Shown here: positions 1-48,256 of the stretch, in pieces
Numbering within the stretch: position 1 is the stretch's first letter
Layout of the letters: each line of letters starts with the position of its first letter
Source of the DNA: Ardenticatenia bacterium
GTDB taxonomy: Bacteria; Chloroflexota; Anaerolineae; 4572-78; NAK82
Reading direction: 5' to 3'
NCBI GenBank assembly: GCA_003130875.1
Contig: QEXY01000003.1
Location: forward strand, 1 to 48,256
Length of the DNA: 48,256 nucleotides
Made by a program: the position numbers and the translations under genes
The notes under the pieces: model-generated
Databases searched by the model: none
The model's input: only the letters and a program-made list of their open reading frames with translations
Told to the model about the DNA's origin: nothing

Positions 1-61
1 AGCCTATGAACGCGCTGCCAAGGCAGCATAACACTTTTCAGCGGACTTTTTCAACACCCTC
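1..61 (-). mobile_element. Terminal fragment of an insertion sequence (inverted copy of 47733-47793)
   Basis: These 61 bases are the reverse complement of 47733-47793 with a single mismatch. The outer end reads GAGGGTGTTGAAAAAGTC on the minus strand, with its boundary at position 61, so the rest of the element lies to the left, outside the window. The same terminal sequence is found at the MITE near 4285. No transposase coding sequence is visible in this fragment. Confidence 0.8.
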
Positions 62-90
62 TCTGTAGTGCATACGCGCCCCTCCGATAT

Positions 91-119
91 GTGACAAAAC
101 AGGCCATCGCGCCTATAAT
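91..119 (+). promoter_or_regulatory. Sigma70-type promoter of radC
   Basis: GTGACA (91-96), a 17-nt spacer and a perfect TATAAT (114-119) precede radC. Transcription would start near 126, leaving a leader of about 17 nt before the ATG. The promoter lies just outside the IS end, so it is probably the native radC promoter. Confidence 0.65.
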
Positions 120-142
120 GAGTCGACCCACTTGGCCGCACA

Positions 143-853
143 ATGGACGACGAGGCGACTTCTAGCTACTACGTGACAATGCGCGACGTGCCGGCAGAGG
201 AACGGCCTCGTGAACGCCTGGCACGCTACGGCGCCGCCGCTTTGTCCACTGCCGAATTGTTGGCCATCCTGCTGCGCACCGGCCGGCGTGGTGAGAACGT
301 GCTCGCTATGGCACAACGGTTGCTGGCTGACTGTGGCGGACTGGTGGGGCTAGCACGTATCAGCTTTGCCGAGCTCCAGGCACGCAGGGGGCTCGGCGCC
401 GCGAAGGCAGCCCAAATCCAGGCCGGCATCGAGCTCGGCCGCCGTATCGCGATTGCCTCACCAGAGGAACGTCCCCAGGTCACCTCGCCCGCCGCAGCGG
501 CAGCACTGCTGATGGCCGAGATGGCTTGGCTAGAACAAGAGCATTTGCGCGTGCTGTTGCTCGACACCAAGAATCGTGTGCTGGCAACCCCCACTGTCTA
601 TATCGGCAATGTGAACACCACAGTGGTGCGCATCGCCGAGCTCTTCCGTGAGGCGGTCCGCTATAACAGCACCGCGCTTATCGTCGCGCATAATCATCCC
701 TCGGGCGATCCTTCTCCATCACCGGAAGATATCCAGATGACGCGTCAGATCGTCCAGGCAGGGCAGTTGCTCGGCATTGAAGTGCTCGATCACATTATCA
801 TCGGCCACAATCGCTTCGTCTCGCTCAAAGAGCGTGGCCTGGGGTTTAACTGA
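143..853 (+). CDS. radC: RadC family JAB/MPN-domain protein
   Basis: 236 aa, the usual family length (UPF0758). The N-terminal half contains helix-hairpin-helix-like sequence ([20 protein letters not shown]). The C-terminal half is the RadC JAB/MPN+ metalloprotease-like domain with [11 protein letters not shown], the His-x-His...Asp zinc-ligand signature. The family was named for a supposed DNA-repair role, now disputed, and the true function is unsettled. The ATG at 143 lies 17 nt after the predicted transcription start and has no clear Shine-Dalgarno. The next gene starts five bases after the stop, so the two are probably cotranscribed. Confidence 0.93.
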
Positions 854-858
854 CAGCG

Positions 859-1659
859 ATGGCAACAGAAGGCATCGCATGGTATATGTACCTGGCCGGC
901 ATCGCAGCTGGGTTCGTCTGCGGATGGGTCAATGTGCTGGCCGGCAGCGGCTCTTTGGTCACCCTGCCAGTGCTGTTGGCGATGGGGCTGCCGGCCAACG
1001 TCGCTAATGGCACCAACCGCATCGCCATCGTATTGCAAAACGTCATCGGCACCAGCAGCTTTTACCAAAAGCGAATGCTGGACTGGCGCGGAGGCATTTT
1101 GCTCTCCCTTCCTACTCTGAGTGGCTCTCTGGTCGGTGCCCACATCGCGCTCAACCTCGATGAACAGATGATGCGGCGCACTATCGGTGTCCTGATGGTG
1201 CTGATGCTCATCACCGTCCTCCTCGATCCGAAGCGCTGGTTGCAGGGACGCCCGGACAAAGTTCATCGCTCGCTCAATTGGTGGCAAGTGATCCTGTTCT
1301 TCGCCATTGGCATCTACGGGGGATTCATCCAGGCGGGTATCGGTGTCTTCCTACTGGCCGGTCTCGTGCTGGGGGTCGGCTACGACTTGGTGCGTGGCAA
1401 TGCCGTGAAGGTGTTAATCATCCTGGCTCAGTCCCTCGTGGCCCTGGCGGTCTTCGGCCTAAACGATCAGGTCGTATGGGAAATCGGAGCCTTGATAGCG
1501 TTGGGCACGATGCCAGGTGCCTGGGTCGCGACGCACATGGCAGTGGAACGCGGCGCTGTATTCGTACGCAGCGTATTGATCGCCGTAGTAGTAGTCTCAA
1601 GCCTCGACCTTTTCGGGGTGCTCCAGCTGGTCGCCGATCTGGCAGGCCGTCTTCTATAG
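859..1659 (+). CDS. TauE/SafE family membrane permease (putative sulfite/anion exporter)
   Basis: 266 aa, normal size. It is highly hydrophobic with about eight predicted transmembrane segments in two halves. The first half carries the family signature near the N-terminus (GFVCGWVNVLAGSGSLVTLP, followed by GLPANVANGTNR). The second half repeats the theme (IYGGFIQAGIGVFLLAGLVL). Members move sulfite, sulfoacetate or other organic anions across the cytoplasmic membrane, but substrate cannot be deduced here. It starts five bases after radC and ends 16 bases from the convergent selD. No sulfur-metabolism gene is adjacent. Confidence 0.88.
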   Translation: MATEGIAWYMYLAGIAAGFVCGWVNVLAGSGSLVTLPVLLAMGLPANVANGTNRIAIVLQNVIGTSSFYQKRMLDWRGGILLSLPTLSGSLVGAHIALNLDEQMMRRTIGVLMVLMLITVLLDPKRWLQGRPDKVHRSLNWWQVILFFAIGIYGGFIQAGIGVFLLAGLVLGVGYDLVRGNAVKVLIILAQSLVALAVFGLNDQVVWEIGALIALGTMPGAWVATHMAVERGAVFVRSVLIAVVVVSSLDLFGVLQLVADLAGRLL

Positions 1660-1675
1660 TGCTTCGTGCTGTTCC

Positions 1676-2725
1676 CTATGGCAGGACTTGGATGCCCTCG
1701 CCTGCCACCACCTCACCGATCACCCAATAGGGCTCTCCCGCCGCCTGGAAGCGCTCGGCAAGCTGGGGCAGTCGCTCCGCCGGAAGCGCGACCAGCAATC
1801 CGCCGGACGTCTCAGGAGTAAAAAGCAACATGCGCATCGCCTCGGAGATTTGCGGTGCGAAGTCCACGGACGCCTCATACATACGCTGGTTGCTGCATGT
1901 CCCGCCGGGGAAGACCTGTTGTTCGGCATACGCGATCGCACCTTCCAAGAAGGGGAGTCGCTCCACATAGATGTGCAACCGCACCCCGCTCTTCTGCGCC
2001 ATTTCCATCCCATGGCCGAGCAAGGCAAAGCCGGTGATGTCGGTGCAGGCATGCACGCCGACTTCCTGGATCAGTTGCGCGGCTGTGCGGTTGAGTTTCT
2101 CCATGCTGCTCACGGCCTGGGTCACGTGAGCAGGCTGCGCGATGGAACGCTTGAGCGCGGTAGTGATCACCCCCACTCCCAGTGGCTTGGTCAGAATCAG
2201 ACGATCCCCTGGGCGGGCACCTGCCTTGGTCAGCACACGCTGAGGATGTACGGTTCCCATCACAGCGAGGCCGTATTTGGGCTCGTTGTCGCGCACCGTG
2301 TGCCCGCCGACCAGCACCGCACCCGCTTCGGCCACTTTGTCAGCGCCGCCGCGCAGGATCTCCGCGATGATGCCCTGCGGCAAGTTATCCGGAAACCCGC
2401 AGACGTTCATGGCGAGCACAGCTTCGCCGCCCATCGCATACACGTCGCTCAGGGCATTGGCAGCCGCAATGGCACCATAGTCGTAGGGATCATCCACGAT
2501 GGGCGTGAAAAAGTCCACCGTCTGGATGACCGCCACGTCTTCGCTGATCCGATAGACGGCAGCGTCATCCCCGTCTCCCAAACCCACCAGCAGGTTGGGA
2601 TAGTGGCGGGGATCAAATCGATTTTGCAGCGGGCGCAACACGTGCGCCAGGGCCTCCGGGCCCAGCTTGGACGCTCAGCCCGCTGCGCTGGCCATCGCGG
2701 TCAGGCGAATCGTTTCCTCGTCCAT
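1676..2725 (-). CDS. selD: Selenide, water dikinase SelD, selenocysteine-containing (UGA-encoded Sec17)
   Basis: SelD makes selenophosphate from selenide and ATP for Sec and selenouridine synthesis. The open frame from 2641 lacks the catalytic N-terminus. Reading the same frame upstream through one TGA (2677-2675) to the ATG at 2725 restores it: MDEETIRLTAMASAAG-U-ASKLGPEAL. The TGA codon is residue 17, exactly where E. coli SelD has its catalytic Cys17, and the essential Lys20 is also in place. Total 349 aa, the normal length. Downstream are DGDDAAVY, TVDFFTPIVDDPYDYG, ANALSDVYAMGG, GGHTVRDNEPKYGLAV and TDITGFALLGH, all SelD motifs. A SECIS-like hairpin follows the UGA directly. It lies 49 nt downstream of the phosphohexomutase gene, probably in the same transcript. 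An automatic caller would start at GTG 2641 and miss the active site. Confidence 0.93.
2644..2677 (-). promoter_or_regulatory. Putative bacterial SECIS element in selD
   Basis: Directly after the UGA (2677-2675), the mRNA can fold into a hairpin inside the coding sequence. The upper stem is GGGCC (2663-2659) paired with GGCCC (2654-2650) around a CGGA loop. The lower stem is GCG and CCA paired with UGG and CGC, with a bulged U and an AGCU bulge. The apical loop starts 16 nt after the UGA and has a G at its second position, which fits the known spacing and loop preference of bacterial SECIS elements recognised by SelB. The fold was worked out by hand, without energy calculation. Confidence 0.7.
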
Positions 2726-2774
2726 GGCTCCCAAATCCTGAATTATCCTCAAACGGCGGTAACGGGATAATCCG

Positions 2775-4205
2775 CTACTCGATCCCGGCCATCTTGCGCC
2801 CGGTCTCCAACAGCGCACTCACTCCGCCGGCATCGGGCGCCTCGGCGTATACGCGCAACACCGGCTCGGTGCCGCTGGGGCGGATGAGCAGCCAACTATC
2901 GTCTGCCATACGATATTTGATCCCGTCCAGCGTGTCAATCTTGACCACGGTCTGACCATTCATCACCGGCGGCGCAGCATCGGTCAGCCGCGCAATCATC
3001 TCCGATTTCACTACCGGATATGGCAGGCGCATATCACAGCGCGCGTAACACGTCGGCCCCACCTGCTTCTGCAGGTCAGCGACCAGCTCGTGCAGCGGCA
3101 CACCGGCGTCCGCCACAATCTCGAGCAGCAGCAGCCCCATCAAAATGCCGTCGCCCTCAGGGATGTGGCCCTTGATGCCGATGCCACCCGATTCCTCTCC
3201 GCCGATCAGCACGTCATCGCTCAGCATCAGGTCGGCGATGTGGTTGAAGCCCACCGGCGTCTCGCGCAGCGGCAGGCCGTACCGTGCCGCCAGGCGATCC
3301 ACCATCATCGTGGTTGAGACGGTTTTGACCACCATGCCGCTCCAACCACGCCGTTCGACCAGATAGCGAATAGCCAGGGCGAAGATATGATGTGGGTCGA
3401 CGAAGTTGCCCAACGCATCCACCGCCCCGATGCGGTCAGCATCGCCGTCGGTGGCCAGGCCGATGTCGGCATGTTCCGCCTGCACGGCTGCAACCAGCGC
3501 TTGCAGGTAACGCGCGATGGGCTCTGGGTGGATGCCGCCAAAGCCGGGGTTCATCTCACAACGAATCTCGGTCAGACGTGTACGGGTACGTGCCAGGATC
3601 TCACGGAAGCAGCCGCGCCCGGCGCCGTACATCGCATCGGCCACCACGCGCAGCTCACCCGCCGAGATCTTGTCTAGATCAACCAGGTGACTGAGGTGCT
3701 CATAGTACGCCCAGCTGGGATCGAAACGGCGGATCAGCTCGCGTTGGAGCGCCACCTGATAGTCAATCATGTTTGGCCCGCGCCCGCGCTCCTGGTTCTC
3801 CTCAAGAAAGCGCTCCACCATGCGCGCCTGATGCACCGAGGCGGAGCCGCCATAAGGCGCTTTGAGCTTCACACCATTATAGCGCGGCGCGTTGTGGCTA
3901 GCGGTGATCATCACTCCGGCAGCGGCTTTGCGGTGCACCACGTTGTAGGAGACAGCCGGCGTGGGCGCATCCGCCCGCGTCAGCCAGGCGATGATATTGT
4001 TGCCGGCCAGCACACGCGCTACCTCGACGGCATATCGGTCGGACAGGAAGCGTGTGTCAAATCCGACAACCACTTCTGGTTGAGGGGTCGTGGCTGTGTG
4101 CAACACGTAGTCAGCGATTGCCTGAGAGACTAGCTGCAAATTGGCAAAAGTAAAAGTGTCACTGATGACAGCGCGCCAGCCGTCAGTGCCGAAGCGGATA
4201 GTCAT
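2775..4205 (-). CDS. Phosphoglucomutase/phosphomannomutase family protein
   Basis: 476 aa alpha-D-phosphohexomutase. It interconverts hexose 1- and 6-phosphates through a phosphoserine. The N-terminal substrate loop FGTDGWRA, the catalytic-serine loop TASHNAPRYNGVK, the metal loop ATDGDADRIG, the sugar loop GGEESGGIG and the C-terminal phosphate loop RPSGTEPVLRVY are all present, so it should be active. The preferred start is ATG 4205, which gives the standard MTIRFGTDGWRA N-terminus behind a GGGGGAG ribosome-binding site. An earlier in-frame ATG (4256) would add 17 unusual residues and lies within the promoter. selD follows 49 nt downstream. Glucose versus mannose specificity cannot be fixed from sequence. 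Confidence 0.92.
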   Translation of the reverse strand: MTIRFGTDGWRAVISDTFTFANLQLVSQAIADYVLHTATTPQPEVVVGFDTRFLSDRYAVEVARVLAGNNIIAWLTRADAPTPAVSYNVVHRKAAAGVMITASHNAPRYNGVKLKAPYGGSASVHQARMVERFLEENQERGRGPNMIDYQVALQRELIRRFDPSWAYYEHLSHLVDLDKISAGELRVVADAMYGAGRGCFREILARTRTRLTEIRCEMNPGFGGIHPEPIARYLQALVAAVQAEHADIGLATDGDADRIGAVDALGNFVDPHHIFALAIRYLVERRGWSGMVVKTVSTTMMVDRLAARYGLPLRETPVGFNHIADLMLSDDVLIGGEESGGIGIKGHIPEGDGILMGLLLLEIVADAGVPLHELVADLQKQVGPTCYARCDMRLPYPVVKSEMIARLTDAAPPVMNGQTVVKIDTLDGIKYRMADDSWLLIRPSGTEPVLRVYAEAPDAGGVSALLETGRKMAGIE

Positions 4206-4251
4206 AGACTGTCTACTCCCCCATCGGTTATGGATCAGGGTGCTCGAGACC

Positions 4252-4280
4252 ATCATACCATACTGCGGTGCGGATGTCCA
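4252..4280 (-). promoter_or_regulatory. Promoter of the phosphohexomutase-selD pair
   Basis: On the minus strand TGGACA (4280-4275), a 17-nt spacer and TATGAT (4257-4252) resemble a sigma70 promoter. Its -35 box overlaps the left target-site repeat of the neighbouring MITE, so that insertion abuts the promoter. Confidence 0.55.
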
Positions 4281-4382
4281 TCCTGAGGGTGTTGAAAAAC
4301 TCTTTAGTTACCCGCTTTATTGGCCCATTTTCCTATGAGAATCTGAGCGGTCAAGGGACTTTTTCAACATCCTTTCCATCCT
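4277..4382. mobile_element. MITE with 18-bp inverted repeats and 8-bp target duplication
   Basis: A 90-bp element (4285-4374) begins GAGGGTGTTGAAAAACTC and ends with the imperfect inverse, GACTTTTTCAACATCCTT (15 of 18 positions match). It is flanked on both sides, with no gap, by the direct repeat TCCATCCT (4277-4284 and 4375-4382), as expected for an 8-bp target-site duplication. The inside is A+T-rich and non-coding. The terminal sequence matches the IS ends at 1-61 and 47733-47793, so the element was probably mobilised by that IS family's transposase. Confidence 0.82.
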
Positions 4383-4523
4383 GCACTTCCCTTGTGTCAC
4401 CCCAAGATGAAATACACTTGTTAGAGTTTCGAAACGGTTTAGGACACCTGCTGACGCGCGTGACTCGGATTGAAACCTGTCTTTCTTGTCAAAATGAAAT
4501 GCACCCCAAGCAGTCGCAAGTGG
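4383..4523. other. Non-coding stretch with a small direct repeat
   Basis: No gene is seen here. An 11-base motif, ATGAAAT(A/G)CAC, occurs twice (4407-4417 and 4494-4504), each near CTTGT and CCCCAAG, as if part of an old duplication. A single GGATTGAAAC resembles the end of some CRISPR repeats but is not repeated. Confidence 0.4.
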
Positions 4524-4552
4524 TTGACCCTGTTGAGGCTATATGCTAGACT
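4524..4552 (+). promoter_or_regulatory. Promoter placing transcription start at the ATG (leaderless) of the GT-C-like gene
   Basis: TTGACC (4524-4529), a 17-nt spacer and TAGACT (4547-4552). The expected start, six to seven bases after the -10, falls on the A of the ATG at 4559. There is no room for a ribosome-binding site between the -10 and the start codon, so a leaderless mRNA is predicted. Confidence 0.55.
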
Positions 4553-4558
4553 AGTGTT

Positions 4559-6043
4559 ATGGTTAATTCCAGAAGTTTCCCTGTGCTTCAGCCATCCGGA
4601 GATACCCTTTTATTGTTCGCCTTGCTGATAGCACGCGTGCGCATTGACACCCTGGCTGAATGGGCAGCCATTCCCACGTCTATGCTCCATCGCGACGTGG
4701 CAACTTTGCTGAATAATGTTGTGCCCGCACAAAGCTTGGCGCTCCTCTCCGATAGACAGACGACCGACCCCGTTACATTGTTGTTGATCAGCGTCGCTTT
4801 TGGTCTGTTTTTGATTTACCTGGTAGTAGATTGGCTGCGTGAGTGTCTGTGGCCTCGCATGATATTCCGCATCAAGCTTGCTCTGGTATACCTGATTGTG
4901 GGGATATTGGTATTTGGGCAAGCAGGGCTTTTCATAGCGCTGCGCCATATCTCCGCTCCGGCTGCCTACGCCCACGATGGGGGGGTCATCCAGACGGAGA
5001 TTACCATCCATTATTTACTGAAAGGCATCAATCCTTATGTAGCTGACTACCGAAGCACCCCGATGGCGGAGTGGGGCACCGAGTATCGTACCGCATTGGA
5101 TCACTATCCCTATCTACCTTGGACATTTCTCTTCTCAACGCCCTTTTACCTCGCGAGTTCTACCACGATCGGCTGGTTTGATCAGCGGTTTGTTTACCTT
5201 ATGCTGTTTGCTATGACACTGGCGTTCTCCAGCCATCTGGTACGGTCCGCCGAGAGGAAACTGAGCCTCCTCATTGTGTTAGGCCTCAATCCGATTCTTG
5301 CCAGCGATGTCATCTTCGGCCAGAACGATTCATTCGTGCTCTTCTGGATCGTGCTGGGGGTCTGGCTCCTGTATTGGGCGACAGCACATAATGGGAACGG
5401 ACGCAACTCGGAGTTATGGCGCTCACTGTCCATGGTGGCGTTTGGTCTGGCGTGCGCCAGCAAACCGACTGCCTGGTTCCTGATTCCTTTCCTTATCGGG
5501 TATCAGTGGTGCACGCTCCCGTCGCACCCGATGGATATCGTGCCGCGAAGGATCACCCGGATTCCCACCAATATGTGGGCAGTTGTTCGCCATTTATGGC
5601 CGCTTGCGCTCACATTTATTGTGATAACGGGGCCGTGGTTTGTATGGCAGCCTGCCGATATGATCGAGGATGTGTGGCACTGGAGTGCTGGCACGGCTGA
5701 AACTTCCTATCAAATCCGCGGTTGGGGATTCAGCAATTTCATTCTGGCACTTGGGCTGGTGCCCAGCCGCCTGGCTTATTGGCCCTTCTGGATTGTCGAG
5801 TTGGTAATCGCAGTGCCTCTGTTGGCGGTGGGGTTGTGGCGGTTAAGGCGCAACCCGAGACTGGCTGTCGCCCTGCAAGGATACGCGATCTTGCTGCTCG
5901 GCTTTCTTTACGGTTCCCGTTTCCTCAATGAGAACTATTTGGGCTTCTTACTGGCGGTTTTCACCGTCGCGTTCTTCATGACGGATGCCGGTCCTTCTGG
6001 GCCTTCGCTCGACGATCTGCACGCAGTGCACAGGGATGCATAG
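4559..6043 (+). CDS. Polytopic membrane protein, GT-C-like glycosyltransferase (GT87/mannosyltransferase-type)
   Basis: 494 aa with about ten hydrophobic segments. After the first segments comes an extracytoplasmic loop with HDGGVIQTEITIHYLLKGINPYVADY, an acidic motif and NPY pattern common in lipid-phosphate-sugar-dependent GT-C enzymes. This is followed by a short LNPILASDVIFGQNDSFVLF segment, also typical of GT87-like proteins. The likely role is transfer of a sugar from a polyprenyl-phosphate donor outside the membrane, but donor and acceptor are unknown. The coding sequence looks more A+T-rich than its neighbours, sits beside a MITE and stands alone, which may indicate transfer. The start is ATG 4559. 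Family assignment is by pattern only. Confidence 0.6.
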   Translation: MVNSRSFPVLQPSGDTLLLFALLIARVRIDTLAEWAAIPTSMLHRDVATLLNNVVPAQSLALLSDRQTTDPVTLLLISVAFGLFLIYLVVDWLRECLWPRMIFRIKLALVYLIVGILVFGQAGLFIALRHISAPAAYAHDGGVIQTEITIHYLLKGINPYVADYRSTPMAEWGTEYRTALDHYPYLPWTFLFSTPFYLASSTTIGWFDQRFVYLMLFAMTLAFSSHLVRSAERKLSLLIVLGLNPILASDVIFGQNDSFVLFWIVLGVWLLYWATAHNGNGRNSELWRSLSMVAFGLACASKPTAWFLIPFLIGYQWCTLPSHPMDIVPRRITRIPTNMWAVVRHLWPLALTFIVITGPWFVWQPADMIEDVWHWSAGTAETSYQIRGWGFSNFILALGLVPSRLAYWPFWIVELVIAVPLLAVGLWRLRRNPRLAVALQGYAILLLGFLYGSRFLNENYLGFLLAVFTVAFFMTDAGPSGPSLDDLHAVHRDA

Positions 6044-6062
6044 ACCCAGACGGGATGGGCGA

Positions 6063-6090
6063 TTGTGTTCCTAGAGGGGTGTGGTATAAT
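6063..6090 (+). promoter_or_regulatory. Promoter of the patatin-histidine kinase pair
   Basis: TTGTGT (6063-6068), a 16-nt spacer and a perfect TATAAT (6085-6090) lie 58 nt upstream of the ATG at 6149. Confidence 0.65.
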
Positions 6091-6148
6091 CTTCGACGAC
6101 GTTTGAGGAGCCAGGATCCGATCAAGGCCTCTTGAGGGAAACCCTTCG

Positions 6149-7837
6149 ATGGAGGGCATGTCACTGCCAGCGCGAGTCGAGCGGCTGAGACGCATCGCCT
6201 TTTTCCAGAATCTGCCATTCGCTGTCGTGGCTGACCTGGCGGTACGCTTGCGCCACGAACGTTATCGCCAGGGCGAGGTGGTTTTCGTCGAAGGGAGTCT
6301 GGGCGATTCTCTGTACTTCATTGAGTCGGGGCAGGTCAAGATCTCGACTGGGAGCGGTAGCCAAGAACGGGTGCTGAATTACCTGGGGCCGGGCAATTTC
6401 TTCGGCGAAATGGCCGTTTTATTGAAGCAGCGCCGCATGGCCACAGTGACGGTCGTGATCGACGCTGACCTGTGGGTGTTGCGCAAGGCGGATTTGGAAT
6501 CGCTGCTAGAAAAATACCCGGCGGTTGCGCTTCAGATCACCGAGGAGCTCTCCCGTCGCCTCACCGACACGATCCGGCAGCCGGTCAAAGAAGACATCTA
6601 CACCCCTGTCGCTGTCTTTGGAGATGAACCGTGGGTTTTGGCCGAGGCGCTCAAGCGTTTGACCGGCGAGCGAGTCGCTCTCCTGGACATGTCGGGTAGC
6701 AATCTAATCCAGCACAGCAGATATCTGCCGGTCGAGCTGGTGATTGACTCGATCTCTCCGCGTGCCACCGCTCAAGAGGTCACCGAGAAGATGAGTCTAC
6801 TGGCCGGCACGCACGACCGCGTGTTGGTCTGGTTGCCACCCGAGGGGTTTGAAGCGTGCGTGAAAGCGGCCCAATTGTGCGAAGCGATCGTTTTCATTGA
6901 CGCCCCGGCATATGGCTGGGTGAATCAGTTCGCTTTCAAACCGACTTGGCATATTACCCAGACTCTGGTGGAGATTGAACGGGTCGCGCGGCATCTGGCA
7001 CACCGTGTAGTTGGATTGGCGCTCTCAAGTGGAGGGGCACGCGGGTTGGCACACGTCGGTGTGCTCAAAGTGTTAAAGCGCGAAGGCATCCCCATCGACA
7101 TGGTCGCCGGTACCAGTGCCGGCGCTTTGTTCGGCGGTCTGTTCGCCGCGGGGCGTTCCATCGAAACGATTGAGGACTTTGCGCTAAACTTTCATAAACA
7201 GTTGAGCGTGTGGAATCTGCTGGATCTGGCGGTGCCGCCGCGCACTGGCCTGATACGAGGTCAGCGCTTCCTGAAATACTTGCGCGAGTTGTATCAGGAT
7301 GTTGTGTTCGAACAGTTGGAAATTCCCTTCTACGCCGTCGCGGCGGATGTGCTGACTGGCGAAGAAATCGTGCTGGATAAGGGCTCCGTGGCGGACGCGG
7401 TACGGGCCAGCACGTCCATTGTGGGCATCCTGATGCCTCACCGCCTTGACAATCGTTACCTGGTGGACGGTGGAGCGGTGAATCCCCTGCCGGCCAGTGT
7501 GTTAGCGGAGCGAGGTGCCGACATCATCATCGCCTCACGCGTGATCCCCTCTATGGAAGAGGAAAAGGAGTACCGACGCGCATCGCGCAGCAGCGGTCAA
7601 ATGGACCTCATCTCCCTGGTGAGCAACTTTCAGAGCATTATGGAACGCGAAATTATCCAGCATCGGCAAAGTTGCGTGGATGTGATGATCACACCTAAGG
7701 TGGCCGCGTATCGACCGACAGACTACCGCCCCGCCGCTGAGCTGATCCGCTTAGGGGAAGAGGCAACAGAGCGAGTTCTTTCTGCCGTCAGGGCACAGTT
7801 GTCTCCCCGTATTTCTGGGGTGGGGGTGAAACTATGA
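6149..7837 (+). CDS. Cyclic-nucleotide-binding domain/patatin-like phospholipase (NTE-type)
   Basis: 562 aa. Residues ~12-140 form a CRP-like cyclic-nucleotide-binding domain (QGEVVFVEGSLGDSLYFIESG, GNFFGEMAVLLKQRRMATV). Residues ~150-285 are an intermediate domain without a recognised motif. Residues ~290-490 form a patatin domain: oxyanion loop SSGGARGLAH, nucleophile GTSAG (Ser323) and catalytic acid DGG (Asp440), so the Ser-Asp dyad is intact. Bacterial relatives of neuropathy target esterase share this layout and hydrolyse (lyso)phospholipids. Ligand control of lipase activity is likely, but whether the ligand is cAMP is unknown. The last four bases (ATGA) overlap the histidine kinase start, so the two proteins are translationally coupled. 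Confidence 0.9.
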   Translation: MEGMSLPARVERLRRIAFFQNLPFAVVADLAVRLRHERYRQGEVVFVEGSLGDSLYFIESGQVKISTGSGSQERVLNYLGPGNFFGEMAVLLKQRRMATVTVVIDADLWVLRKADLESLLEKYPAVALQITEELSRRLTDTIRQPVKEDIYTPVAVFGDEPWVLAEALKRLTGERVALLDMSGSNLIQHSRYLPVELVIDSISPRATAQEVTEKMSLLAGTHDRVLVWLPPEGFEACVKAAQLCEAIVFIDAPAYGWVNQFAFKPTWHITQTLVEIERVARHLAHRVVGLALSSGGARGLAHVGVLKVLKREGIPIDMVAGTSAGALFGGLFAAGRSIETIEDFALNFHKQLSVWNLLDLAVPPRTGLIRGQRFLKYLRELYQDVVFEQLEIPFYAVAADVLTGEEIVLDKGSVADAVRASTSIVGILMPHRLDNRYLVDGGAVNPLPASVLAERGADIIIASRVIPSMEEEKEYRRASRSSGQMDLISLVSNFQSIMEREIIQHRQSCVDVMITPKVAAYRPTDYRPAAELIRLGEEATERVLSAVRAQLSPRISGVGVKL

Positions 7838-9120
7838 TACCTGCCCAGAACGGCCAGGAAGTCGACGCGTTGCTGCGCGAGATGAAGCGTCTGCAACAAC
7901 ATAATCGCAGCGTGGATGAACGCCTCTCGGCGCTGCAGATCATTCAGCGCGTCGCACATTCGTTGGTGTCCGAAGGAAGCCTGGGCGAGCTGCTGGAAAA
8001 GATTTTGGGTTGCGCGGTGCGAGTGGCACATGCATCGGCAGGCGCATTGTTGTTGCTGGACCGGGCGAGCGGTGAGTTGGTATTCGAGGTGATCGAAGGG
8101 GGAGCGGGCGCGCCGTTAAAGAAAATGCGCATGCCGGCCGATAAGGGCATCGCCGGATGGGTAGTCACCCATGGTAAGCCGCTCATTGTGCATGATGTCA
8201 CCCAGGACGAACGTTTTTATCCCTGTATTGCCCAGGAATTCAATTTCCCGACCCGCTCGATCCTATGCGTACCGTTGATGGTGCGTGGCAACGTCATCGG
8301 TGCGTTGGAGGTGCTCAACAAGGTCGGTGATGCCCAGTTCACCGCCGAAGATCGTGACCTGCTGACGATTCTGGCTGCGCAGTCTGCGGTGGCCATTGAG
8401 AATGCGCGGCTGTATCAGAACCTGCGTGAAGAACATAATCGCCTGGTTGCCGTCGAGGCAGAAGTGCGCCATCGCTTGGCGCGCGACATTCACGATGGCC
8501 CTGCCCAGATGTTAGCTTCGGTGATTATGAACGCCTATTTCGTGCGTGAGGCACTCGCGCGTGGTAGCGTCGAAGTCGCTCTGAACGAGATGGATGAAGT
8601 GGTGTCATTGGCCGAGAAAGCGCTGCGCCAGATCCGCACGCTGCTCTTTAATTTGCGGCCAGTGACGCTTGAGATGAAAGGGCTCGTCCCTGCCCTTGAG
8701 ATCTACGCCAGTATGCTGCAGCAGAACGAGCGCTTCGCAGTCGTATTGCAGATCGAAAATGAGATCGCCAAGCTGAATCGAGAGGCGGAATTGGCCATCT
8801 TTGCCGTGATTCAGGAGGCGATCAGCAACGTGCGCAAACACGCCGAAGCCAAGCAGGCGGTCATCCGTCTCGCGGTGACTGAAGATGGCTATTTAGAGGT
8901 CAGTGTAAAAGATGATGGTGTGGGCTTTGATCCTGCCACTGTCTCCCAGGCCTGTGCCGAGCGCGGGAGCTTGGGAGTCTTGACGATGCAAGAACGGGCA
9001 CAAAGTTTGCAAGGTAGCCTGTCCATTCACTCACATCCTGGCGCAGGCACCGAGGTTCGGTTGTGCCTGCCTTTAGCACCTAACCTGGCCGGTGCAGCGG
9101 AAGCAGCCTCTGGAGCTTGA
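7834..9120 (+). CDS. GAF-domain sensor histidine kinase (NarX/DegS-type, HisKA_3)
   Basis: 428 aa, cytoplasmic, no membrane segments. A short coiled coil (~5-40) is followed by a GAF sensory domain (~50-195), a HisKA_3 dimerisation domain with phospho-acceptor motif DIHDGPAQ (His220), and an HATPase_c domain with EAISNVRKHAEA (N box), DDGVGFDP (G1) and GSLGVLTMQERAQSL (G2). All ATP-binding elements are present. Kinases of this class normally phosphorylate NarL-type regulators, but none is encoded in this window. Translational coupling to the cNMP-binding lipase suggests a shared signal. The GAF ligand is unknown. Confidence 0.92.
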   Translation: MIPAQNGQEVDALLREMKRLQQHNRSVDERLSALQIIQRVAHSLVSEGSLGELLEKILGCAVRVAHASAGALLLLDRASGELVFEVIEGGAGAPLKKMRMPADKGIAGWVVTHGKPLIVHDVTQDERFYPCIAQEFNFPTRSILCVPLMVRGNVIGALEVLNKVGDAQFTAEDRDLLTILAAQSAVAIENARLYQNLREEHNRLVAVEAEVRHRLARDIHDGPAQMLASVIMNAYFVREALARGSVEVALNEMDEVVSLAEKALRQIRTLLFNLRPVTLEMKGLVPALEIYASMLQQNERFAVVLQIENEIAKLNREAELAIFAVIQEAISNVRKHAEAKQAVIRLAVTEDGYLEVSVKDDGVGFDPATVSQACAERGSLGVLTMQERAQSLQGSLSIHSHPGAGTEVRLCLPLAPNLAGAAEAASGA

Positions 9121-9145
9121 TCATTTTGCAACGCCGAGCGCATCA

Positions 9146-9174
9146 TTGAGCCTTTAGATGCACTATTGTATCAT
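9146..9174 (+). promoter_or_regulatory. Promoter of the methyl-cycle operon
   Basis: TTGAGC (9146-9151), a 17-nt spacer and TATCAT (9169-9174), directly upstream of the PfkB kinase gene. Transcription would start near 9181. Confidence 0.6.
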
Positions 9175-9194
9175 ACGGTTCGGATAGGGTGACT

Positions 9195-11485
<2,291 letters not shown>

Positions 11486-11561
11486 CACCAATCGGGAAGC
11501 GATGGATGTCTGGATGCCGAATCTGGCGGTTTCATTGCCAAAGGGTATATAACTCCATGCA

Positions 11562-11590
11562 CTCTCTTCTCTGAGCCCACTGGAAGAGAG
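11562..11590 (+). promoter_or_regulatory. Hairpin in the metK leader
   Basis: CTCTCTTC (11562-11569) pairs perfectly with GAAGAGAG (11583-11590) around a 13-nt loop, 40 nt upstream of metK in the 145-nt ahcY-metK gap. It is not followed by a U-run and does not match the SAM riboswitch consensus motifs I know. It could be an mRNA-processing or stability element. Confidence 0.4.
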
Positions 11591-11630
11591 AAGATAACGA
11601 CATCTTCTGGGACAAGGAGATATTACACGG

Positions 11631-12848
11631 ATGAGTAATCTCACATTTATGAGCTCGCCTCAGGTTTTTCTGACCTCTGAATCGGTGACAGAGGGTCATC
11701 CAGACAAGATGTGCGACCAGATCAGCGATGCGGTCTTGGACGCTATCATCGCGCAGGACATGTGTGCGCGGGTGGCGTGCGAGTGCGCGACAACGACGGG
11801 CCTGGTCGTGGTGATGGGCGAGATCACCACAAATGCCTACGTCGACATCGCCAGCGTTGTGCGCGACACGGTGCGGGATATCGGTTATACCGAATCCGCT
11901 TATGGCTTCGATTACAAGACCTGTGGCGTCATCGTCTCGATCAAAGAGCAAAGCGCAGACATCGCGATGGGCGTGGATTGTGCCTATGAGGCACGCATGG
12001 GGGAGATGTCAGAAGAGGAGATCGAAGCGATCGGCGCAGGCGATCAAGGAATGATGATCGGCTTTGCCTGCAACGAGACACCCGAACTGATGCCTATGCC
12101 CATCGTGCTGGCACACAAGCTGACCAAGCGCCTCGCCCAGGCACGCAAGACAGGTATTTTGCCCTATCTGCGTCCGGATGGGAAAAGCCAGGTGACGGTG
12201 GAATACGCGTATGGCAAGCCCAAGCGCGTGGACACCATTGTGGTCTCCACCCAACACGCGCCGGAGGTGGATCAGGCCACCATCTATGAAGACGTCTGCG
12301 AGCACATTATCAAGGCAGTTGTGCCAGATTCCATGTTGGACGCCAAGACCAAGATTTTCGTCAATCCCACTGGCCGCTTCGTCACCGGTGGCCCGATGGG
12401 GGATGCCGGGCTCACCGGACGGAAGATTATTGTCGATACGTACGGCGGCGCAGCGCGTCACGGTGGAGGAGCATTTTCCGGCAAAGATCCCACCAAGGTG
12501 GATCGATCCGCTGCGTATATGGCGCGCTACATCGCCAAGAATCTGGTGGCAGCTGGCATTGCCGACCGGCTCGAGCTCCAGGTGAGCTATGCCATCGGTG
12601 TGGCACATCCGTTATCCCTGATGGTGGAGACGTATGGCACTGGCAAAATCCCTGATGAGCGCATTGTGGCACTGATTCGCGAGCATTTCGATATGCGCCC
12701 GGCAGCCATCATCCGGGATTTGCGCCTGCGACGGCCCATTTACAAGGCCACCGCAGCCTACGGACACTTTGGGCGTGATGACATCGATGCCCCTTGGGAG
12801 CTGACGGACAAGGCGGACATATTGCGGCGCGCGGCGGGGCTGGCGTAA
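11631..12848 (+). CDS. metK: S-adenosylmethionine synthetase (methionine adenosyltransferase)
   Basis: 405 aa, the typical bacterial MetK length. It makes SAM from methionine and ATP. Conserved motifs are [91 protein letters not shown] and the C-terminal GRDD. The start ATG 11631 is preceded by AAGGAG. Together with the preceding adenosine-kinase-like and ahcY genes it forms a compact SAM-recycling operon. Its 3' end faces gyrB. Confidence 0.97.
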
Positions 12849-12889
12849 TGGCTGACCATCGTAGGGATGCCCATCCATCTTCTGTGATG

Positions 12890-12903
12890 CGCTCGACGGA
12901 GCG
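12890..12903. terminator. Possible weak bidirectional terminator between metK and gyrB
   Basis: A small GC hairpin (CGCTC, loop GACG, GAGCG) lies between the convergent metK and gyrB ends and is followed by AAAAAG at 12915. It is short and lacks a proper U-tract, so the assignment is tentative. Confidence 0.3.
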
Positions 12904-12947
12904 AGTCTGGCATAAAAAGATCTCGAAGTGAAAAGCGGTTTGGAGAA

Positions 12948-15101
<2,154 letters not shown>

Positions 15102-15215
15102 TCAATTCCAGAGTTAGAAGACCGTTAATTTAAAAACGATATCGCGTATGGTTTCTTCCAGAGATGGAAAACACGCAATGATCAAAGCGAAGCGATGCTA
15201 GGAAGGAGAAGAGCA

Positions 15216-16901
15216 ATGCAGAACGAAAAGTTACATCCGGGGGTCCCCTACCTTCAGGAGCAATTGCGGAAGGGCAAGATTTCACGGCGTGAGTTCATCC
15301 GTTATGCGGTCTTGTTAGGCACCTCGCTTGCTACGGCCAGCACTCTAGCCGCTGTGCCCCAGCCTGCGACGGAATTTACCACTGAAGCAGCTGTCAAATC
15401 TGCGCCGCGCAAGGCGGTCACCCCGGTACGCGGTGGCACGCTGAAAATTGCCAGTCGCGTGCATAAGGTCACCCATCCCGCTCAGTTCTCTTGGGTTGCC
15501 CCTTCCAACCAGCTGCGCCAAGTCGCGGAATATCTGACCCAGACCGATGAGAATAACATCACCCATCCCCTGTTGCTGGAGAAGTGGGAGGCCAGCGAAG
15601 ATCTCAAGACCTGGACGCTCTATTTGCGCAAGGGCATCAAGCACAACAACGGGGATGAGTTCAACGCTGACGACGTGGTCTTCACCTTTGGGCAATGGCT
15701 GGACGAGGACGTTGGCTCCTCAATGTTGGGGCTGATGAGCTACCTGCAGCCCGAAAATATAGAAAAGGTGGACGACTACACGGTAAGGCTTTACCTCGAC
15801 CGCCCGGAGATCGCCGTGCCAGAGCATTTGTTCCATTATCCTGCCTTGGTGCTGAATCACCGCACCTTTGAGGGCGACTTCCTCAAGGCACCGCACGGGA
15901 CAGGCCCTTATACGCTGGTGGAATACAGCGAAGGCGGCCGCGTCCTGCTCAAACGTCGTGAGGATTATTGGCAGAAGGGCGAAGACGGCAAACCATTGCC
16001 CTATCTGGATGCCATGGAATGGATTGATATGGGTGAGGATTTCACCGCCTGGATGGCGGCGATCCGCGCCGGCGAAGTAGATGTGCTGGATATGGGCGAC
16101 CTGGGTGGCATCGACGCCTACCTCGGGTTGAAGGATGACCCGAACGTCGCTTTGCTGCAAGCCGCTACCGCACAGGTGCGCGTGCTGCGCATGCGGGTGG
16201 ACATGGAGCCCTGGAGTGACAACAATGTGCGCATGGCGCTCAAGCTGTGCCAGAATCGCGAGAAGATTATGAACTTGGCCTATTTCGGACAGGGCTTGCT
16301 GGGCGCCGATTTCCATGTCTATCCCAAGCATCCTGAGTACTGTGAGAAGCCCATCCCCAAGTACGATCCCGAAAGAGCCAAGCAGCTGCTCGCCGAGGCA
16401 GGATATCCGGATGGATTGGAGGTCAATTTGGCGGTCGGCACCGGCTGGCCGGATGTGGTCTCTTATGCGGAGGTGCTCAAGGAGGATGCGGCGGCAGCCG
16501 GCTTCAAGATCAACATCAATACGATGCCCAACGCGCAGTATTGGGAGAAGTGGACGGAGGTCGATCTGGGCATCACACCCTGGACACATCGCCCTCTGGG
16601 CACGATGGTGCTCAACCTGGGATATACCGCCGACGCGGATGGTAACCCCGTCCCGTGGAATGAGACCCGCTGGGTGGATGACGAGTTCAACCAGCTGCTC
16701 ATCCAGGCAAATGGTACGCTGGATGTGGAGGAGCGCCGCAAGATCTTCTGCGATCTGGAGCAGATCATGATGGATCGCGGGCCCATCGGCATTGCCTGGT
16801 GGCAAAACATTCATATCCCGTTCCGCAAGGGCGTCCATGGGGTGCCCCCTCATCCCACAGCCTACGCCCTCTTCAACCAGGTATGGAAGGAGAAGGCGTA
16901 G
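15216..16901 (+). CDS. ABC transporter substrate-binding protein, family 5 (peptide/nickel/opine type), Tat-exported
   Basis: About 561 aa. The N-terminus has a twin-arginine signal: SRREFIRYAVLLGTSLATASTLAAVP, with SRREF matching the Tat consensus and a hydrophobic stretch behind it. The mature protein has the SBP_bac_5 signature (ITHPLLLEKWEASEDLKTWTLYLRKGIKHNNGDEFNADDVVFTF). This class binds di/oligopeptides, opines, nickel or other amine-type solutes. Start is ATG 15216 with AGGAAGGAG behind it; an ATG at 15195 has no good ribosome site. No lipobox Cys is seen, so anchoring is unclear. It heads an operon with two permeases, a double ATPase and two MttB-family enzymes. Confidence 0.92.
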   Translation: MQNEKLHPGVPYLQEQLRKGKISRREFIRYAVLLGTSLATASTLAAVPQPATEFTTEAAVKSAPRKAVTPVRGGTLKIASRVHKVTHPAQFSWVAPSNQLRQVAEYLTQTDENNITHPLLLEKWEASEDLKTWTLYLRKGIKHNNGDEFNADDVVFTFGQWLDEDVGSSMLGLMSYLQPENIEKVDDYTVRLYLDRPEIAVPEHLFHYPALVLNHRTFEGDFLKAPHGTGPYTLVEYSEGGRVLLKRREDYWQKGEDGKPLPYLDAMEWIDMGEDFTAWMAAIRAGEVDVLDMGDLGGIDAYLGLKDDPNVALLQAATAQVRVLRMRVDMEPWSDNNVRMALKLCQNREKIMNLAYFGQGLLGADFHVYPKHPEYCEKPIPKYDPERAKQLLAEAGYPDGLEVNLAVGTGWPDVVSYAEVLKEDAAAAGFKININTMPNAQYWEKWTEVDLGITPWTHRPLGTMVLNLGYTADADGNPVPWNETRWVDDEFNQLLIQANGTLDVEERRKIFCDLEQIMMDRGPIGIAWWQNIHIPFRKGVHGVPPHPTAYALFNQVWKEKA

Positions 16902-16917
16902 CGCGGTTGTCAGCGGT

Positions 16918-16974
16918 CTCGGCGGTGTGACCAATGTCGCACCGCCGAGCTTACCAACGTGAAGCGAGGTTGGT
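16918..16974 (+). promoter_or_regulatory. Two consecutive hairpins after the binding-protein gene
   Basis: In the 312-nt gap between the binding-protein and permease genes, CTCGGCGGTG (16918-16927) pairs perfectly with CACCGCCGAG (16940-16949). Five bases before the end of the next stem, ACCAAC (16953-16958) pairs with GTTGGT (16969-16974). There is no U-run, so this is more likely an mRNA-stabilising or attenuating structure that keeps the binding protein in excess than a full terminator. The remaining ~240 nt hold nothing I recognise. Confidence 0.55.
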
Positions 16975-17213
16975 CCGACACAGATGTGATCTTCTGACAC
17001 TGCCCAGGATCGTCGCGAAGAACTTCATACTCAGACACGTGGAGCCCTTCGTGACAGTGCTTCTGATTCTTGCTTCACTCTACGACCTTGGCTGGAAGTG
17101 GCCTTGTGCATAGCGTGATCACATCTGGCTGATGCAGCTAGAACACGCACGCATCATTCTCAGCGTTCGTCAGCCTGTAGGATATTGCCAACACAGGGGA
17201 AGAGGTTCGTCGC

Positions 17214-19325
17214 GTGGCTAAGTTTATTGTGCGCCGCGTGCTCCTGATGCTATTGACTATGCTGATTGTGTCGGTGACCGTATTCCTGATCACCGAAGCT
17301 TCGCCCGGCAATGTGGCACGCAACGTGTTGGGCATTCACATCACCCCTGAACAGGAGGCGTCCTTTTTAGCTCAGACTGGCCTTGATCGTCCCTTGTTCG
17401 AACGCTATATCAACTGGTTAGTTGGGAGCGACTGGCGTGCCGCAACACGCATCGGTATGCCCCTCACGCGCATCACAACTCCAGATGGCTTTCAAGAGTG
17501 GTGGGCAGTTGAGCCGGACGGCACCCTGATTCGTTGGAAACTGCAGGGAGATGACCTCATCGCGCAGCGCAGGCAACCGGATGGAACCATCGTCGAAACG
17601 AAGGACAATGCTAGGTGGCAAATCCGTGACCCCATCCTAGAGATCGAACGCCTTGAAGCGTTGCGCGTGGAGCTGCTCGCCAACACATACCTCAGTGAGG
17701 CAGACCGTTGGGCGATCCTCGAGCAGTTGGAGCGCATTCTGCAGCTCTTACACGAGAAGAAAGAACGCGTAGAAGAGCTAGCGGTAGCGCTGGAGCAACC
17801 CGAAGCGGCGTTGGAGGCACTGATGGATCCTGCTGCGTTACGCCGACGGGATGTGTTTGAGCAGGCGGCGACTGAAATCAAAGAAGATGAAATACTCCAG
17901 GCGCTCGTGGTGGCCCAGGAGCTTGCGCAGTCACCGGAAGGAGAATATCAGATCGCCCAACTACGTGCCATGGCACGACGCGTGGCGAAGGCGGCGGATC
18001 GGATCAAGACAGTGGATCCTGAGTTGGCTCAACAGATGCAGCAGGCGGCCAGCAGTCTGGAGGGGAATGATCCTGACACGGCACACCTCATCCTGAACGC
18101 GGCATCCATACGCCTGGAGGGGTTCATGGCGGGGCTGAGCGCCCTCGTTCCCGCTTTGGAGAGCAACGACTACACGCGGGTCATAACGGTACTGCAGGAT
18201 ATGGCTGATCCCGCAAAGACACCCCTGGACGAAGGGCAACAGCGCATCCTTGGGGTGAGCTTGAAGCGTGTGGCAAAGGCTCTGAAAGCTGCGGATGCCG
18301 CGCTCTCGAAGGAGCTGGGTCGCGCTGCAGACAGCTTGAAGGGAGGAGATGTCGAAGCGGCACGCCAGGCGCTCGCCCACGCGGCAGAGATGTTCGCCAA
18401 GAGCAGTGAAACCATCGTGCGCACCCGTCTGGCCGGTCAGGCGCGTGTCGCCCGAACATTCTGGGGTGTGGACACGCAAAATCACGCCGTGCGCTGGGAA
18501 AAGGGCAGCGGAAAAGAGACTTGGGTGTTTATCGTGGGCACCGGCTGGAAGGCTTTCTCCGGCGGGCCGGTGGAATACATCCCCTTGCAAAAGGGGTTGC
18601 TGCGGGGCGATCCCGGGATGTCGTTGCGCACCGGCAGACCTGTGGCAGACCTGCTCTTCATCCGCTTGCGCAATTCCCTGGTGCTGGCCGGCATTGCCTT
18701 TGTGGTGGTAATGCCGCTCTCTCTGCTCCTTGGCCTGGTGGCCGGCCTCAATGAGGGGAAGCTGCTGGATCGTGTGCTGTCCATCAGCGGTATGGTGTTC
18801 TCGGTGACACCGGAGTTTGCCACTGGGATTTTCTTGATCCTTATCTTTGCCCTATGGCTGCGATGGGTGCCGGGAGCCACTGTGTTTGGTGAGCAGGCAC
18901 CCTGGACAAGGCCTGATATGCTCATTTTGCCGGTGTTGACGCTCACCCTGGTTGAACTGGGATATGTATTGCGCATCACCCGGGCCAGCACTGTGGAAGT
19001 TATGAAAGCGGCTTATGTGCGCACAGCGTTTCTCAAGGGGCTGCCGTATCGGCGCATCATCTTCAAGCATGTGATGCGCAACGCCCTGATGGCGCCGATC
19101 ACGGTGATCATGCTCCACGTCAACTGGCTTTTGGGCGGCATTGTAGTGGTCGAGGCCATCTTTGGTTATCCTGGCCTGGGCAGTTATCTGCTCGCCTCGG
19201 CGCTGTTCAAGGACTTCAACGCCATCGAGGCAGGAGCGATGATCCTGGTCGCCGTGGCGGTCGGAACGCAGCTGATCGCGGACGTCATCTACACATTCCT
19301 CAATCCGCGCATTCGCTATACTTGA
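17214..19325 (+). CDS. ABC transporter permease, DppB/OppB family, with ~390-residue extracytoplasmic insertion
   Basis: 703 aa, about twice the family's usual ~310-340. The N-terminus is normal: TM1 at ~9-27, then ITPEQEASFLAQTGLDRPLFERYINWLVG. The normal continuation GDPGMSLRTGRPVADLLFIRLRNSLVLAG appears only at residue ~465. Between ~72 and ~464 lies an inserted, mostly helical domain that should face outward. It has two ~50-residue repeats (around 255-303 and 351-397) sharing an AA(S/D)SL(E/K)G(N/G)D core. They are bracketed by two similar Trp-rich segments (96-108 WWAVEPDGTLIRW and 416-428 FWGVDTQNHAVRW). The C-terminal permease core has the EAA-like loop (VMKAAYVRTAFLKGLPYRRIIFKHVMRNA). 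GTG start behind AAGAGG. No frameshift is seen. Confidence 0.9.
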   Translation: MAKFIVRRVLLMLLTMLIVSVTVFLITEASPGNVARNVLGIHITPEQEASFLAQTGLDRPLFERYINWLVGSDWRAATRIGMPLTRITTPDGFQEWWAVEPDGTLIRWKLQGDDLIAQRRQPDGTIVETKDNARWQIRDPILEIERLEALRVELLANTYLSEADRWAILEQLERILQLLHEKKERVEELAVALEQPEAALEALMDPAALRRRDVFEQAATEIKEDEILQALVVAQELAQSPEGEYQIAQLRAMARRVAKAADRIKTVDPELAQQMQQAASSLEGNDPDTAHLILNAASIRLEGFMAGLSALVPALESNDYTRVITVLQDMADPAKTPLDEGQQRILGVSLKRVAKALKAADAALSKELGRAADSLKGGDVEAARQALAHAAEMFAKSSETIVRTRLAGQARVARTFWGVDTQNHAVRWEKGSGKETWVFIVGTGWKAFSGGPVEYIPLQKGLLRGDPGMSLRTGRPVADLLFIRLRNSLVLAGIAFVVVMPLSLLLGLVAGLNEGKLLDRVLSISGMVFSVTPEFATGIFLILIFALWLRWVPGATVFGEQAPWTRPDMLILPVLTLTLVELGYVLRITRASTVEVMKAAYVRTAFLKGLPYRRIIFKHVMRNALMAPITVIMLHVNWLLGGIVVVEAIFGYPGLGSYLLASALFKDFNAIEAGAMILVAVAVGTQLIADVIYTFLNPRIRYT

Positions 19326-19399
19326 CAAAAAATTTCAAAGGGATTCTAAGGCCAGATTAGCAAAGAATTGGTTGAGTGAGGTGTCACTGAGAGGGAACG

Positions 19400-20329
19400 A
19401 TGGCTGCAGGTGAACGTACGTTGTTGAACACCATCGTCCGACGACCGTCGCGCTGGCGACGGCTGTGGGAAGGAGTTTCGACCATTGGGCGTTCCAAGAC
19501 GGCTATGGCGGGATTGACCATCGTGAGCTTCTGGTTTCTGGTGGCCATCTTTGCCCCCTTTCTGACCCCTTATGGACCGTTTGATCAGGATTACAAGTTA
19601 CAAAATGCCCCCCCTTCTGCGGCACATCCACTGGGGACGGATCACTTGGGGCGCGATATCTGGACACGGCTGATCTACGGGGCACGATTAGTTTTGATCA
19701 TGCTGCCCATCAACGAATCTCTATGGCTGCCGGGCGGCATTGCGCTGTGGGGCGTGTTTCTGGGTCTGGTCACCGGTTCGGTTTTGGGCCTGTTGGGCGG
19801 CTACCTGGGCGGATGGATTGATGAAGTGGTGATGCGCCTGTTGGATGCTATGATGGCCTTCCCGGTCATCTTGCTCTATATGATTATCATCGCAGCTATT
19901 GGACCCTCAGCGCTCAACATCGTGATGGCGATCGCTATCGTGGGGACGCCAGGTATTGCACGCCTGGTGCGCAGTCTCACACTCGACATTCGCACGCGCG
20001 ATTATATCCGGGCTGCCGAAATCCGCGGCGAGAGCGTCTGGTATGTTATGTTTCACGAAATCCTTCCCAACGCTCGCGGTCCGCTTATCGTGGATGCGAT
20101 GTTGCGCGTGGGGTATGCTATCTTTGCGATGGGCACCCTGGGTTTTCTGGGGCTGGGGTTGCCCCCCCCTTCGCCGGACTGGGGGAGTATGGTGGCGAAA
20201 GGCCGGCAATATATCATGGCGGGCAGTCCTTGGGCTGCGTTGTGGCCTTCCGTCGCAATTGCGTCGCTGGTGGTGGGCCTTAATCTCTTCGCCGACGGGT
20301 TGCGCGAGGAACTGGCGCGCTATCGTTGA
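19400..20329 (+). CDS. ABC transporter permease, DppC/OppC family
   Basis: 309 aa with the usual DppC layout: a cytoplasmic N-terminus, TM1, a loop with HPLGTDHLGRDIWTRLIYGARL, and five further segments. The EAA loop (RAAEIRGESVWYVMFHEILPN) contacts the ATPase. The C-terminal GFLGLGLPPPSPDWGSMVAKGR is characteristic. Normal length, in contrast to its partner. Start ATG 19400 with GAGAGGGA upstream. It forms the heterodimeric channel with the 703-aa permease, and the ATPase gene follows after 12 nt. Confidence 0.94.
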   Translation: MAAGERTLLNTIVRRPSRWRRLWEGVSTIGRSKTAMAGLTIVSFWFLVAIFAPFLTPYGPFDQDYKLQNAPPSAAHPLGTDHLGRDIWTRLIYGARLVLIMLPINESLWLPGGIALWGVFLGLVTGSVLGLLGGYLGGWIDEVVMRLLDAMMAFPVILLYMIIIAAIGPSALNIVMAIAIVGTPGIARLVRSLTLDIRTRDYIRAAEIRGESVWYVMFHEILPNARGPLIVDAMLRVGYAIFAMGTLGFLGLGLPPPSPDWGSMVAKGRQYIMAGSPWAALWPSVAIASLVVGLNLFADGLREELARYR

Positions 20330-20341
20330 AAAGGTGAACCG

Positions 20342-22444
20342 ATGCAAACGCGCTTTCATCCCTTGCCACCTATCCTGAAAGTCGAAAACCTTTCAATTTC
20401 TTACGCCACCCGTTACGGGGAAGTAGAGGCGGTGCGACAGGTCTCCTTCGAGGTCAACCGGGCGACCACGTTGGGTCTCGTCGGGGAATCGGGGTGTGGC
20501 AAGACCACAGTAGCTTTTGGCATCCTCGACTTCCTCGGTCCTAATGGGCGCATCGTCGAAGGGAGCATCAAATTCCAGGGGCGTGAGCTGGTGGGGCGCT
20601 CCGAGAAGGAGCTGCGCATCCTGCGCGGCGACCAGATCACGATGGTCTATCAGGATCCGATGCAGGCGCTGAACCCCTCGCTTACAATCGGAGAACAGCT
20701 CGCGGAAGTGCTCATCGTCCATCGAAACATCCCCCACGCCGAAGCGTGGCGCCGATCCATTGAAATGCTGGAACGGGTGTACATGCCGGACGCGCCCAAC
20801 GTGATGAAACGTTATCCCCATCAGCTTTCGGGTGGGCAGCAGCAGCGCGTGGTGATCGCTATGGCTTTGTTAAACAACCCCGCGCTGCTCATCATGGACG
20901 AGCCCACAACGGCATTAGACGTGACGGTCGAGGCAGCTGTTCTGGATTTGATCGCAGAGCTCAAGCGTGACTTTGATACCGGCATCATTTACATCACCCA
21001 CAATCTGGGCGTGGTGGCGCGCATATGTGACCAAGTGGCGGTGATGTATGCCGGTGAGCTGGTCGAGCGGGCGCCGGTGAAGGAGCTCTTTGCCCATCCT
21101 CTGCATCCCTATACCCAGGGATTGATGCGCTGTGTGCCTAAACTAGGCATCACCAAGGAAGAAAGTCGTCTCTATCCTATTCGGGGACGCGTTCCTGCTC
21201 CGCAGGATCGGCCTTGGGGTGCCTGTATATTCGCGCCGCGCTGCGATTATGCCACGGAACGATGTCGCAACGAACGCCCCATGTTGCGGGAGATCGCCTT
21301 GGGCCACAGTGCGCGCTGTTTCTACGCTGGGGAAATCGATCCATCGGCATGGCAACCGTCTAAGGAGATCGATTTGCCCGTTGTCGAACCGCGTGCCGCC
21401 TCGGGATATGGGACCGTCCTGGAAATCGAGAATTTGAAAACCTACTACGAGCAGCCTTCCCGTTCAGTGCTCAGCTTGTTTGGCCTGGGCAAGAAGCAGC
21501 ACGTCAAAGCGGTGGATGGCGTGAGCTTGCGTGTCCCCAGAGGCATCACGGTAGGCGTAGTGGGAGAGTCAGGCTGTGGCAAGAGCACCCTGGCAAAAAC
21601 CATCATTGGGCTGGAATCTCCGACGGCAGGCGTCCTTGAGTTTTTGGGCTTTGACATCAGCATGCCAGTCACACGGCGCGATGTGAAGTTGATCCAAGAG
21701 CTGCAGATGGTCTTTCAGAATCCGGATTCGACGATGAACCCCGCTTATACGGTAGGGCAACAAATTGCGCGCCCCCTGCAGCGCTTTAAGACGGTGCCTC
21801 CGCACCAGGTCTACGACGAGGTCATCCGCCTGTTGCACGCGGTGCGGCTGGATCCCAGCTACTACGATCGTTTCCCCAGCCAGCTCAGCGGCGGTGAGAA
21901 ACAGCGAGTGGGCATCGCGCGCGCGTTTGCCAGCCGCCCCGAGCTGGTGCTGTGCGATGAGCCAGTCTCCGCGCTGGATGTCTCCGTGCAGGCAGCGGTG
22001 CTCAACCTGTTGCTCGACATCCAAAGACGCTATGGCACCACCATGTTGTTCATCGCCCATGACCTCAGTGTGGTTCGGTTCTTCTCGGACTTCGTGGCAG
22101 TGATGTATCTGGGTCACATTGTCGAGTTTGGCTCTGCCGAGGCAATCTACGCGCCGCCCTATCATCCTTACACCGAGGCATTGCTGTCTGCCGTGCCCAT
22201 TCCAGACCCCTGCGCCACGCAGAAGCGCATCCGCCTGGAGGGCAATGTGCCAAGCGCGCTGAATCCTCCCAGCGGTTGCGTCTTTCACACGCGCTGTCCG
22301 CGGCGCAACTTATTGCTCGACCAGGGTAAGGTGTGCGAAGTGGAGACTCCGCCACAGCGGTATAACACGGAGCAGCACTATATTCTGTGCCACATACCTC
22401 TGGAGGAGCTGCGCAAGATGGAACCCGTGATCACCACCCTCTGA
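20342..22444 (+). CDS. Fused double ABC ATPase (DppD-DppF type)
   Basis: 700 aa containing two full nucleotide-binding domains normally encoded by separate genes. First: Walker [10 protein letters not shown], signature LSGGQQQRV, Walker [13 protein letters not shown]. Second: [30 protein letters not shown]. Each is followed by the oligopeptide-transporter C-terminal domain with a Cys-rich stretch ([14 protein letters not shown] and GCVFHTRCP), a region reported in some homologues to bind an iron-sulfur cluster. Both catalytic sites look competent. It energises the importer formed with the two upstream permeases, and the next gene starts ten bases downstream. Confidence 0.95.
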
Positions 22445-22454
22445 GGAGGATGCT

Positions 22455-23114
22455 ATGTTTGTCGGTGACTACATGACCAGACATCCGCTGACGGTAACAC
22501 CGGATACCTCGATTGTGGAAGTACAGGGCATAATGGCCGAGAACAACATCCGCCACGTGCCGGTCGTCGAGAAGGGCAAGCGACTGGTGGGTCTGGTCAC
22601 CCGACAGAACTTGCGCATCTCTCCAATTGAGCTCAGCAGCTTGAACGTATGGGAGATCACGCGCCTTCTATCCGGCCTCAAGGTCAAAGACGTCATGGTG
22701 CGTGGCAAGGATGTCATTACGGCTACGCCCGATACCCCTATTGAGGAAGCGGCCCGGATTCTGGTCACCCACCGGATCGGATGTCTCCCGGTACTGGAAG
22801 AGGGGATTGTGGTCGGGATCATCACGGAATCGGACTTGCTCACCCAGCTGACCAACCTGCTCGGACTTCAGGTGCCAGGCTGGCGTGCGACCATCCGGGT
22901 GCCTGACCGTGCCGGTGAGTTTGCCAAGATAACCGCTGCGGTTGCGTCAAGGGGCTGGGGTATCGACGCCGCCGGCAGCTTGCCCACGCCGCGCAAGCCA
23001 GGCTACTGGGATGTGGTTATCAAGATCAGCGCTGCGACGCGCGATGAACTGGTGGCCGTGCTGCAACAGATCGAAGGACAGGAGCTGATCGACATCCGTG
23101 CTACAGGTCCATAG
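22455..23114 (+). CDS. CBS-pair protein with C-terminal ACT-like domain (AcuB-like)
   Basis: 219 aa. Two CBS motifs (~5-60: DYMTRHPLTVTPDTSIVEVQGIMAENNIRHVPVVEKGKRLVGLVTRQ; ~77-135: VKDVMVRGKDVITATPDTPIEEAARILVTHRIGCLPVLEEGIVVGIITESDLL) form a Bateman module that usually binds adenine nucleotides or SAM. Residues ~145-215 look like an ACT domain (RATIRVPDRAGEFAKITAAVASRGWGI), which typically binds amino acids. Ten bases after the ATPase gene and with a strong GAGGAGG ribosome site, it is probably a ligand sensor for the transporter/methyltransferase locus. Confidence 0.85.
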   Translation: MFVGDYMTRHPLTVTPDTSIVEVQGIMAENNIRHVPVVEKGKRLVGLVTRQNLRISPIELSSLNVWEITRLLSGLKVKDVMVRGKDVITATPDTPIEEAARILVTHRIGCLPVLEEGIVVGIITESDLLTQLTNLLGLQVPGWRATIRVPDRAGEFAKITAAVASRGWGIDAAGSLPTPRKPGYWDVVIKISAATRDELVAVLQQIEGQELIDIRATGP

Positions 23115-23218
23115 GCCATGTTCCGGCGCACCGAACTCCGAGTCATCCCCGTCTCCTGGCAACCCAAAGAAACCTTCTGCACCACTGTGCGACGCCAGTA
23201 TCAGGAGATCATAAGTAG

Positions 23219-24670
23219 ATGGAACGCGGCATCAATATCACCCATCGTCACAGCAGACTCGCCTTCGCGCGACTCAGCGAAGAACAATGTCAGCGATTAC
23301 ACAACGCCAGCCTGCAGATTCTGGAGCGCACCGGTGTGCGCCTGTATCTCCAAGAAGCGCTCGATCTGTTGAAGCGCGCCGGCGCCGAAGTCTTTGACGG
23401 CAACCGAGTGCGCATCCCTGCTCAGCTGGTGGAACGGGCGCTGGAGACGGCGCCTAAACGCCTGGTTGTCTACGATCGCAACGGCCGGCCGACGTTGTTC
23501 CTGGAAGGTTACCGCAGCTATTATGGGCCGGGTTCAGATCTGCTCAACATCATCGATCATCGTACCGGCGAGCGCAGGCGGCCGGTGCTCCAGGATGTCC
23601 GAGAGGGTATCACCCTGTGCGATGCGCTGCCCAACATCGACTTCGTGATGTCGATGTTCCTGCCCAGCGATGTCCCCCAAACCGTTGCTGATCGCTTTCA
23701 AATGGAAGTGATGCTCAGCTACACCACCAAGCCCATCGTGTACGTGACCTATGACACGAGCGGGTGTCTGGATGCGGTGGAAATGGCGGAGATCGTCGCC
23801 GGCGGTGCACAGGCGCTGCGCGAGCGACCTTTTACCCTGTGCTATATTAACGTGACTACCGGGCTACGCCATAACCGAGAAGCGCTGGAGAAATTACTGT
23901 TTATGGCGGACAAAGGGTTGCCGGCGCTCTACATCCCCGTGGGTTCGGGCGGTCTCACCGCTCCGATAACAATGGCCGGGGCGATGGCATTGGTCAACGC
24001 CGGCACCCTGGTGGGCCTGGTCATCGCCCAGCTGCGGCGACCTGGCACCCCGATCATCATTCCTGGATGGGGTGGGGAAACGTTGGACATGCGCACGATG
24101 GTCGAACCCTATGCCGGCGCTGATTACCAGGGCATTGCTGAGTCACTGGCCCATTTCTACGGCCTGCCGGTCTTCACGCTAGGCGGTGCGAGCGATGCCA
24201 AGCTGCCCGACGGCCAGGCAGCTGCCGAAGCAGCATTAACCCTCTTGCTGCGGGCATTGAGTGGTGGCCAGCTGGTCCACGATCTGGGATATCTGGAATC
24301 CGGGCTATGTGGTTCCCTGGCGCAGCTGGTCATCTGCGATGAAATCGTGGGGTGGATCAAGGCGGCCCTGAGCGAGGTTGAGATCAACGATGAAACGCTC
24401 GCCCTGGATTTGATCGACCAGGTGGGACCGGATGGCCAATTCCTGGAGAGTGAGCACACCTTGCGGTATTATCGCGAGCGATGGTATCCGCATTTGTTCG
24501 AACGCGAAAATTATGAACGTTGGCAATCGCGCAGGAGCAAGTCCGTCGTACAACGCGCTGCGGAACGGGTAGAGGAGATTTTAGCTCGCCACGCGCCGCC
24601 CATGCTCCCTGCGGATGTGGCCATTCAAGTGCACGCCGTTGTGGATCGGGCTGTGCAACGCTACGGTTGA
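23219..24670 (+). CDS. MttB-superfamily methyltransferase, non-pyrrolysine type (first copy)
   Basis: 483 aa, full length for the trimethylamine methyltransferase family. Residues ~15-110 hold the N-terminal signature (LHNASLQILERTGVRLYLQEALDLLKRAGAEV, GPGSDLLNIIDHRTGERRRP). The C-terminal barrel contains LVHDLGYLESGLCGS. The frame runs through without any TAG codon, so it lacks the pyrrolysine of true MttB. Such members (e.g. MtgB) demethylate glycine betaine or related quaternary amines onto a corrinoid protein. No corrinoid protein gene is in the window. It follows the ABC importer and CBS-ACT genes after 104 nt, with AGGAG upstream, which points to an imported methylated amine as substrate. 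Confidence 0.9.
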   Translation: MERGINITHRHSRLAFARLSEEQCQRLHNASLQILERTGVRLYLQEALDLLKRAGAEVFDGNRVRIPAQLVERALETAPKRLVVYDRNGRPTLFLEGYRSYYGPGSDLLNIIDHRTGERRRPVLQDVREGITLCDALPNIDFVMSMFLPSDVPQTVADRFQMEVMLSYTTKPIVYVTYDTSGCLDAVEMAEIVAGGAQALRERPFTLCYINVTTGLRHNREALEKLLFMADKGLPALYIPVGSGGLTAPITMAGAMALVNAGTLVGLVIAQLRRPGTPIIIPGWGGETLDMRTMVEPYAGADYQGIAESLAHFYGLPVFTLGGASDAKLPDGQAAAEAALTLLLRALSGGQLVHDLGYLESGLCGSLAQLVICDEIVGWIKAALSEVEINDETLALDLIDQVGPDGQFLESEHTLRYYRERWYPHLFERENYERWQSRRSKSVVQRAAERVEEILARHAPPMLPADVAIQVHAVVDRAVQRYG

Positions 24671-24714
24671 GACATTCCGGCGAAACTAAACGCTAACCGC
24701 CGAGGAGGTATGCT

Positions 24715-26175
24715 ATGAAACCCGTGTTTTATCCTGTGGCACTGCCACGCTTACTCATGCTGGACGCTGCCCAATGCGAGCAGATTCATCTGGCTGCTCT
24801 GGAAGTGCTGCGTCGCACCGGGGTGCGCGTTTACCAGGACGAGGCCCTTCGTCTGCTCAAAGAAGCGGGTGCCTATATCTGTGATACTAACCTGGTCAAA
24901 ATTCCCGCGGCGCTGGTGGAATGGGCGTTGCAACAGGCACCTTCTTATATTGGACTGTGTGCGCGCGGTAGCGACCAAGTGGTGGCATCGCTGGCGGGCC
25001 GTAACGTCAGCTTTGGCCCTGGCTCAGATTGTCCCAACTATCTCGATCCACACACAGGAGAAAAACGCCGCTTCACCACGCAGGACGTGATCGACTGCAT
25101 CCGCTTGGTGGACGCGCTGCCACAACTCAGCTTTGTCATGTCCATGGGTATTCCTTCCGACATCCCCGCCGCGGCAACAGGCGGTTCGCGGCACAATGTG
25201 TATCGCCATCAGTTCGCCTTGATGTTGGAGCACACGGTCAAACCCATTGTGTTCGTGTGCGATGACCGGGCGGACTGCGAGGCGATCACCGCTATGGCCG
25301 CTGCGGCAGCCGGTGGGCTTGAGCAGCTCCAACGCAACCCGACCTTGCTCCTCTACTCAGAGCCCACGTCACCCTTGCAGCACAGCCGCACTGCTACGGA
25401 GAAGCTGTTGTTCATGGCGGAGCATCGCCTGCCGGTGGTGCATTCACCAGCTCCGATGATGGGTGGTACCGCACCCTCTTCTCTGGCAGGTGGGCTCGTC
25501 CTTGGCACGGCGGAGGTGTTAAGCAGTCTGGTCATCCATCAGCTCAAACGTGCTGGTGCGCCGTTTGTCTTCGGCAGCGGACTGCACCATATGGACATGA
25601 AAACCACCATCAGCGTATATGGTGCGCCGGAGTTCCAGCTGGCACGCATCGCAGTGGCGGAAATGGGCCAGTACTACGGTCTGCCTACATGGGGATATGC
25701 TGGTCACTCGGATAGCAATGTCATGGACGAGCAGGCAGCTGCTGACGCCGCCCTGTCGGTCTTCATTGCCCTGTTGACGGGCACCAACTTGGTGCACGAT
25801 GTGGGCTACCTGGAAGCGGGTCTGACCACCTCTCCGGAGATGATCGTTTTCACCGCCGAGATGATCGATTTCGGACGGCAGATCGTGCAAGGCATCTCGC
25901 TGGATGCCGAGGCAATAGCGCTGGAGGTCATCCACCGGGTGGGGCCCGGTGGAGATTACCTGAGCGATGTGCATACCCTGGCGCATTTCCGCGGATTCTG
26001 GCAGCCGATGCTGTTCGACCGCCGGCGCGCCGAGGCATGGCAAGCAGCAGGAAGCAAACGCCTCGGAGAACGGTTGCGCGAACGCACGATCAACCTCATG
26101 GAGAGCCATCGCCCTCAGCCGCTGCCTGATGCCGTCAAGGAAGAGGTACAGCGCATCCTGGCAGGCGGATCGTGA
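24715..26175 (+). CDS. MttB-superfamily methyltransferase, non-pyrrolysine type (second copy)
   Basis: 486 aa paralogue of the preceding gene with the same layout (IHLAALEVLRRTGVRVYQDEALRLLKEAGAYI, FGPGSDCPNYLDPHTGEKRRFTTQDVID, NLVHDVGYLEAGLTTS). It is clearly diverged, so this is an old tandem duplication and not recent copying. No internal TAG. The two may act on different methylated substrates or form one complex. It lies 44 nt downstream of its paralogue with a strong GAGGAGGT ribosome site. Its stop codon overlaps the start of cutA. Confidence 0.9.
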   Translation: MKPVFYPVALPRLLMLDAAQCEQIHLAALEVLRRTGVRVYQDEALRLLKEAGAYICDTNLVKIPAALVEWALQQAPSYIGLCARGSDQVVASLAGRNVSFGPGSDCPNYLDPHTGEKRRFTTQDVIDCIRLVDALPQLSFVMSMGIPSDIPAAATGGSRHNVYRHQFALMLEHTVKPIVFVCDDRADCEAITAMAAAAAGGLEQLQRNPTLLLYSEPTSPLQHSRTATEKLLFMAEHRLPVVHSPAPMMGGTAPSSLAGGLVLGTAEVLSSLVIHQLKRAGAPFVFGSGLHHMDMKTTISVYGAPEFQLARIAVAEMGQYYGLPTWGYAGHSDSNVMDEQAAADAALSVFIALLTGTNLVHDVGYLEAGLTTSPEMIVFTAEMIDFGRQIVQGISLDAEAIALEVIHRVGPGGDYLSDVHTLAHFRGFWQPMLFDRRRAEAWQAAGSKRLGERLRERTINLMESHRPQPLPDAVKEEVQRILAGGS

Positions 26176-26522
26176 TGGAGACGGGATTTGGCACGATGAC
26201 GGAAGCGACACACGTTGTGGTGTTGATCACAGCACCCTCGCGCGAGGTCGGCAGGCAGATCGCAGATAGCCTCCTGGAAAAGCGACTGGTGGCCTGCGTC
26301 AACATGATCGCTCCCATCGAATCACGCTATCTTTGGAAAGAGGAGCATTGCACGGATGAAGAGGTGTTATTGCTCGCCAAGACGCGCGCCGACCTCTTCA
26401 CCGAGCAGCTGGTGCCGACAGTGCGGTCGATCCATCCCTATGAGGTGCCGGAGATCATCGCGCTGCCGATCCTGATGGGGTCGACAGACTATCTGGCATG
26501 GATCGACGAATCGACTGGCTGA
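26175..26522 (+). CDS. cutA: CutA1-like divalent-cation tolerance protein
   Basis: About 115 aa, family-typical. Hallmarks are VVVLITAPSREVGRQIADSLLEKRLVACVNMIAPIESRYLWKEE, TDEEVLLLAKTR and SIHPYEVPEIIALPI. CutA is a small trimeric ferredoxin-fold protein linked to copper tolerance, though its function is not firmly known. Start options are GTG 26172, ATG 26175 (chosen; it shares one base with the preceding stop codon) and ATG 26196. The 3' end overlaps the convergent oxidoreductase gene by 34 bases. Confidence 0.9.
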   Translation: METGFGTMTEATHVVVLITAPSREVGRQIADSLLEKRLVACVNMIAPIESRYLWKEEHCTDEEVLLLAKTRADLFTEQLVPTVRSIHPYEVPEIIALPILMGSTDYLAWIDESTG

Positions 26523-28774
26523 TCGCCCTCGTCCGCGGTTTCGGGTGGAATTTTCACCACATCGCAGAGCAGCGCCTTGTAAACCGGGAAGCCCGAGATC
26601 TCGTCGCGATTGTCAGGGTCGGTCAGCACGTTGACGTTGCATTCGCGCCACTCCGGGCTGGCGATGGGGCTGCCTCCTCCCATATTCGCTTCAATGACGT
26701 CCGGGACGATGTCCTCTGAGACAAGCGCGGTATAGCGCACCCGACCGCGCGGCGTCACAACCCAAACAAAGTCGCCAGAGCGAATCCCGCGTGCTGCCGC
26801 ATTGCGCGGATGCAAGGTGACAAGCGGTTGGGGTTGCATCTTGAGCAGCCCGGGAATGTTATGGTGCTGCGAACGAAAATCGGACTGAATGCGTGCACCG
26901 GAGTTAAACACCAGCGGATATGCACGCGCCAGTTCAGGGGTCGAGATCGGGCTCTCCTTGGGTTCGATGTAGACCGGCAGGGGGTCGTACCCATAAGCGG
27001 CCAGGATGCTGGACGCAATCTCAAACTTGCCGGAAGGGGTCTCGAATCCGGGCTGACCGTCGTGCCGCAGTAAGCCCAACTCCCACTTGCGATACTGTTG
27101 CGTTACAGGATGCCACGTGATGCCGAGAGGCTGTCGACGCACAGTTTCCAGGTCGAATCCGCTGCCTGCCAATGCCCAACAAATGACATCTTCCTCCGAT
27201 GAAGGATACAGGTGACCGTAGCCCAGCCGGTTCGCGAGTGCGATGGCGATATCCCAGTCGCTGCGTGCCTCTCCCAACGGCGCGATAACGCGCTCGCGCA
27301 CTTGGAAGGTGGGGCCATAGACCATGTAGCCCTGATTCTCAAACAGCGTGGTGGCGGGCAACACGATATCGGCATATAAGGCATCGGCGGTCAGGAAACG
27401 GTCCACCACCACCATAAAGTCCAGGTTGCTGAAACAGCGGCGCCACAAATCCGGGTTGGGGTAGCTGGTGATGATCGACGAGCCAACGATCATCATAGCA
27501 CGTATGGGATAGGGATCGTCCTGCAGGATAGCGCGTGGCAACTCCATAGCGTGAGCTTCGCGCCGATAGAGATAATAGAGCGGGTAGCGATCCTTGCCAA
27601 CGGGCGGAACGGTGTTTGGCGGTTCGACGCGCCGGCTCTGGTTGATCGGAAAGTCCGCACCGCGCATCTTGATCACCTTGCCGCCCGGCACGTCCAGGTT
27701 GCCGCTCAAGGCCCACAGGATGAGCACCGCACGGATATTTTGGGTGCCGCTATTGGTGTACTCCAGGCCGGTGTAGCTCACCAGGCATGCTCCTCGGGCA
27801 CGTGCAATGGCACGCGCGGTGTTCCTGATCTCCTCTGCTGGCACCCAGGTGATTTCCGCGGCGCGTTCCGGCGTGAACTGTGCCACGTAGGCCTTAAGCT
27901 CCTCAAAGCCAACCGTCCACCGATCGACGAAGGTGCGGTCGTACAGTCCTTCAGCGATGAGGACGTGGATCATCGCGAGTGCCAGAGCCCCGTCTGTGCC
28001 CGGTCGGATGCCCAACCATTTGGCATTTGTCGCGCGCGCCGTTTCGTTGCGCCGGTGATCAATGACGATGACCTTCGCCCCACGGCGCCGTGCCTGACAG
28101 ATGCGATGGTAGTTGACCGGCGGCGAGTCGGTGGCAGGGTTGTCACCCCAGATCACGATCAACTCGGCATTCTCGATGTCGGGGTACATGTCCGCTTCCC
28201 AGATACCGAACGTGGTGGCTGGCGCGATGATGCCGTGGGATACATAGCAGATGGAACCGACCCCCGTGGTGTTGGGCGACCCCAGCGGGAAGAAGAGGCT
28301 CCACGCCGACGATTCGCGCACGCCTGCCGGTGTCAGCAGATGGCACAATGTCCAGTCAAAAGCGCCGCGCCCGGTGTACATACAGATTGCCTGAGGGCCA
28401 TAACGCTGTGCCACGCGGCGTATGCCTTCGGCAATGGTGTCGAGTGCCTCGTCCCAACTGATGCGCTCGAAGCGACCCTCACCGCGCTGCCCGACACGCC
28501 TTAGCGGATACTGCAGGCGGTCAGGCGAATAGACGATCTCAGGCGCGTGAGCGCCTCTGGGACAGCATAAGCCTTGTGGATGCCCCTTCCAGGGTGCCAG
28601 ACGGCTGATTTTGCCATCCTGAAGATGAATTTCAACCCCACAGCCTCCCGGACAGACCCCGCACAGGCCATAGAAAATCTGGTGTGTCTTATCGTGCTCT
28701 GGTGAACGCACCTCAGTAGTGTCAGCGGGCAGCGGGGTATCGATTCGGCAATCTTCCACTCCACAGTCTTCCAT
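26489..28774 (-). CDS. Molybdopterin-dependent oxidoreductase, DMSO-reductase superfamily
   Basis: 761 aa. N-terminal [4Fe-4S] site: CGVCPGGCGVEIHLQDGKIS followed by a fourth Cys in GLCCPRG. The bis-MGD cofactor region follows: PLRRVGQRGEGRFERISWDEALDTIA, CYVSHG (probable Mo-ligand Cys), LIVIWGDNPATDSPP, KVIVIDHRRNETA and a C-terminal molybdopterin dinucleotide-binding domain. No Tat or Sec signal is seen, so it is probably cytoplasmic. No small iron-sulfur or membrane subunit is encoded nearby, so electron partner and substrate are unknown. It could be a thiosulfate/polysulfide-reductase-like, formate-dehydrogenase-like or acetylene-hydratase-like member. ATG 28774 is the first start after an in-frame stop, with AGGAGGT 12 nt upstream. 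Confidence 0.85.
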   Translation of the reverse strand: MEDCGVEDCRIDTPLPADTTEVRSPEHDKTHQIFYGLCGVCPGGCGVEIHLQDGKISRLAPWKGHPQGLCCPRGAHAPEIVYSPDRLQYPLRRVGQRGEGRFERISWDEALDTIAEGIRRVAQRYGPQAICMYTGRGAFDWTLCHLLTPAGVRESSAWSLFFPLGSPNTTGVGSICYVSHGIIAPATTFGIWEADMYPDIENAELIVIWGDNPATDSPPVNYHRICQARRRGAKVIVIDHRRNETARATNAKWLGIRPGTDGALALAMIHVLIAEGLYDRTFVDRWTVGFEELKAYVAQFTPERAAEITWVPAEEIRNTARAIARARGACLVSYTGLEYTNSGTQNIRAVLILWALSGNLDVPGGKVIKMRGADFPINQSRRVEPPNTVPPVGKDRYPLYYLYRREAHAMELPRAILQDDPYPIRAMMIVGSSIITSYPNPDLWRRCFSNLDFMVVVDRFLTADALYADIVLPATTLFENQGYMVYGPTFQVRERVIAPLGEARSDWDIAIALANRLGYGHLYPSSEEDVICWALAGSGFDLETVRRQPLGITWHPVTQQYRKWELGLLRHDGQPGFETPSGKFEIASSILAAYGYDPLPVYIEPKESPISTPELARAYPLVFNSGARIQSDFRSQHHNIPGLLKMQPQPLVTLHPRNAAARGIRSGDFVWVVTPRGRVRYTALVSEDIVPDVIEANMGGGSPIASPEWRECNVNVLTDPDNRDEISGFPVYKALLCDVVKIPPETADEGDQPVDSSIHAR

Positions 28775-28836
28775 AATGCATCATCCACCTCCTGTCCACC
28801 TGATCATCCGTCCAACTAGGCATCGATAGGTCTGTT

Positions 28837-31098
28837 TCATGCTGCACCGCAGAACGGTTGGGCATATGGCTCCGCCGCTCCTTGAGGCCCCGGCTGCGCC
28901 ATGACACCGGCGATGGGGCAGAGCTGCATCCACCATTGTTGCTTGGGCCGTCCATAGGTTTTGTCGATCATCTTCGGCATATCCTCTAAGCTGTGGAAGC
29001 CGATCTGGCCTCCCTCGAGGCCGATGAAGACGGCGATGGGGGGCTTGCTCTCATACTGCTCGGCGAGATATTCGATGCACCGGGCCGCTAGGCGTGTCGC
29101 CAGGATACGGTCGAAAGGCGAGGGATTGCCCCCTTGTTGCAGGTGGCCCAAGATCGCCTGTCGCACCTGAAACAGATCACCGCCCTCCTGTTCAAGCAGC
29201 GCGGTGATGAAGCTGGTGGTGTAGACATCGTTGGCGCGCTCATTACGAATAAGCAGACCGACCCGCTTGCCGCTCTTGAAACCGGCGCTCAGGTTGGCCA
29301 GGTCGTTGAGCAGATCACGCAGCGTGATGCCGTTCTCGTGGAGATAGACGCGTTCCGCTCCGGTGGCCAGGCCGCTCATCAGCGCCAGGTAGCCGCAATA
29401 ACGCCCCATCACCTCGACGACGAAACAGCGTCGCGATGCCACAGCGGACTGTTTGATCTTGTCCACCGCCTCGACGATGCTGTTCAAAGCGGTATCGGCG
29501 CCAACGCTCAGCTCACTGCCCGGCAGGTTGTTGTCGATGGTGGCCGGCAAACATAGGATCGGGATATTAAAGGAGGGATAATGATCCCGCTCAGTGTAGA
29601 GACGGTAGGCGCCCTCATAACCTGACCAACCCCCGATGACGAGCAGAGCATTGATCTGGTGCTCCTCGATACAGCGCGCGATGGCATAGAAGTCACTGCC
29701 TGAGGGCAGATAGGTATTGGTGCCCAGCTCGGCACCCCCTCGACCAGCCCAACCGGTTACGCTCATCCACCCCATCTCAGTAATCTCGCCCTCGATGAGG
29801 CCCTGGAAGCCATTCTGGACTCCCAGCACCTTCCAGCCGCGGTCAAGCGCCAGGCGCACGGCAGCGCGCACCGCCGTGTTCATGCCAGGTGCAGCACCTC
29901 CTGAATTCAGGATGGCCAGCCGCAGGGCTTTTTGGTTCGGGAGCGCTTCATGGGGCAGGGCACGCACCAGGGTGCGCAGAATACGAAACGCATCCCTGAA
30001 ACCGCGTCCACGCAATTCCATAGCGCGCTCGAAGTCCTGGTTCTTGAGGGCATTTGCCACGCTGCGAGTCTGTTCCACGCATCGCATCAGGGGCGTGCGG
30101 GTGATCCGATTATCCCGAATGCCGATCAGCACGGGTTCCTTATCCGGCGTAGCATTCAGCAGTTCTTCGACGGCAGCGTATCCCAGCCATGTGCCCAAAT
30201 TGCGGTCAAACGCGCTGGGAGCACCGCCTCGCTGCACGTGGCCTAGCACGGTGACGCGAGTATCCTGTCCCAGCTTCTGTTCCAACACCTCCTTCACGTA
30301 GTTGCTGGTGATTGGCTTGCCGTGTCGATCTTGCGCGCCCTCAGCGACCACGACGATGCTGTGCCGTCGGCCAGCGTTGCGACCCGCCTGGAGCACCTGG
30401 CACATCTTGTCTTCCCAGTCATCGATATCAGGGGGGGATTCGGGGATCAGCACCCAGTTGGCGCCGGAAGCCAGTCCCCCCATCAGGGCTAGGTAACCAC
30501 AATGTCGTCCCATCACCTCGACGACGAAGGTGCGATGATGGCTGGCCGCCGTGCTGCTAATGGCATCGATGGCTTCCACAATGCGATGGAGCGCACTGTC
30601 GGCACCGATAGTCATGTCGGTGCCGACCATATCATTGTCAATCGAGCCCACCAGCCCCACGATGAACAAATGGCGATGACGGTCTGCCACCTCCTGGCTG
30701 ATCCAGCCCTGCTTGACGAGATCGGCTAGAAGATCGCTCCACTCACGCCGGAAGATGTCAGCGCCGGTCAGGCTACCATCCCCGCCGATGACCACCAAGC
30801 GGTCGATGCCACGTTCCACCAAGTGAAGAGCGGCGCGCAGGCGCCCCTCGCGCGTCTTGAACACCTCACAGCGCGCCGAACCGATGACCGTACCACCCTG
30901 CTGCAATATGCCACCCACCGAGTCCCACGTCATGCGACGGATGTAGTCGCCTCCATCCACCATGCCCTGGTAGCCTTCGTAGATGGCGTAGACTTCCGCG
31001 CCGTGGCTCAGCGCCGTGCGCACCACGGCCCGCACCGCTGCGTTCATACCTTGTGCATCCCCGCCACTGGTCAAGACACCAATGCGTATGGGGGTCAT
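28837..31098 (-). CDS. Tandem 6-phosphofructokinase, eukaryotic-type (two fused PfkA domains)
   Basis: 753 aa, two PFK domains, where most bacterial enzymes have ~320 aa in one. The N-terminal half looks catalytic: SGGDAQGMNAAVRA, GGDGS (Gly at the position that favours ATP over pyrophosphate), SIDND with Asp154 as probable base, MGRHCGY. The C-terminal half is altered as in animal and fungal PFKs: NSGGAAPGMN, TIDNN (520-524), a GW-GRGG--LGT segment like eukaryotic C-halves, and GGWSGYEG in place of GGDGS. It should therefore be regulatory or weakly active. It catalyses fructose-6-phosphate to fructose-1,6-bisphosphate. It is fifth in a six-gene minus-strand run, 36 nt after the HDAC-like gene. 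Confidence 0.92.
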   Translation of the reverse strand: MTPIRIGVLTSGGDAQGMNAAVRAVVRTALSHGAEVYAIYEGYQGMVDGGDYIRRMTWDSVGGILQQGGTVIGSARCEVFKTREGRLRAALHLVERGIDRLVVIGGDGSLTGADIFRREWSDLLADLVKQGWISQEVADRHRHLFIVGLVGSIDNDMVGTDMTIGADSALHRIVEAIDAISSTAASHHRTFVVEVMGRHCGYLALMGGLASGANWVLIPESPPDIDDWEDKMCQVLQAGRNAGRRHSIVVVAEGAQDRHGKPITSNYVKEVLEQKLGQDTRVTVLGHVQRGGAPSAFDRNLGTWLGYAAVEELLNATPDKEPVLIGIRDNRITRTPLMRCVEQTRSVANALKNQDFERAMELRGRGFRDAFRILRTLVRALPHEALPNQKALRLAILNSGGAAPGMNTAVRAAVRLALDRGWKVLGVQNGFQGLIEGEITEMGWMSVTGWAGRGGAELGTNTYLPSGSDFYAIARCIEEHQINALLVIGGWSGYEGAYRLYTERDHYPSFNIPILCLPATIDNNLPGSELSVGADTALNSIVEAVDKIKQSAVASRRCFVVEVMGRYCGYLALMSGLATGAERVYLHENGITLRDLLNDLANLSAGFKSGKRVGLLIRNERANDVYTTSFITALLEQEGGDLFQVRQAILGHLQQGGNPSPFDRILATRLAARCIEYLAEQYESKPPIAVFIGLEGGQIGFHSLEDMPKMIDKTYGRPKQQWWMQLCPIAGVMAQPGPQGAAEPYAQPFCGAA

Positions 31099-31134
31099 AG
31101 AGCTCTCCTCTTTTTACGCTCAATAACTCAGTTT

Positions 31135-32037
31135 TTACGATGGGTAGATTGCCTCGGCAACCATGATGGTCTGCAGGTGAATCTCCACTGTATCCTCGAT
31201 GTGGCGCGCGTAGCCGCCTGCCAGCGTAATCGCCACCGGAATGTCTGTCTGACGCAGAGCGCTCAGGACCAATGCATCGCGTTCACGCAGACCCGCTTTC
31301 GAAAGTGCCAGCCGTCCGAGACGGTCGTCTCGGTAGGGGTCGGCGCCGGCCAGGTAAATTGCCAACTCGGCCCTTGAGCGCTCGATGGCCCATTGCAATC
31401 CCTCCTCCAGTGCTTTGAGATAGGCAAAATCGTCGGTGCCGTCCGCCAATGCAATGTCCAAACGGCTGACCTGCTTTCGGAATGGGAAATTGTTGGCCGC
31501 ATGGATGGAAAAGGTGAACACATTCGGGTCATCAGCGAAGATTGCCGCCGTCCCATCCCCTTGATGTACATCGCAATCGATGATGAGCGCGCGCTGACAT
31601 AATCCCTCGGCGCGGAGTACGCCCAGTGCCACGGCGCTGTCATTTAACACACAATAGCCCGCGCCGTGGTCGCGGAAGGCGTGATGAGTGCCGCCGGCCA
31701 GGTTGATCGCGCATCCGTCGCGCAGGGCAGCGCGACACGCCTCTACGGTGCCGCCCACCGAGTGGCGCGTGCGCTGCACCAACTGCGGTGACCAGGGAAG
31801 GCCAATGCGCCGCATCATGGGTTCGCTCAGCCGACCGAGCCGGAAATCCCACCAGTACGCAGCAGTGTGCACCATACACACCTCCGTATCGGTGACAGCG
31901 CGGGATAGATACAACGGATGGCGTGTCGCAAGGCCGGATTCCATCACGCGTTGGCGCAACAGTGCATACTTGGACAAGGGGAACTTATGCCCCGGTGGCA
32001 GGGGAAACGTGAAGGGGTCGCTGTAGAATATCTTCAT
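31135..32037 (-). CDS. Histone-deacetylase-family (AcuC/APAH-like) deacetylase
   Basis: 300 aa arginase/deacetylase fold. Active-site elements are present: charge-relay GGTHHAF (His118-His119), zinc ligands Asp156 and His158 in DCDVHQGDGT and Asp233 in GADPYRDD, and the GGY loop near the end. It likely removes acetyl groups from protein lysines or from small acetylated amines; which one cannot be told from sequence. No partner acetyltransferase is nearby. The gene starts nine bases after murA, its GAGGTG ribosome site lying inside the murA 3' end. Confidence 0.9.
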   Translation of the reverse strand: MKIFYSDPFTFPLPPGHKFPLSKYALLRQRVMESGLATRHPLYLSRAVTDTEVCMVHTAAYWWDFRLGRLSEPMMRRIGLPWSPQLVQRTRHSVGGTVEACRAALRDGCAINLAGGTHHAFRDHGAGYCVLNDSAVALGVLRAEGLCQRALIIDCDVHQGDGTAAIFADDPNVFTFSIHAANNFPFRKQVSRLDIALADGTDDFAYLKALEEGLQWAIERSRAELAIYLAGADPYRDDRLGRLALSKAGLRERDALVLSALRQTDIPVAITLAGGYARHIEDTVEIHLQTIMVAEAIYPS

Positions 32038-32046
32038 CGAAACACC

Positions 32047-33333
32047 TCAGCATCCCACCCGCTTAATACGCGCACCCAGCTGCGCAAGCTTCACGTCCAC
32101 CCGCTCATAGCCGCGGTCGATCTGTCGGATGTTGCGGATCACGCTGGTACCTTTGGCGCACAGTGCGGCGATGAGCAACGCCATCCCGGCACGGATGTCA
32201 GGGCTGGAGATCCCCTGTGGCTCGGCATGGAGTTGGCTCGGACCCTGGACGATACAGCGATGTGGATCGCACAGCACGATGCGCGCGCCCATGCCGATCA
32301 ACTTGTCGACGAAGAACAGCCGACTCTCAAACATCTTCTCGTGGAACAAGACTGTACCGCTGGACTGGGTGGCCAACACAATGCTGACACTCATCATATC
32401 CGCCGGGAAGCCTGGCCACGGGGCGTCGTCCACTTTGGGGATGGCATCGCCCAGGTCAGGTACGATCTTAAGGGGCTGGGTAGATGGCACCAGAATATCA
32501 CTGCCGCGGATTTCCACCTCGACGCCAAGTCGTTTGAAGACGAGCAACGTCATGCGCAGATGCTCCGGTGAGGCGTTTTGGATAAGGATCTCACCGCCCG
32601 TCGTGGCTGCCAATGCGATATAGCTCCCCACCTCGACGTAATCGGCGCTCAGGGTGAACTCAGCCCCACGCAAGCGAGATACTCCTTCGATGTATAGTGT
32701 GTTGGAGCCGACGCCGCTGATGCGCGCGCCCATCCGGTTGAGCAGGTGGCACAAGTCTTGCACGTGGGGTTCGGATGCCGCGTTGCGGATAACCGTGTTA
32801 CCCTCGGCGGTGACAGCAGCGAGGATAGCGTTCTCGGTGGCAGTTACGCTGGCCTCGTCGAGCAGGATGTCTGCCCCGCGCAGACGGTCCGCTGTCAAGG
32901 AGAGGCTCTCGTTATAGTCGAGCTTGGCGCCGAGCGCGCTGAGTGCCAGGATATGAGTGTCAATACGGCGTCGGCCGATCTGGTCACCCCCCGGCCTGGG
33001 CAGCTCCACTCGCCCTTCGCGCGCCAGCAGGGAACCGCTCAGCACCAATGCACCGCGCATTTGCCCGAACAAAGCAGGGTCGGGTTTAACCTTTTGCACC
33101 CGAGAGGCACGCAGTGTGACATTGTGCAGATCATAGCACTCAACCTCGACCCCCAAATCGCGCATGATGGTCAGCATCGTACGCACGTCGCCGATGTCGG
33201 GCAGGTTGTGCAAGGTGACGGGCTCATCGGTCAACAGAGCAGCAGAGATCAACGGGAACGCCGCGTTCTTGTTGCCGCTGGGGGTGATGGTACCCTTCAG
33301 GATATGCCCACCTTCGATCACGAATTCGTCCAT
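32047..33333 (-). CDS. murA: UDP-N-acetylglucosamine 1-carboxyvinyltransferase MurA with Cys-to-Asp active site
   Basis: 428 aa, normal length. It catalyses the first committed step of peptidoglycan synthesis, transfer of enolpyruvyl from PEP to UDP-GlcNAc. Motifs: [57 protein letters not shown]. The active-site loop reads PGGDQIG, with Asp117 where E. coli MurA has Cys115, the residue alkylated by fosfomycin. The Asp form is known from naturally fosfomycin-resistant bacteria such as Mycobacterium and Chlamydia and stays active. It starts one base after the SAM hydrolase stop. No other cell-wall gene is in the window. Confidence 0.95.
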
Positions 33334-33334
33334 A

Positions 33335-34126
33335 CTAAGCCTCGCTCATAGGGTCGCTTCGAATGTACACCGGCGTACCAACCTGGGCACCGATGTGTCG
33401 GGCGGCATGTCCTCCTGGAAGGGCGACCTCGATATGCTGGCGCGTGCTTCCAATATATGCAATCAATTCACCTGGAACGCCCTCTGTATAAGTGCGTCGC
33501 AACCCTCGTATCCGACAGCCGGCGAGCTCGAACATCGGCGCGGCAGGCAGCTGTTCTGCTTGGATGTCCAAAATGAGGTTGCCAAACCGGTCGATATGGA
33601 GCACGTGGGCGACGATCACATCGGGCGCTCGGAATTCAGGCGTGGGGATGGGCAGATAGATGGGGTCGTCGATCGGTTCTCCCAGCCGAGAGATGGGCAT
33701 TCCCCCTGCCAACCGTGCTGCGACCGGCGCGAAGATGTCGCGTCCATGGAATGTGGCGCTGGGGTTGGGCAGCCAGTATTCCGGTCTGGTAAGGCTGTAA
33801 GCTGCATAGTCGGTGGAATGGGTCAGGACGTGCGTGAGCACACCGTTGTCCGGGGCGACGAACATCCCAGTGCTGGTGCGCACCGCCAACGCACGCCGTT
33901 CACTGCCCACCCCGGGATCGACCACCACGACGTGCACTGTGTCCGCAGGAAAGAAAAGCTCCGCCTGGTAGATTAGAAAAGCAGCCGTCGGCACATCTTG
34001 TGGTGGCACTTCATGCGAGATGTCTACCAGGGTGACATGCGGGGCGAAGCGCAAGATCACCCCCTTCATCACCCCCACATAGGCATCCGCTGTCCCGAAA
34101 TCGGTGGTCAGGGTTATGACTGGCAT
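33335..34126 (-). CDS. SAM hydroxide adenosyltransferase / SAM hydrolase (DUF62 family)
   Basis: 263 aa, the usual size. Motifs: [20 protein letters not shown], the catalytic-region [15 protein letters not shown] (Asp and Arg) and [15 protein letters not shown] (His), with the C-terminal domain [12 protein letters not shown]. Family members related to the fluorinase and chlorinase use water instead of halide and split SAM to adenosine and methionine. No halide-binding insertion typical of fluorinase is seen, so SAM hydrolase is preferred. The adenosine product could be salvaged by the PfkB kinase near 9.2-10.2 kb. Confidence 0.9.
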
Positions 34127-34167
34127 AGGCTTATCCAGACGCAGGCAAAGGCCAGATGATCCAGGTC

Positions 34168-35280
34168 TCAGGAGGTATGGTGCCCGTCCTGGTCGGTTTC
34201 GAAGAAGTGCCTGAGTTTGTCCCTGATCTCAGCGTCGGACACTAACTCGTTAAACAACTTCCATTCTCTAGCCGGGATTTTGTCGTACCGCGGTCTGCTC
34301 CTTTGCCTGATAAGGCGCCCAAGCTTGAGCACCCGTTCCGCCTCATCTACGTGTCCAAGCCGCACCTCGGCGATGGCCCAAAGCACCATTTCGCGATACG
34401 TAGCATCGGTTGAACTCTCGAATCGCTTCAAAACATCGGCCACCTCTGCAGGGTCCGTCTCAACGCGCAGAGCGGCCTCAGCCCATTCCTCGAAGCTATT
34501 GCCAAACTCGAACGGGTTCATATCGACAACCTTCTGCCAATGGCGTTGTGCTTCGCGCACTTTGCCCTGTAGCATGTCGATAAGACCCCGATAGAATCCA
34601 CGGCGCAGTGCATTGGTCTCACGCTCCAGGTACTGCTGTGCGCGCTCGATCTGGCTATGTTCGAGCAACATCTGATAAACCAAGGAGTTGTTCGCGGATT
34701 CTGTCTGTCCTTGCCAGGCGTGCTCCCAGGTAGTAAGTGCCTCCTCGATACGTCCTTGACCACGATATAGATCGAAGAAGTTTAGATAGACAGCCCACCT
34801 CTCGTCTTGAGTAACAGCATTGCGAAGGGCACGCTGCAGGTTTTCCTCCGCTTCCTGCCACCGTTTCAGATAGATGCATTCATGTCCTAAGGCCAGCCAT
34901 ATCCTATGATCGCCCGGGTTGGCCATCGCCTCAGCCCGCAGCGCGTCCAACCCTTCTTCCACGCGCCCCATATCAATCAGCACATAGGCGATTCTGCGAT
35001 GCCATATGGAGCGGTCGGAACCTTCCAACTCGCTCAGCTGGCGGCACAAAGCCAGCGCACGCTCAAAATTGCCTAGGATATGATGCAACCCTGCCAGTTC
35101 CGCCAATCCACTATGATATATATCGCGTAACTCCGGTCGCCGCTTCAACAGCTCCGGCTTCAGGCTGGAGATACGCTCGACGAGCTGTTCGTAAAGCGGG
35201 ATTGCCTCCTCCAGGTTAGCTTTTAAGACGTGAAAGCGCGCTCGCGCCAGCGTATCCTCGTAGGTGCCCGGAATCCACAT
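34168..35280 (-). CDS. TPR-repeat protein of unknown function
   Basis: About 370 aa, soluble and mostly helical. Several tetratricopeptide-like repeats are visible, e.g. AGLHHILGNFERALALCRQLSELEGSDRSIWHRRIAYVLIDMGRVEEGLDALRAEAM and the WQEAEENLQRAL, GRIEEALTTWEHAW and KVREAQRHWQKVV helices. It is likely a scaffold; no enzymatic motif is seen. The preferred start is ATG 35280 with AAAGGGA upstream; ATG 35310 is possible but nearly coincides with the transcription start. It is the first gene of the six-gene minus-strand run. Confidence 0.8.
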   Translation of the reverse strand: MWIPGTYEDTLARARFHVLKANLEEAIPLYEQLVERISSLKPELLKRRPELRDIYHSGLAELAGLHHILGNFERALALCRQLSELEGSDRSIWHRRIAYVLIDMGRVEEGLDALRAEAMANPGDHRIWLALGHECIYLKRWQEAEENLQRALRNAVTQDERWAVYLNFFDLYRGQGRIEEALTTWEHAWQGQTESANNSLVYQMLLEHSQIERAQQYLERETNALRRGFYRGLIDMLQGKVREAQRHWQKVVDMNPFEFGNSFEEWAEAALRVETDPAEVADVLKRFESSTDATYREMVLWAIAEVRLGHVDEAERVLKLGRLIRQRSRPRYDKIPAREWKLFNELVSDAEIRDKLRHFFETDQDGHHTS

Positions 35281-35322
35281 AAAAGTGTGTCCCTTTCTGG
35301 TGTCCGTCATCTGTCGGCGACC

Positions 35323-35350
35323 ATTATAACACGGAGCAGGAAGGGGTCAA
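35323..35350 (-). promoter_or_regulatory. Promoter of the six-gene minus-strand run
   Basis: On the minus strand TTGACC (35350-35345), a 16-nt spacer and a perfect TATAAT (35328-35323) precede the TPR gene. It is divergent from the hsp20 promoter 100 bp away. Confidence 0.65.
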
Positions 35351-35443
35351 AGGAAATAGGACGGTGGTACATCCCCCCTAATGGAAATACTCACAAGGGC
35401 TTTTCATAGCAAATTTTCACTACAGGGCAAGCACTCCATACAA

Positions 35444-35473
35444 TTGCTCTCCTGCCGATGTCAATGGTATAAT
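35444..35473 (+). promoter_or_regulatory. Promoter of the hsp20-lon run
   Basis: TTGCTC (35444-35449), an 18-nt spacer and a perfect TATAAT (35468-35473). Transcription would begin near 35480, about 40 nt before the hsp20 start. No CIRCE operator is seen. Confidence 0.55.
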
Positions 35474-35520
35474 TGATAAGGTTTAAGGTTCTGAAAGCCC
35501 TATTAAATAGGAGTATCATG

Positions 35521-35916
35521 ATGCCGATCCGGTATACGCGAGCACGTTTGGGGGAGGCAACGCAGATCATCGGCGCCGTCTTTTATGGTCGCCAGTGGAG
35601 TGTCAGTTATCCAGGACGTATGTGGCGCCCTCCCACAGACGTTTATGAGACACGCGATGCGTTGGTGGTCAGAATGGAAATCGCCGGGATGTCAGAGGAC
35701 GATTTCGACATCACTTTTGCGGATGGGCATTTGACCGTGCGCGGTGTTCGCCATGATCGGGAAGAAAAGTTAGGCTATCATCAGATGGAAATACCCTATG
35801 GCGAATTTGGCGCAGAAATTCACCTAGCGATGCCTATCCGCGCCGAGGCGATCACCGCCTCTTACCAAAACGGATTCTTGATCATCACACTCCCTAAGGA
35901 TGACAGGAGATATTGA
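35521..35916 (+). CDS. Small heat-shock protein, Hsp20/alpha-crystallin family
   Basis: About 131 aa. The alpha-crystallin domain occupies residues ~35-128: [43 protein letters not shown], then [16 protein letters not shown] and the final [12 protein letters not shown]. It acts as an ATP-independent holdase for unfolding proteins. Start ATG 35521 (ATG 35518 also possible) lies behind TAGGAG. Upstream in-frame TTG 35473 overlaps the -10 box and is rejected. It directly precedes lon, which would degrade what is not refolded. Confidence 0.92.
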
Positions 35917-35917
35917 T

Positions 35918-38494
35918 ATGCCGACCGTGGTTTCTGAGACATCACCTGAAGGAACGGCCGGAGAAGTACAACGTTCGTCTTCTACTCCGCCCATCCCTGC
36001 TGAATTGCCCATCCTTCCCTTGCGCGGGGTGGTTGTTTATCCGCTGATGGTCGTGCCCTTAACAGTTGGCCAACCGCGTTCGGTGCGCTTGATCGATGAT
36101 GTGGCGGTGGGGGACCGTTATGTAGGTCTGGTGGCCTCCAAGGACCCTGAGCTGGACGAACCCGGACCGGATCAGGTCTACCAGGTCGGCACGGTGGCCA
36201 TTATCCATCGTCTGATCAAGGCGCCCGACGGCACGATCCGCATCATTGTACAGGGCATCGAGCGCATTCGGATTGATGAATGGACAGCTCAACAACCCTA
36301 TTTGAAAGCCCGAATCACACCTATTCCCGATATTATGCCTCCGGAGCAGAATCTGGAGACCGAAGCGCTTATACGCAACGTGGTGGAGCTCTTCGGGCGA
36401 CTGGTCTCATTGGTACCCCATCTGCCGGATGAGCTGATGATGGCCGTCTCCAGCACCACCGATCCGCGTCAGATGGCCTATATGGTGGCGACCAGTGTGC
36501 GCATGGACCTTCAGGATGCGCAGAAGGTGCTGGAGCTCGATCAGGTCACTGACAAATTGCGTCACTTGACCGGTATCCTCACCCATGAGCTGGAAGTGCT
36601 CGAGCTGGGCAAGAAGATCCGCAGCGAGGCGCAATCCGAAATGGAAAAGATGCAGCGCGAGTACTTCTTGCGCGAGCAGCTGAAAGCGATCAAGCGCGAA
36701 CTGGGTGAAAGTGACGAGCAGCAAGTTGAGATCGAGGAGCTGCGCAAGAAGATCGCTGAAGCACATATGCCTGAGGAAGCTGAGAAGGAAGCATTGCGCG
36801 AGCTCAGCCGCCTGGAGAAGCTGCCACCGGCGGCGGCAGAGTACAGTGTAATCCGCACCTATCTGGACTGGTTGACCTCGCTGCCGTGGTCAGTGACCAC
36901 CGAGGATATTCTAGACATTGCTCGGGCGCGTCAGGTGCTCGACGAAGATCACTACGACCTGGAGAAGATCAAAGAGCGCATCCTGGAATATCTCTCTGTG
37001 CGGAAGCTACGCCTGGAACGTGCAGCCGAGCGCCAGGCGGCCGAGTCAGGGTCAGAGCAGATCGACGATATGATCCGTAAGGAACGCGAGGGAGTTATTC
37101 TGTGCTTTGTCGGCCCGCCAGGCACTGGCAAGACCTCGTTGGGTCAATCCATCGCGCGGGCGATGGGGCGCAAGTTTATCCGGATGAGCCTGGGAGGCGT
37201 GCACGACGAAGCTGAAATCCGCGGCCACCGCCGCACATACATTGGGGCTATGCCAGGGCGCATCATCCAGGCCATTCGGCGCGTCGGTTCTAAAAACCCG
37301 GTGTTTATGCTGGACGAGGTGGACAAGATCGGCGCCGATTGGCGTGGCGATCCTGCCTCGGCCCTTCTGGAAGTTCTGGACCCGGAACAGAACCGCGAGT
37401 TCCGCGACAATTACCTGGATGTTCCCTTCGACCTGAGCCAGGTGATGTTCATCACCACCGCCAATGTGCTCGACACTATTCCTGGCCCGTTGCGCGACCG
37501 TATGGAAGTGCTCGAGCTCTCCGGTTACACCGACGACGAGAAGCTGCACATCGCTCAGGGCTACCTCGTGCCACGTCAGATCAAGGAGAACGGCCTGCGT
37601 CCGGATGAGATCTCCTTTAGCCAAGCTGCCCTGCTAAAAATCATTCGCGAATACACCCGCGAGGCCGGCGTGCGCAACCTGGAGCGCCAGATCGGCGCCA
37701 TCTGCCGCAAGGTGGCGACGCGCATCGCCGAAGGCGTCGCCCAAAGCGTCTTTGTGGACGAGGCGCAGGTCAGCGAGTATCTGGGCAAACCACGCTATTT
37801 CTTCGAAGCTGCGGAACGCACCGAGATCCCCGGCGTGGCCACTGGCCTGGCCGTGACGCCTACCGGGGGCGATGTGCTGTTCGTGGAAGCCACCAAAATG
37901 CCGGGGCAAAAAGGACTGACGATCACCGGGCAGCTGGGTGAGGTAATGAAAGAGTCGGCCCAGGCCGCCTTGAGCTACATTCGTTCTAAAGCTGATCAGC
38001 TGGGGGTCGACAAGGATTTCTTCAATAAAAATGATATCCACATCCACGTGCCCGCCGGTGCGGTGCCCAAAGACGGTCCTTCCGCCGGGATCACCATCGC
38101 GACAGCATTGGCATCACTGTTGACGGAGCGGCCGGTGCGGGATGACATCGGCATGACTGGGGAGATCACGTTGCGCGGACGGGTACTTCCGGTGGGGGGG
38201 ATCAAAGAGAAGGTTCTGGCGGCCCATCGCGCCGGCCTGCGTACTGTGATCATCCCGCGCCGCAATGAAAAGGACCTGGACGAGCTGCCCCAACACGTGC
38301 GTCAAGAGATGAAAATTATCCTGGTAGACTACGTGGATGAGGTGCTCAACATCGCATTGCGAGACGGTCAGAATTCCCAACAGAAGCCGGTAGAGTCATC
38401 GTCTGAGGAGGAAAAGGTGACCTCACATCAAGATGGGGGAGAGCCCTTGCCCAGCGACCCTGGGCCGCGGACTTCAGGGGATTCCAGCACGTGA
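35918..38494 (+). CDS. lon: ATP-dependent protease Lon (LonA type)
   Basis: About 858 aa. The N-terminal LON substrate-binding domain ([32 protein letters not shown]) is followed by a coiled-coil region (~240-300), the AAA+ module with Walker [10 protein letters not shown] (~399) and Walker [11 protein letters not shown], and the serine protease domain with PKDGPSAG (Ser722) and GGIKEK, the region of the catalytic Lys. All active residues are kept. A tail of ~40 polar residues follows. Start ATG 35918 sits behind AGGAG within the hsp20 3' end; ATG 35900 would overlap hsp20. It degrades misfolded and regulatory proteins. Confidence 0.97.
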
Positions 38495-40236
38495 GCAACA
38501 GGCGACATCTGGAACGAACCGGCAGGCAGTGGTATCGGGTGGACCTGCATATCCACACACCCGCCTCAGCGGATTACGCACAACCGGACATTTCATACCT
38601 GGACATCTTGCGTCGCGCGGCTTGGCGTGGCCTCGACATCATCGCCTTCACTGATCACAACACCGTGGCAGGCTATGCCGCAATGCGGAAAGAAATCGAG
38701 ACCCTGGAGCTGCTGGGCGCACGCGGCCGCATCCTTCCCGAGGAAAAACAGACGCTTCAGGAGTATCGCCAGCTGCTGAGTCAGGTGCTGGTGCTGCCTG
38801 GATTTGAGTTCACCGCAACGCTGGGCTTCCACATCCTGGGCATCTTTCCTCCCAACACGAGCATTCGTGATCTGGAGTACGTGCTGCGCCGCCTCAACGT
38901 CCCGGCCGACCAGCTGGATGCCGGCTCCACCGAGGTGGGGGCCACGGTGGATGTGTTGACCGCCTATCGCATTATTCACGAGGCAGGTGGCCTGGTGATC
39001 GCCGCCCACGTGAACGCAGCGCATGGAGTGGCATTGCAAGGCTTTGACTTCGGGGGGCAAACCCGCATCGCCTACACCCAAGACCTCCATTTGCATGCCC
39101 TTGAGGTGACCGACCTGGAAAGCCGCAGCCCGCGGCGCACTGCACTCTTCTTCAATGGCTCTAAGCCAGGTTATCCCCGGCGCATGCATTGCATCCAGGG
39201 TTCCGATGCCCACTGCCTGGTCCGTACGCCTGACGACAAATCCCATCTGGGCGTAGGTGACCGTATTACAGAGATGTTGCTGAACGAGCCTTCGTTCGAA
39301 GCTATCCTGGAAGTGTTTCAGGGGCAGGACTTCGCACGTACACGTCCCTACCGTGCTGCTCAGGCACCCTTTGACCATGTCCAGGCTGCGCGCGAACAGG
39401 GGCCCAACATCGTGCAGTCGTTTTACGAGACAATGGCGCGTCGCGGCGGACGCCTGCACGCGATCTTGTGCGATGTGTGCGCCTTTGCCAACACCAACGG
39501 TGGCACCATCTACATCGGCGTCTCTGCCAATCCTAAGGCGCCTCCCGTGGGAGTCGAAAGTGTGCCCGAGTCGATCAACTCGCTGCGCACCGAGATCGAA
39601 CGGCACATCACCCCTCCTCTGCCGGTCACCATCGATGCTTTAGAGACGAGTGGAAAGACCGTGTTGCGGGTGGTCGTTCCGGCAGGGGATGAGCCGCCGT
39701 ACGCGGTGGACGAAAGCAAAATTTACATTCGCAACGAAAGCGAGACGGTTCTGGCCGTGCGGGATGAAATCGTTGCTCTGACGCTCAGGCTGCAGCGCCA
39801 AATTGCAGAAACTCCAGCGTCCGCAGAGCCAGCCGTGGAAGAGCGCGAAACAGCCCCAGAAATATCTCCGACCGCTGTGCTGGTGCTGCCGCCCAAGACC
39901 GGTGTGGAAATCCTGGAATCCGAGGAGCGCAAGGGTGTCCGCTATTACAGCATGCGCGACCTGCGCAACGGCGACGTAGTGCACAATGTCACCCAGCGTT
40001 CCGCACGACGCTTATGGCGCTATGCGATCACCCAACATGTCAAACACCCTGTCAGGCCAGAGGAGGTGCATTGGAACGGCACGATAGGATTGTTGAGAAA
40101 GTATAAACGTGGGGGAAAACTGCGCTACGACTTGGTACAGCGCGACGTGGATGGCAATATCCATGTGTACTACGGGGTGACAGATGAAGGGATCTTGGGG
40201 CCGTGGCGCGAGCTGGTCGACGGGAACCAGGAGTAG
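38491..40236 (+). CDS. PHP-domain/AlbA_2 (Schlafen-type) fusion protein
   Basis: 581 aa with three parts. Residues ~14-255 are a PHP phosphoesterase domain with full metal motifs ([41 protein letters not shown]). Residues ~300-440 contain an AlbA_2/Schlafen-like domain ([21 protein letters not shown], with [14 protein letters not shown] further on), associated with nucleic-acid binding. Residues ~478-575 are a conserved-looking C-terminal domain ([21 protein letters not shown]...) that I do not recognise. It starts with GTG overlapping the lon stop. The hydrolytic site looks intact; the substrate is unknown, possibly a nucleic acid or nucleotide. Confidence 0.82.
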
Positions 40237-40242
40237 CTGGCA

Positions 40243-40764
40243 ATGATGCGCGTAGGGATCTTGACAATCAGCGACCGTGCTTCCGCAGGAGAGTATGTCG
40301 ACCAAAGTGGTACGGCGCTGCGCGAAGCCGTCGTCGAAGCGCTCGAAGCAGAGGTGGTGCGCTATGCCATCGTGGCGGACGATTGGGAAGCGATCCATCA
40401 CGTTCTCATCGTATGGGCGGACGAGGATCATCTGGACCTTATCCTGACCACTGGGGGCACCGGTTTTGCGCCGCGTGACATCACGCCGGAAGTGACCCGC
40501 TCTCTTATTGAACGGGAGGCCCCCGGCCTGGTGTTCGCGATGGTACACTATGGACTCCAGATAACTCCCTACGCTATGCTCACCCGGGCCGTAGCTGGCA
40601 TCCGGGGGCGGACGCTCATTGTCAACTTGCCGGGCAGCCCCAAGGCGGCGCGGGAAAACTTCTCGGTCATTGTGCCTGCGCTGCCGCATGCCATCGCACT
40701 GCTTCGAGGTGTACCGATGGCCGAGAAGGACCATATTGCCAGGTCTCAGGCAGCCTCGCCATAA
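40243..40764 (+). CDS. Molybdopterin adenylyltransferase-like MogA/MoaB protein
   Basis: 173 aa. Motifs: LTISDRASAGEYVDQSGTAL, the central TTGGTGFAPRDITPEVT (MPT/nucleotide-binding loop) and RGRTLIVNLPGSPKAARENFSVI. MogA/MoaB proteins adenylylate molybdopterin before molybdenum insertion. It fits the presence of a molybdopterin oxidoreductase at 26489-28774. It lies seven bases after the PHP-AlbA gene, with AGGAG upstream. Confidence 0.9.
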   Translation: MMRVGILTISDRASAGEYVDQSGTALREAVVEALEAEVVRYAIVADDWEAIHHVLIVWADEDHLDLILTTGGTGFAPRDITPEVTRSLIEREAPGLVFAMVHYGLQITPYAMLTRAVAGIRGRTLIVNLPGSPKAARENFSVIVPALPHAIALLRGVPMAEKDHIARSQAASP

Positions 40765-40841
40765 TGTTATCGTTCACGGGTTGCTTTCATCCCTTGGGTG
40801 CAGGAAGCGATCTTGGTGGTTTGTCTAGTGGAGAGATGCAT

Positions 40842-41567
40842 ATGTCCATGCGAAGCCTGCCTCTCTTCCCCCTCAGAACGGTGCTTTTTCCCAGTATGCC
40901 GCTGCCCTTGGTTATTTTTGAGGAGCGATATAAAGCCCTCTTTCAGGCGTGTTTGAAGGGTGACCGGCGCTTTGGCGTGGTGCTGCTCAGCTCGGACAAT
41001 GTACCGCTTTCGGTGGGAACGGTAGCACACATTGTGCATTGGGAGGACATCGGAGAGGGACGTGTCCGAGTGTTGACGGTGGGAGAACAGCGTTTTCGTG
41101 TCCTCCAGCAGATCGAAACTGAACACCCCTTTCCCGTGGCAGTGGTCGAATTCTGGGAGGATGAAGAGACCATCCCCGCTGGAGTGGACACCCATCACCT
41201 GTTGCGCCATCTCACGGACGAGTTCATCGACTATCTGACGATGACCGTGTTGCTCTCGGGCATTTCACTACCGGTGGAATATTTTAACCTCCCGGCTGAT
41301 CCCTCCCAGATGTCCTTCTATGTCGCGCGAAGCTTGCAGGTTGATCTCACCGAAAAGCAACGTCTGCTGGAAGAGCCTTCGGCGATGGGACGATTGCAGC
41401 GTGAATTGATGCTCGTGCGTCGTGAGCGCGATTTCTTGCAGCGCCTCTTCAGCTTGCAAGGTATCGCGGGTGAGATTGACGACAGGCTGGGATTACGCTG
41501 GTCCACTGCGCGCAGCGGAACGGTTGGTGTGGTAGTTTCTGAAGACGAGAGTGGTGAGAGGGAGTGA
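40842..41567 (+). CDS. Stand-alone LON substrate-binding (N-terminal) domain protein
   Basis: About 241 aa from the preferred start ATG 40842 (GTGGAGAG upstream; ATG 40836 and 40848 are alternatives). The LON_substr_bdg pattern runs through the first ~190 residues (LPLFPLRTVLFPSMPLPLVIFEERYKALFQACL, DIGEGRVRVLTVGEQRFRVLQ, EYFNLPADPSQMSFYVARSLQVDLTEKQRLLE). There is no ATPase or protease domain. Close in the same run is a complete lon, so it could be an adaptor or competitor for Lon substrates. Its 3' end overlaps the next gene by 17 bases. Confidence 0.87.
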   Translation: MSMRSLPLFPLRTVLFPSMPLPLVIFEERYKALFQACLKGDRRFGVVLLSSDNVPLSVGTVAHIVHWEDIGEGRVRVLTVGEQRFRVLQQIETEHPFPVAVVEFWEDEETIPAGVDTHHLLRHLTDEFIDYLTMTVLLSGISLPVEYFNLPADPSQMSFYVARSLQVDLTEKQRLLEEPSAMGRLQRELMLVRRERDFLQRLFSLQGIAGEIDDRLGLRWSTARSGTVGVVVSEDESGERE

Positions 41568-43770
41568 TAAGACGAGCGAGCCCCGACTGATCGCTAATGG
41601 GCAATCGCCCACACCATCCAGACGTGCGATTCTACCCGGCGTCTTGCTGGGACTGGTCTTTCTCCTGCTGAGCAGCTTCATCCTGACGGTACGTTTTCCC
41701 CCGGCGGATCACATCGAGCATCTCCAGGTAGGGGATGTCGCGCCACGTGACATCCTGGCTCCGCGGCGTATCACCTACGTCAGTGAAGTGGAAACCGAAG
41801 CCGCGCGGGCGCGTGCAGAGGCTGCTGTTGCGGAGATCTATGATCTGCCGGATGCCAGCATCGCCCGGCGACAGATTGCGCGTGCGCGCCAGATCCTCGA
41901 TTATTTCGACTCGGTGCGGGCAGATGCCTATGCCACCCCCGAAGAGAAGCGCGAGCTGATCGCCGCGGTCAACGACCTGGTCCTGACCGACACCATCATC
42001 AACGGCGTGCTCACAGCGGACAACAACACCTGGTTGATGATCAAGGGCGAAGTGATCTCAGTGCTCGACCAGGCGATGCGCACCGAGATCCGTCCAGTGC
42101 AGCTGGCAGCGGTGCGGCGTCGCCTTCCTACGTTGATCAGCTTGGAGGTGAGCGACGAAGCGGCCCAGATTATTGTAGCCATTGTTGAAGATCTGATTCA
42201 GCCCAACACCTTCATCAACCAGGAGCGCACGGCGGAGGAACGTCGCTTGGCGCGTGAGAGTGTGCCGCCCATCTCGGTCACCTTTGAACAGAATGAAGTG
42301 ATCGTGCGCGCAGGAGAGGTGGTTCGCCCGGAGCATCTGGAAGCCTTCCGAGCGCTTGGGTTACGTGAAGCTGATTCGCCAACGCGCTCCCTGTTGGGCA
42401 CACTGGCATATCTGGGTATCCTCTCCCTGACAGTGGGCGTTTACATATGGCGTTTTCGTCCTCGGCGACTCGGCGATAGCCGTTATCTGGGGCTGACGTT
42501 TGGACTTTCGTTGCTCTTCATCGTACTGATCCGAGTGCTGGTGCCCGGACGCACCTTGTTGCCTTATCTTTTCCCTGTGGCAGCTTGGCCTATCGTGTCG
42601 GGTGCGCTTGTCGACGTACACTTTGGTATGCTGGTGGCCACGATCGCCAGTGTGACGGTGGGGTACGTCACACATGGGGCGCTCGAGCTGATGGTATATT
42701 ACCTGGTTGCTGGTTGGGTGGGCACGCTGAGCCTGGGGCGAGTCGAGCGCGTCAACCGCCTGCTGTGGGCCGGCATCTATGTGACGCTCTGCAATATGTT
42801 GGTGATTTTGATCTTCCGCGTCCCCGTGCGCACAATCGATCCCCTGGGTCTGCTTCAATTAATGGGGGCAGCGTTTGCGAACGGGACATTGTCAGCGAGC
42901 TTGCCTCTGTTGATCTTCTTCGTAGCCGGTTCGGTGCTTCGCATCACCACATCACTCCAACTACTCGACCTCGCGCGCCCGACACAGCCTCTGCTGCGCC
43001 AGCTCTTGCTGAATGCACCGGGCACCTACCACCACAGCCTGCTGGTCAGTAACCTGGCAGAACAAGCCGCCGAACGTATCGGTGCCGACACCTTATTAAC
43101 CCGCGTCGGCGCTTACTATCACGACATCGGCAAAGTCCTGCGCCCCTATTTTTTCGTGGAAAACCAGATGTACGGCAATCCTGTTCAGGAGCGGCTGGAT
43201 CCCTATACGAACGCCCAGGTGATTCTCAACCATGTCCGGGACGGCCTCGAACTGGCCAGGAAGTACCGCCTACCCCCCGAGATCCGAGCGTTCATCGCCG
43301 AGCACCAAGGCACCAGCCTGACCCGCTATTTTTACAACAAGGCGCTCGAGATCGCCGAAGACCCGACCCAAGTGGATGCGGAAGCCTTCCGCTACCCAGG
43401 GCCGCGCCCCCAGAGCAAGGAGACCGCTATCGTGATGCTCGCCGATGCCAGTGAATCGGCAGTACGCGCGAGCAATCCGAGCTCGGTCGAAGAAATCGAC
43501 CAAATCGTGCGCAACGTGATCCTGGAACGTCTGGTGAACGGGGAGCTGGACGAATGTGACCTAACTATGCGAGAGTTAAAAGCGATTCGCGAGACCTTCG
43601 TGCAAATGTTGCAAGGTGCGTTTCATCCGCGCATCAAATATCCCGAAGCAGCATTTCGCGTCACGAATTCCGATGTGCCTCGAGCAGAGATGCCATCCCC
43701 TGCGGATCTCGAAAGCACCCCCGAATCGCTTCCGTTGGAGAGTGACTCCCAGGGAGAGGTCGCTTGCTAA
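41551..43770 (+). CDS. 7TMR-HD membrane phosphodiesterase (PgpH-type)
   Basis: 739 aa. After an N-terminal transmembrane segment (~30-50) comes an extracytoplasmic 7TMR-HDED sensor (~60-285), then seven transmembrane segments (~300-480) and a cytosolic HD phosphohydrolase domain with TYHHSLLVSNLAEQAAERIGA and GAYYHDIGKVLRPYFFVENQ, further His motifs, and an AEHQGTSLTRYFYNKA motif. PgpH of Listeria, with this layout, hydrolyses c-di-AMP. The substrate here is inferred. GTG start at 41551 overlapping the LON-domain gene. It faces a KimA-like K+ importer across the pilin gene. Confidence 0.92.
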   Translation: MVRGSDKTSEPRLIANGQSPTPSRRAILPGVLLGLVFLLLSSFILTVRFPPADHIEHLQVGDVAPRDILAPRRITYVSEVETEAARARAEAAVAEIYDLPDASIARRQIARARQILDYFDSVRADAYATPEEKRELIAAVNDLVLTDTIINGVLTADNNTWLMIKGEVISVLDQAMRTEIRPVQLAAVRRRLPTLISLEVSDEAAQIIVAIVEDLIQPNTFINQERTAEERRLARESVPPISVTFEQNEVIVRAGEVVRPEHLEAFRALGLREADSPTRSLLGTLAYLGILSLTVGVYIWRFRPRRLGDSRYLGLTFGLSLLFIVLIRVLVPGRTLLPYLFPVAAWPIVSGALVDVHFGMLVATIASVTVGYVTHGALELMVYYLVAGWVGTLSLGRVERVNRLLWAGIYVTLCNMLVILIFRVPVRTIDPLGLLQLMGAAFANGTLSASLPLLIFFVAGSVLRITTSLQLLDLARPTQPLLRQLLLNAPGTYHHSLLVSNLAEQAAERIGADTLLTRVGAYYHDIGKVLRPYFFVENQMYGNPVQERLDPYTNAQVILNHVRDGLELARKYRLPPEIRAFIAEHQGTSLTRYFYNKALEIAEDPTQVDAEAFRYPGPRPQSKETAIVMLADASESAVRASNPSSVEEIDQIVRNVILERLVNGELDECDLTMRELKAIRETFVQMLQGAFHPRIKYPEAAFRVTNSDVPRAEMPSPADLESTPESLPLESDSQGEVAC

Positions 43771-43793
43771 CCCTGATCGACTTAAAATGGAAA

Positions 43794-43814
43794 GGCCCCA
43801 TCTCGGATGGGGCC
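43794..43814 (-). terminator. Rho-independent terminator after the pilin gene
   Basis: A perfect 9-bp GC-rich stem (GGCCCCATC with GATGGGGCC, three-base loop) lies 47 bases past the pilin stop on the minus strand and is followed by TTTCCATTTT. On the plus strand there is no U-run, though it may also slow readthrough from the PgpH-type gene. Confidence 0.7.
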
Positions 43815-43860
43815 AAATGAATGGGAAACTATGTCCAACTGAATAAATCGGAACACCAGA

Positions 43861-44007
43861 CTACAAGTTGCTGACGATGTTGCTGAACACGTTGCCAACG
43901 ATCGGGCCCAGCAAGAGCAGGATGGCGATCACCACGATGGCTACCAGGACGAGGATCAGCGCATACTCCACCAGCCCCTGGCCCTTCTCACGCGGAAGGT
44001 ACAACAT
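43861..44007 (-). CDS. Flp/Fap-type pilin
   Basis: 48 aa: a short leader with MLYLPREKG, then QGLVEYALILVLVAIVVIAI and a C-terminal hydrophilic tail. The Flp signature is present: cleavage after Gly9 by a TadV-type prepilin peptidase would leave mature QGLVEY with Glu at +5. The strong ribosome site AGGAGGTG and its own promoter support it being real. No Tad assembly gene is in the window, so the secretion machinery must lie elsewhere. It builds type IVb/Tad pili for attachment. Confidence 0.92.
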   Translation of the reverse strand: MLYLPREKGQGLVEYALILVLVAIVVIAILLLLGPIVGNVFSNIVSNL

Positions 44008-44047
44008 CTCTTTTCACCTCCTTTCTTTTTGAAGATTATCTGCCACC

Positions 44048-44076
44048 ATCATACAGGGGCAGCTTCCAAAACGCAA
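44048..44076 (-). promoter_or_regulatory. Promoter of the pilin gene
   Basis: On the minus strand TTGCGT (44076-44071), a 17-nt spacer and TATGAT (44053-44048), about 40 bases upstream of the ATG. It allows the pilin to be expressed separately from the upstream transporter gene. Confidence 0.6.
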
Positions 44077-44113
44077 TAGGTAATAGGTACTATAACTGGT
44101 CGTTCGCATAAGA

Positions 44114-44130
44114 GTGGGAGCTATTCCCAC
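44114..44130 (-). terminator. Possible weak terminator after the KimA-like gene
   Basis: Perfect 6-bp hairpin (GTGGGA, five-base loop, TCCCAC) 24 bases past the transporter stop. On the minus strand it is followed by TCTTAT, only a partial U-tract. Confidence 0.4.
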
Positions 44131-44153
44131 CTCGAAACGGTCTCGTTGCTCTG

Positions 44154-46106
44154 TCAGTCAATGTGATAGGGCACATCTACAATCACTAAGCCCGGCCGCA
44201 TGGTCAGCGCGACGCGCAACATCCAGGCGGTTTGGGTATGCAGCAACCCAGCTAACCAGTTGCGTGAGACAAACTGTGGCACCACTACAGTGATCACCTC
44301 GTTAGGCTGACGCGTGGTATCCATGCGCTCAATGTAGTCCAGAAGTGGCCCCAACATCTGGCGGTAAGGTGAATCGAGGATGACCAGTCGCACGCCTTCC
44401 CCCCATGTTTCCCATTTGGTACGCACCTTCTCCGCATCTTCCGCATCGACGGAAACGTATACGGCGGTGACGTCCTGCGACAGCGAGCGCGCATAGCGCA
44501 GTGCGGCAAGCGTGCCACGGTGCACGCCTCCGATAGGGAGAATGACGCGATGACGCGACACCGGCGGCGGAACCCCATATTTTTCCAGCGAAAGGCGCGC
44601 AGCAACGTTGCGGTAGTGGCGGTGGATCGCGCTGAACATCACCACCAGCGCGGGGATCAACACCAACACGATCCACGCACCGTACATAAACTTGGTCACT
44701 GCAAATATGCACATCACGATCGCTGTACACACGGCGCCGAATCCGTTGATCACCATGCGCACCTGCCAGCCTGGTTCATAGCGCAAGGTTGAACCGCGCT
44801 CTCGAACCTCCTGACCAGGCGGCAGATGGCCGATCTTCCACCAACGATGCGCCATGCCAGCTTGCGAGAGGGTGAAAGAGAGGAACACCCCGATGGCATA
44901 GAGCGGGATCAAAGCATTGACACTGGCCTGGAAAGCGATGATCAACAGCGACGCGACCAGACACAGCAACACGATTCCGCGTGAGAAGACCAGTCGACTG
45001 CCCAGATAGGCTAGCTGACGTGGCAGGAAGCCATCCTGCGCCACCAGCGCACCTAATCGGGGGAAACCGTTGAAAGCGGTGTTTGTCGCCATAATGAGGA
45101 TCACCGTCGTGGCGATGATGACCGCCATATAGGGAATACCATAGGATCCAAAAGTGGTGCGAGCGAGCTGGGAGATGACCGTCTCCGTTTCCGCGGGCAC
45201 GGCATGGATTTGTACGGCGAGGAATGAGATGCACAGGAAAAGGCTTCCCAAGATGCCGGCCATCCAGAGCAAAGTGATACCGGCATTGCGGCTGCGCGGT
45301 TCTTTGAAGGCCTGGACACCGTTCGAGATTGCTTCGACACCGGTGAGCGCAGCCGTACCGCTTGAGAAAGCTCGCAGCAACAGGAATGGTGTGACGATCG
45401 CGACACTTTCAGATATCTCCATCGCGGGTGGGTTTTCTACGTGGCCCAGAGCGCCACTGAAATAGCGATAGAGGGCCACCACCATGGTCAGCGTTATGGT
45501 GAACAGGAAGAAATAGGTGGGAACGGCAAAGATGGAGCCGGATTCGCGCACCCCGCGCAAGTTGATCAGCATAATCACGGTCACCAATCCCACCGCAAGC
45601 CAGACCCGATAGGGAAACAGATCCTGAAACGCCGAGATAATCTGGGCCACCCCCGAAGACACTGAAACCGCTACGGTGAGAATGTAGTCGGTGAGCAGTG
45701 CAGCAGCTGCGATCTTGGCGGGCAATTCGCCCAAATTATCCCGCGCTACAATATACGCGCCGCCCCCGTCCGGATAGGCATGGATGGTCTGTTCATAGGA
45801 CAAGGTGACAATGCCGAGCAACACCACGATGGCAATCGAAATAGGAAAGGTGTAGCCAAAGGCAGCCGCCCCGGCGACCGCTAAGACGAACAGGATTTCC
45901 TGGGTAGCATATGCTGTCGAGGAGAGGGCATCGGAGGAGAAGATCGCCAGGCCAACAATCTTGCCCACCTTTTCTTCAGCCATCTTGGCAGTCGCTAAGG
46001 GCTCGCCAATCAGCCAACGACGCAATCGCGAAGGAGGAGGACCCGGCATCACCTCGCGCAAAACGGTGACGCCATTCTCTTCTTGAACCAGATCGTGCCG
46101 AATCAT
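44154..46106 (-). CDS. APC-superfamily transporter, KimA-like (probable K+ importer)
   Basis: About 650 aa with ~12 transmembrane segments and a soluble C-terminal domain (from ~500, RVILPIGGVHRGTLAALRYARSLSQDVTAVYVSVDAEDAEKV, universal-stress-protein-like). The N-terminal region closely follows B. subtilis KimA as I recall it: LIGEPL, FSSDALSSTAYATQEILFVLA, HAYPDGGGAYIVARDNLGELPAKIAA, LTDYILTVAVSVSSG, LINLRGVRESGS. KimA imports potassium and is inhibited by c-di-AMP. Start ATG 46106 (GGGTGAGG upstream) is preferred over the TTG at 46136. An amino-acid permease is the alternative. Confidence 0.85.
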   Translation of the reverse strand: MIRHDLVQEENGVTVLREVMPGPPPSRLRRWLIGEPLATAKMAEEKVGKIVGLAIFSSDALSSTAYATQEILFVLAVAGAAAFGYTFPISIAIVVLLGIVTLSYEQTIHAYPDGGGAYIVARDNLGELPAKIAAAALLTDYILTVAVSVSSGVAQIISAFQDLFPYRVWLAVGLVTVIMLINLRGVRESGSIFAVPTYFFLFTITLTMVVALYRYFSGALGHVENPPAMEISESVAIVTPFLLLRAFSSGTAALTGVEAISNGVQAFKEPRSRNAGITLLWMAGILGSLFLCISFLAVQIHAVPAETETVISQLARTTFGSYGIPYMAVIIATTVILIMATNTAFNGFPRLGALVAQDGFLPRQLAYLGSRLVFSRGIVLLCLVASLLIIAFQASVNALIPLYAIGVFLSFTLSQAGMAHRWWKIGHLPPGQEVRERGSTLRYEPGWQVRMVINGFGAVCTAIVMCIFAVTKFMYGAWIVLVLIPALVVMFSAIHRHYRNVAARLSLEKYGVPPPVSRHRVILPIGGVHRGTLAALRYARSLSQDVTAVYVSVDAEDAEKVRTKWETWGEGVRLVILDSPYRQMLGPLLDYIERMDTTRQPNEVITVVVPQFVSRNWLAGLLHTQTAWMLRVALTMRPGLVIVDVPYHID

Positions 46107-46160
46107 AACCTCACCCGAGTGCTCTATATGCACCAAGCCAAAATGGAGAACCGAGCCACT

Positions 46161-46189
46161 ATGTTACGCCCAGCACCCTGTCTGGTCAA
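46161..46189 (-). promoter_or_regulatory. Promoter of the KimA-like gene
   Basis: On the minus strand TTGACC (46189-46184), a 17-nt spacer and TAACAT (46166-46161). Transcription would begin near 46154, giving a leader under 50 nt, too short for a c-di-AMP (ydaO) riboswitch. Confidence 0.6.
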
Positions 46190-46270
46190 ACGGGATGGGA
46201 GTGCATTTCATATCTGTGGGAGATGCGAGGTTCCAATGAAGCCGTGTGTGCGAGCGAGCAGCAAGCATTC

Positions 46271-46320
46271 ATCCCGGAGCACGCAGAGAGAAACGCAAAG
46301 CCTCTGCGTGCTCCGGGGAT
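46271..46320. repeat. Long hairpin, REP-like intergenic repeat
   Basis: ATCCCGGAGCACGCAGAG (46271-46288) and CTCTGCGTGCTCCGGGGAT (46302-46320) form an 18-bp stem with one bulged base and a 13-nt loop. It sits in the non-coding gap between the DUF438 gene and the KimA-like gene and could end transcription from the former, though no clean U-run follows. A GGGGAT/ATCCCC pair just downstream offers an alternative fold. Only one copy is in the window. Confidence 0.6.
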
Positions 46321-46392
46321 AAGAGATTTTCATCCCCTGGCAGTCGCGGCGCGATTGGGATTGCCCCCCTGCGTGCCAGAGGGTCTTGTCTC

Positions 46393-47604
46393 TCAGTCGT
46401 CCAGCAGGCGTTTTTCGCCTTGCAACGTGCGAATGGCGGTGACATCTTGCGTGACCTCCAGAGTGCCGCGATAAGCACCCTGGGCATCGCGTACCGCGAA
46501 GTAGCGGATGTGGATGAAGCGGCCGCCCTGCTCGACCGGCCCACCCATTTGAATCCAGAACTCGGCCACGTCGCGGCGGTTGTTGCGGAAATCGTCCAGG
46601 ATGCGCTGCACGCGATGCACGCTCGTCGGCGGATGGCACTGCTGAACTTTGCGCCCGATGATGGCCGGATCGCGCACGAAAATGCGTTCCCGCGTGCCCG
46701 AATAGAAGCGCACCGTGTCGTGCTCGTCCACAAAGGTTACGTCCACAGGCAGATGGGTCAGCAACAGGTTGATCTGCTCCACGGTGAGTGCTCCGACTTG
46801 CAAGGGGATCAACGTATCCGGAGACGGGGCAGCCGCCCGCACCTCCAGTACATAGGACGGGCGTGGAGCAGCCACTGGCATGTCGAGCACCATCTCTCCG
46901 CTCACGAGCGCCTCCCATTCTTGATCCGCGAGCAACCGCAGCGCCGTGGGAAACAGGATGTTCTCTTCCTTGTAGAACATCTCACGCATCGCCCGTGCTA
47001 CTTCCTGGAAAAGTGGCATCACCCGTTCAGACTGAGGATGATCCTCGAGGAGTGCGGCCAGCTGTTTCCACCCGGCCCGAATGTCATCGTGAATCGCCCA
47101 CATGACAGTGGAGGGGCCAGTAAAGCCGCGTTTCTCCAGGTAGGGGAAGAGGCCGTTTTCTTTGCGTAGATAGTGCTGCTCGTGTTCCCGCAGTTTCTGC
47201 AAAAACGTGCGTGCTTCAGGCCATTGTTCTGCCCGAATCGTTTGCTCGAGCGCCGCCAAGGCGCGCTCTGCCGCTACGTTCTCCGCCTTCATGCGTGCGA
47301 TGAAGGTTTCAGCAGGTGAGGATACACCTGCTGCTTCTGCCAAGTACTGTTGAGCGGCATGGGCGCCCAACGCCTCGCGAAAGACCGCCACGTGGACGTC
47401 GCACAGCCGCTTGATCTCCGTCGCCGGCATGCCCTCGGCGATCAAGGTTTGCTCCAGCATCGCGATCTCCGTCGGTTCGATCTCGGCCAGCAGCGTGGCG
47501 AAGTCTTGTTTCACCTCTTCGACACTTTTGCCGGCATGGAGTTGATGGATCATGCGCTTGAGCGCCTCTTTGCGCCACGCAAGATTGTTCAGGTATTCGC
47601 TCAT
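46393..47604 (-). CDS. DUF438-hemerythrin-PAS sensor-like protein
   Basis: 403 aa in three parts: N-terminal DUF438 (~5-75: EALKRMIHQLHAGKSVEEVKQDFATLLAEIEPTEIAMLEQTLI), a hemerythrin-like four-helix bundle (~90-215: LREHEQHYLRKENGLFPYLEKRG, MWAIHDDIRAGW, MREMFYKEENILFP, with the His/Glu di-iron ligands), and a C-terminal PAS domain (~270-395: PVDVTFVDEHDTVRFYSGTRERIFVRDPAIIGRKVQQCHPPTS). This order occurs in anaerobes and is thought to sense oxygen, NO or redox state. No output domain, so it probably acts through partners. ATG 47604 with AGGAGGT. A CRP/FNR-like operator lies upstream. Confidence 0.9.
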   Translation of the reverse strand: MSEYLNNLAWRKEALKRMIHQLHAGKSVEEVKQDFATLLAEIEPTEIAMLEQTLIAEGMPATEIKRLCDVHVAVFREALGAHAAQQYLAEAAGVSSPAETFIARMKAENVAAERALAALEQTIRAEQWPEARTFLQKLREHEQHYLRKENGLFPYLEKRGFTGPSTVMWAIHDDIRAGWKQLAALLEDHPQSERVMPLFQEVARAMREMFYKEENILFPTALRLLADQEWEALVSGEMVLDMPVAAPRPSYVLEVRAAAPSPDTLIPLQVGALTVEQINLLLTHLPVDVTFVDEHDTVRFYSGTRERIFVRDPAIIGRKVQQCHPPTSVHRVQRILDDFRNNRRDVAEFWIQMGGPVEQGGRFIHIRYFAVRDAQGAYRGTLEVTQDVTAIRTLQGEKRLLDD

Positions 47605-47680
47605 GTCTTTCCAACCTCCTGAAAATGCTGAGAGTGGTTGTTTGCCGTTCTCGATCCTAACACAATCTCCTCTATTGTTC

Positions 47681-47696
47681 GGTGATTTTTGTCACA
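47681..47696 (-). promoter_or_regulatory. Possible CRP/FNR-family operator
   Basis: GTGA and TCAC arms separated by six bases form a CRP/FNR-type palindrome 77 bp upstream of the DUF438-hemerythrin gene. An oxygen-responsive regulator here would suit the protein's role. The same ATATGTGACAAAA string occurs at 88-100, where it overlaps the radC -35 box. Confidence 0.4.
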
Positions 47697-47732
47697 TATC
47701 TTGCGGATCCGCTCGGGCCCGTTATGCGGCGC

Positions 47733-47793
47733 GAGGGTGTTGAAAAAGTCCGCTGAAAAGTGTTATGCTGCCTTGGCAACGCGTTCATAGGCT
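47733..47793 (+). mobile_element. IS terminal repeat, outer end at 47733
   Basis: This 61-bp segment starts GAGGGTGTTGAAAAAGTC and is the inverted copy, with one mismatch, of window positions 1-61. It marks the left end of the IS remnant whose transposase lies at 47903 onward. The bases flanking it outside do not match those flanking the copy at the start, so the two copies are not one simple composite insertion. Confidence 0.8.
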
Positions 47794-47902
47794 TCATTCA
47801 GCCCGGATGATCCACCTCACCCGGTCTCATCGATCCATCTTCTGCCCTCCCTGTTCCCTTTCCATCCCCCTTTTTCTGCGTCCTGGCAGACTCCGCCCTG
47901 GG

Positions 47903-48256
47903 TCAGGCTGCCACCGCGGCCCGCCCGCGGAATGACACCCCCGTTAAAAGCCGCACCAGGCGCTTGAGGTTGAGCACGATTGCCGTCAGAAACACCTGAA
48001 CGGCGTAGCGCAGCAACCCCACCGAGCGACAGCGCTGTCCACTATCTGAATACTGCCAAACACCACCCCACGCGCCTGCGCCTGGCGTACGATCTCCGCT
48101 AACAAGGCCTCCAGACACGCCTCCTGCCCCTGCTCCACTATCCGCGCCTTGAACGCACTCAAGGTCGTGTGATCCGGCGCCCGCTCATTCGCCGCCAAGC
48201 CCACAAACCAGCGCGCCGGCAAATTCTCCTGCACATACACCGCCACCTGCCGCTCG
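47903..48256 (-). pseudogene. Decayed IS transposase (IS5/IS1182-like), internally deleted and frameshifted, cut by window edge
   Basis: In one frame the N-terminal transposase domain is visible (VYVQENLPARWFVGLAANERAPDHTTLSAFKARI, then VFGSIQIVDS with the first catalytic Asp). Near 48030 the frame breaks and a second frame continues directly with the family's C-terminal segment (GLLRYAVQVFLTAIVLNLKRLVRLL), about 20 residues from the stop. The whole catalytic core between the first Asp and the last helix is missing, so it is non-functional. The 5' end continues beyond the window. Family is judged by style only. Confidence 0.8.

Follow-up and report, generated by a model that had tools for sequence, protein, structure and literature searches.

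The DNA analysed here (the window) is a stretch of 48,256 nucleotides from the genome of an Ardenticatenia bacterium (GCA_003130875.1, contig QEXY01000003.1). The reverse strand of positions 1676 to 2725 holds selD, the gene for selenide, water dikinase (selenophosphate synthetase, SelD), which is full length at 349 amino acids when one in-frame TGA is translated as selenocysteine (Sec). Its frame begins with an ATG at 2725, passes through its sole in-frame TGA at codon 17 (2677-2675) and ends with a TAG stop at 1676-1678. With the TGA written as U, the protein starts MDEETIRLTAMASAAGUASKLGPEALA... Against TIGR00476, the SelD equivalog profile, the read-through protein scored 394.8 bits (cut-off 125) in a full-length match that starts at profile position 1 and at SelD residue 7, upstream of the UGA; against NF002098 it scored 350.1 bits (cut-off 299). 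Alignment to E. coli SelD (PDB 3u0o) was gapless at the N-terminus and placed U17 on Cys17 and K20 on Lys20. The gene thus encodes a full-length SelD with UGA at the catalytic position. A sequence-only reading of the window had proposed just this: a frame extending upstream of an apparent GTG start through a single TGA to an ATG with a SelD N-terminus, the TGA standing at E. coli Cys17 and Lys20 being kept. Translation, profile match and the alignment to 3u0o all bear it out. By profile search, selD is present in one copy in the genome, the next match being a 24.6-bit paralogue.

Elsewhere in the window, two tandem MttB-family methyltransferases (23219-24670 and 24715-26175; TIGR02369, below cut-off) are without in-frame TAG, and are therefore probably of the non-pyrrolysine kind. 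A molybdopterin oxidoreductase on the reverse strand (26489-28774), with FdhA and PhsA as its nearest profiles, is without an in-frame stop.

With translation table 11, the selD locus yields only a shortened open reading frame on the reverse strand (1676 to 2641; 321 amino acids), which starts at the GTG at 2641 and is without Sec17 and Lys20. The same early reading had predicted such a product from a routine start at 2641. Automatic annotation would cut SelD short, losing the catalytic residue, and the gene model is corrected here. Exactly this 321-residue frame would be translated if the UGA were a true stop and synthesis restarted at the GTG, giving a SelD-like protein without its catalytic residue. 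We consider this very improbable. SelD requires both residue 17 and Lys20, and the codons before the UGA encode the conserved SelD N-terminus (IRLTAMASAAG, a stretch kept in relatives), into which the TIGR00476 match extends. The TGA itself, moreover, is kept in nearly all relatives, with a Cys codon instead in the exceptions inspected.

The extent of this conservation was determined at two levels. At the class level (61 genomes, namely this genome and 60 relatives), TGA was found at residue 17 in 52 of 52 readable SelDs among the matches listed. Across 201 genomes of the phylum, one TGA was present in 135 of the 148 SelD matches covering residue 17, again among the matches listed; both figures are row counts, and related genomes are not independent. 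The same TGA was found in two genomes of the same genus, and the named close relatives, MAGs labelled Anaerolineae and Ardenticatenia, have 89% and 84% protein identity, which assigns the organism to Chloroflexota. Among the rows without TGA that were inspected, 13 of 14 have the Cys codon TGC or TGT. The remaining one (L122, from genome G053), the sole class-level case lacking a TGA there, reads N at codon 17 and was for that reason rejected as a class-level Cys-type SelD. Thus, the UGA at residue 17 is conserved and interchangeable with Cys among relatives, as the sequence-only reading required, and its recurrence at the same codon across relatives excludes chance.

These comparisons also bear on the origin of the TGA. 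In a draft MAG, it is conceivable that a Cys-type selD had its TGC or TGT turned into TGA by a sequencing error or by mutation to a pseudogene, and one base change would restore Cys; but the same TGA recurs in the two genomes of the same genus and, among the matches listed, in over 130 SelDs from the phylum, and a downstream hairpin accompanies the TGA and is missing from the Cys genes. The probability of such an error or mutation is practically negligible. Conservation of the TGA in relatives thus effectively excludes the truncation and the error explanations.

Some genomes showed unusual selD arrangements. A second, Cys-type SelD in a frame of 743-750 amino acids occurs beside a stand-alone Sec-SelD in G252 (L135) and G222 (L136). 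A tandem pair of UGA-containing selD copies, the second apparently partial, was seen at G025:C278:12525-14255.

Directly after the UGA, positions 2644 to 2674 (reverse strand) form a predicted bacterial SECIS, GCG.CCA....GGGCC-CGGA-GGCCC-UGG-CGC, which was assessed by RNA folding, published bSECIS criteria, synonymous-codon shuffling and a control with Cys genes. Its apical part (2650 to 2663), indicated by the fold and by compensatory pairs, comprises an upper stem of 5 bp (2663-2659 with 2654-2650; GGGCC-CGGA-GGCCC) that follows the UGA after 11 nt, and an apical loop CGGA (2658-2655) that begins after 16 nt. The lower pairs CCA/UGG and GCG/CGC reach down to the UGA, and folding of the sequence directly after the UGA gave -17.1 kcal/mol. 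The bSECIS criteria are an apical loop of 3-9 nt with an upper stem of 4-16 bp, a G in the first two loop positions, a distance of 16-37 nt from the UGA and an MFE of at most -7.5 kcal/mol (PMC13188914). All four agree with the values found here: a 4-nt loop on a 5-bp stem, G at loop position 2, 16 nt (the lower edge of the model) and -17.1 kcal/mol. The hairpin noticed from the letters, with its stem 11 nt and its loop 16 nt after the UGA, therefore fits a bacterial SECIS as had been suggested.

In a plain shuffle of a 56-nt fold that included bases upstream of the UGA, the energy was nothing unusual (z = 0.21), owing to the high GC content of the region; in this longer fold the stem also faces competition from the upstream bases. 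We therefore tested the hairpin beyond the constraint of the encoded protein, recoding every gene synonymously according to its own codon usage. The window hairpin alone gave p = 0.034, and shuffles of 51 related sequences, which are not phylogenetically independent, gave a combined p = 1.7e-15. Of 82 UGA genes, 83% had an apical stem with 4 or more Watson-Crick pairs near 16 nt, as compared to 35% in their synonymous shuffles, and 0 of 300 shuffling rounds matched the observed mean. In contrast, no enrichment was detected in the Cys control (13 Cys genes plus the masked L122, n = 14), with an apical stem in 29% versus 32% after shuffling. Thus, the hairpin is under selection beyond the encoded protein, the enrichment being confined to UGA genes. 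Nucleotides 14 and 23 covary in one register (G-C in 10 and A-U in 6 sequences), as do nucleotides 15 and 23 in the register with a 5-nt loop (U-A in 14 and G-C in 11 sequences); loops of 4 nt alternate with loops of 5 nt among relatives. Note that pair counts alone lean towards structure because pairing was the basis on which the registers were selected, a bias absent from the shuffles and the Cys control. Support for the hairpin as a sequence-level prediction comes from the comparison among relatives, not from its own folding energy.

The genome is a MAG of 3.49 Mb in 195 contigs, with 95.9% completeness and 2.8% contamination. Profile searches located selA on contig C59 (563.8 bits) and selB on contig C4, in a 647-residue frame (316.4 bits for the main stretch, 363.1 with a neighbour stretch); a tRNA-Sec with anticodon UCA lies on contig C77 (70.3 bits). 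SelA, SelB and a Sec tRNA had been expected from the selD sequence, and all three were found in the same MAG, their contigs being tied to that of selD by MAG binning. These genes also speak to a general change of the code (UGA as Trp or Cys) or near-cognate suppression. Either would account for a frame that is open once UGA is counted as sense, but both are extremely improbable: tRNA-Sec UCA, SelA and SelB are all present, the candidate UGA sites found fall on redox-active Cys positions, and a SECIS-like hairpin follows the UGA of SelD. We regard it as almost certain that the selD product is a Sec-containing selenophosphate synthetase, UGA17 being read as Sec via the downstream SECIS.

In family searches that sampled the selenoproteome, seven peroxiredoxin-family matches were found in the genome, four of them with an in-frame TGA at the active site (L111, L112, L114 and L115, on contigs C72, C73, C41 and C31), the U falling on the peroxidatic residue (TPVUT, TFVUP) or within a UxxC motif (QTUGPC, FVUPFC). 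Selenoproteins are known from the peroxiredoxin family (PMC13188914). SelD as the sole selenoprotein of a self-serving system was rejected on account of these four genes; Sec decoding therefore serves more than SelD, and, judging by the gene sequences, the proteins made with it appear to be SelD and at least four others with redox roles. One of the four genes has a C-terminal glutaredoxin-like stretch and one comes after a long N-terminal region. The genome's four molybdopterin oxidoreductases have no stop in the domain, and thus a Sec-FdhA was not seen; family searches of the genome found no Sec-thioredoxin, no SelW-type protein and no tRNA selenouridine synthase. The latter result agrees with published data (PMC1794560), in which the Chloroflexi sequenced by 2006 lacked the selenouridine trait. 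Among the 61 genomes searched, the only clear selenouridine synthase was L076 (G014:C475; TIGR03167, 360 bits). A little-known lineage of Chloroflexota is thus seen to encode the complete system for Sec decoding, along with at least five candidate selenoproteins.

Alongside the elements computed here (gene model, UGA conservation, UGA-only hairpin enrichment, machinery genes, single selD and other UGA-Sec candidates), established knowledge of the family suggests how the system would operate. Ribosomes would initiate at the ATG at 2725 and reach the UGA at codon 17, where SelB carrying Sec-tRNA-Sec(UCA) would bind the predicted hairpin directly after the UGA, so that Sec is inserted and termination avoided. 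Sec17 would replace Cys17 in the flexible N-terminal loop, beside the conserved Lys20, and the enzyme would convert ATP and selenide to selenophosphate by selenide-dependent ATP hydrolysis. Selenophosphate would then be used by SelA to make Sec-tRNA for more SelD and for the four Sec-peroxiredoxin-type proteins. Because this is the only selenophosphate synthetase found in the genome, we infer that SelD would be needed for its own synthesis.

In the reference set of a published survey, the Sec form accounts for 19% of prokaryotic SelDs (PMC4561486). Compared with this value, the 135 of 148 among the matches listed indicates that Chloroflexota is rich in Sec-SelD, and in the sequences compared Sec-SelD with a SECIS appears as the norm, near-fixed in the phylum. 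We lean, with some reservation, towards Sec-SelD being ancestral as well as nearly fixed in Chloroflexota, with rare Sec-to-Cys losses in a few families in which the hairpin was lost too. If so, the phylum would be naturally suited to testing why cells let their selenium-activating enzyme depend on itself.

Sec-containing SelD occurs, for example, in Aquifex aeolicus and Haemophilus influenzae. The bacterial family has been described (PMC1794560, PMC4561486) and ranks second among prokaryotic selenoprotein families in how widespread it is (PMC13188914), in keeping with the initial remark that such enzymes were already known in other bacteria. The Sec-SelD of the window is an ordinary addition to this long-known family, and our understanding of SelD function or Sec insertion is unchanged by it. 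Relative to known Sec-containing bacterial SelDs, here the gene, known from sequence, specifies the same enzyme with the same Sec position, a SECIS directly after the UGA and dependence on SelA, SelB and SelC; only the host lineage differs, and the hairpin sequence is lineage-specific. Self-dependence of SelD would be shared with other bacteria that have Sec-SelD alone. E. coli SelD (3u0o) is homologous over the whole length, with Lys20 and the kinase core kept, whereas Sec17 and Ser19 here take the places of Cys17 and Cys19. Within the bSECIS model (PMC13188914), the hairpin combines a CGGA loop with the shortest spacing allowed.
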